Positions 1-48,298 of a DNA stretch of 48,298 bases are shown here, piece by piece (the stretch's first letter is position 1; each line of letters starts with the position of its first letter). The notes below the pieces were generated by a model. The model saw only the letters and a program-made list of their open reading frames with translations. It did not search any database and was not told where the DNA came from. A program made the position numbers and the translations under genes. The stretch covers positions 1 to 48,298 of the forward strand of contig JAJFUB010000068.1 of the NCBI GenBank assembly GCA_021372615.1, in the 5' to 3' direction. The stretch comes from a bacterium (lineage in GTDB: Bacteria > Armatimonadota > Zipacnadia > Zipacnadales > UBA11051).

Positions 1-156
1 CAGGTCCGCCGCCGCGAAGCCGGCGGCGGGGCTGGGATCGGCGGAGATCACGATCGTCGCCGCCGGCGCGCCGTTCCGGGCTAAGGTGAACGTCCCCGCC
101 AGGGCCGTCGCCCCCGCCGCGAGCACTAGACACACAGTTGCCGCCAGTCGCCACAT
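1..156 (-). CDS. Secreted protein, N-terminal fragment (GH67N/DUF4838-like start)
   Basis: The first 52 codons of a protein that runs out of the window. A GGAGGTG ribosome site lies just upstream of the ATG. Residues 1-21 form a signal peptide (MWRLAATVCLVLAAGATALA) that predicts export. The next stretch, NGAPAATIVISADPSPAAGF followed by AAADL, resembles the start of the alpha-glucuronidase N-terminal (GH67N) or DUF4838 domain, where a 'dGkp.a.IVv...pspaerfAAeeL' pattern is usual. The export signal is seen directly. The family is inferred from about 30 residues and could be wrong. It diverges from the epimerase gene that follows. Confidence 0.7.
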   Translation of the reverse strand, partial: MWRLAATVCLVLAAGATALAGTFTLARNGAPAATIVISADPSPAAGFAAADL

Positions 157-261
157 GGGAAGCACCTCCGGGAGTTGGACGATGCCCGTACAATTGCCCG
201 CCACCTCAACCCTCTCCTGCCACCACACCCGCCCGCAAGCACGCCCGGGGCGAAAAAGGGC

Positions 262-290
262 TTGCCGAACGGCGACGCGGGGGGTAGTCT
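262..290 (+). promoter_or_regulatory. Candidate sigma70-type promoter for the epimerase gene
   Basis: TTGCCG and TAGTCT are separated by exactly 17 bases, and the predicted start of transcription falls about 40 bases before the epimerase ATG. The -10 is imperfect, so this is weaker than the other promoters called here. Confidence 0.45.
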
Positions 291-337
291 CAACGTCCGG
301 GGGGGCACGTGCAGAACCTCGAAGAGGACGGCCGAAC

Positions 338-1480
338 ATGCCTGAAGCGCGCACAGTATTCGTGACCGGCTGCGCCGGTTTCATCGCCTCCCATCTGGCC
401 GAGGCGTTGCTGGATCGTGGGGACGCCGTGGTGGGCCTGGACAACTTCGATCCGTACTACCCCCGCCCCGCCAAGGAGCGCAACCTGGACCTGCTCCGCC
501 CCCGGCCGGGCTTCGCCTTCTACGAGGGCGACCTGCGCGATGCCGACCTGCTGGGCCGCATCATGGCCGAGCACCACCCCACCGCGGTCGTGCACCTGGG
601 GGCGCTCGCGGGCGTGCGGCCGTCCGTGCAAGCTCCCGATCGCTACATGGATGTGAATGTCACCGGCACCGCCCGCCTGCTGTCGGCCGCGCAGGCGGCA
701 GGTGTCAGCCGCTTCGTCCTCGCCTCTTCCTCGTCGGTCTACGGGGGCGACAACGAGGTCCCATTCAGCGAGGACCAGCCCACGACCAGCCCCCTGTCCC
801 CCTACGCCGCTTCGAAGATCGCGGCAGAGGCCTGCTGCCACGCCTTCCACCATCTCTACAGCCTGCCGGTCGTCGCCCTGCGCTTCTTCACCGTCTACGG
901 CCCGCGCCAACGGCCAGACCTCGCCATCCACAAGTTCACCCACAAGATGCTGGCCGGGGAGCCCATCCAGCTTTTCGGCGACGGCAGCACCAGCCGCGAC
1001 TACACCTTCATCGCCGACATCGTGCGGGGCCTCATCGCGGCCCTGGAGAGCGACGTGGACTGGTCGGTCGTCAACCTGGGAGGACACCGTCCGGTCACGC
1101 TGAACGAACTGGTAGCGACCCTGGAGCGCGCCCTGGGGGTGGAGGCGATCATCGAGCGCCTGCCGATGCAGCCGGGGGACATGGTCCGCACCTGTGCCGA
1201 CGTGCGCAAGGCGAAGGCAGTGCTGGGGTGGGAGGCACAGGTCACGCTGGACGAGGGCCTGCGGCGCTTCGCCGAGTGGTACCGGACGGCAATGATGAAC
1301 GATGAATGGGAATGGGCGGTAGCAGACGATGGGCTGAAGCTCTACATCACCCTCGTCCGTCCGCCGTTTGACGTCCGTACTCCCCCAACTCGTGCCCCAG
1401 TTCCAGGAAGCGCACGACGTTGCGCGAGGCGCGCTCGGGCAGGGGATGCTCGTAGGGCCGGGCACAGGGGCACAGGATGA
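338..1480 (+). CDS. NAD-dependent sugar-nucleotide epimerase (UDP-glucuronate 4-epimerase-like)
   Basis: An extended short-chain dehydrogenase/reductase that should interconvert nucleotide sugars in the cytoplasm. The NAD-binding motif TGCAGFIASHL is at residues 10-20, the catalytic Tyr156 and Lys160 lie in SPYAASK, and YGPRQRPD at 187-194 is typical of UDP-glucuronate/UDP-glucose 4-epimerases. The start is the ATG preceded by AGAGGA; upstream in-frame codons read into non-family sequence. The family ends near residue 317 (FAEWYRT). The last ~63 residues are low-complexity and Arg-rich, begin at a repeat segment (1291-1306), and are antisense to the 3' end of the URO-D gene. I infer that the original stop was lost. 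The exact substrate cannot be told from sequence. Confidence 0.9.
   Translation: MPEARTVFVTGCAGFIASHLAEALLDRGDAVVGLDNFDPYYPRPAKERNLDLLRPRPGFAFYEGDLRDADLLGRIMAEHHPTAVVHLGALAGVRPSVQAPDRYMDVNVTGTARLLSAAQAAGVSRFVLASSSSVYGGDNEVPFSEDQPTTSPLSPYAASKIAAEACCHAFHHLYSLPVVALRFFTVYGPRQRPDLAIHKFTHKMLAGEPIQLFGDGSTSRDYTFIADIVRGLIAALESDVDWSVVNLGGHRPVTLNELVATLERALGVEAIIERLPMQPGDMVRTCADVRKAKAVLGWEAQVTLDEGLRRFAEWYRTAMMNDEWEWAVADDGLKLYITLVRPPFDVRTPPTRAPVPGSARRCARRARAGDARRAGHRGTG
1291..1306 (+). repeat. Short repeat shared with the rpsO-pnp intergenic palindrome
   Basis: The 16-base word AATGATGAACGATGAA occurs here and again at 32514-32529, about 31 kb away, inside a long imperfect palindrome. Here it lies at the junction between the conserved epimerase domain and its unusual C-terminal extension. 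Confidence 0.6.
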
Positions 1481-2456
1481 AGCCCCCACCCGGCTTGCCC
1501 TGCGCCATCGCCTCGCGCACCAGTCCCTCCACCAGCTCCAGTGATCCCCGCGCCAGGTCGTCGTACTGCACGTTGCCGATCAGGCACACCTCGCTGCCGA
1601 TGAGCCGCTTGGCCGCAGCCAGGTCCGTGTCCCCCATCGGCGGCGGCTCCAGCACATTGAGCCCGTGCAGTCCCATGTCGCGGAAAGCCTCGAGGAACTG
1701 CCACACTTTGCCGTGGGAGTGCACGATGATGAGCTTGTCGCTGTGTGCCCGGATGGTGGCGAAGAGCTGGCGGTCGTACTGGACGACGAACTCCTCGAAG
1801 TCGCGCGGCGACATCAGCGGCGGGACACAGTACTCCGGCCCGTTGAAGTAGACGACATCCACGGGCGACAGGCACACCTGGCGCACCTGGTCCATGATCC
1901 GGCGGAAGCACTCGGCGTAGAAACCGCGGAGCAGGTCGCGCTCGCGCACCGTCCACAGCGCCGCCGTCTCCTCGCCCAGGAAACCGGTGCAGCACGCCGG
2001 GTCCATCATGACCGCCTGAGTCGCGATGGCGTCGCCGTGGGTGGCCTGTGCGGCGACGACGGAAGACCAATCCAGCGGCGGCGGCACATAGGGGAGCGAC
2101 AGCCACTTCTCGACATCAGCCGGCTCGGCAATCCAGCGCTTGAGTTCGCCCCGCGCGCCCGGGCGGGTGACGCTCGTCAGCGACCCGGCAGGCGTCTCCA
2201 CGACGTGCTCCACCGCTCCACCCGCCAGGTCGCGCTGGTGCGTCTCCAGCGGCGTGGCGGTCAGCAGGAAGCCCACCGGCACACCCCACGACCAGAAGCT
2301 GTCGGCGTAGCGGCGGCAAGCCGCCATCACGGCGGCATAGCTGGGGTCGGTGGTGGTCGCCTCGGTCTCGTCGTACGGGTTGAGGAAGATGCTGACAGGG
2401 ACGCGGTCCGCTTGCCCGCACCGCAGCGCCGTGAGGACACGTTCGCGACTGGTCAT
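1347..2456 (-). CDS. Uroporphyrinogen decarboxylase (URO-D) domain protein
   Basis: A 369-residue protein of the URO-D/methyltransferase superfamily, which covers haem-pathway HemE and corrinoid-dependent methyltransferases (MtaA/CmuA type). The opening MTSRERVLTALRCGQADRVPV is the diagnostic N-terminus of the family. HSHGKVWQFLEAFRDMGLHG and a later LIGNV fit the usual 'H.cG....l..l.e.G.d.ln' core and the glycine loop. True HemE carries an N-terminal 'R.PGR.lpe.r' arginine motif that is absent, so a methyltransferase-type or unassigned role is more likely than haem synthesis. It lies 41 bases downstream of the ferredoxin-nitroreductase and is probably co-transcribed. Its final 134 bases overlap the tail of the convergent epimerase gene. 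Confidence 0.88.
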   Translation of the reverse strand: MTSRERVLTALRCGQADRVPVSIFLNPYDETEATTTDPSYAAVMAACRRYADSFWSWGVPVGFLLTATPLETHQRDLAGGAVEHVVETPAGSLTSVTRPGARGELKRWIAEPADVEKWLSLPYVPPPLDWSSVVAAQATHGDAIATQAVMMDPACCTGFLGEETAALWTVRERDLLRGFYAECFRRIMDQVRQVCLSPVDVVYFNGPEYCVPPLMSPRDFEEFVVQYDRQLFATIRAHSDKLIIVHSHGKVWQFLEAFRDMGLHGLNVLEPPPMGDTDLAAAKRLIGSEVCLIGNVQYDDLARGSLELVEGLVREAMAQGKPGGGFILCPCARPYEHPLPERASRNVVRFLELGHELGEYGRQTADGRG

Positions 2457-2497
2457 GTTGCTGCTCCAGTTACGGCGAAGCGCTACGCCGGTGCGAC

Positions 2498-3433
2498 CTA
2501 CAGCCACGTCACCTGTGCCGGCTTGCGCGGGGGCACCAACTGGTACTCCTCGGCCGGGTGGCCCACCACCAGCGCGTAGTACACCTCGTTCCCCTCCGGC
2601 ACGCCGACCTCGCGCGCCAGGCCGGGCAGGGCCTGCAGCGCCAGCGAGGCATAGGCCGTGATGCACGTCCCCAACCCGAGCGTCTCGGCGGCGAGCGCCA
2701 TCGCCAGCGTGGCGAAGGCACAGGCCGACTCCGGCAGCACCTCGTGCCGGGGGGCGTGGACCAGGATCACCGCCGGGGCATCGAAGAACAGCCGGTCGCG
2801 TCCGGCGTCTACGTTCTTGACGAACGACGGCACCGCTGCCAGGATGTGCTCGTGCATCCGGCCGGCCGCCCCTCCCCCGTCCAGCGCCCCTCCCCCGCCC
2901 AGTGCCGGCGTCTCGCCGGCCCCGGTCGCCGCCTTGGCCGGCGAGACGCCGGCACTGGGACTGCGGGGGCGGTCCGCGACGCCTTCGGCCAGTTCGGCTG
3001 CATAGCGCCGGTAGTGGCCCATGATCTGCTGGCGCAGGCCATCCAGGCGCGCCGGGTCGGTGATGACCACGAACTGCTGGCACTGGCAGTTCGCCCCCGT
3101 CGGCACCCACCGTGCCGCCTCGACCAGCCGCTCCAGGCCCTCCCGGCTCACCGGGTCGGGCCGGTAGCGCCGCACGGTGCGGCGCGACTGCAGCACGCTC
3201 AGCAGATCCTCCGCGCTGACCGCCGGCGGCCGGGGCAGGAAGCCACCCTCGTACTCGATCTCCGCCAGGCTCACGGCCCCCTCGGGGCAGACCGCCATGC
3301 AGTGCCCGCAGCCGATGCACGCCACGAAGCTGATCTTGATGGCCCCGCGCTTGTCGCGCACCATGTCTGTGGGGCAGGTGGCGATACACGCGCCACAATG
3401 GGTGCACTTCCGTTCATCTACCTCGAACCGCAC
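2498..3433 (-). CDS. Ferredoxin-nitroreductase fusion protein
   Basis: A 311-residue flavoenzyme with an N-terminal 2[4Fe-4S] ferredoxin. Cys10/13/16/20 and Cys39/42/45/49 form two classic clusters. A nitroreductase domain follows from about residue 78 (LSVLQSRRTVRRY is the FMN-binding start) to the end. Such fusions are common in anaerobes and accept electrons through the ferredoxin; the physiological substrate is unknown. The start is a GTG eight bases after GGAGG; no ATG lies in that position. Residues 158-179 (core SAGVSPAKAATGAGETPAL) are encoded by a 21-bp perfect inverted repeat and have no place in the family fold, so they look like an in-frame repeat insertion into a surface loop. 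A Gly-rich stretch follows. Confidence 0.9.
   Translation of the reverse strand: MRFEVDERKCTHCGACIATCPTDMVRDKRGAIKISFVACIGCGHCMAVCPEGAVSLAEIEYEGGFLPRPPAVSAEDLLSVLQSRRTVRRYRPDPVSREGLERLVEAARWVPTGANCQCQQFVVITDPARLDGLRQQIMGHYRRYAAELAEGVADRPRSPSAGVSPAKAATGAGETPALGGGGALDGGGAAGRMHEHILAAVPSFVKNVDAGRDRLFFDAPAVILVHAPRHEVLPESACAFATLAMALAAETLGLGTCITAYASLALQALPGLAREVGVPEGNEVYYALVVGHPAEEYQLVPPRKPAQVTWL
2900..2957. repeat. Perfect 21-bp inverted repeat inside the nitroreductase gene
   Basis: Arms 2900-2920 and 2937-2957 are exact reverse complements (CAGTGCCGGCGTCTCGCCGG and C), with a 16-base loop. It reads in frame through the gene. It has the form of a REP-like palindromic element rather than coding constraint. 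Confidence 0.9.
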
Positions 3434-3471
3434 GTCACGCACCTCCCGGTTCTTCCCGTGGCCGTAAGACC

Positions 3472-3488
3472 GCCGGCATCCTGCCGGC
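3472..3488. repeat. Small inverted repeat between nitroreductase and GT-C genes
   Basis: GCCGGC-ATCCT-GCCGGC lies in the 59-base gap between two co-directional genes. Its ATCCT centre matches the centre of the repeats at 17171-17231, which suggests a related element. Confidence 0.6.
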
Positions 3489-3492
3489 AGCA

Positions 3493-4830
3493 TCAATGCA
3501 TGATGTAGAACATCACCATGTACATGTGCACCATCACCGCCAGCACCAGCAACCCCAGCAGCCACAGGCCCACCCCCCAGGCGCGTGCCCGCGGCGACGG
3601 CAGCAACTCTCGCATCCCGGCCGCGAAGAGCAGACCCACGGTCGGCAGCGCATCCACGGCATACCGCCCGGCGTACAGGCCGGTGTTCCAGTCGTTCAGG
3701 ATAGCCTCGATGGCGATGACCCAGGCGGCCAGGATCCCCACGGCGCAGGCCAACAGCAGTGACTGGCGCGGGCTGGGGGGCCCCTCCGGTCCGGCGCGTC
3801 CGAGCAGGCCGCATCGCCGCCACGCTCCCATCGCGGCGGCCGCCAGCGGGGGCCCGAGGGCGAGAACCAGCACCACCATCGCCCCCCCGGCGCCGACGTC
3901 CCCCGCCATCAGCCAGTACGGCGTGAACGCCGTGAGCGGAACTCGGGTCAGCACGGTGCGCAGCAGCAGCCCGGCCGCGAACGGCGAGAAGAAGATCGTG
4001 GCGAAACCCTCACGGAGGTACTCGCGGCCGAGCACACGCTGGGGCATGAACTCGCCGAAGTTGTACCAGTTGTAGGCCAGCCAGCAGCCCACCAGCAGCA
4101 CCGCCGGCGCCAGGGCCGGCAGGGCCATCCGTAGCGCTGCCCGCCCTCCCCCCTGCTGCCGCGCGCGCAGCCATACGGCCACCGCGATGACCGGCACGAG
4201 CCACGCCGCCGTGATCTTGGCCAGCATCCCCAGTGCCACCGTCACACCCACTGCCAACCAGGGCCCCGTCCTTCCCTCCGCCGCCAACGCCCGGCGCAGC
4301 AGCAGCAGCGCCACCCCCGACGCTGCCAGCGACCCGGCGGTGTTGTTGACGTGCGAGGTCATCACCCAGTACATCGGCATCAGGGCCACGAAGCCGACCG
4401 CCGCCAGCGCCGTCGTGTCGTCGTCGGGCCACATCTCGCGGGCGCAGCGGGCAAAGGCCAGCAGGCCCACCAGCCCCAGCAGCAGGGATATCAGCTTCAG
4501 CGCCCGTTGGCCCGGCGGGGTCGCCAGGTCAGGGAGTACCTCAGAGGCCACCGCCAGGACCGCGTAGTACAGCGGCGGATGCTGCGCCTGCTCGGCCACG
4601 CGGGGATCATCCGGCGCGCCGAAGCGCGGCAGCACCGGCAGCTTGTGCTGACTGCGGAGCACCTGCACATACGCCAGGTGGTCGCACTCATCGGGGCCGC
4701 TCAGGGGCGGCAGGGCACGGATGTTCGCCAGCGCCAGGAGGATGTACAGCGCCGCCAGCACCGTCACCCCTCGGCGGTAGAGGCAGCGGGGCCGAGCGAC
4801 CATGGGCACAGGTGTGGGAGTGTCAGTCAT
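3493..4830 (-). CDS. Polytopic GT-C-like glycosyltransferase (ArnT/PMT_2 type)
   Basis: A 445-residue membrane protein with about ten hydrophobic helices. The first helix (residues ~23-40) is followed by the extracytoplasmic loop PPLSGPDECDHLAYVQVLRS. An acidic pair in this loop and a later EQAQHPPLYYAV are hallmarks of GT-C enzymes of the ArnT/dolichyl-phosphate-mannose mannosyltransferase kind, which use a lipid-linked sugar and transfer it on the outer face of the membrane. The acceptor is unknown. It stands first in a minus-strand run with the nitroreductase and URO-D genes, but nothing links their functions. A DUF2142-type membrane protein is the main alternative. Confidence 0.85.
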   Translation of the reverse strand: MTDTPTPVPMVARPRCLYRRGVTVLAALYILLALANIRALPPLSGPDECDHLAYVQVLRSQHKLPVLPRFGAPDDPRVAEQAQHPPLYYAVLAVASEVLPDLATPPGQRALKLISLLLGLVGLLAFARCAREMWPDDDTTALAAVGFVALMPMYWVMTSHVNNTAGSLAASGVALLLLRRALAAEGRTGPWLAVGVTVALGMLAKITAAWLVPVIAVAVWLRARQQGGGRAALRMALPALAPAVLLVGCWLAYNWYNFGEFMPQRVLGREYLREGFATIFFSPFAAGLLLRTVLTRVPLTAFTPYWLMAGDVGAGGAMVVLVLALGPPLAAAAMGAWRRCGLLGRAGPEGPPSPRQSLLLACAVGILAAWVIAIEAILNDWNTGLYAGRYAVDALPTVGLLFAAGMRELLPSPRARAWGVGLWLLGLLVLAVMVHMYMVMFYIMH

Positions 4831-4924
4831 AGGTGGATGCTGATCAGGGATGCTGACGCCTTCGTAGCTTCCCCGCCGCTCGCACCATACCTGCGTCCGC
4901 CCCGGCCGCCGCCTCAGAGGCAGC

Positions 4925-5075
4925 GCGGGCTTCCAGCCCGCCCCTGGCGGTCACGGGGACCCGAGCGCGCGTGGGGACACGCGCGCCCACGCGACGACGC
5001 CGGTAGTGCGGGCTTCCAGCCCGCCCCTGGCGGCGAGGGACCCGCCGCGCGCGTGAGGACACGCGCGCCCACGCG
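4925..5075. repeat. Tandem cluster of two palindromic repeat families
   Basis: The 320-base gap between the GT-C gene and the nucleotidyltransferase holds no gene. It contains two copies (4925-4950, 5008-5033) of a 26-base unit beginning GCGGGCTTCCAGCCCGCCCC. These alternate with two copies (4965-4993, 5047-5075) of a 29-base unit of the form GCGCGCGTG-G/A-GGACACGCGCG. The 29-base unit recurs without change at 46398-46426. Both units can fold as hairpins. Confidence 0.85.
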
Positions 5076-5151
5076 GCGCCTGCGCCCACGAAGGACTCGC
5101 CCGCCTCACCGCCGAACTAGTCAGGCCGCTCTCCCCCGGAGGTTCCTGGCT

Positions 5152-6189
5152 TTGAAGGGTGTCATACTGGCTGCAGGCAAGGGCACACGGATGCTGCCGC
5201 TCACACAGCGGCGGCCCAAGCCCCTGGTGCCGGTCCTGGACCGGCCCATGATTGATCACATCATCCTCGGCGCCCGCGACGCCGGCGTGGACCACCTCGC
5301 GCTCGTGATTGACTACATGGGGGAGATGATCCAGGAGCGTTACGGCGATGGCAGCGCCCTGGGCCTGCGGATCGACTACATCTGGCAGGAGGGCGCCCGG
5401 GGCACCGGCGCCGCCACGCTGCTGGCCGCCGACTTCGTGGGCGATGAGCCCTTCTTCCTGTCGTGGGGCGATATCATTGTGGCGCCCGAGACCTACGCCA
5501 ACGTCCTGCGCGTCTGGCATGAGGAGCAGCCGGCGGCCATCCTGAGCCTCAACTGGGTGCCGGACCCCTGGGAGGGCGCCGCTGTCTATGTGGATGAGGC
5601 CGGCTACATCGAGCGCATTGTGGAGAAGCCCCCCAAGGGCTCATCCACCACGCACTACAACAACGCCGGCATATTCATGCTCGGGCCTGATGTCTTCGAG
5701 GTTCTGCGCCAGTGCCCCATCTCACCGCGCGGGGAGGTCGAGTTCCCGGACGCGATCAAGGCGATGATGGCCCAGCAGCGGCGCATCCGCGGCCTGGAGG
5801 TCATCGGCTACTGGTCGGACGTGGCCCGACCGTCGGCGGTGCTGGACCTCAACAGCACCATCGTCAACCACCGCAGCTCGGACGGGATCATCATCTCGCC
5901 GGGGGCGCAGGTGGACCCGGCCGCGACGCTGATGGCACCGGTGTTCATCGGGCGTGGCTGCCGGGTCGGCGCGGCCACGCTGGGGCCGGAAGTCACGTTG
6001 GGGGCGGACACGCTGGTGGGCGATGGCGCCGTACTGCGGCGCGTGGCGACGTTTGGCGGCAATCGCCTCGGTGAGGGCTGTCATCTGGAGAACGTGGTCG
6101 TGGAGGAGCGTGTGGCTCTCGGTGGGGTGAGCCTGTCGGGCACGGCAGAGACGCCGGAGGCTATCCCGACGCCCGGGCATCCCGGTTAG
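5152..6189 (+). CDS. Sugar-1-phosphate nucleotidyltransferase with left-handed beta-helix tail
   Basis: A 345-residue enzyme that should join a sugar 1-phosphate to an NTP, supplying nucleotide sugars to the glycosyltransferases nearby. The start is a TTG nine bases after GGAGG and gives the exact family N-terminus, LKGVILAAGKGTRMLPLTQRRPKP (the G-x-G-T-R-x5-T...PK pyrophosphorylase motif). SWGDIIV at ~102-108 supplies the metal-binding Asp, and EKPP and NAGIF are later family motifs. From about residue 245 the protein has hexapeptide-like repeats (ISPGAQVDPAATLMAPVFIG...), a left-handed parallel beta-helix as in GlmU-like or Glc-1-P thymidylyltransferase-like proteins. The nucleotide and sugar cannot be decided. 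The 3' end overlaps the convergent small membrane protein by 29 bases. Confidence 0.9.
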   Translation: MKGVILAAGKGTRMLPLTQRRPKPLVPVLDRPMIDHIILGARDAGVDHLALVIDYMGEMIQERYGDGSALGLRIDYIWQEGARGTGAATLLAADFVGDEPFFLSWGDIIVAPETYANVLRVWHEEQPAAILSLNWVPDPWEGAAVYVDEAGYIERIVEKPPKGSSTTHYNNAGIFMLGPDVFEVLRQCPISPRGEVEFPDAIKAMMAQQRRIRGLEVIGYWSDVARPSAVLDLNSTIVNHRSSDGIIISPGAQVDPAATLMAPVFIGRGCRVGAATLGPEVTLGADTLVGDGAVLRRVATFGGNRLGEGCHLENVVVEERVALGGVSLSGTAETPEAIPTPGHPG

Positions 6190-6397
6190 CGTTCGCGTCG
6201 GACGAGGAGACGGCGGCGGGGCGGCCTGGCAGATGGTAGAGCCGTGAGCCGCGCTGGGCCTCCATGTAGCGGTCCGCGCTGCCCCCGACGAGCACGGCGG
6301 CTACGGCGCACAGCCCGAGCAGGACAAACGGCACCAACAGCAAGATCCACACGATAGGCCTCCCAGATCGGCGCTGTACACCGTAGCCATCGTCCAT
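6161..6397 (-). CDS. Possible small single-pass membrane protein
   Basis: A 78-residue frame with a clear membrane segment (IVWILLLVPFVLLGLCAVAA) preceded by basic residues (QRRSGR), consistent with an N-in orientation and a soluble tail. No family is recognised. There is no convincing ribosome site; a GTG three codons upstream (6406) is an alternative start. It overlaps the 3' end of the nucleotidyltransferase and is divergent from the membrane protein gene that begins at 6437. The hydrophobic pattern argues for a real gene, while the missing ribosome site argues against it. Confidence 0.45.
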   Translation of the reverse strand: MDDGYGVQRRSGRPIVWILLLVPFVLLGLCAVAAVLVGGSADRYMEAQRGSRLYHLPGRPAAVSSSDANANRDARASG

Positions 6398-6436
6398 ATC
6401 GGCCACTCACACGTGCAACTTGAGGGGAGAACTGCC

Positions 6437-7669
6437 TTGAGCGACTACAAACCGCCCGTTCTCATGCCGATGAACATCGCCGACATCCTCGACGCCTCGG
6501 TGCGGCTGTACCGGAGCAACTTCGGACCGTTCATGGCCATCATCGCCATCGTCTACGTGCCGATGGCTCTGTTCCAGGTGCTGCTGGCCTTCGCGATGGG
6601 GCGGACGATGGAGACGATGGCGGGAAGCTCGACCATGCCCTCGACTGGGAGCTTCATCGCCATGGGGGGGGCGTACGCGGGGCTGCTGCTCATCAATGTA
6701 CTGGCTGTGCCGCTGGCGCAGGGCGCGCTGAGCGTCGCCGTGTCGCGGCGCTACCTGGGCTACCCGGCCACGGTGGCGGACGCCTACGGCACCATCGGGG
6801 CGCGCTGGGGGGCGCTGATTGCAGCGGTGTTGCTGGTGGGGCTTGCCGCGGGCGCCGGCATGCTCCTGTGCATCGTGCCTGGCATCTACCTGGGCATCAT
6901 GTGGATGTTCGTCACGCCGATCATTGCCATCGAGGGGCTCTCCGTGATGGAGGCCCTACGCCGCAGTTGGGACCTTGTGACCGGAGAGTGGTGGCGCTGC
7001 TTCAGCACCTACCTGCTGCTCAGTCTGCTGGTGGTTCTTGTCAGCGGCGCCATCTCGTGGCCGGTCAGTGGCCTGTCCGCCGCGCTGATGACCGAGAAGC
7101 ACATGGCGCTGGCCCAGGCGCTCTCGACGGGCATCAGCACCGCGGTGAGCATCGTCGTGCAACCCGTGCTCATCATCGGGCTGGTGCTGCTGTACTACGA
7201 CATGCGGGTCCGCAAGGAGGGCTTCGACCTGTACGTGCTGGCCCAGGCCATGAACGTTCCGGCCGAGCAGGTGCCGACATACGAGACCTACGTCAAGACG
7301 CCGGAGGTGACCGGCTATGGGGCGCCGGGTGCCCCGCCCGGCGTGTCGCCGGAGCTGGTCGAGTATGCCCGCCAGGCCAAGGCGGCCGCCATGCCCTACG
7401 AGGAGGCCTATCGCGAACTCATCGCGGGAGGCTGGGACGCCACGCTGTTGGACCGCGATCTGCCGCTGGCATGGACCGAGGGGGAGCCGCCTGCCCCGCC
7501 TGTGGCGCCGCCTCCGGTCGCCTTCCCGCCTGTTGTCTTCCCAACGGCCGAACCGTCGCCGGAGCCGCCACCGGACCAGGCCCCCGAGCCGCCGCCGGCC
7601 ACGAGCCCTGGCATTGACCCCTTCTCACCGGATGCACCTACTTCAGATCACACTTCGGAGCAACCCTAG
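6437..7669 (+). CDS. YciC/GdpP-membrane-domain-like polytopic protein with Pro-rich tail
   Basis: A 410-residue integral membrane protein. The start chosen is a TTG seven bases after GAGGGGAG; a GTG at 6413 lacks such a site. The N-terminus NIADILDASVRLYRSNFGPF, then six to seven hydrophobic helices and the conserved 'PGIYLGIMWMFVTPIIAIEG' plus 'EALRRSWDLVTGEWWR' segments, match the glycerophosphodiesterase-membrane-domain/YciC-like family, whose role is unknown. After the last helix (VLIIGLVLLYYDMRVRKEG, with the family's D-x-R ending) comes a cytoplasmic region of ~150 residues. It includes a short helical domain (~300-345) and a Pro/Ala-rich, probably disordered end. Its stop codon abuts the ATG of the RNase H gene, so the two are translationally coupled. 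Confidence 0.88.
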   Translation: MSDYKPPVLMPMNIADILDASVRLYRSNFGPFMAIIAIVYVPMALFQVLLAFAMGRTMETMAGSSTMPSTGSFIAMGGAYAGLLLINVLAVPLAQGALSVAVSRRYLGYPATVADAYGTIGARWGALIAAVLLVGLAAGAGMLLCIVPGIYLGIMWMFVTPIIAIEGLSVMEALRRSWDLVTGEWWRCFSTYLLLSLLVVLVSGAISWPVSGLSAALMTEKHMALAQALSTGISTAVSIVVQPVLIIGLVLLYYDMRVRKEGFDLYVLAQAMNVPAEQVPTYETYVKTPEVTGYGAPGAPPGVSPELVEYARQAKAAAMPYEEAYRELIAGGWDATLLDRDLPLAWTEGEPPAPPVAPPPVAFPPVVFPTAEPSPEPPPDQAPEPPPATSPGIDPFSPDAPTSDHTSEQP

Positions 7670-8119
7670 ATGTCGGACGACAAGACCTACCTGTATACCG
7701 ACGGCGCCTCCAAGGGCAATCCCGGCCCGGCCGGCGCCGGCTTCGCCCTGGCCGACGCCGCGGGCAATGTCCTGGTGCAGCGCGCCATCCCCCTGGGCGT
7801 CACCACCGTCGGCGTGGCCGAATACCGGGCGCTCATCGCCGGGCTCGCCGAGGCCGAGGCCCGCGGCATACGCCACATCCACGTCTACACCGACAGCCAG
7901 TTCATGGCCCGGCAGATGCAGGGGACGTACAAGGTGCGCACCCCCGCCATTCGCCCGCTGTACGAGTGGGCCAACAAGCTGCGCGCCAAGTTCACCAGCT
8001 TCAGAATCGAGCACGTGCCGCGGGAGTTGAACAGCATGGCCGACGGTCTGGCGAGCGAGGGCGCGCGCCTCTCCGCTGCCGGCCCCCAGCCCGCCAACGG
8101 CCGCCGTTCGAAGCCGTAG
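7670..8119 (+). CDS. Ribonuclease HI-family protein
   Basis: A 149-residue cytoplasmic RNase H that cleaves the RNA strand of RNA:DNA hybrids. The four catalytic acids are all present: Asp11 (YTDGASKGNPGP), Glu51 (AEYRAL), Asp75 (YTDSQ) and Asp125 (ADGLAS). The absence of the basic handle and the 'GVAEYRALIAGL' signature place it with the RnhA-like bacterial/archaeal type rather than E. coli RnhA. The ATG follows the stop of the upstream membrane-protein gene without a gap. The 3' end lies four bases from the stop of the convergent GT-C-like gene, leaving no room for a terminator. Confidence 0.95.
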   Translation: MSDDKTYLYTDGASKGNPGPAGAGFALADAAGNVLVQRAIPLGVTTVGVAEYRALIAGLAEAEARGIRHIHVYTDSQFMARQMQGTYKVRTPAIRPLYEWANKLRAKFTSFRIEHVPRELNSMADGLASEGARLSAAGPQPANGRRSKP

Positions 8120-8123
8120 ACGG

Positions 8124-9326
8124 TCAGGCGCGCCGCCGCCGCTGCCACGCCCCCAAAGCCAGCCCCGCCACCACCCCGAACGCCACCGTACGGCCCATCT
8201 CCGGCAGGTACAGGTAGTGCTCGGCGGCCGTGTGAGTGCTGACCATGGGTAGCCATGTGATCGGCGCCCACACCAGGTACAGCGCCAGGACCTGCCACTC
8301 CCGCCGGGCCAGCCAGGCCATGGCCACCAGCCACAGGGCCAGGTGCCCCGCCATCGTCTGCCAGAAGGGCACGAAGATGCACCCGGCGTCGGGCCCTGCG
8401 TGCAGCCAAGTGGACATGATCTGCAGGTCGGGCAGGATGGCCCCCAGGATCATGTATGGGGTCGAGGGGATGAAGTGAGGGCGGGGACCGCCGGGCGTGG
8501 GCATCCGGCCCGGCACGCTGTGCGCATACAGGAAGTACCACCCCACGAGCAGCAGGGCCCAGAGCAACCCGACGAGCATGGCCCGGCCGAGCACGCGCCG
8601 CGCCGGGGTCGCCCGCTTGAGCGCCGCCGGCAGACATGCCACCAGCAGCAGCGGCAGCACCATCCCCAACTCCTTGGACCACAGCGCCGCTACCAGCCCC
8701 ACCACTGCCAGGCCAAGCCAGCGCCGTCCCCCGCCGCTGCAGTACCGGAGCGCCGCATACAGGGCCCCGAGAATGGAGAGCACGCACAGGAGCTCCCCGC
8801 GTGCGTTGAAGTACGAGAGGGCGCACTGGTTCCCACGCAGGGGCGCCAGCATGAAGGCCGCCAGGACGCCCAGGGCGGCCCAGCGTTGCCGCGTGATCTG
8901 CCCGAGCAACAGGGCCAGCATCACCCCCGTGCACACGTACAGGACCCAGTTCGTCAGCCGGTAGCCGTAGGGGTTCCAGTGCCAGAGACGGTAGTCCAGC
9001 CACAGGGAGACGCCGGTGAGCGGGCGGTAGAAGCCGTTGCCCTCGGGCCAATCACCCACGAAGTAGCCCAGCGCATCGGCACACGAATGGTCCGCATCCA
9101 GGCCGATCAGGATCATGTAGTCGTCAAAGGCCCCGATCGCCGTCAGCTCCGGGTAGGGGCGCACCAGGAAGCGCACGATGGCCAGGCTCAGGACACCCGA
9201 CACGGCCAGCAGGCACGCCAGTTGGCGCCATGAGGGCCACGGACCGGCGGCCCACCGGGCACTGACCAAGCAGCGACGCGCGAAGCGGCCGGTTCGTGCC
9301 AGAAGTGGGGCGCGCATCGGCGCCAT
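8124..9326 (-). CDS. Polytopic membrane protein, GT-C/TMTC-like
   Basis: A 400-residue protein with an N-terminal basic region, one early helix (residues ~38-53) and about nine later ones. The loop AFDDYMILIGLDADHSCADALGYF followed by NGFYRPLTGVSLWLDYRLWHWNPYGY strongly resembles bacterial GT-C O-mannosyltransferase/TMTC-like membrane proteins, where 'fYRPl...s...d..lwg.np.gyhl.N' is typical. It probably acts on the outer membrane face with a lipid-linked sugar donor; donor and acceptor are unknown. The ATG sits five bases after GGTGGG. It is divergent from the heparinase gene. Confidence 0.85.
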   Translation of the reverse strand: MAPMRAPLLARTGRFARRCLVSARWAAGPWPSWRQLACLLAVSGVLSLAIVRFLVRPYPELTAIGAFDDYMILIGLDADHSCADALGYFVGDWPEGNGFYRPLTGVSLWLDYRLWHWNPYGYRLTNWVLYVCTGVMLALLLGQITRQRWAALGVLAAFMLAPLRGNQCALSYFNARGELLCVLSILGALYAALRYCSGGGRRWLGLAVVGLVAALWSKELGMVLPLLLVACLPAALKRATPARRVLGRAMLVGLLWALLLVGWYFLYAHSVPGRMPTPGGPRPHFIPSTPYMILGAILPDLQIMSTWLHAGPDAGCIFVPFWQTMAGHLALWLVAMAWLARREWQVLALYLVWAPITWLPMVSTHTAAEHYLYLPEMGRTVAFGVVAGLALGAWQRRRRA

Positions 9327-9433
9327 ATTGGCCCACCGGGACGCCTACACCTGCCGGAAGTGGGGCGGCGGGTAGGACATTGCGGCCTGGCTGCCGAATA
9401 GACGCGCTCGTCCACTGCAGAAGGAGCGCCCTC

Positions 9434-12400
9434 ATGTCCCGGGTGATCGTCATGCTCATGCTTGCCGCCACTGTCGCGGCCACGGCCCAGGCCGCGCCCC
9501 GCACGCCGGCCGATGAACCCCTCCTGGACTGGTCAGCCTGGCAGAAGTACCGCCAGACCGTGCACCACCCGGCGGGTGTGACCAAACCGGCCGACCTGCT
9601 GCGCGCCCGGGCCAACACCGAACGCTACGCCTGGGCCCGCAGCTACGTCGCCGCCCTCAGCGGCGGCGCCGACAACGCCGTGAAGCGGGTGAATGACGCC
9701 TTTCTCGTGCAGATGATCCCGACCGACACGCCCGGTGATACGCTCTTCACCCCCTGTCCCGCCTGCCGTGACCTGGGCAAGCCTGCCCACATGCACGGCG
9801 AGTACTCCTGGAACGCGAGTGAGCCTGACAAGCTCACGTGCAAGATCTGCGGCACGGTGTACCCCAACGATAAGTACCCCGAGGACCTTGTCTTCAAGAC
9901 CAAGTACGGCGGGGGACAGACGATCCGGTTCTATGGGGGTAAGCCCTTCAGCCTGTTCGGCTTCGCCACTCGGCCCAGCTTCACCGCGAAGATGCGCTGC
10001 CACAAGGTGCTGTACGCGATGTCCCTGTGCCGGCAGCTCGCCGAGGCCTATGCCCTGACCCAGAAGCCGGAATACGCGCGCGCCGCCCGGCTCCTACTGC
10101 TGCGCTTTGCGGACGTGTACCCCAACTGGCTCGTGCATGTGGGCTATGGTGAGTATGCCGACATGGACCCGCACCTGGCGGCCCTGAACATCAACGCGCT
10201 GCCCGAGGATGAGATCACCGCCAACCCCGGCGGGCCCGACCGCAGGCTGCATTCAGGCTACTGGCAGGGCGGGCGCGCTACCGGCACCGGCATGGAGGCC
10301 GGCTTCGTCCGTTCGGCCGTCGACGCGTACGGCTTCGTCTGCGAGGCCAAGGACAACGGCCAGCCCCTCTTCAGCGACGCCGAGCGCCTGCACATCGAGA
10401 AGGACCTGCTGCTGGAAAGCACGGTGCTGCTGGTGGCCGACAAGTCTGTGAATAACAAGTCCGTGGGCAACGCGACGGCTGTGGCCCTTGTGGGCATGAG
10501 CATGGGCCATCCGGAGATGGTGCGCTTCGGCCTGGATGTCTTCATGCGCACCGTGGACGGCTGGTTCCTCAAGGATGGCGGCACGTCGGAGTCCTACAGC
10601 TATGCCACCATGACCCTCAGCGGCATCGAGTCGCTCGGCCAGGCCTTCCGGGGCTACAGCGACCCGCCCGGCTACAAGGACGCCCAGGGCCAGCGCATTG
10701 ACAAGCTCGATCTCTACCACGACACGGCGTACAAGCGGGTGTGGGAGGCCATGTTCAATGGGCTGCAGGGGAATCTGTGCTACCCGCCCCTGGCCGACGG
10801 ACACAAGACCAGCTCCCTGGGCTCCACCTTCGTCGAGCTGATGGCAGACAACTACCCGGACAACCTGCAATACCTGGCGCTCCTGAAGGAGACAGCGGGG
10901 AAAGACCTGAGCGGCGGCGACCGCGGCCATGCGCTGTACTACCGCGAGCCGGGCCGGGACCAGGTGGAGACCCCGCCCCTGGCTCTGCCCGATGTCGTCT
11001 TCCCCGTCCTGCAGTTCGGCTACCTCCGCAGCGGCGAGACGGGGCGGGATAGCTGCCTGGTGCTGTCCGCGAGCGACTGGGGCGGGCACCACCACCTCGA
11101 CAGCCTGAGCCTGTACTACTGGCAGCAGGGCCAGGAACTGCTCAGCGATCTGGGCTACCTGTGGGACCACGCGCAGAGCGCCATGACCCGCCGCACCTTC
11201 GCCCACAATACGGTGATGGTGGATGGCCAGGAGCAGCTCACGACCGGCCGCGGCGGCACGTTCGGCCTGTTCGCCCCCAACGGCCCGATCAAGGTCATGG
11301 AGGCGGACTCGCAGGCCTACAAGCAGGCCACGCTCTACCGCCGCACCGTGGCGCAGGTCGAGCACGAGCCCGGCCGCCAGTACGTCCTGGACATCTTCCG
11401 CGTCCAGGGCGGCAAGCAGCACGACTACGTCTTCCACGGCCCCAACACCAACTGTGAAGCCGCCATGCCTCCCCCCACCGCCCAGACGGCCACGACCAAG
11501 AAGGTGCGCTTCTGCATCCGCCTGGGTCTGCAGCGGGCCGGGACGGAGGTCATGGTTGACGACGTGTCCATCGTCGGCCCCGAAGGCGAACTGGCCCAGA
11601 ACCCCTCCGCCGCCGAGCTGGATGCCAACGGCAAGCTGGTCGCCTGGGGGCTGTACCACGGCGACGGCAAGGAGGAGTTCGGCCAGGCGAAGGTGGGCCA
11701 CACCGACCAGGCCTCGGCCCAGCTCAAGGCGATCGAGCCGGGCAAGGAGATGATGAACGTCGCGCTCATCATCGGCGAGTCGGATGGCTACACCGGCGCC
11801 AAGTCCTACGAGGCCACGCTGGGCGCCACCTACAAGGTGAGCTTCTGGCTGCGCGGCAAGGCCCCGGCGGTGGGCGTGAGCGCGCTCTACTGGCCGGACA
11901 ACCCGTCAGATCCAGGCCAGCGCGCCTACGTGCCCATCAAGGGGTTCGAGGCGGTCCAGGCCACGGACCAGTGGGTGAAGTGGGAGGGCGAACTCGTGCT
12001 GGGCAAGCCCGACGAGTTGGCGAACGTCCGGCGCTCCGACGTCGCCGCGCCGTGGCGCGTCACCTGGCAGATGCCTGATGGCGGGCGCTTCATCACCAAC
12101 TGGGTCAACAACCCCGGAGGGGCGAGCCTCATCGGCGACGGTTGGGGCCAACGCGACTACCGCAACAGCGATGTCGGCGCGCTACTGCCGTATGTCATCC
12201 GCCGCCAGCCCGCCGGCGCGGCCCCGACGGTCTACGTCACGACCTTCGAGGGTTGCCGGCCCGGCCAGGAACTCGTCGAGGCGGTGGAGCCCCTGCCCGT
12301 TCCCGCCGACCAGCAGGGCAATGCGGTGGCCGTGAAGGTGCGCACTCCCCGGGGGAACGACTACTTCGTATCGTGCCTGGAGAGCAAGCCCCTGACACTG

Positions 12401-12535
12401 ACGACACCGGACGGCCCGCTCCAGATGGACGGGCGCTTCGCGGCGCTGTCGGTGCGGGACGGGAAGGTCGCCGCGTTCTCACTCGTGGAGGGGAAGCTGC
12501 TGCAGCTCAACGGTCGGACCATCACGGGACAGTAG
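9434..12535 (+). CDS. Secreted heparinase II/III-family polysaccharide lyase, multidomain
   Basis: A 1033-residue exported protein (signal peptide to ~20, ending AATAQAAP) behind AAGGAG. A Cys-x2-Cys pair at ~107-110 and another at ~136-139 (CKIC) suggest a small zinc-ribbon-like insertion, which is odd for the family. An alpha/alpha-toroid region follows to ~500. The heparinase II/III catalytic-type beta region then begins with SASDWGGHHHLDSLSLYY (~547) and AHNTVMVDG (~590), both family signatures. Residues ~700-880 resemble a carbohydrate-binding/galactose-binding module. The substrate is probably an acidic polysaccharide, but heparin itself is not implied. A FabG-like gene follows after eight bases. 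Confidence 0.88.
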   Translation: MSRVIVMLMLAATVAATAQAAPRTPADEPLLDWSAWQKYRQTVHHPAGVTKPADLLRARANTERYAWARSYVAALSGGADNAVKRVNDAFLVQMIPTDTPGDTLFTPCPACRDLGKPAHMHGEYSWNASEPDKLTCKICGTVYPNDKYPEDLVFKTKYGGGQTIRFYGGKPFSLFGFATRPSFTAKMRCHKVLYAMSLCRQLAEAYALTQKPEYARAARLLLLRFADVYPNWLVHVGYGEYADMDPHLAALNINALPEDEITANPGGPDRRLHSGYWQGGRATGTGMEAGFVRSAVDAYGFVCEAKDNGQPLFSDAERLHIEKDLLLESTVLLVADKSVNNKSVGNATAVALVGMSMGHPEMVRFGLDVFMRTVDGWFLKDGGTSESYSYATMTLSGIESLGQAFRGYSDPPGYKDAQGQRIDKLDLYHDTAYKRVWEAMFNGLQGNLCYPPLADGHKTSSLGSTFVELMADNYPDNLQYLALLKETAGKDLSGGDRGHALYYREPGRDQVETPPLALPDVVFPVLQFGYLRSGETGRDSCLVLSASDWGGHHHLDSLSLYYWQQGQELLSDLGYLWDHAQSAMTRRTFAHNTVMVDGQEQLTTGRGGTFGLFAPNGPIKVMEADSQAYKQATLYRRTVAQVEHEPGRQYVLDIFRVQGGKQHDYVFHGPNTNCEAAMPPPTAQTATTKKVRFCIRLGLQRAGTEVMVDDVSIVGPEGELAQNPSAAELDANGKLVAWGLYHGDGKEEFGQAKVGHTDQASAQLKAIEPGKEMMNVALIIGESDGYTGAKSYEATLGATYKVSFWLRGKAPAVGVSALYWPDNPSDPGQRAYVPIKGFEAVQATDQWVKWEGELVLGKPDELANVRRSDVAAPWRVTWQMPDGGRFITNWVNNPGGASLIGDGWGQRDYRNSDVGALLPYVIRRQPAGAAPTVYVTTFEGCRPGQELVEAVEPLPVPADQQGNAVAVKVRTPRGNDYFVSCLESKPLTLTTPDGPLQMDGRFAALSVRDGKVAAFSLVEGKLLQLNGRTITGQ

Positions 12536-12543
12536 GTGGCACC

Positions 12544-13302
12544 ATGCGACTGGCAGGCAAGTCGGCACTGATCACCGGCGCGTCGCGCGGCCTCGGCCGC
12601 GCCATCGCGCTGCGCTTCGCCCGGGAGGGCTGCGACCTCGCCCTCAACTATGTCACCGAGACGGGCCGTGACAACGCCGCCGAGGCCGCCGCAGTGGCCG
12701 CGGAGGTCGAGGCTCTTGGCCGCCGGGCCGTCTGCCTCGAGGCGGATGTGAGCGACGGGGAGGCCGTGCGGACGATGGTGGCGAATGCTATCACGGCCCT
12801 CGGCAAGCTGGACATCCTCGTCAACAACGCCGGCATCACCCGCGACCGGACCCTCCGCAAGCTGCGCCCGGAAGACTGGCAGGCAGTGCTGAACGTGAAC
12901 CTCACCGGCGCGTTCAACTGCAGCCAGGCCGTTCTGGAGCACATGCTGGAGCGCGGCAGCGGGCGGATCGTGTCCATGGCCAGCCTCGTGGGTCTGGCGG
13001 GCAACTTCGGCCAATGCAACTACGCAGCCAGCAAGGCCGGCCTCATCGGCTTCAGCAAGTCTCTGGCCCGTGAGGTGGCCCGCAAGGGGATCACCGTCAA
13101 CTGCCTGGCGCCCGGCTTCATTGATACGGAGATGACGCAGGCGATCCCGGACGACGTCAAGCCCCAGGTCCTGGCCCAGATCCCGATGGGCAAGATGGGG
13201 ACGCCGGAGGACATCGCCAACGCAGCGCTATTCCTGGCATCGGACGAGGCGTCATACATCACGGGACATGTCATATCCGTCAATGGCGGTATGTACATGT
13301 AG
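12544..13302 (+). CDS. FabG-like short-chain dehydrogenase/reductase
   Basis: A 252-residue classical SDR. The cofactor loop TGASRGLG is at 11-18, NNAG at 94-97, and the catalytic tetrad is Asn118, Ser147, Tyr160 and Lys164 (NYAASKAG). The C-terminus (SYITGHVISVNGGMYM) is the 3-oxoacyl-ACP reductase form, which reduces 3-ketoacyl thioesters with NADPH. Since no acp or other fab genes are nearby, the role could be fatty-acid elongation, polyester metabolism or another keto reduction. It lies eight bases after the lyase gene and likely shares its transcript. The following toxin-antitoxin genes have their own promoter. Confidence 0.9.
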   Translation: MRLAGKSALITGASRGLGRAIALRFAREGCDLALNYVTETGRDNAAEAAAVAAEVEALGRRAVCLEADVSDGEAVRTMVANAITALGKLDILVNNAGITRDRTLRKLRPEDWQAVLNVNLTGAFNCSQAVLEHMLERGSGRIVSMASLVGLAGNFGQCNYAASKAGLIGFSKSLAREVARKGITVNCLAPGFIDTEMTQAIPDDVKPQVLAQIPMGKMGTPEDIANAALFLASDEASYITGHVISVNGGMYM

Positions 13303-13324
13303 TCAGGGTCATACTGCACACACA

Positions 13325-13353
13325 TTGACCCACTTGTGGCGCCCTGGTATACT
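13325..13353 (+). promoter_or_regulatory. Strong sigma70-type promoter for the AbrB/PIN module
   Basis: TTGACC and TATACT are spaced by exactly 17 bases and sit just after the FabG stop. Transcription should begin about 12 bases before the antitoxin ATG, giving a very short leader. It may also drive the CoA-transferase gene further down. Confidence 0.8.
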
Positions 13354-13371
13354 TGCGGCGAGGTGAGCATC

Positions 13372-13692
13372 ATGCCTGTAACAGGCAACGCGCGAGCGAA
13401 GCGGGCGAGAGCCACCAAGCCCGGTCTCGGCTCTCGCCCCCAACCCCTGGCGACCGTGGGGCAGAAGGGGCAGATTGTCATTCCGATCGCCTTGCGGCGC
13501 CAGCTTGGTCTCCAGGCCGGCCAGGAGGTCGAGATGGCCGTGGAGAATGGCCAGATCATCGTCAAGCCGCTGCCAGTGGACCTCATCGCGCACCTGACCG
13601 GCTCCCTGAAGGCGCCTGGGAAGACGATGCTGCAGGAGCATCTTGAGGAGCATGTAGAGGAGATGCGCCGGGATGAGGAAGCTTCTGCTTGA
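13372..13692 (+). CDS. AbrB/SpoVT-fold antitoxin (VapB-type)
   Basis: A 106-residue DNA-binding antitoxin. A basic N-terminal arm (RAKRARATK) is followed by the swapped-hairpin AbrB domain at ~30-66 (TVGQKGQIVIPIALRRQLGL...VEMAVENGQIIVKPL), then an acidic helical tail ([12 protein letters not shown]) that should wrap the toxin. Family knowledge predicts that it neutralises the PIN RNase and represses its own promoter as a complex. GAGGTGAG precedes the ATG. The gene overlaps the toxin start by 20 bases, which fits coupled translation. The basic arm is longer than usual for VapB proteins. Confidence 0.9.
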   Translation: MPVTGNARAKRARATKPGLGSRPQPLATVGQKGQIVIPIALRRQLGLQAGQEVEMAVENGQIIVKPLPVDLIAHLTGSLKAPGKTMLQEHLEEHVEEMRRDEEASA

Positions 13693-14095
13693 TGCCTATG
13701 CCGTACTCGCGTGGTTGGAGGAGGAGCCAGGCTACCTCTTCGTGCGCGACTTACTGAGGCAGGCCCAGGCCGGTCAGATCTGGTGTGGGGTCTGCGCGAT
13801 CAACCTGGGCGAGGTCTACTACCGTACGTGCCGGAAGCATAGTCTACCGCAGGCGGACAAGCACCTCGCTCTCCTCTTGCGACTGCCCTGGGAGATCATC
13901 GCGGCTGACAACGATCTTGTCTGGGACGCCGCAACGATCAAGGGCCGGCACAGGCTCTCGTATGCCGATGCCTTCTTCGTTGCGTGCGCACGGCGACATG
14001 GCGCCGATCTTGTCACCAACGATCCCGAGATCAAGGTCCTGCCTGAACGACCACCGGTCATCTGGCCCGGCGTGGGCGACACGCCGAAGGAGTGA
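13673..14095 (+). CDS. PIN-domain ribonuclease toxin (VapC-type)
   Basis: A 140-residue PIN nuclease. All expected metal-binding acids are visible: Asp7 ([11 protein letters not shown]), Glu47 (INLGEVYYR), Asp99 (SYADAFFVA) and Asp117 (TNDPE). VapC toxins cleave tRNA or rRNA when free of antitoxin; this activity is inferred from the family. The ATG lies inside the antitoxin gene. The final codons also hold the AAGGAG ribosome site of the CoA-transferase gene, so the toxin-antitoxin pair and a metabolic gene appear to form one transcription unit, which is unusual. Confidence 0.92.
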
Positions 14096-14099
14096 TCCC

Positions 14100-15656
14100 T
14101 TGCCCGACAAGATGATGTCCGTTGAGGAGGCCGTGGCCCGCATTCCCGACGGCGCTACCATTGGTGTCGGCGGGTTCGTCGGCGCCGGCCATCCGGAGGC
14201 CCTGACCGCCGCCATCGAGCGGCGCTTCCTGGCTGAGGGCCACCCGCGCGATCTCACGATCATGTACGCCGCCGGCCAGGGCGACGGCCAGAGCCGGGGC
14301 ATCAACCACCTGGCCCATGAGGGGCTTGTCCGCCGCATCATTGGCGGCCACTGGGGTCTGTGCCCGGGCCTGGGCAAGCTCGCGGTCGAGAACCGCGTGC
14401 AGGCGTACAACTGGCCGCAGGGCGTCATCTGCCACCTCTACCGCGACATCGCCGCCGGCAAGCCCGGCACGATCACCCACATCGGCCTGAAGACGTACGT
14501 GGACCCCCGCAACGGTGGCGGGAAGCTCAACGACATCACGACCGAGGACCTGGTCGAGATCATCGAGCTGGCCGGACGTGAGTGGCTGTTCTACCATGCG
14601 CTACCCGTGGGTGTAGCCCTCATTCGCGGCACGACCGCCGACGAGCAGGGCAACCTCACGATGGAGCACGAGGCCGTTTACGGCGACATGCTGGCCCTGG
14701 CCCAGGCGGCCCACAACAGCGGCGGACTGGTGCTGGCCCAGGTCAAGCGCATGGCCGCCGCGGGGACGCTGCACCCCCAGCGCGTGCGGGTGCCCGGAAT
14801 GCTCGTGGATGCCATCATCGTCGCTGCCGATCACGAACATGAACAGACCTTCGGCACCCACTACAACCCGTCCTACTGCGGCAATGTGCGGGTGCCGCTC
14901 GCCAGCATTCCCCCACTCCCCATGGATGAGCGCAAGATCATCGCCCGCCGGGCGGCGCTCGAGCTGACCCCCGGCGCCATCGTCAACCTCGGCATCGGCA
15001 TGCCCGAGGGCATCGCGGCGGTCGCCAACGAGGAGGGGATTGTCGAGAGCCTCATCCAGACCGTCGAGGCCGGGCCCATCGGTGGCGTGCCGGCCAGCGG
15101 CCTGTCCTTCGGCGCGGCAGCCAATCCCGAAGCCATCGTGGACCAGCCCGCCCAGTTCGACTTCTACGACGGCGGCGGTTTGGACGAAGCCTTCCTGGGC
15201 ATGGCGCAGGCCGACGCGGTCGGCAACGTCAATGTCAGCAAGTTTGGACCGCGCATCGCCGGCTGCGGCGGTTTCATCAACATCACCCAGACCGCGCGCA
15301 AGGTCGTCTTCTGCGGCACGTTCACAGCCGGCGGGCTGGAGGTCGCGGTGGCGGACGGCAAGCTGCAGATCGTGCAGGAGGGCAAGCACCGCAAGTTCAT
15401 CCCGCAGGTCGAGCACGTGACCTTCTCCGGTGAGTACGCCACCGAGCAGGGGCAGAAGGTGCTCTACGTCACCGAGCGCGCCGTCCTGGAGCTGCGCGAC
15501 GGCAAGGTGGTGCTGACGGAGATCGCTCCAGGCATTGACCTGCAGACCCAGGTGCTGGACCTGATGGACTTTGCCCCGGAGGTGGCGGCAGACTTGCGGG
15601 AGATGGACCCGCGCCTGTTCCGCGAGGAGCCGATGGGGTTGGCAGCAGACGCCTAG
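14100..15656 (+). CDS. Acetate/propionate CoA-transferase (YdiF/Pct type)
   Basis: A 518-residue class I CoA-transferase with both alpha and beta halves fused, as in YdiF and propionate CoA-transferase. It would move CoA between short-chain acyl-CoAs and free acids in the cytoplasm. The beta half contains [18 protein letters not shown] (296-313) and the catalytic Glu323 in [11 protein letters not shown], followed by [14 protein letters not shown] and [14 protein letters not shown]. The TTG start is seven bases after AAGGAG and gives the family N-terminus ([19 protein letters not shown]). It begins four bases after the toxin stop. Substrate preference cannot be told from sequence. Confidence 0.93.
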
Positions 15657-15661
15657 AAGGC

Positions 15662-15691
15662 GGGATTCGGGATCCGGGATCCGGGATCCGG
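15662..15691 (+). repeat. Four tandem copies of a 7-base unit
   Basis: GGGATTC followed by three GGGATCC units lies directly after the CoA-transferase stop in a 180-base non-coding gap. It is a short-period direct repeat. Confidence 0.75.
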
Positions 15692-15743
15692 AAGGCGCGA
15701 GGCGGGCCAGTGTCGTGGCCCCGAAGGGGCCGACGTGTGTAGC

Positions 15744-15761
15744 CACGGGCGTGAGCCCGTG
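15744..15761. repeat. Hairpin repeat upstream of the PHP gene
   Basis: CACGGGC-GTGA-GCCCGTG is a perfect 7-bp stem with a four-base loop. It lies in the same gap as the tandem 7-base repeat. No U-run follows, so it is not called a terminator. Confidence 0.6.
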
Positions 15762-15836
15762 GGAGGCAGCGCCCCCCTCTTCCCTCCCTCCGCCGCGGGG
15801 GATGAACTGACTGACAAGCGAGGGACCATCGTGACA

Positions 15837-17162
15837 ATGGAACAGCAACTGGACAGCTTCCGCCCGGCCGAGCGGGACGAGGCCTTGCGGCAACTGGTCG
15901 CACCAACGGCGGGCCGGCTCGTAGCCGGCCCCTCCGGCGGCAACGTCAACATGCACTTCCACTCCTTCTTCTCTTACAACGCTGAGGGATGGTCGCCGTC
16001 GCACATCGTGTGGGCGTCGCGGCAGGCGGGGCTGTATGCGGCCGGGCTGTGCGACTTCGACGTGCTCGACGGCCTGGAGGAGTTCCTGCAAGCCGGGGAG
16101 CTGCTCGGCGTGCGCGCCACGGTGAACCTGGAGACCCGCGCCTTCGTGCCCGAGTATGCCACCGCCGAGATCAACTCCCCTGGCGAGCCCGGCGTCACGT
16201 ACATCATGGGCGGCGGCTATGCCACGGTGCCCGAGGCGGGGACGCCGCAGGCCCAGACGCTCGCGATGTTCCGCAGCTCCTCACGCCAGCGCAACCTCGA
16301 CCTCGTGGCCCGCATCAACCCCCATGTGCCCGACATCGCCGTGGACTACGAGCAGGACGTCGTGCCCCTGACGCCGTCGGACAACGCCACCGAGCGCCAC
16401 ATCATCCGCGCGTATGTCAACAAGTCTGTCGCGGCCTTTCGCGACGACGAGGGCGTGGCGAAGTACTGGGCGGAGTTGCTCGGCAAGCCGGTCGAGGACG
16501 TGTGCAAGATGCTCGGCACCCCGGCCATCGAGGAGGCGGCACGGTCCAAGCTCGCCAAGCGCGGCGGCTTCGGCTACGTGCAGCCCTCCGAGGACACCTT
16601 CCCGAAGGTGGACGACTTCGTGGACTGGGTGCTATCCTGCCGGGCCATCCCGCTGGTCACATGGCTCGACGGCACGAGTGAGGGCGAGAGCGACGCGCAG
16701 GCGATGCTCGACTGCCTGACGGCCAAGGGCTGCGCAGGGCTGAATATCATCCCCGACCGCAACTGGAACTACAGGGACGCGGAAGTCAAGGCGCTGAAGG
16801 TCGGCAAGCTGCGCGAGATGGTTAACGCCGCTGACGCGATGGGGCTGCCGATCAACATCGGCACGGAGATGAACAAGGCGGGGCTGCCCTTCGCCGACGA
16901 CCTGTCGGGCGAGGTGCTCAGCGAGTTCGCCGGCAGCTTCCTCCGCGGCGCGCAGATCATGGTCGGCCACACGATCCTGCTGCGCTATGCGGGCATGTCG
17001 TACGTGGACTGCGACATGAAGCTGGAGCGCAAGAACGCGTTCTTCGAGGCGGTCGGCGCCCTGCCGCCGCTGACGAGCGAGACGGCCGCGAAGCTGTCCG
17101 CCGCCGGCGAGGCTGCGGCGCTGGGCATGATCGAGACGGCCGTCCGCCAGGGGAACTGGTAG
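15837..17162 (+). CDS. PHP-like metal-dependent protein, function unknown
   Basis: A 441-residue protein. NMHFHSFFSYNAEGWSPS at ~38-55 with following CDFDVLDGLEEF resembles the first metal-binding motifs (HxH...D) of PHP phosphoesterases, and LETRAF and GHTILLRYAG later are consistent with a TIM-like metal site. I do not recognise a characterised member. The start is an ATG after GAGGGA; a GTG six bases earlier is equally possible. Residues 25-32 (AGRLVAGP) are encoded by a 9-bp-arm palindrome and look like a repeat inserted near the N-terminus. The gene is convergent with the Gfo/Idh gene across a repeat-filled gap. Confidence 0.8.
   Translation: MEQQLDSFRPAERDEALRQLVAPTAGRLVAGPSGGNVNMHFHSFFSYNAEGWSPSHIVWASRQAGLYAAGLCDFDVLDGLEEFLQAGELLGVRATVNLETRAFVPEYATAEINSPGEPGVTYIMGGGYATVPEAGTPQAQTLAMFRSSSRQRNLDLVARINPHVPDIAVDYEQDVVPLTPSDNATERHIIRAYVNKSVAAFRDDEGVAKYWAELLGKPVEDVCKMLGTPAIEEAARSKLAKRGGFGYVQPSEDTFPKVDDFVDWVLSCRAIPLVTWLDGTSEGESDAQAMLDCLTAKGCAGLNIIPDRNWNYRDAEVKALKVGKLREMVNAADAMGLPINIGTEMNKAGLPFADDLSGEVLSEFAGSFLRGAQIMVGHTILLRYAGMSYVDCDMKLERKNAFFEAVGALPPLTSETAAKLSAAGEAAALGMIETAVRQGNW
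15911..15931. repeat. Palindrome inside the PHP gene
   Basis: GGGCCGGCT-CGT-AGCCGGCCC is a perfect 9-bp inverted repeat read in frame as part of the N-terminal region before the first metal-binding motif. Confidence 0.8.
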
Positions 17163-17170
17163 GCGTTGCC

Positions 17171-17272
17171 GTAGGAGCGCCAGCATCCTGCTGGCAGGCC
17201 GTTGTCGTAGGAGCGCCAGCATCCTGCTGACAAGCCGCCCAACGGCTGCCAGCTGGAAGCTGGCGCTCCTAC
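17171..17272. repeat. Three copies of a 25-bp palindromic repeat between convergent genes
   Basis: Two direct copies (17171-17195 and 17207-17231, starting GTAGGAGCGCCAGCATCCTG) and one inverted copy (17248-17272) fill the 116-base gap. The outer two can pair over ~25 bases, so the gap may act as a two-way terminator. Related copies lie at 21664-21749. Confidence 0.85.
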
Positions 17273-17278
17273 GGATTC

Positions 17279-18388
17279 CTACAGCTTGAACTCCGGCACG
17301 TCCACCGGCTGGCCGTTCTTCTGGCGTGAGATCTCCGACATCAGCCCCGGCGCCGTCATGTTCAGCGCATCCACGACATCCACCGGCGGCTTCGTGTCGT
17401 CAATGATGCTGCGCGCGAACTCCTCGAGCATGAGCGGGCTGCCGCCGTCATAGCTGTCGTTGACAGCCTCTTCAGGCAGGCTCTTCCAGCCCTCCGGCAG
17501 GTACTCCGAGTAGTTCCACAGGCTCTCCCACTGCCCGCGCTCGGTGCGGCCGTGGACGTAGATGCGGTGCTCCTCGCCGGGGGCATGTGGGCCTTCGTAG
17601 GCCGCCGTGGTGCCCTGCAGGCCGTAGTACGTGAAGCTGTTGGGCCGGTCGGAGAAGAAGTCCAGGCGGATGCGAATCTGCTTGCCGGTCTCGGTCTCGC
17701 ACAGCACGGTCACGGTCGAGTCGGCAATGGCCCACGGGATGTGGCGCTGGCCGGAGCCCATGCAGATGACGGTCTTGATGCGCTCGCCACAGGCCTGGTA
17801 GACGGGGCCGAGGTCGTGGGTGATGTAGTGGTGGCCCTGGCGCATGGCGAGTTCGTCCACTCGCCAGTTGGCCCCGGGGCTGGGGAAGCCGCCCTTGAAC
17901 TCCTGCAACTGCTCGGCCTCGCCGTAGTAGACCTCGCCGAACAGCCCGGCCTTGACCATGCCCATGACGAGCGTCCACGGGCGGTACCAGCAGTAGTTCT
18001 CAGCCAGCATGTACTTGCGGCCGGTCTGGCGCACGGTCTCCAGCAGCTCCCAGCACTGATCCAGCGTCGTGGCAGCGTTGACTTCCGACAGCACATGCTT
18101 GCCCGCTTTCAGCGCCTGCACGGCGTGCTCGACATGCAGGGGCATTGGCGAGGCCACGACCACGGCGTCCACGTCCGAGTCTAGCAGGGCCTCGTAGGTG
18201 TTGAAGGTCTGCAGGGGCGGACGGTCCTGCCCGCCCATGAGTTCGGCCACGGCCTTGGCAGCGCCCGTCAGCCGCTCCTCATCCATGTCGCACAGCGCCG
18301 TCAGCTCCGCGCTGGGCGCGTACCGCGTCGCTTTCGCCAACCCGGCGCCGCGTCCCGCGCCGAGCACTCCGATCTTTGCGTGGTCCAA
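17279..18388 (-). CDS. Gfo/Idh/MocA-family sugar dehydrogenase
   Basis: A 369-residue NAD(P)-dependent oxidoreductase acting on sugars or inositols. The nucleotide-binding start is AKIGVLGAGRGAGLAKA (residues 4-20), the conserved EVNAATTLDQCWEL occupies the place of the family's EKP motif (EKP is replaced by EVN, so the catalytic lysine position differs), and GHHYITHDLGPVYQ supplies the catalytic-type His. The start is a TTG six bases after GAGGAGGG. It is the last gene of a minus-strand run with a beta-helix protein, an isomerase, a sialidase-like protein and an acetylesterase, which suggests oxidation of a released sugar. Confidence 0.9.
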   Translation of the reverse strand: MDHAKIGVLGAGRGAGLAKATRYAPSAELTALCDMDEERLTGAAKAVAELMGGQDRPPLQTFNTYEALLDSDVDAVVVASPMPLHVEHAVQALKAGKHVLSEVNAATTLDQCWELLETVRQTGRKYMLAENYCWYRPWTLVMGMVKAGLFGEVYYGEAEQLQEFKGGFPSPGANWRVDELAMRQGHHYITHDLGPVYQACGERIKTVICMGSGQRHIPWAIADSTVTVLCETETGKQIRIRLDFFSDRPNSFTYYGLQGTTAAYEGPHAPGEEHRIYVHGRTERGQWESLWNYSEYLPEGWKSLPEEAVNDSYDGGSPLMLEEFARSIIDDTKPPVDVVDALNMTAPGLMSEISRQKNGQPVDVPEFKL

Positions 18389-18406
18389 TGAAGACCCTCC
18401 TCTGGT

Positions 18407-20827
18407 CTACCGGCAGTGTTGCAGTTGCCATTCGTATATGGATGGCGTCGGCGGCTGCGGTCGCGCCGCCTCCGCCAGCGGTTGCGCCTCGTTGCGCTCC
18501 AGGACGGCCGGCTTGCCCATCCCCGCCACGAACTTCCCGTTGCCGCCCAGCAGCCGGTTCTCGGTGATCTCCGCGCCCACGCAGTCGGGCGTTTGCAGTT
18601 GCACCATCGGTGACTTGCCGTCCTGCAAGATGAACACGTTGCCCCGGATGATGTGGTCGAAGCTCGCGGTCTTGGCGAACACGCCCGCCCCGGCCTTCAC
18701 GGCGAAGCGGTTGTACAGCACGAGCCAGTTCTCGTTCATCCCGCCCATCCACAGGCCTGTCCTGGGCGAGGTGGTGTCGCAGTTGTAGATGACGTTGCGC
18801 GGGCCGTTGGGGCCATGGGCGGTGTCCTCTGGCGGGCTGGCCCACATGCCGTACCCGTAGGCCCCGTTGCCGGGTACACACTCGATCACACACTGCTCGA
18901 ACAGGTTCTCGTTCGTCCAGCCGGAATGCCACTGACCGTCGCTTTCGTGGAAGACGCCCTTGCGGATGACACAGCCGCTGGCGGCCCACTGAAACAGCGG
19001 GGCATGGCGCAGCTTGAAGGTCTCGACGTTCTCCAACAGGCAGTCGCTGCAGTGCTCCCAGCCCCCGTACGCCGTCCCGCCGCCGCCCTTGAACCAGGCG
19101 TCATCGAAGATGCAGTCGCGGAACTCGCAGAACTTGGCGGCCCCGGCGTAGACGGGGAAGCGCCCGCACTTGCGCGCGGTCACGCCCCGCGCCCAGCAGT
19201 TCCACGCCTGGCTGAAGTACGCGCTGCTGATCCACAGGTCCTCGGTCTGCTCGATGGTGAAGTCCTCGACCCCGCAGCGCTGCAGGGGCACGATCCTCTG
19301 CACATACGAGCCGTCAATGACGGGGAACTCGATGCGCAGGGGTTGCTCCAGCGTCAGCGTATTGCCCGCTACGGACTTCACGCGCACGAAGTAGCGCCGG
19401 TACGTGCCCCACAGGCAGGCATTGCGGGTCAGCTTCTTCCAACGTTCGGTGGCCGGGCCGTCTACCACGATGCAATCGCCCGCTCTGAAGCTGCTCGCGT
19501 CCTTGACACGGATGTCCAGCGCACCCCGCGCCCCGTCTGCAGTGAGGGGGACGCGGTCGCCGACGTAGCCCTGCCCGGCGAACGTCAGCGCGGCGGTCGT
19601 GCTGGGGAAGGGCGTGGGATCCACGTAGTCCGCGTCCAGGACGATCGGCAGTTGGCACGTCTTCTCGCTGCCGTCCTGATAGCCCGCCTTGCCGACCAGC
19701 GTGTGCGAGCCGGGCTGCACCTTGGCCAGGGCATCACGCCCGTACCGCGCGTAGGCGAAGGTGTTGCCCGAATGCAGGCTCCGTGTCCACTGGCCGATGG
19801 AGACGCCGTCCACCAGGATCTCCATCGTCATCAGCCCGGCAGGGCGGCAGTGCAGCTCCAGCCGCGTCCCCTTCCCCACCTTCGCGTTCTCGCCCAGGCT
19901 GAAGAACCGGAGGCCCGCAGCGGGCAGCCCGTAGCGGAAGACGAGCCTGGTGCGGTCGCGGCCGGCGCCGCGGATGACGACGCCATCGCCGCGGATCGTG
20001 ACGGGCATGTCGAGTTGGTAGGTCCCGGCGCCCAGCACGACGGCCCCGCCGCCGGCCTGCGCGGCGGCATCGCAGGCGGCCTGCAGCGCCGCGCTGTCGT
20101 CGGCGTCATCGTTCGCCTTCGCACCGTACTTCTCGACGGTGGCGAACGCCGCGACCGTCGGGATGCCCCCCTCCACGCCGCACTTGGTCCAGTTTGGGTA
20201 CACGATGCCATCGGGTCCCACGACGTCGGCAGCCGTCAGCCGGTCCTTCTGGTCGGGACGCAGCTTGTACTGCCCGGGCCATGGCGGCTGGTCGCCCAAC
20301 GGCAGCTTCACCAGCGACAGGTCGTCCACGTACCCGGTGACGATGGCGGCCATGTAGCTGTGTACCCAGATCTCCGCGCCGACCGTCCCCTCGGGGGCGT
20401 AGACCAGACCAGCGAAGCTACGCCAGTCTTTGTCTGTGCCGCCCAGGCCGATGAGGTGCGACTCCTCACCGTTGAGGAAGGTGCCGGCGGCGTCGTAGAG
20501 ACGCACGTACATCCCCAGCCCGCTCCCCGAGACGCCCAGGTACTTGCCGCGCAACTCGTAGACACCCGCGCCCGGCACGGCAATGCGCTCGCCCCGGATG
20601 TCGGAGCCCTCCTTGTCGGTAGCGTCCACCACCTTGAGCGAGGTCGCGCCGCTCGCGGCCCGCTCCCGGGTGAGCGTGCCCATCGGCGGCGTGCCGCCCA
20701 GCGTCCAGTGCGCCGTGCCGTCCTCAAAGCCACCGTTCAGCACCGGCATGGCGATCTCCCCCGGGGCGGCCAGGACGGCCGCCGTCGCGGCGCAGGCCAG
20801 CAGAATGAGAGTGAGCCGGGCGGTCAT
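18407..20827 (-). CDS. Secreted right-handed beta-helix protein (pectate-lyase-like)
   Basis: An 806-residue exported protein with a signal peptide to ~20 (LLACAATAAVLAAPG). Residues ~28-175 (NGGFEDGTAHWTLGG...VDDLSLVKL) form a carbohydrate-binding-like jelly roll. From ~230, VEKYGAKANDDADDSAALQAACDAA is the start of the pectate-lyase-3/beta-helix superfamily (epimerase, polygalacturonase or lyase). Many Cys/Asn-bearing coils follow to ~770 (ENRLLGGNGKFV). A catalytic set cannot be picked out with certainty. Within this operon it should act on an extracellular polysaccharide. It ends 19 bases before the Gfo/Idh start codon. Confidence 0.88.
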   Translation of the reverse strand: MTARLTLILLACAATAAVLAAPGEIAMPVLNGGFEDGTAHWTLGGTPPMGTLTRERAASGATSLKVVDATDKEGSDIRGERIAVPGAGVYELRGKYLGVSGSGLGMYVRLYDAAGTFLNGEESHLIGLGGTDKDWRSFAGLVYAPEGTVGAEIWVHSYMAAIVTGYVDDLSLVKLPLGDQPPWPGQYKLRPDQKDRLTAADVVGPDGIVYPNWTKCGVEGGIPTVAAFATVEKYGAKANDDADDSAALQAACDAAAQAGGGAVVLGAGTYQLDMPVTIRGDGVVIRGAGRDRTRLVFRYGLPAAGLRFFSLGENAKVGKGTRLELHCRPAGLMTMEILVDGVSIGQWTRSLHSGNTFAYARYGRDALAKVQPGSHTLVGKAGYQDGSEKTCQLPIVLDADYVDPTPFPSTTAALTFAGQGYVGDRVPLTADGARGALDIRVKDASSFRAGDCIVVDGPATERWKKLTRNACLWGTYRRYFVRVKSVAGNTLTLEQPLRIEFPVIDGSYVQRIVPLQRCGVEDFTIEQTEDLWISSAYFSQAWNCWARGVTARKCGRFPVYAGAAKFCEFRDCIFDDAWFKGGGGTAYGGWEHCSDCLLENVETFKLRHAPLFQWAASGCVIRKGVFHESDGQWHSGWTNENLFEQCVIECVPGNGAYGYGMWASPPEDTAHGPNGPRNVIYNCDTTSPRTGLWMGGMNENWLVLYNRFAVKAGAGVFAKTASFDHIIRGNVFILQDGKSPMVQLQTPDCVGAEITENRLLGGNGKFVAGMGKPAVLERNEAQPLAEAARPQPPTPSIYEWQLQHCR

Positions 20828-20875
20828 GATGCAGCGCTCCGTTGCCCGTGGTGCGGGCTGTCGGTGTGGTCGCGG

Positions 20876-21634
20876 TTACTTCGTCCACTCCGCCCACAGG
20901 CGCGAGTAGTACTTCAGCAGCCGTTCGGGCTCGCAGCTTCCCGGCATCTCGATCAGGCAGAAGCCGTCGAAGCCGATGCCTTTGAGCAAGCCAATGAACT
21001 CGTGGTACGGATACGGCTCGTACAGGTCGTGGATGTGCGCCGACCAGACCCACGGCGCCAGTAGCTCGAAGTTGGCCTTGATGGAGCCCTCGACGACCTC
21101 GCCCGCGTTGCAGTTCCACGTCGCGCCCACCTGCGGGTGGCTGCAGTGGTCCATGATCGTGCGGATGTGCCTGGGGTCCTGCGTGCCGCGCCCGTGGACT
21201 TCGAGCATGATCTTGATGCCGTAGCCCGCCGCGAACTCGCCGCACTTGCGCAGCGCCAGGCCGATCTGCTTGAGCGTGTCGGCCTCAGCCACGCCCTCCA
21301 CGAAGCTGTTGGGACGCACCTTCACCCCGACCGCGCCCACTTCGGCCGCCAGCTTGACCCACTCTCTGGTCAGGTCAATGTTGCTTTGCAGCACGGCCGG
21401 GTCATTGCTGTGGTACTCGCACGTCGAGCCCAGGCACCACAGCACGATGCCGCTGTCGGCGAACTGCTTGCGCACGGCCTGCCGCTCCTCGGCGGTCAGG
21501 CTCACCTCGACGCCATGGGCGTGCTCGGTGCGCAACTCCACCCCCGCAAAGCCCGTCTTCTGGCACATCTCGATGATCTCGGAGACGGACCAGTCCTTGG
21601 CAACCTGATATGTCACCATGCCCAACTTCATCAT
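20876..21634 (-). CDS. Sugar phosphate isomerase/epimerase (AP-endonuclease-2 TIM barrel)
   Basis: A 252-residue xylose-isomerase-like TIM barrel. KLGMVTYQVAKDWSVSEIIEMCQKTGFAGVELR is the first strand-helix unit. IMLEVHGRG (a metal-binding Glu and His), GATWNCN and SAHIHDL, then FCLIEMPGS, supply the usual divalent-metal ligands; GATWNCN stands where the family has 'g...D..h'. It should isomerise a keto sugar or inositol derivative, partnering with the Gfo/Idh dehydrogenase of the same run. Two adjacent ATG codons lie 4 and 7 bases after GGAGGG; either could be used. Confidence 0.9.
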   Translation of the reverse strand: MMKLGMVTYQVAKDWSVSEIIEMCQKTGFAGVELRTEHAHGVEVSLTAEERQAVRKQFADSGIVLWCLGSTCEYHSNDPAVLQSNIDLTREWVKLAAEVGAVGVKVRPNSFVEGVAEADTLKQIGLALRKCGEFAAGYGIKIMLEVHGRGTQDPRHIRTIMDHCSHPQVGATWNCNAGEVVEGSIKANFELLAPWVWSAHIHDLYEPYPYHEFIGLLKGIGFDGFCLIEMPGSCEPERLLKYYSRLWAEWTK

Positions 21635-21663
21635 TCAGCCCTCCCGGCCGTGTTCGTCATGTC

Positions 21664-21749
21664 GTAGGAGCGCCAGCTTCCAGCTGGCACGCCCTTCGCC
21701 GTGCGCCGTAGGATGCAGACGTCCGCCAGCTGGAAGCTGGCGCCCCTAC
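21664..21749. repeat. Inverted pair of 25-bp palindromic repeats
   Basis: Copies at 21664-21688 (GTAGGAGCGCCAGCTTCCAG...) and, inverted, at 21725-21749 lie between two co-directional genes of the saccharide operon. They differ from the 17.2-kb copies mainly at the centre (CTTCCAG in place of CATCCTG). A folded transcript here could change the ratio of upstream to downstream gene expression. Confidence 0.85.
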
Positions 21750-21752
21750 GGC

Positions 21753-22853
21753 CTACCCCGCCTTGCTCACAAGCTGCTGCAGACGGCATGCCGCCGTCGT
21801 CGGCTGCCCCGCGCGGATGTCCGCCTCGGTGAACGAGGCGAGCAGGATCTCCCTGGCTCCGTAGCGTTCCCGGTCGTAGATGATGTGGATCGCGCCGTCC
21901 GGGGTCTGGAAGCCATCCGGATAGGACACGTCCTTGCGAGCATCTAGCAGCATCCGGTGCGGCCACGTCCGCCCGTCGTCCTCCGACAGCAGCGCGGTCA
22001 GGTTGTTGCGTCCGCTGAAGTCCACGTGGTTGACGAGCAGCAGGACGCCCGACTGCAGCCGGCGGATGAAGAACCGCGAGTTCGGCCCGCCGAAGCCCGT
22101 GTCCCGGCCGGGGCTCCAGGTCCTGCCGCGGTCGCTCGAGACGCTCTCGCCGATGCCGTTGTCGGTCCGCACCAGCATCCACAGGCTGCCATCGCGCCGC
22201 TCGACGATCATGTTCTCATCAAAGACGCGCCGGGGCACGTCGGCCCGGCCCAGCAGCGCGAACGTCGCGCCCTCGTCACGGGTGACGTACACGTTCGAGA
22301 AGCGCTCGGCATTCAGCTCGGGGTGCGCCAGCAAGCCCGACGCATCGGGGGCCATCCACGCGGAGTCGCGCCACAGCCCCACGGGGAAGAGCCACTCGCC
22401 GCTGCTGAGCACCGTGGGCTTGTTGAGCATGATCCCGTGGGCCAATCGGCAGGGCGGCGACCAGCGCGGCGGCGTCGCCCCGGGATCGTCGCAGACGCTA
22501 CACCACACGCCGACGCGCCCGTCGAACAGCTCCCAGCTCTGGGCCCAGAAGAGCCACAGGCGGCCGCGCGGGTCGGTCCAGAGGTTTGGGTCGAAGGCCC
22601 GCACCTTCTCCGGCGGGTCCACCACCAGGATCGGCTCAGACCACGTCCGTCCCTCGTCGTCGCTGCGGACGACGAGCGTGTAGTTGTCCGGGTCCTCGGT
22701 CTTGCCGCCGCTGTACCAGGTGGCGTAGAAGCACCCGTCAGCGCCGCGTTCGACGCTGGGGATGCCCTGCCACAGGCGGGCCGACGAGTGATACTGCGGC
22801 CCCGGCGCCAGGTTGGGTGCCACCGGGGCCAGGGCCAGGTCGGGGCTTGCCAT
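21753..22853 (-). CDS. Sialidase-like BNR/Asp-box exo-hydrolase
   Basis: A 366-residue six-bladed beta-propeller of the sialidase superfamily. At least three Asp-boxes are clear: SDDEGRTW, SSDRGRTW and SEDDGRTW. PSVERGADGCFYATWYSGG and DENMIVERRDGSLWMLVRT fit the catalytic-pocket blades. No signal peptide is visible, so either it is cytoplasmic or export is by another route. The ATG follows TAGGTGG; a GTG nine bases upstream directly abuts the acetylesterase stop and is an alternative. Family members release sialic acid or act on other glycans, and the neighbouring 'sialate' acetylesterase makes de-acetylation before cleavage a plausible pathway. Confidence 0.87.
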   Translation of the reverse strand: MASPDLALAPVAPNLAPGPQYHSSARLWQGIPSVERGADGCFYATWYSGGKTEDPDNYTLVVRSDDEGRTWSEPILVVDPPEKVRAFDPNLWTDPRGRLWLFWAQSWELFDGRVGVWCSVCDDPGATPPRWSPPCRLAHGIMLNKPTVLSSGEWLFPVGLWRDSAWMAPDASGLLAHPELNAERFSNVYVTRDEGATFALLGRADVPRRVFDENMIVERRDGSLWMLVRTDNGIGESVSSDRGRTWSPGRDTGFGGPNSRFFIRRLQSGVLLLVNHVDFSGRNNLTALLSEDDGRTWPHRMLLDARKDVSYPDGFQTPDGAIHIIYDRERYGAREILLASFTEADIRAGQPTTAACRLQQLVSKAG

Positions 22854-22862
22854 GCGCGCCAC

Positions 22863-24416
22863 CTACCGGTTGTTGATCGTCACGCCCGGCCAGTCGTCCG
22901 TGCGGAACGGGTCGGCGGGCAGGTCGGCCTTGTTGTACAGGTTACAGCGCGGGTTGTCGGCCCAGGCGTAGCGCACCGCCACCGGCTCCTTCACATGGCG
23001 GCTGTGCACGACCACCGTGTCGCCGTCAATCCGGGCGCTCGCGAAGAAGAACTTCTTGTCCGCGCCGGCGATGGCGAAGCCACGCGCGAAGCGACTACCC
23101 TTGGACACGAGCCCGCCGTAGGTGTTGGTGAAGCGCACGCGGATCTTGTTGCCCTCGATGGACATGCCGGCATAGCGCGGGCTGTCGCAGGGCACGTTCC
23201 TGCCGTAGGTGTGCCCTTGGGCCTGCAGCGCCAGCCGGTAGCCGACCGTCTGCTTGTCCTTGGGATGGATGTCGGCAGCCTCGCCGACATCCATGATGAC
23301 CGCCAGGCCGTTGTGCGGCAGCGCGGCGGTCATGCTCTGGGCCTCGCGCAACTCGGCCCAGGCGCTCTCGGCCGGGGCGTCCTTGCGGGCCATGTAGTTG
23401 GCCAGAGACACGATGTAGAAGTCGAGGTCCAGGCCCCACGCCTTGCGCCAGTCGGCGATCATCAGCGGCAGGAGCTTGCGGTACGTGTAGGCGCGCCCCG
23501 CGTTGGACTCGCCCTGGTACCAGATGGCGCCGCGGATGGCGTAGTTGACCAGCGGGGCGATCATGCCCTGGTAGAGGTTGCCGGGGCGGTTGGGGCTGTC
23601 GGGGCCGTTGGGGGCGCGGGGCTGGGGCGGCTGGGGCTTGCCCTCGGCCCGGGCCTTCGCTGCCGCCTTCTTCCAGTCTTCCATCGTCGTCTTGAACTTC
23701 TCGATCGCCTGCGGGTAGTCGGCGATCATCTTGGCCCAGTTGGCGAACTGCTGGTCGAAGTCCTTGTCGGCCTTGAGGCTCTCCACGGTGCTCCAGGCTT
23801 CGGCGCAGGTCCCGCCCCACGACGAGCCGATCAGGCCGACCGGCACGTTGAGGGCCTTGTGCAGATCGCGGCCGAAGAAGTAGCCCACGGCGGTGAAGCT
23901 GGGGACGTTGGCGGAGGTGCACTCCTGCCAGGCGCTCTTGACGTCATCCAGCGGCGTCTGCGAGGTGACGTTGGGCACCTTGAAGAGGCGGATGTTGGGG
24001 TAGTTGGCCGCCGTGATCTCCTCGGCCGAGTTCTTCACGCTCGCCATGGAGAACTGCATGTTCGACTGCCCCGAGCAGACCCACACCTCGCCCATGAGCA
24101 CGTTCTTGAGCGTGATGGTGTTCTTCCCGGCGATGGTCAACTCGAAGGGGCCGCCGGCCTCGGCGACCGGCTGCAGCGTCACCAGCCACTGGCCCTTCTC
24201 ACTGGCCGTGGCCTCGGCCTTCTGGCCGTGGAACGACACCGTCACCTTCTCGCCGGCGTCAGCCCAACCCCAGATCTTCAGGGGCAGGCCGCGCTGCAAG
24301 ACCATGTTGTCGCCGATCAGGGCGGGCAGCCGGACGTCAGCCTGTACGGTCGAGGCAACCAGCACGACCGTCGCCACAACCAGACACGATAGTACTGTGA
24401 GACGCGTTCGGGGCAT
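22863..24416 (-). CDS. Secreted sialate O-acetylesterase-like SGNH hydrolase
   Basis: A 517-residue exported esterase that removes O-acetyl groups from sugars. The signal peptide is at ~1-26 (LSCLVVATVVLVASTVQA). A beta-sandwich follows (LPALIGDNMVLQRGLPLKIWGWA), then the catalytic Ser118 in CSGQSNMQ, block III-type IWYQGESNAG (~300), and the Asp/His pair in DIHPKDK (~394-400). GGGAGA precedes the ATG. It is the first gene of the minus-strand saccharide operon. Despite the family name, the natural substrate may be an acetylated plant or microbial polysaccharide. Confidence 0.92.
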   Translation of the reverse strand: MPRTRLTVLSCLVVATVVLVASTVQADVRLPALIGDNMVLQRGLPLKIWGWADAGEKVTVSFHGQKAEATASEKGQWLVTLQPVAEAGGPFELTIAGKNTITLKNVLMGEVWVCSGQSNMQFSMASVKNSAEEITAANYPNIRLFKVPNVTSQTPLDDVKSAWQECTSANVPSFTAVGYFFGRDLHKALNVPVGLIGSSWGGTCAEAWSTVESLKADKDFDQQFANWAKMIADYPQAIEKFKTTMEDWKKAAAKARAEGKPQPPQPRAPNGPDSPNRPGNLYQGMIAPLVNYAIRGAIWYQGESNAGRAYTYRKLLPLMIADWRKAWGLDLDFYIVSLANYMARKDAPAESAWAELREAQSMTAALPHNGLAVIMDVGEAADIHPKDKQTVGYRLALQAQGHTYGRNVPCDSPRYAGMSIEGNKIRVRFTNTYGGLVSKGSRFARGFAIAGADKKFFFASARIDGDTVVVHSRHVKEPVAVRYAWADNPRCNLYNKADLPADPFRTDDWPGVTINNR

Positions 24417-24507
24417 CGAGAGTCTCCCTCTGGCAGGATGGTGTGGCCCGACAGGGGACCACGCCGGTTGGTTCGCCGCCCGGCTGGGCATCTCCTCCGC
24501 CTCGCCG

Positions 24508-24536
24508 TTGACGGTCCGCCGCCCAGCGTCTATACT
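24508..24536 (+). promoter_or_regulatory. Sigma70-type promoter for the GHMP kinase gene
   Basis: TTGACG and TATACT are spaced by 17 bases. Transcription would begin about 35 bases before the kinase ATG. Confidence 0.75.
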
Positions 24537-24578
24537 TCCGAACAGGGGAGCATTCCCACTCCTGCAACGGAGCATGTC

Positions 24579-25595
24579 ATGATTCACGTGAGCGCACCCG
24601 GACGGGGCGGCATCATCGGCAACCCGTCCGACATCTACGGCGGCACGGTCGTCTCCTGCGCCATCACCGAGCGCGCGGAGGCCGTCGTCTCCTCCAGCCC
24701 CCGCCTGATCTTCGACATCTACGGTCACTTCGCCGTGATCGAGGCGGCGGCACAGCTAGAGTTCGACCCGGAATTGCACTACCTGGATGTCGCCAAGGCG
24801 GTCTGGCGCTACCTGCGCCGCTCGGAGTATGCCGAGCGTGGGCTGATTGACCCGAAAGCGACCTTCCACGTGCGCGCGCAAAGCTCCATTCCGCTGCGGG
24901 CCGGCTGCGCCGGCTCCACGGCGATGCTGGTGTGCATCCTGGCGGGGGTGCTGACCCACCTGGAGGTGCCGTTCGAGCGGCACGAGCTGGCAGAACTGGC
25001 CCGACGCATTGAGCGGCACGAGTTGGGCGTGCACTGCGGCTACCAGGACCACTACATGATCATCTTCGGGGGCTGCAACTGCGTGGATCTGCGCGACAAA
25101 GAGGACCACGGCGAGGGCCCTCAAGCGCCCTATGCCACCGTCGAGCCCTTGACCGACGACGTGGACAAGCTCCCCTTCATCCTGGCCAACACCGGCGTGC
25201 AGCGCCACTCGGGCGCCTTCCACGCCGAGCCGCGCCGTCACTGGGAGAACGGCGACCAGCTGCGCATTGACGGCTTTGCCCGCATGGGCGAGTTGGGGCG
25301 GCTGGGCAAGAAGGCCCTGTTGTGTCAGGATTGGCGCCATCTGGGCGAGCTCATGAACGAGAACCACGCCCTGTCATGCGAGTTGACTGGCTGCGGCGAA
25401 GCGAACGAGCGGCTCATCGAGGCCGCGCTGCGACATGGGGCGCTGGGGGCCAAGCTGTCGGGCGCTGGCCGTGGCGGCACCATCATCGCTCTGCACGAGG
25501 ACCCGGACTGGATGGGCGAGCGGCTGTTGGAGGAGGGCGCTGAGCGCCTCATCCGTTTCTCGCCCGGCCCCGGGCTGACTGTCCGCCGGATGTAG
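24579..25595 (+). CDS. GHMP-family sugar kinase
   Basis: A 338-residue small-molecule kinase. The N-terminal motif SAPGRGGIIGNPSDIYGG (5-22) matches the galactokinase/glucuronokinase substrate-binding start. The ATP loop at ~105-116 (IPLRAGCAGSTAM) deviates from the usual PxGxGLGSSAA, with RAGCAGST in its place. LGAKLSGAGRGGTIIAL (~288-304) is motif 3. It should phosphorylate a sugar at C1, supplying a nucleotidyltransferase; the exact sugar is uncertain, with glucuronokinase-like as a guess. It is followed by a GT-B-like gene 47 bases on, and the two probably form an operon. Confidence 0.88.
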   Translation: MIHVSAPGRGGIIGNPSDIYGGTVVSCAITERAEAVVSSSPRLIFDIYGHFAVIEAAAQLEFDPELHYLDVAKAVWRYLRRSEYAERGLIDPKATFHVRAQSSIPLRAGCAGSTAMLVCILAGVLTHLEVPFERHELAELARRIERHELGVHCGYQDHYMIIFGGCNCVDLRDKEDHGEGPQAPYATVEPLTDDVDKLPFILANTGVQRHSGAFHAEPRRHWENGDQLRIDGFARMGELGRLGKKALLCQDWRHLGELMNENHALSCELTGCGEANERLIEAALRHGALGAKLSGAGRGGTIIALHEDPDWMGERLLEEGAERLIRFSPGPGLTVRRM

Positions 25596-25642
25596 CGACC
25601 CACGACCGGGCGCGCGGCGCATGCCCGGCCGCTTCACCACCC

Positions 25643-27433
25643 ATGATTACCTTCCTGGCTCCCGAGGCGCGCGTTCCCCGTCCCGGCAGGGGCGAGCGTC
25701 TCGTCCGCGCCCTGCCTGACCTCATCCACGCCGCCTACTCCCGCCTGCCCGAGCACTCCCAGGCGCGGGAGCGCGTGGTGGAGTTGAACCACCAGTCCCT
25801 GACGATCGCTCGTTCGCTCCGTACGGCTCTGCCCGACGAACTGCACGAGTTCTGGGATGCCTACGCCGGCTGGTTCGCGATGTACTCCGTCGCGCCGCTG
25901 CTGTCCAACATGACCGTGGCCCAGCAGGCCATCGCCGACCTCCCCCCCGACCGGGCAGTGATCCGTGAGAACTGGGCGCGGCGCGGTTGGTGGTCGGGAC
26001 GCGAGGACCTGCAGGCCGCGATGGGCGAGCCGCTGGCGGCGGCCGGCTGGCGCGTGCAACTGCACCCCGGCGCGGCGCTGCGGTACCTGCGGCACGCTGT
26101 GGTGCAGCATCAGGCCGGGGAACAGGGCGAGCGCGAGCTGCTCGAGCTGGCCCGCGCCCAGCGTCAGGCCCCTTCGCCCAGCACGGCCCCCTGCGACATG
26201 CTCTGGCTATCGGTCGGCGCCTCGGCCGTGGACCTCATCACTGCGCTGACCCCTCCCCTGGAGCGCCAGGGGCTGTCGGGCGCCATCGTGGACTTCGACT
26301 ACTTCGGCTCGCGCCAGGCTCTGGAGCGCGCCGCCACACCCCATGTCCCCCTCGCGGCGCTCCTGCGGCCGGACGACTTCAGCGATGCGCGCGGCTGGCG
26401 CTTCGTGACGGAGGTCGGCTGGGAGAGCATCGAGCGGGCGTTGCCCCCTGTGCCGGGCTTCACTCCCGGCCAGCAGGCGGCCCTAGCCCGGCGGCTGCGC
26501 CTGGTTCTCACCCGCGACGCCCCGGTCTGGCGGCTGCGTAGCCTCGCCTCCCACCGGGCCCTGGAGGCCTACCAGCCCAAGGTCGTGGTCGGCTACCACA
26601 CCTACGGCCCGGTCATGGCGCCCACGATCATCGCCGCCGAGCGCCTGGGGATGCCGCGCCTGTGCCTGCAGCACGGGGTCATCGGCCCGCGCTACCTGGC
26701 GCTGCCCTGCCTGCCGTATGACGAGAAGCTGGTCTTTGGCGACTACGCGCGGGGGATCATGCAGCAAGCCTGCCCGGGCCTGCGGCTGACCGTGACGGGC
26801 CACTCACTCCACGACGCCGGCCAGACCCCGCCCAGGGTCTCGCCGGAAGTCCAGGCCCTCCGCGCCGGCGTCAGTGGCCTCGTGGTGCTCTGCACGCAGT
26901 TCAACGAGCACGTGTACTTCCAACGTCAGAACTGGTGGATGGAGGGCGTTGCGGAGGCCTGCCGCCGTTTGGGAGCGCGCCTGGCCGTCAAGCAGCACCC
27001 CTCCGACACGCCGGTGAACATCCGGCTGTACCGCAAGCTGCTGCGGCCGGGCGACGACAGCGTCGTGCTCATCCCCCACGGCCAGCACCGCCTGGACGAG
27101 CTGCTCGTGGCCTGCGACCTGATGATCACGCGCGACTCCACGGTCGTGTTCGAGGCCAACCTGTTCGACCGGCCGGCGGTGACGATCAACCTGAGCGCCG
27201 ACGACGAGGAACTGCCCTATGCGGCGACCGGCGGGGCGTTGGGCGTGTACCGCTACGAGGACATCGGGACAACCATCGAGGCGGTGCTGCGCGAGGAGAG
27301 CGTGCGGTGGGAGTTGGCAGAGAAGCGGGCCAGCTTCCTGGCCCTACACACCGGCCCGGGCGACGGCCAGGCCACTGCGCGCATCGTGGACATCATCGCC
27401 CAGTGGGCCGACCACCGCCGCCCCAACCGCTGA
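25643..27433 (+). CDS. Probable GT-B-fold glycosyl/glycerophosphate transferase, unassigned
   Basis: A 596-residue cytoplasmic protein. No characterised family is recognised. The C-terminal half contains VVGYHTYGPVMAPTIIAAERLG, LCLQHGVIGPRYLALP, VFGDYARGIMQQ, VKQHPSD and the motif DLMITRDSTVVFEANLFDRP. The pattern 'QHG...d....G......l', followed by 'HP' and 'D....Sst..Ea....P', is shared by capsule-synthesis and CDP-glycerol/poly-sugar transferases. The N-terminal ~200 residues look like a separate helical region. No clear ribosome site precedes the ATG. Its pairing with a GHMP kinase suggests surface-polymer synthesis. It ends 16 bases from the convergent NAGPA gene. Confidence 0.75.
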   Translation: MITFLAPEARVPRPGRGERLVRALPDLIHAAYSRLPEHSQARERVVELNHQSLTIARSLRTALPDELHEFWDAYAGWFAMYSVAPLLSNMTVAQQAIADLPPDRAVIRENWARRGWWSGREDLQAAMGEPLAAAGWRVQLHPGAALRYLRHAVVQHQAGEQGERELLELARAQRQAPSPSTAPCDMLWLSVGASAVDLITALTPPLERQGLSGAIVDFDYFGSRQALERAATPHVPLAALLRPDDFSDARGWRFVTEVGWESIERALPPVPGFTPGQQAALARRLRLVLTRDAPVWRLRSLASHRALEAYQPKVVVGYHTYGPVMAPTIIAAERLGMPRLCLQHGVIGPRYLALPCLPYDEKLVFGDYARGIMQQACPGLRLTVTGHSLHDAGQTPPRVSPEVQALRAGVSGLVVLCTQFNEHVYFQRQNWWMEGVAEACRRLGARLAVKQHPSDTPVNIRLYRKLLRPGDDSVVLIPHGQHRLDELLVACDLMITRDSTVVFEANLFDRPAVTINLSADDEELPYAATGGALGVYRYEDIGTTIEAVLREESVRWELAEKRASFLALHTGPGDGQATARIVDIIAQWADHRRPNR

Positions 27434-27449
27434 CCCCAATCCCCAATCC

Positions 27450-28337
27450 CTAATCATACACCAACAGCACGTTGCTGAGCTTACGCTCGGGCCTGGTCAC
27501 GAACTCCCCGTTGGAGTACAGGGCGCTGGAGGAGCCGCCGTCGAGGTTGGCGGCCTGCTTGCAGTTCAGGCGCAGCATGATGTTCCCGAGCTTGTTGAGG
27601 CTGATCCTGCTCCCCACCGTCACCAGCACCAGCCGGTTGTCCCATGTCAGGCCCAGAGCACTACGGCGGGCGCTGCCGAGGACCGCGCGGTCCCGGAAGC
27701 CCTCGAGGCGCGGGTGCAGCCACAGCTTGCCGTCCCGGACCAGGGTCGGCCCCGTGCAGATGGCGTTGTAGACGCCCTCCCAGCCACGGTGGCGGCCGTA
27801 GGTGCCGCTCTGGTAGCGGAAGGTCAGACGGCCTTTGGCGTCCAGGGAGATCGTGGTGCCCCAGCGCCCGTCATACAGCATCTTGCCGTGGCGCACAATC
27901 GGGCCGGTCGGTGTGCCATTGAGCAGGTGGAAGTACGTGCCGTTGATGGCCACGCGCGGCTGGTAGTGCCGGACGATTCGGTAGAAGTCTTCGAGCGGGA
28001 AGTACCCGCGCGTCGGGTCGGCGTTGGCCGCGAAGCCGGGCACGAACCGCACGTGCTCGGCGCTCAGGTCCACCGTGACGATGTTGACGCCCACCCCGCC
28101 AATGAGCTGCCAGGTGCGCACGACGTGGTCGCTGCGCTGCTCGCGGCTGTTGCGGAAGGGAGGGGGCTTGTAGATCATGGCCGCCTCGACCTGACCGGGG
28201 GCGGACGGCGTGAGCGGAGGGGCGACTACCGGGGTGACTTGAGCCCCCTCTCGGGGCTGGTAGGGTGTGAGGAGCAAGCCCCCGCACAAGACGATGCCTG
28301 TTACGACCAAGATGGTGATGCGCGCCAATCGTTTCAT
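27450..28337 (-). CDS. Membrane-anchored or secreted phosphodiester-glycosidase (NAGPA) domain protein
   Basis: A 295-residue protein. An N-terminal hydrophobic segment (ITILVVTGIVLCGGLLLTP, residues ~8-26) is either a signal or an anchor. From ~90 a DUF2233/NAGPA domain is evident: VTVDLSAEHVRFVPGF, FYRIVRHYQPRVAINGTYFHL, TGPIVRHGKML, ALGLTWDNRLVLVTV and LNCKQAANLDGGSSSALY. Family members hydrolyse GlcNAc-1-phosphodiester bonds or act in spore-wall and exopolysaccharide metabolism. The ribosome site is weak. The first ~50 residues after the anchor are Pro-rich linker. Confidence 0.88.
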   Translation of the reverse strand: MKRLARITILVVTGIVLCGGLLLTPYQPREGAQVTPVVAPPLTPSAPGQVEAAMIYKPPPFRNSREQRSDHVVRTWQLIGGVGVNIVTVDLSAEHVRFVPGFAANADPTRGYFPLEDFYRIVRHYQPRVAINGTYFHLLNGTPTGPIVRHGKMLYDGRWGTTISLDAKGRLTFRYQSGTYGRHRGWEGVYNAICTGPTLVRDGKLWLHPRLEGFRDRAVLGSARRSALGLTWDNRLVLVTVGSRISLNKLGNIMLRLNCKQAANLDGGSSSALYSNGEFVTRPERKLSNVLLVYD

Positions 28338-28549
28338 AGGGCTTCGACCGCTTCCGTGACGTGGGCTACGAAGGTCGCCACACAAAATCCAGATTTACTG
28401 CACTTTCCTCCTTCTATCTATATAGAGTATTCCCTGTCGCCGACCATTCCATGTGCTTTGTGTGACTCTTGAGCAGCCGTTGCGGTGCTCCGTTGACCCC
28501 AGGATCACACTATGGCGGAGTCGGTAGCCAGCACAAGCGGGAGAGTTGC
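28338..28549. other. AT-rich intergenic region between NAGPA and pilin genes
   Basis: A 212-base divergent gap with a locally AT-rich block (ATCTATATAGAGTATT at ~28416-28431) that stands out from the surrounding GC. It probably carries the promoters for both flanking genes, but I could not find a -35/-10 pair with good spacing on either strand. Confidence 0.4.
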
Positions 28550-28723
28550 ATGGTCCGGTGGCTCAGGGACCTTTGGGGGGACGAGATGGGCATGACCAGC
28601 GTTGAGTACTCACTGCTGTTGACGCTGATCGTGGTCGCGCTCCTGGTCACGTGGGAGGGGCTAGGGTGTCATGTGGGCTGGACTGTCTGGCGCGTTGTCG
28701 GCCGTCTGCCCTTCGCCCGATAG
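28550..28723 (+). CDS. Orphan type IVb (Flp) pilin
   Basis: A 57-residue prepilin. It has a short leader ending DEMG, a predicted prepilin-peptidase cut between Gly14 and Met15, then MTSVEY with Glu at +5 and Tyr at +6, and a hydrophobic helix (SLLLTLIVVALLV). These are the defining marks of Flp/Fap pilins, which form adhesive Tad pili. GGGAGAG precedes the ATG. No tad assembly gene (cpaF, tadB, tadC, rcpA) lies nearby. The segment after the helix (GLGCHVGWTVWRVVGRLPFAR) is Trp- and Arg-rich, unlike the usual short ending. Confidence 0.82.
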   Translation: MVRWLRDLWGDEMGMTSVEYSLLLTLIVVALLVTWEGLGCHVGWTVWRVVGRLPFAR

Positions 28724-28760
28724 ACGTTTTGACGACCGCCGCGACGTGGCAGCACCGACC

Positions 28761-29894
28761 TCACGAGAACTCCGCGATGGCCTTCTTGGCGAGTTCGGAG
28801 GCGTCGGGCCGCTTGCCGGTGGCAGCCTTCTGCAGCAGCGCCATCCCCTCGGCCTTCTTGCCCGTCTTCACCAGCGTCCAGCCCATGTGGTACTGGACTA
28901 TCTCGTTGGTCGGCCAGACCTTGTAGACCCCCTGCAGCACCCTGAGGCCCTCGGCGTAATTGCCATCGCGCACCAGGGCCCATCCCAGGGTGTCAATCAC
29001 CGCAGGGTTCTTGGGGGCCATGGAGGCCGCCTTGCGCGCCCATGCCACCGCGGTGCCGGTGTCCTGGCCGCGGTCGGCCAGCAGCAGCGCGATGTTGTTG
29101 GCCGAGGGCAGGTTGCCAGGGTTGATGATGAGGGCTTCGCGGTAGTGGGTGATCGCCTCATCCTCGAGCCCCGCCTGGTGCAGAGCGCTGGCGGCCATGA
29201 ACTGCATCTCGTCGGAGTCGGGTGCCAGCTTCGCCACCTCGCGCGCCTGAGGTCCTACCTGGTCCTTCCTCCCGCCGAAGAGCAGCATCTGCGTGTAGGC
29301 GGCGCGGATGCGGACGTTCTTGGGCGATAGCCGCACTGCCCTCCGGTACTGCTTGTCGGCGTCGTCAAACCGCTTCAGGATGGTCAGGGTGTCGGCGTAG
29401 GCCCAGACCACGTCAGGGTCCTTGCCGTGGCGCTTGACCGCGGCCGCGAGCAGCGGCTCGGCCTCCGGGGCGCGCTTCTGCACCATCAACACCCGCGCCA
29501 GCAGCTCGATGGCCTGGGGGTTGTTCTGATCGCGCTGCAACACCCGGCGGACCAGTGGCTCGGCCTGGTCGGCCTTGCCCTCCTCCATCAGGGTCCGACT
29601 CAGCAGCAGCGCGGAGGGAGCGTACGTCGGGTCGAGGCTAACCGCCTTCTCGAGGGTCTGGCGTGCCTGTTGGCGCTGCCTCATGGCCGCGTAGGCGCGC
29701 GCTAACAGGTCGTAGTTCGCGGCCGTAGGATCGGCCTTGACCCGGTCCCGCGCCCGAGCCAGCGCCTCGGCCGCGCCATAGCGCGCCACGTCGGCGTCCA
29801 CCCGGGCCTGCGGGGCGGACTGCTGCCGACGGCCGCAGCCGCAGGACAGCAGCACGGCAACAATCAGGATGGAAGCGGCAATGGGTCGCCTCAT
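28761..29894 (-). CDS. TPR-repeat lipoprotein
   Basis: A 377-residue protein with a lipoprotein-type signal (MRRPIAASILIVAVLLSCGC, lipid-modified Cys at ~18). About eight to nine tetratricopeptide repeats follow from ~45 to the end, recognisable by spaced W/L-G-Y-A-F-A-P residues (for example AYAAMRQRQQARQTLEKAVSL and TLGWALVRDGNYAEGLRVL). TPR lipoproteins act as scaffolds at the cell envelope, for example in secretion, pilus or cell-wall complexes. It is convergent with the Flp pilin gene, so a pilus role is possible but unproven. A TACAAT box ~50 bases upstream may be its -10, without a good -35. Confidence 0.88.
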   Translation of the reverse strand: MRRPIAASILIVAVLLSCGCGRRQQSAPQARVDADVARYGAAEALARARDRVKADPTAANYDLLARAYAAMRQRQQARQTLEKAVSLDPTYAPSALLLSRTLMEEGKADQAEPLVRRVLQRDQNNPQAIELLARVLMVQKRAPEAEPLLAAAVKRHGKDPDVVWAYADTLTILKRFDDADKQYRRAVRLSPKNVRIRAAYTQMLLFGGRKDQVGPQAREVAKLAPDSDEMQFMAASALHQAGLEDEAITHYREALIINPGNLPSANNIALLLADRGQDTGTAVAWARKAASMAPKNPAVIDTLGWALVRDGNYAEGLRVLQGVYKVWPTNEIVQYHMGWTLVKTGKKAEGMALLQKAATGKRPDASELAKKAIAEFS

Positions 29895-29991
29895 GGCAGC
29901 GCCTGCCTCGGTGCGGATGTCTCGGCGGTCATTGTACCATTTGGCGGCCTCGGGTGGAAGACCTGCTGTCGCGACCCCGCGGGGAGAGGCC

Positions 29992-30092
29992 GGTACGCCC
30001 GACACTCCTGTCGGGCGACCTTGGTGTGCCCGACAAGAGTGTCGGGCGTACCCGGCGTACCCGACCTGCCCGACAAGAGTGTCGGGCGTACC
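29992..30092. repeat. Three copies of a 25-bp palindromic repeat
   Basis: One copy (29992-30016, GGTACGCCCGACACTCCTGT...) and two in the opposite orientation (30028-30052 and 30068-30092, GCCCGACAAGAGTGTCGGGC...) lie upstream of the TPR gene and downstream of pnp. Each is a hairpin around TGTCGGGC/GCCCGACA, and the first can also pair with either of the others. No gene is present in this 272-base gap. Confidence 0.85.
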
Positions 30093-30123
30093 GCGCAGCG
30101 GGCGGTCCCCGATCCCCAAGAAA

Positions 30124-30152
30124 CACAGGCCCCCTCACCGAGGGGGCCTGTG
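30124..30152 (-). terminator. Intrinsic terminator of pnp
   Basis: A perfect 12-bp stem (CACAGGCCCCCT/AGGGGGCCTGTG) with a five-base loop lies 14 bases after the pnp stop. A short U-rich run (UUUCUU) follows on the minus strand. Confidence 0.8.
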
Positions 30153-30166
30153 CTGGGTTGCTGGGC

Positions 30167-32464
30167 TTAGTCCCGCTTCTTGCGGAAGTACGGCTTGGGC
30201 CGGCCGCTGTCGCCCGACTCGTCGGCGCGGGCCTCCGGGCGTCCGCCCCCTCCGCCACTCCCGCCGCCACCGGGGCGTCCCCCGCCACCGCCGCCGGGCC
30301 TGCCGCCGCTCGATCGTCCGCCGCCGCCGCCACGCGAGCCGCCACGGTCGCGGCTCGGACCGCGATCCGGTCGCTCTTCGTAGCCCTCAGGCTTGGGGAG
30401 CAGCTCCTTGCGGCTCAGGCGGATCTTGCCCTCCGGGTCCACCTCGATGACCTTCACCTGCATCTTGTCACCGACGCGCGCCACGTCTTCGGTCTTGCCG
30501 ACGCGGTCCCACGACAGGTGGGAGATGTGCACCAGGCCCTCACGGCCGGGCAGCAGCTCGACGAAAGCGCCAAAGTCGGTCGTGCTGGTGACGGTGCCGT
30601 CGAAGACCTCCCCCACCTCCACGGTGCGGGTCAGGTCGTAGATGGCCTGCCGGGCGGCCTCCACGCCGTCGGGGTTGGTGCCGAAGATCAGCACCGTGCC
30701 ATCGTCTTCCACGTCAATGTTGACCTCGTACTCTTCCTGCATGCGGCGGATGTTCTTGCCGCCGGGGCCGATGATGAGGCCGATCTGCTCGCGGTTGATG
30801 CTGATGGAGACCATGCGTGGGGCGTAGCGGGACAGCTCCGGCCGCGGATACGGGATGGCCTCGGCCATGACGTCCAGCACCTGCAGGCGCGCCTCGCGGG
30901 CCAGTTGCAGCCCCTCGGCCAGTACGTCTACCGACACGCCCTGGGTCTTGGTGTCCATCTGAACACAGTTGACGCCCTGGCGGGTGCCGGCGATCTTCAG
31001 GTCCATGCCGCCCATGAAGTCCTCGATGGCTTCGAGGTCCACCAGCAGCTTGGGCGACGCTGCATCCTCGATCATGCCGATGGAGATGCCCGCCACCGGC
31101 GCCTTGATCGGCACACCGGCGTCCATCAGGGCCAGGGTCGAGCCGCAGACGGCCGCCATGGAGGTTGAAGCATTGGCCTGCAGGACCTCGGAGACCAACC
31201 GCACGGTGTAGGGGAATTCCTCTTCAGGGGGCAGGACGCGCTCGAGGGCCTTCTTGGCCAGGAAGCCGTGCCCGATCTCGCGGCGGCCGGTGGAACGCAG
31301 GCCGCGCACCTCGCCCGTGGAGAAGGGCGGGAAGTTGTAGTGGTGCATGAACCGCTTGTACTCTTCTTCTTCCAGCGTCCGCACCAGCTTCTGGTCGCTG
31401 ACAGCGCCCAGGGTCGTGATGGTCAGCACCTGGGTGACGCCGCGGTTGAACAGGCCGGAGCCATGGACGCGGGGGAGCAGGCCGACTTCGGCGGAGATGG
31501 GCCGGATCTCGTTCAGACCGCGCCCGTCCGCCCGCCGGTTCTCCTGGAGCGCGAGCTGCTTGAGGAAGGCCTTGATGACCATCTCGAAGGCCTCGTCCAG
31601 GTCCGGCTCCATCTTCTCGAACTGCTCGCCGTACTCGGCGACGATCTCCTTCTTGAGCGCGGTCAGGCCCGCCTGGCGATCCAGCTTGTCGGCGTCGAGC
31701 ACGACATCGTGGATGCGCGTGGCGTACTTGTCGCGGACCAGCTCGACGATCTCGGCGCGCGGCTCCCAGATGAACATGTCCGCCTTGGGCTTGCCGGCCT
31801 TCTGGCGCAGCTCATCCATGGCTGCTCGCACCGGCACACAGGCCTCTTCGGCCAGGCGCAGCGCCTCGACGCAGATGTCCTCGCCGATCTGGGCGCCGTC
31901 CATCTCGATCTGCACGATGCCCTGCGGCCCGGCGGCGATGACGACATCCAGCTCGGCTTCCGCGAGCTGCTCGAAGCTCGGGTTGACGATGAACTCGCCG
32001 TTCAGGCGCGCCACGCGGGCAGCCGCCAGCGGCCCGTCGAAGGGCACGCTGGACAGATGCACCGCGGTCGCCCCGGCGATCATCGCGACGATGTCGGTGA
32101 TGTTGTCGTTCTCGGCGGACAGGGGGGTGATGATGACCTGCACATCATGCCGCAGCCCGTGGGGGAGCAGCGGCCGGATGGGCCGGTCAATCTTGCGGGA
32201 GATGAGGATGGCTTCCTCGGAGGGACGACCCTCGCGCTTGAAGAACCCGCCGGGGATGCGTCCCACGGCGTACATCTTCTCTTCGAAGTCCACCCGCAAC
32301 GGGAGGAAGTTGGCCTCGATGGGGTCGGGAGTGACGCCGCAAGTGGCCAGCACGACGGTCTCGCCGTAGCTCACCACCACGGATGCGTTGGCCAGTTGGG
32401 CCAGCTTGCCGGTCTGGAACTTCAGTGGACGACCGGCGAAATCCACTTCGACTTCATGGATCAA
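30167..32464 (-). CDS. pnp: Polyribonucleotide nucleotidyltransferase (PNPase)
   Basis: A 765-residue 3'-5' exoribonuclease of the RNA degradosome. Two RNase PH domains (~1-215 and ~305-540) flank an all-helical linker. A KH domain ([19 protein letters not shown], ~555-575) and an S1 domain ([20 protein letters not shown], ~615-685) follow. The two catalytic Asp of the second PH domain are kept six apart in [15 protein letters not shown], but the residues between them differ from the usual EDHxGDMD. The last ~76 residues are an Arg/Gly-rich tail ([10 protein letters not shown]...), likely RNA-binding and disordered. The start is a TTG eight bases after GGAGG. It follows rpsO, as in many bacteria. 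Confidence 0.97.
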
Positions 32465-32482
32465 GAGGGTTGCCTCCTAGTG

Positions 32483-32614
32483 CGGACGAGGAGGCGGAGG
32501 GAAGACACCGATGAATGATGAACGATGAAGGATGAGCGGGGACCCCGAAATGGCGGCTCCCACTCATCATTCATAATTCATCATCCACCGCTCTCCGTCT
32601 TCCACCTCGTCCGG
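32483..32614. repeat. Long imperfect palindrome between rpsO and pnp
   Basis: A left arm (32483-32540, containing CCGATGAATGATGAACGATG) and a right arm (32556-32614, containing CATCATTCATAATTCATCAT) are largely reverse complements across ~57 bases, with a short centre. The left arm shares 16 identical bases with 1291-1306. If transcribed from rpsO into pnp it would form one long duplex. Confidence 0.75.
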
Positions 32615-32664
32615 ATGTGTGTGTACTGACTGCCCCGGGGCGAAAGCCCTCAGGGCAAAACGCA

Positions 32665-32697
32665 CAGGCTACGCCCCCCTAGCAGGGGCGTAGCCTG
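32665..32697 (-). terminator. Intrinsic terminator of rpsO
   Basis: A perfect 13-bp stem (CAGGCTACGCCCC and its complement) with a seven-base loop lies 37 bases after the rpsO stop, followed by UGCGUUUU on the minus strand. Read-through would be needed for pnp to use the rpsO promoter. Confidence 0.85.
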
Positions 32698-32733
32698 AAA
32701 ACCGACTGGGTGCGTGTCGCCATCGTCCGTCCA

Positions 32734-33000
32734 CTATCTCCGCAGCCCCAACTCGCCGAGCAGAGCCCGGTAGCGGTCAATGTCCTTGTTCCGCAGGTAG
32801 TTGAGCAGACGGCGGCGCTGGCCGACGAGCTTGAGCAGCCCGCGGCGCGAGTGATGGTCCTTCTTGTGCTGCTGCAGGTGCTGGGTGAGGTACTCGATCC
32901 GTCCGGAGAGCAGTGCAATCTGCACGGCCGGCGAACCGGTATCCCCTTCCTTGGTGGCGAACTTGCTGATGATCTCCTGCTTGTCCTGCTTGTCCAACAT
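32734..33000 (-). CDS. rpsO: 30S ribosomal protein S15
   Basis: The 88-residue S15 protein, of standard length. It binds the central domain of 16S rRNA and helps form a bridge to the 50S subunit. Hallmarks are [24 protein letters not shown] (residues 18-41), [22 protein letters not shown] and [22 protein letters not shown]. The start is the ATG preceded by AAGGGG. Its promoter lies ~180 bases upstream, giving a long leader that might allow the autoregulation known for S15 in other bacteria. Confidence 0.98.
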
Positions 33001-33041
33001 CGAAGGTATGCCCCTTCCCATGTCGAGCCGTCGCGTGGACA

Positions 33042-33058
33042 GGCGTGTCCCCACGCCC
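33042..33058. repeat. Hairpin repeat in the rpsO leader
   Basis: GGCGTG-TCCC-CACGCC with an extra pair resembles the hairpin at 46368-46389 (GCGGGCGTGTCCTCACGCCCGC). It lies in the untranslated leader between the rpsO promoter and its ATG. Confidence 0.5.
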
Positions 33059-33178
33059 GCAACGCGGCTCGTGCCGCAGCGCTTGGATTGGCAACGCCCC
33101 AAGGCGTCCACCTGACCGCCAGCCGGGGCAGCGCCGGGACGGCGACTGTCTCAGCCGGGGTAGCAGAGCGACGTTGTT

Positions 33179-33207
33179 AGTATATCACAGGGCACAGAGG
33201 GTGTAAA
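33179..33207 (-). promoter_or_regulatory. Sigma70-type promoter of rpsO
   Basis: On the minus strand, TTTACA and TATACT are spaced by 17 bases. Transcription starts near 33172, leaving a leader of about 170 bases before rpsO. The sequence is locally AT-rich. Confidence 0.75.
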
Positions 33208-33231
33208 GGTGGGGCACAACGCATGCTGGCT

Positions 33232-34035
33232 CTACCCGTCGCGCTCACGCACCGGGTTCGCTGGTGGCAGAGACTCCTCAACGACCTTCCAGCGCCCATC
33301 TTGCAGTCGGAACCGGAGCGACGCGTCTCCCTTCCGGGTCCACTCACGGGACACCCAGCAGCCCTGTCTGCCTCGCTCGTCGAAATGGAAACTGGCTACC
33401 ACATCATTGCCCTCCATGGTGAAGGACGGGCTGCCGACGCGGCACGAAACCACAGGGGTGCCCGTGTGCACCATCCGGCTCCGTTCGCTCTGCCGTCCAG
33501 AGACCCATCGCCGGAAAGCGACGACAACCTGCTCCCGCACCTTGGCCGGTACCGTCGTCCCGACCACCGAGATCCCCTGGGCGGCACTCGCGCTCGCCCC
33601 TTCCGGCTCCACGAGCTGCCAATGACCGTCCACTAGCCTGAATTCCAGCGAGCGGTCTGCGTCCGAGATCACGATGCGTCTGTTCGGGCCGTCGTACCTG
33701 ACGCCGGCCCCCAAGCTCTCAGCCACGAAGCGGAGGGGAACGTAGGTGATGGTGTCATGGAGAACGGGCGGCGTGGGTTGCGCGACCGCCCGCCCGTTTA
33801 CCCAGGCCTCCTTGCTGCCGACGGCCAAGCAGATGGTGTCCGTTCCACGTACGGCGCTGATCCGTCCGCCCGCGTAGGTGACGGTGGCACCAAGCCCCTC
33901 GAAGACCGCACGCATCGGGACCATCGCAGTATCGCAGACCGGGAAGGCGGCGCGACTATCGGGTATCGCCGGGATGGCCAGACAGATGCAGAACAGGACT
34001 GAGATGATGCCCACAGCCAGACGGCGTTGCGTCAT
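33232..34035 (-). CDS. Secreted protein with copper-amine-oxidase N-terminal (stalk) domain
   Basis: A 267-residue exported protein (signal peptide ~1-30, VGIISVLFCICLAIPAIPDSRA). Residues ~38-125 form the Cu_amine_oxidN1 stalk-like domain: MVPMRAVFEGLGATVTYAGG, then ITYVPLRFVAESLGAGVRYDGPNRRIVIS. Despite its name this domain is a general cell-surface module, not an oxidase. The remaining ~140 residues (VPAKVREQVVVAFRRWVSG... DASLRFRLQDGRWKVVEESL) look like an NTF2- or SnoaL-like fold, a guess only. GGAGGGG precedes the ATG. It lies 31 bases after purA and likely shares its message. Confidence 0.85.
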   Translation of the reverse strand: MTQRRLAVGIISVLFCICLAIPAIPDSRAAFPVCDTAMVPMRAVFEGLGATVTYAGGRISAVRGTDTICLAVGSKEAWVNGRAVAQPTPPVLHDTITYVPLRFVAESLGAGVRYDGPNRRIVISDADRSLEFRLVDGHWQLVEPEGASASAAQGISVVGTTVPAKVREQVVVAFRRWVSGRQSERSRMVHTGTPVVSCRVGSPSFTMEGNDVVASFHFDERGRQGCWVSREWTRKGDASLRFRLQDGRWKVVEESLPPANPVRERDG

Positions 34036-34066
34036 CACTACCCCTCCTTGTCCGACACTGGCGGCT

Positions 34067-35344
34067 CTAGACAAGGATCGTCTCTTCCCGCCCCGGCCCC
34101 ACCGACACCATCTTCAGCGGCACCCCGGCCAGGTCGGACATGCGCTCCACGTACGCCCGGGCGTTGGCCGGCAGGTCGTTCAGGTTCCGGCAACCGGCAA
34201 TGTCGGTCTGCCAGCCCGGCAGTTCCTCCCACACCGGCTCCACTTCCGCCAGCAGGTCGAGGTTCCCCGGCATCATCGTGAGCGTCTTGCCCTGCAGCCG
34301 GTACTCGGTGCACACGCAGACCTTCTCGAAGGGGTTCAGCACGTCCAATAGCGTCACGGCCAGGTACGTGGCCCCGTTGATCCGGGCCGAGGTGCGCAGG
34401 GCCACGCCGTCGAGCCAGCCACAGCGGCGCGGGCGGCCGGTGGTGGTGCCGTACTCCTTGCCGCGCTCGCGGATGAGTTGCCCGGTCTCGTTGTCCTGCT
34501 CGGTCGGGAAGGCCCCCGCCCCCACGCGGGTCATGTAGGCCTTGTTGACGATGATGACGTCGTCAATGGCCGTCGGCCCGGCGCCGGTGCCCAGGCACGC
34601 CGCCCCGGCGACAGGGTGCGAGCTGGTCACGAACGGGTAGGTGCCGTAGTCCAGGTCCAGGTAGGTCCCCTGCGCGCCCTCGAAGACGATGTTCGCATCG
34701 CGATCCATCTGCTCGAACAGCAGCGGGCGGATGTCGGCGACGTACTTGGAGAACACCGGCACGTACTGCCAGACGTCGTCTACCACATCGTCCACCGCCA
34801 GGGGCTCGGCGCCGTAGAGCGCGGCGATGATCTTGTTCTTCTCGGCCAGCTGCCCGGCGACGCGCTGGCGTAGGATGTCCTTGTCCAGCAGGTCCCACAT
34901 GCGTACCGGCTGGGGCATCCGGGCGGCCTTGTCGGTGTACGTCGGGCCGATGCCCCGCAGGGTCGTGCCGATGACGCTCTTGCCGCGTGACTCCTCCTGG
35001 AGCCGATCCAGGACGATGTGATAGGGCATGATGACATGGGCGTTGCCGCTGATGCGTAGACCCTGGCAGGAGACGCCACGGTCGCGCAGGCCCTGGTATT
35101 CCTCGGCCAGGCACTTGGGGTCAATGACCGTGCCGTCGCCCATGAGGCTCAGGACGCGATCGTGCAGAATGCCGGACGGGATCAGGTGCAGCTTGAAGGT
35201 CTCCCCGCCCACGACAACGGTGTGGCCGGCATTGCTGCCGCCCTGGTAGCGGACCACCACGTCGGCCTGCTCGGCCAACAGATCGGTGATCTTCCCCTTC
35301 CCTTCATCTCCCCATTGTGCGCCTACGACCACGGTGCACGGCAT
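34067..35344 (-). CDS. purA: Adenylosuccinate synthetase
   Basis: A 425-residue enzyme that joins IMP and aspartate using GTP, the first step from IMP to AMP. VVGAQWGDEGKGKITDLLAE (residues 6-25) is the P-loop and catalytic Asp/Lys region, GGSNAGHTVVV carries the catalytic His, and TTGRPRRCGWLDGVALRTS and the late DLLAEVEPVWEELPGW are family signatures. The length is standard. AGGAGG lies seven bases before the ATG. A promoter and a terminator-like hairpin precede it, so expression may be attenuated. Confidence 0.98.
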   Translation of the reverse strand: MPCTVVVGAQWGDEGKGKITDLLAEQADVVVRYQGGSNAGHTVVVGGETFKLHLIPSGILHDRVLSLMGDGTVIDPKCLAEEYQGLRDRGVSCQGLRISGNAHVIMPYHIVLDRLQEESRGKSVIGTTLRGIGPTYTDKAARMPQPVRMWDLLDKDILRQRVAGQLAEKNKIIAALYGAEPLAVDDVVDDVWQYVPVFSKYVADIRPLLFEQMDRDANIVFEGAQGTYLDLDYGTYPFVTSSHPVAGAACLGTGAGPTAIDDVIIVNKAYMTRVGAGAFPTEQDNETGQLIRERGKEYGTTTGRPRRCGWLDGVALRTSARINGATYLAVTLLDVLNPFEKVCVCTEYRLQGKTLTMMPGNLDLLAEVEPVWEELPGWQTDIAGCRNLNDLPANARAYVERMSDLAGVPLKMVSVGPGREETILV

Positions 35345-35362
35345 TGGCGTACCTCCTACACT

Positions 35363-35378
35363 GCGCTCAGGCGAGCGC
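35363..35378 (-). promoter_or_regulatory. Hairpin next to the purA ribosome site
   Basis: GCGCTC-4-GAGCGC is a perfect 6-bp stem placed between the U-run of the upstream hairpin and the AGGAGG of purA. It could take part in a switch of RNA folding. Confidence 0.5.
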
Positions 35379-35390
35379 GCACGACAAAAA

Positions 35391-35415
35391 GGGCTCAAGG
35401 GGTGCCCTTGAGCCC
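35391..35415 (-). terminator. Terminator-like hairpin in the purA leader
   Basis: On the minus strand, GGGCTCAAGGG-CAC-CCCTTGAGCCC (11-bp perfect stem) is followed by TTTTT. It lies 47 bases before the purA ATG and after the predicted purA promoter. It could end the upstream discoidin-protein message, attenuate purA, or do both. Confidence 0.85.
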
Positions 35416-35458
35416 TTCGGTCTCACGTGTGCACGGGCCTTGCGGTTCCCGTAGAGTT

Positions 35459-35487
35459 CTTATAGCACAGGGGCTGGCCGAAGTCAA
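35459..35487 (-). promoter_or_regulatory. Sigma70-type promoter of purA
   Basis: TTGACT and TATAAG lie on the minus strand, spaced by 17 bases. The RNA would start near 35452 and run ~108 bases before the purA ATG, passing a small ACGGG/CCCGT hairpin with a GCAA loop and then the terminator-like hairpin. Confidence 0.8.
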
Positions 35488-35523
35488 GGAACGATGCGGG
35501 CGCGCCCGCAGCGGCCCCGACTA

Positions 35524-36327
35524 CTACCCTCCGCCCGGGGCCGGGGCCGTCGGGGCCGCCGGGCCGGGCGCTACCGGCGCCGGGGTCGGCCCGGGCGCAG
35601 GCGTCGCGCCCGGCTGGGTGCGCAGCTCCGGGTAGATCGGCTGGTTCAGCTTCACGCTGTCCCGGTAGCGCTTCAGGTCCTGCAGCAGGTTCTCCATCCG
35701 CACGATAAGCTGATCGAGCGTGCTTTCACCGGCGATGGCCTCGTAGCACTCCACCTCGCCGAGCTGTACCCAGCGGTCCGAGCCCCAGTTCGTCGTGATG
35801 ACCAGCCGCAGGTAGCGGGCCTCGACCGGGATGAAGTCGAAGGTCTGCTTGAGGGGCTTGTTCACCAGTTGCCCGCGCTTCACCAGGGCCCACGGGCCGT
35901 CCGCAGTCGTCGCGGATACGTACACCTCGAAGTCCCGCGCCCCACGGCCGATGAGTGTGGACTCCGTCGTGGTCGGGTCAATGACCACGCGGCTGATCAG
36001 ACGGGTCTGCACCGGGTCGCCCGGCAGCGCGAACACGATCCACTGCGGATTCGTGGGGCTGGGCGGCATGTTGGAGGACCAGCCGTGCGAGTTGGCCGGC
36101 CGGTAGGTGCCGGTGACATACTGGCCGTCAATCAGGTTGGTGACCTGCCACTGGGGCACCGGCTGCTTGAACTCGTCCACCATCTGGCTGGAGAAAGACA
36201 CGATCTTGCCGCCGTTGGCGGCCAGCAGCAGGTCGGTGCTGCCGGCCGTGAAGCCGATATCATTCTGCGCCCAGGCAGCGGCGCACGACACCAGCAGCAG
36301 GGCAATCACGAACTGAGTGCGAGGCAT
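35524..36327 (-). CDS. Secreted discoidin (F5/8 type C)-like protein
   Basis: A 267-residue exported protein with a signal peptide (IALLLVSCAAAWAQ, to ~21). Residues ~25-200 resemble a galactose-binding-like/F5-8 type C sandwich: NLIDGQYVTG, WIVFALPG, ISRVVIDP, DFEVYVSATTADGPW, EARYLRLVITTNWGSDRWVQLGEVECYE. This fold binds sugars or surfaces. Then come a helical segment (LDQLIVRMENLLQDLKRYRDSV) and a Pro/Ala-rich tail. It lies 51 bases downstream of pknB on the same strand and may be the last gene of that operon. Confidence 0.82.
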   Translation of the reverse strand: MPRTQFVIALLLVSCAAAWAQNDIGFTAGSTDLLLAANGGKIVSFSSQMVDEFKQPVPQWQVTNLIDGQYVTGTYRPANSHGWSSNMPPSPTNPQWIVFALPGDPVQTRLISRVVIDPTTTESTLIGRGARDFEVYVSATTADGPWALVKRGQLVNKPLKQTFDFIPVEARYLRLVITTNWGSDRWVQLGEVECYEAIAGESTLDQLIVRMENLLQDLKRYRDSVKLNQPIYPELRTQPGATPAPGPTPAPVAPGPAAPTAPAPGGG

Positions 36328-36378
36328 GGCAGTGAACTCTCCTTGGGCTCGGTGTGCGCCCGGGCTGGCCCGAGATGC

Positions 36379-38226
36379 TTACGGTTGGGCGGCCAGGGGG
36401 TACTGCTCGGCGAACACGACCTTGTCGTTGTGGTACACCTCGATGGTCGCATTGCCGGTTAGGATGACATCCCACTCGCGCGAGGCGCCCGGATCGAGGC
36501 TACCGCCGCCAACCTCTACGCCCCGCCCGGTGTCGTCGCTCTTGACGATCTGGATCTTCTGCCCCCGCTGCTTGCCTGTCGCGGAGACCTTGACGGTGAA
36601 CTTGCGCTCCTTGTCGGTGGCTGCGCGATAGCTGTCGTCCTGCCGGATCTCCACCACGGGGTCCTCGGCCAACTCGCCGCCGTTCTCGGGCTCGGTCGTC
36701 GTCTCGGGGGTCTTCTCCGGGCCGCGGCTGACGCTGACTTCCACCGCCGTGCCCGACTCCACCTTGGTGCCGGCCGGGATCGCCTGGCTGGTAATCTGCC
36801 CCTGAGGGATCTCGTCGTGGTAGACCTCAGTGATCTCCCCGACCTGCAGCCCGCCCTCCTGGAGACGCTCGGTCGCCTCGGCCACGGTTCGCCGGCGCAC
36901 GTCCGGCACCGTGACGGTTCGTTTGCCACGTCGGATCACTAGGTTAACCTGGGTCTCGGCCTCAACGGACTCGCCGATGTCGGGCACCTGTCGCATGACG
37001 GTACCCTCCAGCGAGGCGTCGTCCTCCTCGTAGGTTACCTTCCCCACCTTCAGGCCGGCGCCCTCGATGACGGTGGTGGCGTCCGCCAGCGTCATTCCTT
37101 TGACAGACGGAACCTGCACTTTCCTCGGCGTCTGTCCCGGATAGAACGCGGCCTTGACCAGCAGGATCACACCGATCAGCGCAATGACCCCCACGACGAC
37201 GGCCAGGGCCGTGGCCGCGGCCACGCTGCCCGGACTACGTTCCGGGGCCCGGCTGGGGCCATTCATGCGGGTCGCCGAGCGCACCGGCGCGGGCGCGGGA
37301 GTGACGGACTCAGCCGCCACGGGCGGGCCGACCGGTATCTGGGTCGGGCTCAGGCGCATGGTTGCCTCGTCGCCGCCGGGGGTCAGCACCCCGGTGCGGT
37401 CCAACTCCACCCCGTCGGCGATCTTCTCCAGGTCCACGAGCATCTCGTCGGCGCCGCGGTAGCGCCGGGTCAGCTCGCGAGCCGTGGCCTTGTTGATGAC
37501 ATACTCGGCCGAGGGCGTGACATTGGGGTTGAGCGCGCGCAGGGCCGGGGGACGCTCCCGCACGTGCCGGGCCGCGATCTCGGCGGGGCTGGCGCCTCCG
37601 AACGGCGGGCGGCCGGTGATGCACTCGAACATCACCACCCCCAGCGAGTAGATGTCCGACTGCGCCGTGGCCGGCGCGCCCTGGGCTTGCTCGGGTGAGA
37701 TGTAGTACGCCGTGCCCAGCACCAGACCCGAGTCGGTCAGGCCGCCCTCGCCCACGGCCGCCGCGATGCCGAAGTCCGACAGCTTCACCCGGCCGTCGTC
37801 GGTAAACAGGATGTTGTGGGGCTTGACGTCGCGGTGTACCAGGCCCTGCTTGTGGGCATACGCCAGCGCGCGGGCGCACTGGATGCTGACCTCCAGGACC
37901 TTGCGCTGCGGCAGCGGCGCATACTCCTTGATGATGCGCTTGAGGTCCGGCTCGGGCAGGTACTCCATCACGATGTAGTACGTCTCCCCGTCCACGCCGG
38001 TGTCGTAGATGGAGACGATGTTGGGATGGTTGAGCTTGGCCGCCGCATGGGCCTCGCGGCGGAAGCGGGCCAGCACTTCGGGGTGCTCGGCCATCTCGGG
38101 GCGCAGGATCTTCACGGCCACCGGGCGCTCCAGCACCGTGTCCAGGGCCTTGTAGACCGTGGCCACGCCGCCCTCACCGATTAGCTCGTCGAGGCGATAG
38201 CGTCCGGCGATCAGAGAACCGACCAT
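36379..38226 (-). CDS. pknB: Transmembrane Ser/Thr protein kinase with PASTA domains (PknB/PrkC type)
   Basis: A 615-residue Hanks-type kinase. In the kinase domain, the Gly loop GEGGVATVY is at 17-25, with Lys39, Glu58, HRDVKPHN (Asp133), DFG (Asp151) and SPEQ at 177-180. A juxtamembrane region rich in Pro/Ala leads to a membrane helix at ~338-358 (ALAVVVGVIALIGVILLVKA). Two PASTA domains (~370-434 and ~437-502) should bind muropeptides or lipid II outside. A final ~95-residue domain (VVEIRQDD...IEVYHNDKVVFAEQY) looks like the Ig-like cap of PrkC. It is the last kinase-cluster gene and should phosphorylate the FHA partners and cell-wall enzymes upstream. Confidence 0.96.
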   Translation of the reverse strand: MVGSLIAGRYRLDELIGEGGVATVYKALDTVLERPVAVKILRPEMAEHPEVLARFRREAHAAAKLNHPNIVSIYDTGVDGETYYIVMEYLPEPDLKRIIKEYAPLPQRKVLEVSIQCARALAYAHKQGLVHRDVKPHNILFTDDGRVKLSDFGIAAAVGEGGLTDSGLVLGTAYYISPEQAQGAPATAQSDIYSLGVVMFECITGRPPFGGASPAEIAARHVRERPPALRALNPNVTPSAEYVINKATARELTRRYRGADEMLVDLEKIADGVELDRTGVLTPGGDEATMRLSPTQIPVGPPVAAESVTPAPAPVRSATRMNGPSRAPERSPGSVAAATALAVVVGVIALIGVILLVKAAFYPGQTPRKVQVPSVKGMTLADATTVIEGAGLKVGKVTYEEDDASLEGTVMRQVPDIGESVEAETQVNLVIRRGKRTVTVPDVRRRTVAEATERLQEGGLQVGEITEVYHDEIPQGQITSQAIPAGTKVESGTAVEVSVSRGPEKTPETTTEPENGGELAEDPVVEIRQDDSYRAATDKERKFTVKVSATGKQRGQKIQIVKSDDTGRGVEVGGGSLDPGASREWDVILTGNATIEVYHNDKVVFAEQYPLAAQP

Positions 38227-38334
38227 GCTTGATTCACCACCTTCGCCGTCCGTGTCGGGTGCGGCTCAGTGTCAGTGTGTGCGATGGAGACTGCGATCAT
38301 GGCAGCGACACACGGCCTGTCGCCGGGGCTGGTG

Positions 38335-39735
38335 TCAGCGGGCACGCTCGAGCAGCAGCTCCAGCACGCGCCGCGCGATCGGCGCCGCGGAGCCCGAGCC
38401 GCTGCCACCACCCTCCACGATGACGGTAACGACCACCCGGGGGTTCTCCGCCGGGGCGAAACACGTGAACCAGGCGTGGGGCGGGCCCTGGGGGTTCTCG
38501 GCCGATCCCGTCTTGCCCGCCACGGTCGTCATGTCGAGCGCCGCCGACCGCCCGGTGCCCTTCTCCACCACGTCCACCATCATCTGCGTGACCTGCGCGG
38601 CGGTGGCGGCAGTGACGCCCTGGCCCAGGTCCTTGGCCTTCCCCCGCTCCAGTATCCGGCCCTGCGGCGTGCGGACCTCGGCGAGCAGGTAGGGCTGCAG
38701 CACATGGCCCTTGTTCGCGATGGTGGCCGTCAGGCGCGCGATCTGCAGCGGCGACAGCAGCGTCGCGCCCTGGCCGAAGGAGGCCTCGCTCAGCGCCACC
38801 TCGCCCTTGAAGCCCCGGAAATCATACAGACGCCCGCGGGAGCTGGGCAGCGCCAGGTCCGCCTCGTCCAGCAGGTGCATCTGCTTGGCGTACTGGATGA
38901 ACCCGTCAATCCCGATCCGCTGTCCCAGCTTGGCGAAGGCGATGTTGCACGAGTCCCACATCGCCTTGTCCAGATCGAGCTTGCCGTGCCCGCCGCCAAT
39001 GCGGCAGACGACCTTGGCCCGGGCGATACGCTCGGTGCCGCCGCAGGTGAACGTCGTCTCCGGTGTCGCCACGCCCAGGTCCAGGGCCGCGGCGGCGGTG
39101 AAGATCTTGAAGACCGAGCCTGGCGCATACAGCCCCTGGATGGCCCGGTCCAGGTGTGGCGAACCCGGGTCGAACCGGAAGAGGTTGAACTCCTCGATGT
39201 TGGACATGACCCGTACCGGGTCGAACGAAGGCGTGCTCGCCAGCGTCAGGACTGCGCCAGTGCGCGGGTCCAGCGCCACAACGGCCCCGCGCCGCCCGCC
39301 CAGCTCCTGCATCGCCAACTCCTGTGCCGCGGCGTTGACGGTCAGGATGATGTCATTGCCCGCCGGCTCGCCGCGCAGCAGGTCCTCCCAGGGGCTGGAG
39401 TACGTGCCCAGGCCGAACAACGGATCGCGCAGGCCCTTCTGCAGCCCTGTCTGGGCGTTGTAGCCAGTGAGGTGGGCGAAGTCCTGGCCCTCCGGGTAGG
39501 TAGACTTCCACCGTGCACCCTCACGCTCACGCCCCAGGATCGGCACACCGTCGGACGTGTACAGCCGGCCGGGCTCGACCCGTTGGGTCGCCTGCACCTG
39601 GCGCGGATTGTTCGGGTTGGCGTTCAGGCGGTCGGCCACGATGACCTGCCACCAGCTCAGCAGCAGGATGATCGCCGCGAACCCCACGAGGGTCAGGCGC
39701 ATCAGGCCCCGGATCGGAGAGCGGAAGTCAGCCAC
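38335..39735 (-). CDS. pbpA: Class B penicillin-binding protein (PbpA-like transpeptidase)
   Basis: A 466-residue D,D-transpeptidase that cross-links peptidoglycan. One N-terminal anchor (LMRLTLVGFAAIILLLSWW, ~11-29) precedes a pedestal region and the catalytic domain with Ser207-x-x-Lys210 (APGSVFK), Ser262-x-Asn264 (WDSCN) and Lys408-Thr-Gly (AGKTGS). The length matches mycobacterial PbpA (~490) better than longer FtsI/SpoVD proteins. The GTG start lies six bases after GGAGGAGG and overlaps the end of the SEDS gene by eight bases, showing translational coupling with its likely glycosyltransferase partner. Confidence 0.95.
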   Translation of the reverse strand: MADFRSPIRGLMRLTLVGFAAIILLLSWWQVIVADRLNANPNNPRQVQATQRVEPGRLYTSDGVPILGREREGARWKSTYPEGQDFAHLTGYNAQTGLQKGLRDPLFGLGTYSSPWEDLLRGEPAGNDIILTVNAAAQELAMQELGGRRGAVVALDPRTGAVLTLASTPSFDPVRVMSNIEEFNLFRFDPGSPHLDRAIQGLYAPGSVFKIFTAAAALDLGVATPETTFTCGGTERIARAKVVCRIGGGHGKLDLDKAMWDSCNIAFAKLGQRIGIDGFIQYAKQMHLLDEADLALPSSRGRLYDFRGFKGEVALSEASFGQGATLLSPLQIARLTATIANKGHVLQPYLLAEVRTPQGRILERGKAKDLGQGVTAATAAQVTQMMVDVVEKGTGRSAALDMTTVAGKTGSAENPQGPPHAWFTCFAPAENPRVVVTVIVEGGGSGSGSAAPIARRVLELLLERAR

Positions 39736-40999
39736 GGTCGGCCTCCTCCCGCGAGATCGCCAGCAATAGCCCCAGCGCGATGAAGTTGATCGCCACGGAC
39801 GTGCCGCCGTAGCTGACAAAGGGCATGGTGATGCCCGTCAGCGGGATCAGGCGCAGCGTGCCGCCGGCGATGATCAGCGTTTGCAGGGCGAACACGACCG
39901 CCAGACACGTCGCCAGCAACATCCCGAACTGGTGGCGCGACCGCAGGCCGATGGTGAAGCTGCGGATCGCCACCAGCACATACACCAGCAGCAGCGCCAG
40001 GGCCCCCAGCAGCCCCATCTCCTCGCCAACGACCGGGAAGATCATGTCGGTGGCGGCCTCGGGGATCAGTTCGGGATAGCCCCGGCCCAGCCCCTGGCCG
40101 CTCAGCCCGCCGGAGCCCAGCGCAAACAGCCCGTGCAGGATCTGGTAGCCCCGCCCGTCCGGGTCGGCCCACGGGTTGGTCCAGGCCTCGAAGCGGATAT
40201 GGATGGTCGAGTTGGCCGGTGAGGCGTAGTACGCGGCAGCCATGCCGCCCAGGAACAGCAGGCCGGCCAGCAGCGGATAGGTCTTGCGGCCGGTGGCGAC
40301 ATAGCTGATGGCCACGAAAAGGCCAAAGAACAGGACTGCCGCGCCGAAGTCATGCTGCACAACGAACGTGGCCAGGAAGAACACGACCACGAGCAGCAGG
40401 GGGCCCATGTACTTAAGGGCCGGCAGCGTGAACCGCCCTGCCTGCCGCACCTGGGTCTGGATCATCTCGCCCTTGGCCGCCACGTAGCCCGCCAGGAAGA
40501 TGCACATCAGGATTTTGGCGACTTCCGTGGGCTGGAAGACGAAGATGCCGGGCACCCCCAGCCACAGCCGGGCCCCGTTCTTCTCAATCCCGAAGACCAT
40601 GGTGACGATCAGCAGCGCCAGCGCCCCAATGCCCGCCAGGTACTTGTGCCGCGCCAGATCGCGCTCGTCATCTACCGCGAAGTATGTTCCCAGCATCAGC
40701 GCCAGCCCCAGCATCATCCACAGCACCTGCTTGGAGCCGAGGATCGGGTCTATGCGCCACAGGGCGATGATGCCCAGCCCGCACAGCGCGGACACCAGGG
40801 GCAAGAGCAGATGGTCGCGCCGGTCGCTCCCCACCCGCAGCAGCAGGCTCGCGAGGATGAAACCGCCGCTGACGGCCGCCATCCGCAGGGCTCGCAGCGG
40901 CGATTGGTGCAGGGCGGCGCACACGAGCGCCAGCCCCAGCGTCGAGATGATGGCGCTGAGGATGAGCAGAGTCAGTTCCAGACGGCGAGTGGCGGAAAT
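39728..40999 (-). CDS. rodA: SEDS peptidoglycan glycosyltransferase (RodA/FtsW)
   Basis: A polytopic enzyme of 423 residues with the proposed start, which polymerises lipid II. The SEDS signature is NPWADPDGRGYQILHGLFALGSGGLSGQGLG, with the catalytic Asp in the WADP element, and the family end motif LPLTGITMPFVSYGGTS is also present (here RLIPLTG...). Ten membrane helices are visible. The first ATG/GTG/TTG is a GTG at 40924, which would cut off the first helix. In-frame codons upstream read TRRLELTLLILSAIISTLGL, the normal RodA N-terminus, back to a TAA. The only well-placed start there is an ATT (40999-40997), six bases after GGGGAG. A rare ATT start is therefore inferred. Confidence 0.9.
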   Translation of the reverse strand: MSATRRLELTLLILSAIISTLGLALVCAALHQSPLRALRMAAVSGGFILASLLLRVGSDRRDHLLLPLVSALCGLGIIALWRIDPILGSKQVLWMMLGLALMLGTYFAVDDERDLARHKYLAGIGALALLIVTMVFGIEKNGARLWLGVPGIFVFQPTEVAKILMCIFLAGYVAAKGEMIQTQVRQAGRFTLPALKYMGPLLLVVVFFLATFVVQHDFGAAVLFFGLFVAISYVATGRKTYPLLAGLLFLGGMAAAYYASPANSTIHIRFEAWTNPWADPDGRGYQILHGLFALGSGGLSGQGLGRGYPELIPEAATDMIFPVVGEEMGLLGALALLLVYVLVAIRSFTIGLRSRHQFGMLLATCLAVVFALQTLIIAGGTLRLIPLTGITMPFVSYGGTSVAINFIALGLLLAISREEADRG

Positions 41000-41011
41000 C
41001 GTGGGCTCCCC

Positions 41012-41626
41012 TTAGCGGGCGCTGCGATACTCGAAACTGACGGTCCCGATGGCGATCTGGTCGCCGTTCCTGAGCACGATGTCCTCGGTGACGGGGCGGC
41101 CGTTGTGGAAGGTGCCGTTGGTGCTGTTGCGGTCGCGGAGGATCCGCTGGCCCTGCTGCAAGAAGATCATGGCGTGGTGCTGCGAGCAGAAGCGGTCGCT
41201 CACCACCAGCCCATTGTCCGGCGCGCGCCCGATGGTGACAGCCGCGGTCAGGCTCAGCACCTGCTCGGCCTGCAGGCCCGACTGGCCCGGGTCGCGGACC
41301 ACGAGGCTGGCCAGAGCCGGCGCGACGGCCGGGGCCCGCGCCGGGGTGCTGATGGGCGCCGCTGGAGCTGGTGTCGCGGCCACAGGCGCCGCAGGGGGCG
41401 CCGCGACGGGAGTCATCACCGGGGCGCTGGAGGCGACAGGGGCAGGCACTGCGCCGGCCCGCGCTGCCACCGTCGCCGGGGCTCTTGTCCCGGCCGCGAC
41501 CGGCGCGGCTCGCTCCGCCCGCATCTCCACCACCAGGGACCGGAAGGCCCAGTAGACGAAGTAGTACACCAGCCCCAGGAAGAGGTACCTGCCCAGCAGC
41601 ATGATGATCCCGAAGTAGGCGTCCAA
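41012..41626 (-). CDS. fhaB: FhaB-like membrane-anchored FHA-domain protein
   Basis: A 204-residue protein with an N-terminal membrane segment (IIMLLGRYLFLGLVYYFVYW, ~7-26). A long Ala/Pro linker (~40-105) leads to a C-terminal forkhead-associated domain (VTIGRAPDNGLVVSDRFCSQHHAMI...NSTNGTFHNGRPV), which binds phosphothreonine. The GR, S-x-H and NG residues of the phosphate pocket are intact. In actinobacteria FhaB (FipA) links PknB to the divisome. The TTG start is seven bases after GGGAGA. It lies 12 bases before the SEDS gene. Confidence 0.92.
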   Translation of the reverse strand: MDAYFGIIMLLGRYLFLGLVYYFVYWAFRSLVVEMRAERAAPVAAGTRAPATVAARAGAVPAPVASSAPVMTPVAAPPAAPVAATPAPAAPISTPARAPAVAPALASLVVRDPGQSGLQAEQVLSLTAAVTIGRAPDNGLVVSDRFCSQHHAMIFLQQGQRILRDRNSTNGTFHNGRPVTEDIVLRNGDQIAIGTVSFEYRSAR

Positions 41627-41653
41627 GGCGGGGTCTCCCAGGATGCGTAGCGA

Positions 41654-42307
41654 TCAGCGGTCGTGGAACCGCAGTTGGACGAAGCCGACTTCCACCAGGT
41701 CGCCTTCACGCAGGGGGGCGGCCTGCACCTGTTCGGCATTCACAAAGGTGCCGTTGGCGCTCCCCAGGTCGCGCAGCATGTACTGCACGCGCTCCCAGAC
41801 GATCTCGCAGTGTCGGCGTGACACGGCCCCCTCGCCGATGACGATATCGCAGTCATTGGCGCGGCCGATGACATTGCTCTCTCCCAGCGGGACCTGCCGC
41901 CCGACGTGGGGCACGCCTGCCTCAGCCGCCACATAGGCCGGCGGGCGCTCGCCAAACCCCGCCCGCACGCGCATCTCCCCCGCCGGAACGTCCTCCGCCA
42001 CACCGACCGTGAGAGCCAGGTACGGCCCCAGCGTGACGCGGGCCTCGGCGGCATACTCCTGCAGGTCGCCAGCCAGCTCGGCCTCGAGCGCCGGCCCGAC
42101 CGCCTCGATCTCCCGCACGTCTGCCAGGTTCAACTCCACCACGTAGCAGTTGGCGGCGAGAGCCCCGTCGGCAGTGCTGACGATCGAGCTTTCGAGCGCC
42201 TCGCGCAGGGGGGCCTTCAGTTCGGCAGGCTGGAGCTTCTGCGGGAACAGGCGACTGAAGGGCCTCTCGATGGCGGCTTGCAGGGCCTGTTCGACTTTGC
42301 GCAGCAC
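41654..42307 (-). CDS. fhaA: FhaA-like protein (DUF3662 + FHA)
   Basis: A 217-residue cytoplasmic protein with an N-terminal DUF3662/FhaA_N domain (~1-115: LRKVEQALQAAIERPFSRLF, LQPAELKAPLREALESS, NCYVVELNLADVREI). A C-terminal FHA domain (~137-213: NVIGRANDCDIVIGEGAVSRRHCEI...LGSANGTFVNAEQV) has all phosphothreonine-binding residues. FhaA of mycobacteria binds phosphorylated MviN/MurJ and controls septal and polar wall synthesis. The linker between domains is much shorter than in mycobacteria. The GTG start follows GAGGAG. It is the first gene of the cluster. Confidence 0.93.
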   Translation of the reverse strand: MLRKVEQALQAAIERPFSRLFPQKLQPAELKAPLREALESSIVSTADGALAANCYVVELNLADVREIEAVGPALEAELAGDLQEYAAEARVTLGPYLALTVGVAEDVPAGEMRVRAGFGERPPAYVAAEAGVPHVGRQVPLGESNVIGRANDCDIVIGEGAVSRRHCEIVWERVQYMLRDLGSANGTFVNAEQVQAAPLREGDLVEVGFVQLRFHDR

Positions 42308-42372
42308 GGGCAGGTTCTCCTCGGGCCGACCGGAACGAAAGCGACGCACACAGGGGGCTGCGGGCTGCAGGA

Positions 42373-42401
42373 AGTATAGCAGAATGCCCGCAGGGGGGCA
42401 A
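42373..42401 (-). promoter_or_regulatory. Sigma70-type promoter of the fhaA-fhaB-rodA-pbpA-pknB cluster
   Basis: On the minus strand TTGCCC and TATACT are spaced by 17 bases. Transcription would begin near 42366, about 60 bases before the fhaA GTG. Confidence 0.7.
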
Positions 42402-42431
42402 CGGGCGGCCAGAAGGGCGGTGCGCGTAGGT

Positions 42432-42475
42432 GGGTTCGTCCTCGAACCCACACGTGCGGGTTCGAGGACGAACCC
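42432..42475. repeat. Inverted pair of 18-bp hairpin units
   Basis: GGGTTCG-TCCT-CGAACCC (42432-42449) and its reverse complement (42458-42475) lie between two divergent promoters. Each unit is itself a hairpin, so two folding patterns compete. Confidence 0.8.
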
Positions 42476-42507
42476 GTCCACCAACACGCCCCGCCCCAAG
42501 CCGTGGC

Positions 42508-42536
42508 TTGAGGCGTATCCCCGCGTCGCCTATAAT
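42508..42536 (+). promoter_or_regulatory. Near-consensus promoter with palindrome at +1
   Basis: TTGAGG and a perfect TATAAT are spaced by 17 bases. Immediately after the -10 lies GGGACC-CGGC-GGTCCC (42537-42552), which could be an operator or a 5' stabilising hairpin. It drives the thioredoxin-like gene. Confidence 0.78.
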
Positions 42537-42584
42537 GGGACCCGGCGGTCCCGCCCGCATCCGCGTCAGAAGAGGCCTTCACCC

Positions 42585-43676
42585 ATGCGCCGACCTCGTT
42601 GCGTCCTGCCGGCCCTCCTCGCCCTGTGCTTCGCCAGCGCCTGCTCGCTGTCGCTGGGAGAGGAGCTGACCCGCCACGGGTCCTGGGCCGCCGCCCAGGC
42701 AGCCTCGCGCGCCTCCGGCAAGTTCATCTTCGTCTACATCTACGAGCACAACCAAGAAGGCTGTCTCGCGATGGAGAACACCTTCAGCGACGCAGTCGTC
42801 GTGCGCGCGCTGCAGGGCTACGAGATGCTGGCGCTCAACGGCGACACCCGCCAGAACCGGGACTTCTGTGAGCACTACCGCGTCGGCACGCGCTACGATG
42901 AGGGCAGGGCGGGGACCGAAGACGGGCGGATGGCTTTCGCCGCCATCCCCGCGTTCCTGTTCCTGGACTACAACGGCCGTGAGTACTACCGCACGTACGG
43001 CTCCTACGCGCCGGACACGTTCCTGCTGCTACTGGGGCAGGTCGCCCGTGTGATCGAGATGCAGTGCGCGCTGGCGCAGCGCCCCCAGGACGCCCGCGTA
43101 CACGCGGACCTGGGGCGGCTGTACCTGGAGATGGGCCGCGCGCCTCTGGGGAAGCCCCTCCTGGAAGCGGCGATCAGGCTGGACCCCGATAACAACACCG
43201 GGGCGCGCGCCGACGCCGAACTCGACCTGACCATCCTGTCCATCCCCGCCGACCCGGTGATGGCCCTCCGCAACCTCGTCGCCTACCAGTTCAACCACCC
43301 GGAGACCAAGCGTCTCTTCGAGATCCACTTCTACATGGCGGTCGCGCAGTTGGCGGCAGGGCGCGAGGACCAGGCCGAGAAGATCCTGCTGGACTTCGCC
43401 GCCATCCCGCCGTTCCTGAACGACGACCACGGCCTGCAGGGCGTTCAGTACGGCTACCTGGCGGAGAAGGACGGGCGCCAGGTGTGCTTCTGCGATGTGG
43501 ACAGCATTGACCAGGCGCGCCAGAAGGTCCGCGACGCCAAGGAAGACCCGGACAAGTGCCGTTTCACCCGCAAGGCCATCAACCCCGACTACCGGAACCC
43601 CTGGACGGAGAAGGCCGACCTGCTGCTCCAGCAACTCCGCGCGGAGCAGCAGAAGCGGAAGCCTGCCCCTAAGTAG
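42585..43676 (+). CDS. Secreted thioredoxin-like/TPR protein
   Basis: A 363-residue exported protein. The signal peptide (to ~20-25, CVLPALLALCFASAC) may carry a lipid-modifiable Cys. Residues ~28-155 have a thioredoxin-like pattern (ASGKFIFVYIYEHNQEGCLAMENTF, then AAIPAFLFLDYNGREYYRTYG), with a single Cys where thioredoxins have CxxC. That arrangement resembles the DUF255/thioredoxin_7 type and argues against disulfide exchange. Residues ~170-260 contain TPR-like helices (ARVHADLGRLYLEMGRAPLGKPLLEAAIRLDP). Its function is unknown. The last eight bases overlap the convergent M20 peptidase gene. Confidence 0.85.
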   Translation: MRRPRCVLPALLALCFASACSLSLGEELTRHGSWAAAQAASRASGKFIFVYIYEHNQEGCLAMENTFSDAVVVRALQGYEMLALNGDTRQNRDFCEHYRVGTRYDEGRAGTEDGRMAFAAIPAFLFLDYNGREYYRTYGSYAPDTFLLLLGQVARVIEMQCALAQRPQDARVHADLGRLYLEMGRAPLGKPLLEAAIRLDPDNNTGARADAELDLTILSIPADPVMALRNLVAYQFNHPETKRLFEIHFYMAVAQLAAGREDQAEKILLDFAAIPPFLNDDHGLQGVQYGYLAEKDGRQVCFCDVDSIDQARQKVRDAKEDPDKCRFTRKAINPDYRNPWTEKADLLLQQLRAEQQKRKPAPK

Positions 43677-44940
43677 CCGCCAGCGTCTGCAGCAGGAACG
43701 TCGCCACCACCTGCGTACAGGCTACCAGGTTCTCCACTGTCACGTACTCATGTGACGAGTGGGCCGTCCCCCCTACCCCGGGCCCATACAGCACCGTCGG
43801 CATGCCGAAGAGCGCCGCCGGATGGGCCGCATCGCTCCAGGCCGTCATGACGTCATAGGTCGGCTCCTGCCCCGTCGCCTCGCGGAAAGCGCGGTCAAAG
43901 CCCTGGACCCACGGGTCGTCGGGGGCCTGGCTGTAGGGGATCAGGTCCTTGACCCACTCCAGGCGCGAGGGGTGCGCGGCCAGCCACTCATCGGCGGCTT
44001 CGGCCGCGCGAATGATCTGCTCGAACTCCGCCCGGATGGCCGGTCCGCCATAGGCGCCGCCAGCCTGCCGGCTCGCCTCGGCCTCCTCGTAGGCATACAC
44101 CGCGTTCAGCGACAGGTAGGCCGCGCCCGGCACCACGGCGGGGTGGACCCCGGCGCGCAGGATGCCCAGGTTCACGCGGCTCTCCGCCCGCGCCGCTTCC
44201 CGCCGGCGCTTGAACTCATCCACGCCCTGCTTGACGATCAGGGCCTTCTCGATGGCGGAGACCCCGGTGCCGGCGGCGGCGTGGCCCTCCTGGCCCTCCA
44301 CGAACAGATCGGCCGTCAGGCATCCCCCGCAGCCCATGGTGAGTGTGTTGCTGTTGCCGTCGAGGAAGACGGCCACGTCGCCCGTGTAGCCGGCGTCCAG
44401 ACAGGTCAGGGTCCCGGCGCCGCTCCCGTTGCACTCTTCGTCCACGACGCTCTGGAAGATGATGCGGCCGCGCAGGTCGCGTCCCGAGGCCAGCAGGGCG
44501 CGGATCGCGCTGACACCGACGGTGATCCCGCCCTTGCAGTCGGACGTGCCGCGGCCATGGATGCAGCCGTCGCGCAGCTCGGCCGACAGCGCGTCAGGCA
44601 TGTTGTCTATGCCGACGGTGTCCATGTGGCCGTTGAGCACGACGGTGGGCCCGGGCGCGCCGGAATCCCAGCAGGCGACCAGGTTGGGGCGCCCGCTAAA
44701 GTCACGGTTGCGGGGGCCGAGGAGTCCGGTGCGCTCGTAGATGTCGGCGGGGCAATCGAGGGCGACGACCCGGGCGCCCATGTCCTGCAGGAGCGGCCGG
44801 AGGAGGTCCTGCCCGGCCCGCTCGCCGCCCGGCTGCTGATCGCCGCTGTAGGGGTTGGTGGTGTTGATCCGCACCAGGCTCTGGCAGAGCGCGACGATCT
44901 CCGGAGCCAGGTCCTGGATGCTTCGAACCAGGTCAGTCAT
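43669..44940 (-). CDS. M20-family metallopeptidase (ArgE/DapE type)
   Basis: A 423-residue zinc-dependent deacylase or peptidase. Zinc ligands and catalytic residues are visible: the His and Asp of VVLNGHMDTVGID (~104-116), HGRGTSDCKGG (Asp ligand, ~128-138), VVDEECNGSGAG (catalytic Glu and ligand Glu, ~162-173), and a C-terminal HSSHEY. A dimerisation domain lies between ~205 and ~320. Substrates of the family include N-acetylornithine, N-succinyl-diaminopimelate and dipeptides; no biosynthetic neighbours settle the choice. GGAGG lies seven bases before the ATG. Confidence 0.93.
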   Translation of the reverse strand: MTDLVRSIQDLAPEIVALCQSLVRINTTNPYSGDQQPGGERAGQDLLRPLLQDMGARVVALDCPADIYERTGLLGPRNRDFSGRPNLVACWDSGAPGPTVVLNGHMDTVGIDNMPDALSAELRDGCIHGRGTSDCKGGITVGVSAIRALLASGRDLRGRIIFQSVVDEECNGSGAGTLTCLDAGYTGDVAVFLDGNSNTLTMGCGGCLTADLFVEGQEGHAAAGTGVSAIEKALIVKQGVDEFKRRREAARAESRVNLGILRAGVHPAVVPGAAYLSLNAVYAYEEAEASRQAGGAYGGPAIRAEFEQIIRAAEAADEWLAAHPSRLEWVKDLIPYSQAPDDPWVQGFDRAFREATGQEPTYDVMTAWSDAAHPAALFGMPTVLYGPGVGGTAHSSHEYVTVENLVACTQVVATFLLQTLAAT

Positions 44941-44978
44941 GAGCAGTCCTCCATGCAAGTCCACCCGTCGGGGGCTGT

Positions 44979-45007
44979 TTGACAGCCGCCCGGCCTCACG
45001 CTATGCT
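44979..45007 (+). promoter_or_regulatory. Consensus sigma70-type promoter for the NnrS-like gene
   Basis: TTGACA and TATGCT are spaced by 17 bases. The last base of the -10 is also the first base of a palindromic operator. The ATG lies 46 bases after the -10. Confidence 0.82.
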
Positions 45008-45020
45008 GAAACAGGTTTCA
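45007..45020. promoter_or_regulatory. LacI-family-type operator at the promoter
   Basis: TGAAAC-AG-GTTTCA is a perfect 6-2-6 palindrome covering the predicted transcription start. It matches the usual LacI/GalR half-site (TGAAAC). A repressor bound here would block initiation. No LacI gene is in the window. Confidence 0.6.
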
Positions 45021-45052
45021 ACCGCGCGGCCAGGGAATACTGTACCAAAGCG

Positions 45053-46351
45053 ATGGCAGACTTCACCACCGGCCGCCTGTTGGCCTCCCGTTATGCTGCC
45101 TGGGCCCTGCTGAACCTCCTGGTGGGGGGACCGGCGCTGGCGCTCCTGTCGGCCTATGACGCGGCTTCAGACGGTACACTGAATCTGCAGTACCCGATCT
45201 TCAGCACGCACTGCTGGCTGGCGCTGATGGGCTGGTGCGTGCCTTCCGTCTTTGCCCTCGTCTTCTGGCTGTTCCCGATCCTGAAGGAAGCCCCGCTGGG
45301 TCGCAGTCGCATTCCCTCGCTCTGTCTGCTGTTCCTGGTGCTGGCCACCCTGGGCTTGCCGGCGTACTTGTTCCTGTCCCACAGCGGGCTCTCGTCGCTG
45401 TTCATCCTCCCCGTGGTATGGGGGCTGTACCTGGTGGCGGGGATACTCTACGCCCTCGTGGTGTGGCAGCTGACCGCGCGCACGTTGCGCCCGACCGCAA
45501 CCGATCTGGGGATCCAGGCAGGGGCGGTCTGGCTGCTGCTGGTGCTCGGCGCACGCGTCGTCGCGGCCCTGGGCGCGATGGCCAGCGGGCGGCATGAGTT
45601 CCTCGCCTCATCCGATGCCGCCATTCGCCTGGCGATGCTCTTCGGCTTCGTCGGGAATACGGGCCTGGCTCTGGCGGCGGCAGTCGCGCCGTCCTTCCTG
45701 AAGACCCCGAACCCGCGGGCCATGGTGCTGAGCAGCTTTCGCGTCTACAACGCCGTGGTGGCGATCTGGTGCGGGGGGGCCGCCTGGGTGCTGCCTTACC
45801 CGTTTAGCTGGGGGCGGCTGCTGCTCACACTGGCCGGGTTCGGGTTTGCGTATGGGGTGCTGCGGCTGCTCACGGACCTGCGCCTGCCCGAGTTGCTGTT
45901 GCTGCCGGCCAGCACACTGCGCCGCACGTTCACCCGCACTGCGCTGGCCACCGGCGCGATCATGATGATGCTCGCCGCACTGGTCATCGCCCTGATCGGT
46001 GTCTGGAGCGCCGCGACCCTGGCGCAGGCACCGTCGGAACTGGTGAGCCTCCCCATGCACCTGATGACCGTGGGGTTCTTCGCCAACCTCGTTCTCGCCC
46101 TCTATGTTCCGACCTGCGGGCCGCGCTCGATGGTTCACGTCAAGGGGGTCATGGCCTGGGGAGCCTACATCCTGCTGACCGCCTGGCTCATCGCCAAGCT
46201 CGCAGTCGCGATCCTGGGCATGATCAGCAAGACACCGATGTGGCCGGAGCGCTACCTGGTGGGGTGGACGGTGGGCGCGGGGATGGTGCTTCTGTCGCTC
46301 TGGCTGCTGTCGGCGCTCTGGGGCAGCGGGCGCAAGCGCCCGCCTGACTAA
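45053..46351 (+). CDS. Twelve-helix membrane protein, NnrS/haem-copper-oxidase-I-like
   Basis: A 432-residue polytopic membrane protein with about twelve helices. STHCWLALMGWCVPSVFALV (~51-70), with His53 at a helix start, recalls the helix-II haem ligand of cbb3-type oxidase CcoN. SLPMHLMTVGFFANLVLALY recalls the NnrS pattern 'H.lt.Gf......g'. It could bind haem and act in nitric-oxide or redox metabolism, but full ligand sets (HPEVY, HxH) are not evident, so a haem role is only suggested. The ATG has no strong ribosome site. It has a consensus promoter with operator, and is convergent with carB across hairpin repeats. Confidence 0.85.
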   Translation: MADFTTGRLLASRYAAWALLNLLVGGPALALLSAYDAASDGTLNLQYPIFSTHCWLALMGWCVPSVFALVFWLFPILKEAPLGRSRIPSLCLLFLVLATLGLPAYLFLSHSGLSSLFILPVVWGLYLVAGILYALVVWQLTARTLRPTATDLGIQAGAVWLLLVLGARVVAALGAMASGRHEFLASSDAAIRLAMLFGFVGNTGLALAAAVAPSFLKTPNPRAMVLSSFRVYNAVVAIWCGGAAWVLPYPFSWGRLLLTLAGFGFAYGVLRLLTDLRLPELLLLPASTLRRTFTRTALATGAIMMMLAALVIALIGVWSAATLAQAPSELVSLPMHLMTVGFFANLVLALYVPTCGPRSMVHVKGVMAWGAYILLTAWLIAKLAVAILGMISKTPMWPERYLVGWTVGAGMVLLSLWLLSALWGSGRKRPPD

Positions 46352-46367
46352 GGCACAGCCTGCGTGG

Positions 46368-46426
46368 GCGGGCGTGTCCTCACGCCCGCAAGGCCCTGCG
46401 CGCGTGGGGACACGCGCGCCCACGCG
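46368..46426. repeat. Two palindromic repeats between convergent genes
   Basis: GCGGGCGTG-TCCT-CACGCCCGC (46368-46389) is followed by a 29-base unit (46398-46426) identical to the one at 4965-4993. They fill the 80-base gap between the NnrS-like gene and carB and may serve as two-way terminators. Confidence 0.85.
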
Positions 46427-46431
46427 ACTTC

Positions 46432-48298
46432 CTAGGTGCCGCCATGTCCGGGCATGGCCCGGTGGTACTCCTGCAGTGACTTCACGTTCAGACCGCCGCT
46501 CCGCACCGCCTCCAGCCCCAACACCGCCACCATCGCCCCCGCCATGGTCGTGATGACCGGCACGTGGTACAGAACTGCCTCGCTCCGGATGGCGATCTGG
46601 TCCTCGCGCGGGGCCTGACCCGCGGTCGGCGTGTTGATGATGAGCTGGATGCGACCGTCGCGAATCAGGTCAATGGCGTTGCGGCCGTGGGCCTCACCCA
46701 CGCGCTGGATGACCTCGGCCTCCACCCCGCTCTTGCGCAGCACGCGGGCGGTGCCGGCGGTGGCCACCAGGTGGTAGCCCAGCTCGCTCAGCCGCCGGGC
46801 GATGAAGATGAGGTCGCGCTTGTCGCGGTTGCGGACGCTCAGGAAGACGGTGCCGCGGTCGGGCAGGTCGTGCCCGGCGGCGATATACGCCTTGGCGAAC
46901 GAGGCGCCGAACTCGGGATCAATCCCCATCACTTCGCCGGTGGACTTCATCTCCGGCCCCAGCAGCGTATCCACACCGCTGAACTTGCTGAAGGGGAAGA
47001 CTGGGCACTTCACCGACATGTGTTCGGGCTCGATCTCCTCGGTAAAGCCCAACTGTTCGAGGGTCTGCCCGGCCATCACTCGCGCCGCCATCTTGGCCAG
47101 CGGCACGCCGATGGCCTTGCTCACGTAGGGCACGGTCCGCGAAGCCCGCGGGTTGACCTCCAGCACGTAGAGGTCCTCGTTCTTGAGGGCGTACTGGACG
47201 TTGAGCAGGCCCTTGACCTGCAGCTCCATCGCCAGGGCGCGGGTGTGCCGCTTGATCTCCTCTAGCTCGCTCTCGGCCAGACTGAAGGCCGGGAGCACGC
47301 AGGCCGAGTCGCCGCTGTGGATGCCCGCCTCCTCAATGTGCTCCATGATGCCGCCGACGACGCAGCGCTCCCCGTCGGCGATGGCGTCCACGTCAATCTC
47401 GATGGCATCCTCGAGGAACTTGTCGATCAGCACCGGCTTCTCGGGTGAGGCCTCCACCGCCGTCTCCATGTACTTCACCAGGGCCTCGTCGTTGTACACG
47501 ATCTGCATGGCCCGGCCGCCCAGCACGTACGACGGGCGCACCAGCACGGGGTAGCCGATGTGGCGAGCGGCGTCCAGGGCGCCCTCGACCGAGGTGGCCG
47601 TATCGTTCTGGGGCTGGCGCAGGCCGAGGCGCTGCAGCAGGTGCTGGAAGCGCTTGCGGTCCTCGGCCAGGTCAATGCTCTCGGGGCTGGTCCCCAGGAT
47701 CCTGACCCCGGCGTCGGCCAGGCCCTTGGCCAGGTTCAGCGGCGTCTGCCCGCCGAACTGGACGATGATCCCGTAGGGCTTCTCCTTGTCGCAGATGTTC
47801 AGCACATCCTCGAGCGTCAGCGGCTCGAAGTACAGCTTGTCGGAGGTGTCATAGTCGGTCGAGACGGTCTCGGGGTTGCTGTTGACCATGATCGTCTCGA
47901 AGCCGTCCTCCTTGAGCGCGAAGGCGGCATGGACGCAGCAGTAGTCGAACTCAATCCCCTGACCGATGCGGTTGGGGCCGCTGCCCAGGATGATGATGTT
48001 CGGCTTCTCGGAGGCGCGGAACTCGTCCTCTTCCTCATAGGTAAGGTAGAAGTACGGCGTGTAGGCCTCGAACTCGGCCGCGCAGGTGTCCACCAGCTTC
48101 ACAACCGGGGTGATGCCAAGCTCCTTGCGGTACCTGCGCACCTCGTCGGCCTCGGCGCCCAGCAGCTTGCCGATCTGCATGTCCGAGAACCCGGCGCGCT
48201 TGAGGTGGCGCAGATAGTCGGCGCCCACCTGTGCCAGGGCTGTGGCAGAGCCGGTGGGGAGCGGTGTGGGAGCGGTCACCGACCGCGACCCCTCTGGC
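46432..48298 (-). CDS. carB: Carbamoyl-phosphate synthase large subunit, C-terminal part
   Basis: The last ~622 residues of CarB; the 5' part lies outside the window. CarB makes carbamoyl phosphate from bicarbonate, ammonia from CarA and two ATP, feeding pyrimidine and arginine synthesis. The fragment holds the end of the oligomerisation domain ([19 protein letters not shown]), VDTCAAEF, the second ATP-grasp half ([62 protein letters not shown]) and the MGS-like allosteric domain (~480 on). Just before LRHLKR the linker reads [18 protein letters not shown], which is not family sequence and is partly palindromic in DNA, suggesting a repeat insertion. Confidence 0.97.
48272..48286. repeat. Short palindrome in the carB linker at the window edge
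   Basis: GCGGTC-ACC-GACCGC lies in the non-family linker of CarB. It may be half of a longer inverted repeat whose other arm would be just beyond position 48298. Confidence 0.5.

Follow-up and report, generated by a model that had tools for sequence, protein, structure and literature searches.

The stretch of DNA analyzed here (the window, 48,298 nucleotides) carries a cell-wall operon of the actinobacterial type, a kind that is already known. New is the state in which it is kept by the bacterial order of the window genome: the PASTA kinase is universal in this order whereas PP2C phosphatases occur in a minority of genomes, the T-x-T motif of the kinase activation loop is lost, and a gene for a discoidin-fold protein is located behind pknB. 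On balance we lean towards an ancient circuit which lost PstP and in which phosphatase-controlled switching of the activation loop was relaxed or abandoned.

The window corresponds to contig C68 of a MAG of 6.4 Mb in 171 contigs. The genome belongs to the Armatimonadota, in agreement with a first-pass annotation of this DNA, which had described the rest of the window as not actinobacterial. The order fhaA-fhaB-rodA-pbpA-pknB on a single strand proposed there was confirmed, with all five ORFs on the minus strand. The features are:

42373..42401, minus strand: promoter-like site upstream of FhaA (TTGCCC-17-TATACT, extended -10), a match to the consensus only
41654..42307, minus strand: FhaA, FhaA_N and C-terminal FHA domain; GTG start at 42307, ORF open upstream to 42499
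41012..41626, minus strand: FhaB-like protein, N-terminal TM segment, Ala/Pro-rich linker and FHA domain with conserved phosphothreonine-binding residues
39728..40999, minus strand: SEDS glycosyltransferase (RodA position), start ATT 40999 or GTG 40924
38335..39735, minus strand: class-B PBP (PbpA position), GTG start, motifs SVFK, SCN and KTG
36379..38226, minus strand: PASTA Ser/Thr kinase (PknB) with kinase domain, TM segment, two PASTA repeats and C-terminal beta domain
37729..37737, minus strand: activation-loop codons T164-D165-S166, equivalent to T171-x-T173 of M. tuberculosis PknB
35524..36327, minus strand: gene of a secreted F5/8C (discoidin/CBM32-fold) protein, 51 bases downstream of pknB

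The spacing described earlier was correct as well. Gaps of 27 and 12 bases separate fhaA from fhaB and fhaB from the SEDS gene, respectively, the SEDS and PBP genes overlap by 8 bases, and 108 bases lie between the PBP gene and pknB. The 12-base gap requires the ATT start at 40999, the earliest ATG, GTG or TTG being the GTG at 40924. For FhaA, the GTG at 42307 behind a GAGGAG ribosome-binding site is the more likely start; position 42401, where the first-pass annotation ended the cluster, is the edge of the promoter-like site (42401-42373). No terminator-like sites were found on the minus strand inside the cluster, which together with the spacing would be compatible with co-transcription. Between fhaA and a divergent TPR gene, GGGTTCGAGGACGAACCC is present as an inverted pair (42432-42475). 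Across the genome it occurs in 15 exact copies, several of them as close inverted pairs (reversed control: 0 copies), and it looks like a REP-like dispersed palindrome.

Domains were assigned from Pfam matches above the curated cut-offs. These were FhaA_N (E 6e-18) and FHA in FhaA, FHA in FhaB, FTSW_RODA_SPOVE in the SEDS protein (E 6e-71), Transpeptidase in the PBP (E 1e-56) and Pkinase (E 1e-51) with two PASTA in the kinase. The kinase also passes the NCBIfam equivalog PknB_PASTA_kin (NF033483) with 525 bits at a cut-off of 450. FhaB reached 82.8 bits against the FhaB/FipA equivalog NF049868 and thus stays below the cut-off of 125, its best match being full-length; by domain layout and synteny we refer to it as FhaB-like. 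Membership of the SEDS family is certain. The protein falls below the cut-offs of both RodA (TIGR02210: 200 bits vs 336.7) and FtsW (TIGR02614: 244 bits vs 337.5), and its putative subfamily is taken from synteny and the tree. The genome encodes three SEDS proteins including the operon copy, and the operon FhaA_N is its only one.

The gene downstream of pknB had been overlooked in the first-pass annotation. Its product matches Pfam F5_F8_type_C (PF00754) with 35.3 bits (gathering cut-off 28.2) and consists of a signal peptide, the F5/8C domain, a conserved C-terminal helix and a Pro-rich tail. The structure model (pLDDT 86) matches the CBM of a bacterial sialidase and CBM32/discoidin structures. 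Nearly all loci of the order with downstream sequence have a homologue directly behind pknB, in all six families, and 26 residues of the alignment are invariant. At the same place in the actinobacterial operons and in those of the other Armatimonadota compared, no homologue was detected. The protein may be a glycan-binding partner of the PASTA kinase.

The phosphothreonine-binding residues of the FHA domain are kept in 18/18 FhaA proteins and, as judged by eye from the alignment, in almost all FhaB proteins. The model of the PknB ectodomain (pLDDT 92) shows the two PASTA repeats and the C-terminal beta domain and is nearest to S. aureus PrkC (3py9). Elsewhere in the genome, a Ser/Thr kinase of 783 aa carries a C-terminal PQQ beta-propeller (contig C44, L185:5769-8117), and kinases with frames of 750-830 aa recur across many genomes of the order. 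A stand-alone TM and PASTA protein with no kinase was also present (contig C17, L186:5816-6646); PASTA-only matches resembling it occur in many genomes of the order.

Threonines T171 and T173 of M. tuberculosis PknB are needed for full activity (PMC6428115). We compared this part of the loop in 38 kinases of the order with 70 others, 66 from outside the phylum and 4 from other Armatimonadota. Both threonines (T-x-T) were found in 0/38 kinases of the order vs 36/66 and 4/4, respectively. Neither site carried Thr in 16 of the 38 and neither carried Ser or Thr in 8, while an acidic residue occupied the loop sites in 21; at least one loop Thr was kept in 66/66 kinases outside the phylum and in 4/4 of other Armatimonadota. 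Many loops of the order keep one Thr, and that of the window kinase reads T-D-S, with T164 and S166 kept. In RD kinases the HRD arginine contacts the loop phosphate. This arginine is lost in 8/38 kinases of the order (Gly 7, His 1), belonging to two lineages, and is present in the window kinase as well as in 70/70 outside the order. The catalytic Lys, the HRD Asp, the Asn and the DFG Asp are intact in 38/38.

When a kinase tree was calculated from an alignment stripped of the loop, the five changes that remove both Thr mapped exclusively to the order. Its branches make up 27.6% of the total length of the tree, and the probability of such a distribution by chance is about 0.002, a post hoc value. 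T-x-T was also lost with PstP present, as T-x-D in Collinsella-type loci and A-x-T in Curtobacterium, so that a lost motif taken by itself does not point specifically to a missing PstP. Among members of the order, loop state did not correlate with genome-wide presence of PP2C, the change being equally strong in PP2C-positive and PP2C-negative genomes. Tests on independent pairs are without power, since the loss of the operon PstP is essentially one event besides g139, which keeps T-x-T and has a PP2C elsewhere.

Relatives of the operon were found by scanning genome contigs with the SEDS alignment, and trees were calculated from SEDS alone and from SEDS, PBP and kinase concatenated, with the deep rooting not settled. 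FhaA_N is present in 85/291 genomes of the phylum. Neither a PP2C nor a second kinase was found within the window operon, and the order SEDS-PBP-PknB is invariant across the 38 operon loci of the order, with PP2C in 0/38, so the earlier claim that PstP is lacking stands. That pknA is missing was true only insofar as none is present. Since many actinobacterial loci lack it at this place, with a single kinase at the pknA/pknB position in several (e.g. L118, L152 and L157), its absence is unremarkable and uninformative; pknA is not a defining member of the operon and its loss was rejected. In Coriobacteriia, an extra kinase lies upstream of fhaA.

Other Armatimonadota loci (L041/L099, L057, L196 and L198) carry a PP2C between fhaB and SEDS as in Actinobacteria, and four genomes of the phylum (G214, G215, G005 and G007) keep PP2C after FhaB. 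L099 is labelled Fimbriimonadaceae, and L100 (JACRKZ010000087.1) Armatimonadetes. The window's order forms one clade in the SEDS tree (support 99) and in the concatenated tree (support 100). Because some other Armatimonadota keep the exact order FhaA-FhaB-PP2C-SEDS-PBP-PknB, and the order and the Actinobacteria form separate clades, pstP was probably lost from the operon in the ancestor of the order. A second loss is probable in G216/G217, of the same family as G214/G215, where the operon lacks PP2C and a PP2C is present elsewhere in the genome.

It is hardly credible that the operon was acquired horizontally, without pstP, from an actinobacterium. Outside the phylum, the most closely related SEDS proteins come mainly from Actinomycetota, and the majority of the complete loci among these read fhaA-fhaB-PP2C-SEDS-PBP-PASTA kinase. 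However, the actinobacterial rows of the concatenated tree form one clade (support 99) with the order outside, the AU test does not reject one clade of all Armatimonadota (p-AU 0.40), and the full six-gene order is found in other Armatimonadota. Furthermore, the sampled families f1, f2, f3, f4 and f6 were recovered as clades, which is compatible with vertical descent. Between an ancient circuit and a transferred module, both considered in the first-pass annotation, old age is thus upheld, and a recent actinobacterial import was rejected on the SEDS and concatenated trees. Unrelated origins had been considered too; the trees instead gave common descent of the SEDS, PBP and kinase genes, with no nesting. 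Two other arrangements were observed. L174 (JAIORV010000091.1, labelled Candidatus Eremiobacterota) has FHA-SEDS-PBP-PASTA kinase with no PP2C or FhaA nearby; its kinase keeps T-x-T, and four PP2Cs lie elsewhere in the genome. In other Armatimonadota families (L035, L040, L042, L044, L047-L050 and L053), an FhaA with two FHA domains is followed by PP2C and a kinase without PASTA, the module thus being rearranged in another way.

The phosphatase census covered 41 genomes of the order, all draft MAGs, and 250 genomes of the rest of the phylum. A PASTA kinase was found in 41/41 (36 over the cut-off), whereas the PP2C_2 profile matched in 17/41. SpoIIE-domain ORFs account for the matches in G255 and G264 as well as for one of two in G256, and after removal of such cross-hits a PrpC/PstP-type PP2C is present in about 15/41 genomes. 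By profile search, no PP2C was detectable in 26/41; in the rest of the phylum it is present in 227/250. It is very improbable that PP2C only seems absent because the genomes are draft MAGs or the profiles too insensitive. The genomes are fragmented and certain contigs end near the operon, but the same genomes yield the PASTA kinase and a SpoIIE-type PPM protein in 41/41 each, and the operon itself is intact and free of PP2C. In addition, a second, independent profile agrees on the clear PP2Cs, with G258 (E 7.5e-4) as the sole extra match. Among the 19 high-quality genomes (at least 90% complete, at most 5% contaminated), PP2C is present in 8 and lacking in 11, the latter in related groups.

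A rather unlikely, though more substantial, alternative is that the usual logic persists with a phosphatase acting in trans, PknB being reset by a relocated PstP or by another PPM enzyme, either the SpoIIE-type protein or the PP2C of this genome. The genome-wide search proposed in the first-pass annotation returned a single PP2C, outside the cell-wall operon, in an island on contig C13 (119-158 kb; L054, L187 and L188) together with FHA proteins and nine Ser/Thr kinases. The annotation had regarded a pstP-like PP2C strongly linked to another FHA/SEDS cluster as evidence against its reading; the C13 gene answers to this description in part, but in 26 genomes of the order no PP2C was detectable. 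The C13 PP2C groups, with weak support, with the other PP2Cs of the order and not with operon PstPs, and its identity as a relocated PstP was not supported. An FHA-ABC2 transporter and an FHA-M48 peptidase are located in the same island, and some of its kinases have PASTA repeats. Of the PPM family, the SpoIIE-type protein is the one universal member found that could serve as reset enzyme; it may reset the circuit, and the copy in the window genome has an N-terminal membrane region. Its gene, however, adjoins lexA and pcm and no kinase genes. Moreover, a phosphatase in trans leaves the erosion of the T-loop and of the HRD arginine unexplained.

Loss of PstP with relaxed loop switching would fit these data as follows. 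An ancient FhaA-FhaB-PstP-SEDS-PBP-PASTA kinase operon would have been common to Actinobacteria and Armatimonadota; the ancestor of the order would then have lost pstP, a well supported step, and the secreted discoidin/CBM32-fold gene would have been added downstream of pknB, where its conservation is observed and its function predicted. Because catalytic and binding residues are intact, the kinase presumably remains a writer, and the FHA proteins readers, of phosphothreonine. Since T171-x-T173 is gone order-wide, with acidic residues often in its place, and the HRD arginine is missing from two lineages, the kinase may be independent of reversible double phosphorylation of the loop. Its activity would be set mainly by extracytoplasmic input through the PASTA and beta domains, perhaps with the secreted lectin-like protein. 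Phosphate marks might disappear as the proteins are diluted and turned over, or the universal SpoIIE-type phosphatase might take them off, and in the minority of species with PP2C this enzyme would mainly serve other kinase/FHA loci. More tentatively, and short of regarding it as probable, we suggest an order-wide circuit without any dedicated phosphatase, in which the kinase is constitutive or purely ligand-gated (acidic loop, non-RD sublineages), growth and turnover alone erase the marks and the lectin-like partner is the input.

All Actinobacteria and Firmicutes have been described as conserving the link of pstP and pknB, with the loop phosphothreonine treated as rapidly erased by the phosphatase (PMC6554272). 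Knockdown of the pstP operon is lethal in M. smegmatis, hyperphosphorylation of the PknB loop being one suggested cause (PMC6554272), and cognate phosphatases are considered necessary for quenching such signals (PMC6213207). A full-text literature search on Armatimonadota found no paper on this operon. As the phosphatase gene was dropped and the phosphorylation site of the kinase decayed, the circuit of the order is probably of different logic. With the activation loop itself changed, the question how the circuit is reset can be put more precisely. An order in which kinase and readers persist without the eraser serves as a natural experiment for phosphatase essentiality in other bacteria, and predicts that PstP should become less necessary once the loop is altered.

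Compared with known systems, the window operon agrees with the actinobacterial fhaA-fhaB-pstP-rodA-pbpA-(pknA)-pknB cluster, Rv0020c-Rv0014c of M. tuberculosis, in gene set, order, strand, domain architecture, PASTA ectodomain and FHA readers. It differs from that cluster by the absence of pstP and pknA, the lost T-loop motif and the added secreted discoidin-fold gene downstream of pknB. L041/L099 (JADZEX010000010.1), L196, L198 and L057 share phylum and genes with the window operon but retain the PP2C between fhaB and SEDS; the kinases of L041 and L196 retain T-x-T, and the downstream F5/8C gene was not detected in these two loci. With the PrpC-PrkC and Stp-Stk pairs of Firmicutes the PASTA kinase is in common, whereas there the PP2C is always kinase-linked (PMC6554272) and the window operon has none. 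Finally, the sixth-gene protein shares the Pfam match and the predicted fold with F5/8 type C/CBM32 discoidin domains; unlike these, it is stand-alone and secreted, carries a helix and a Pro-rich tail, and is fixed behind pknB in one order.
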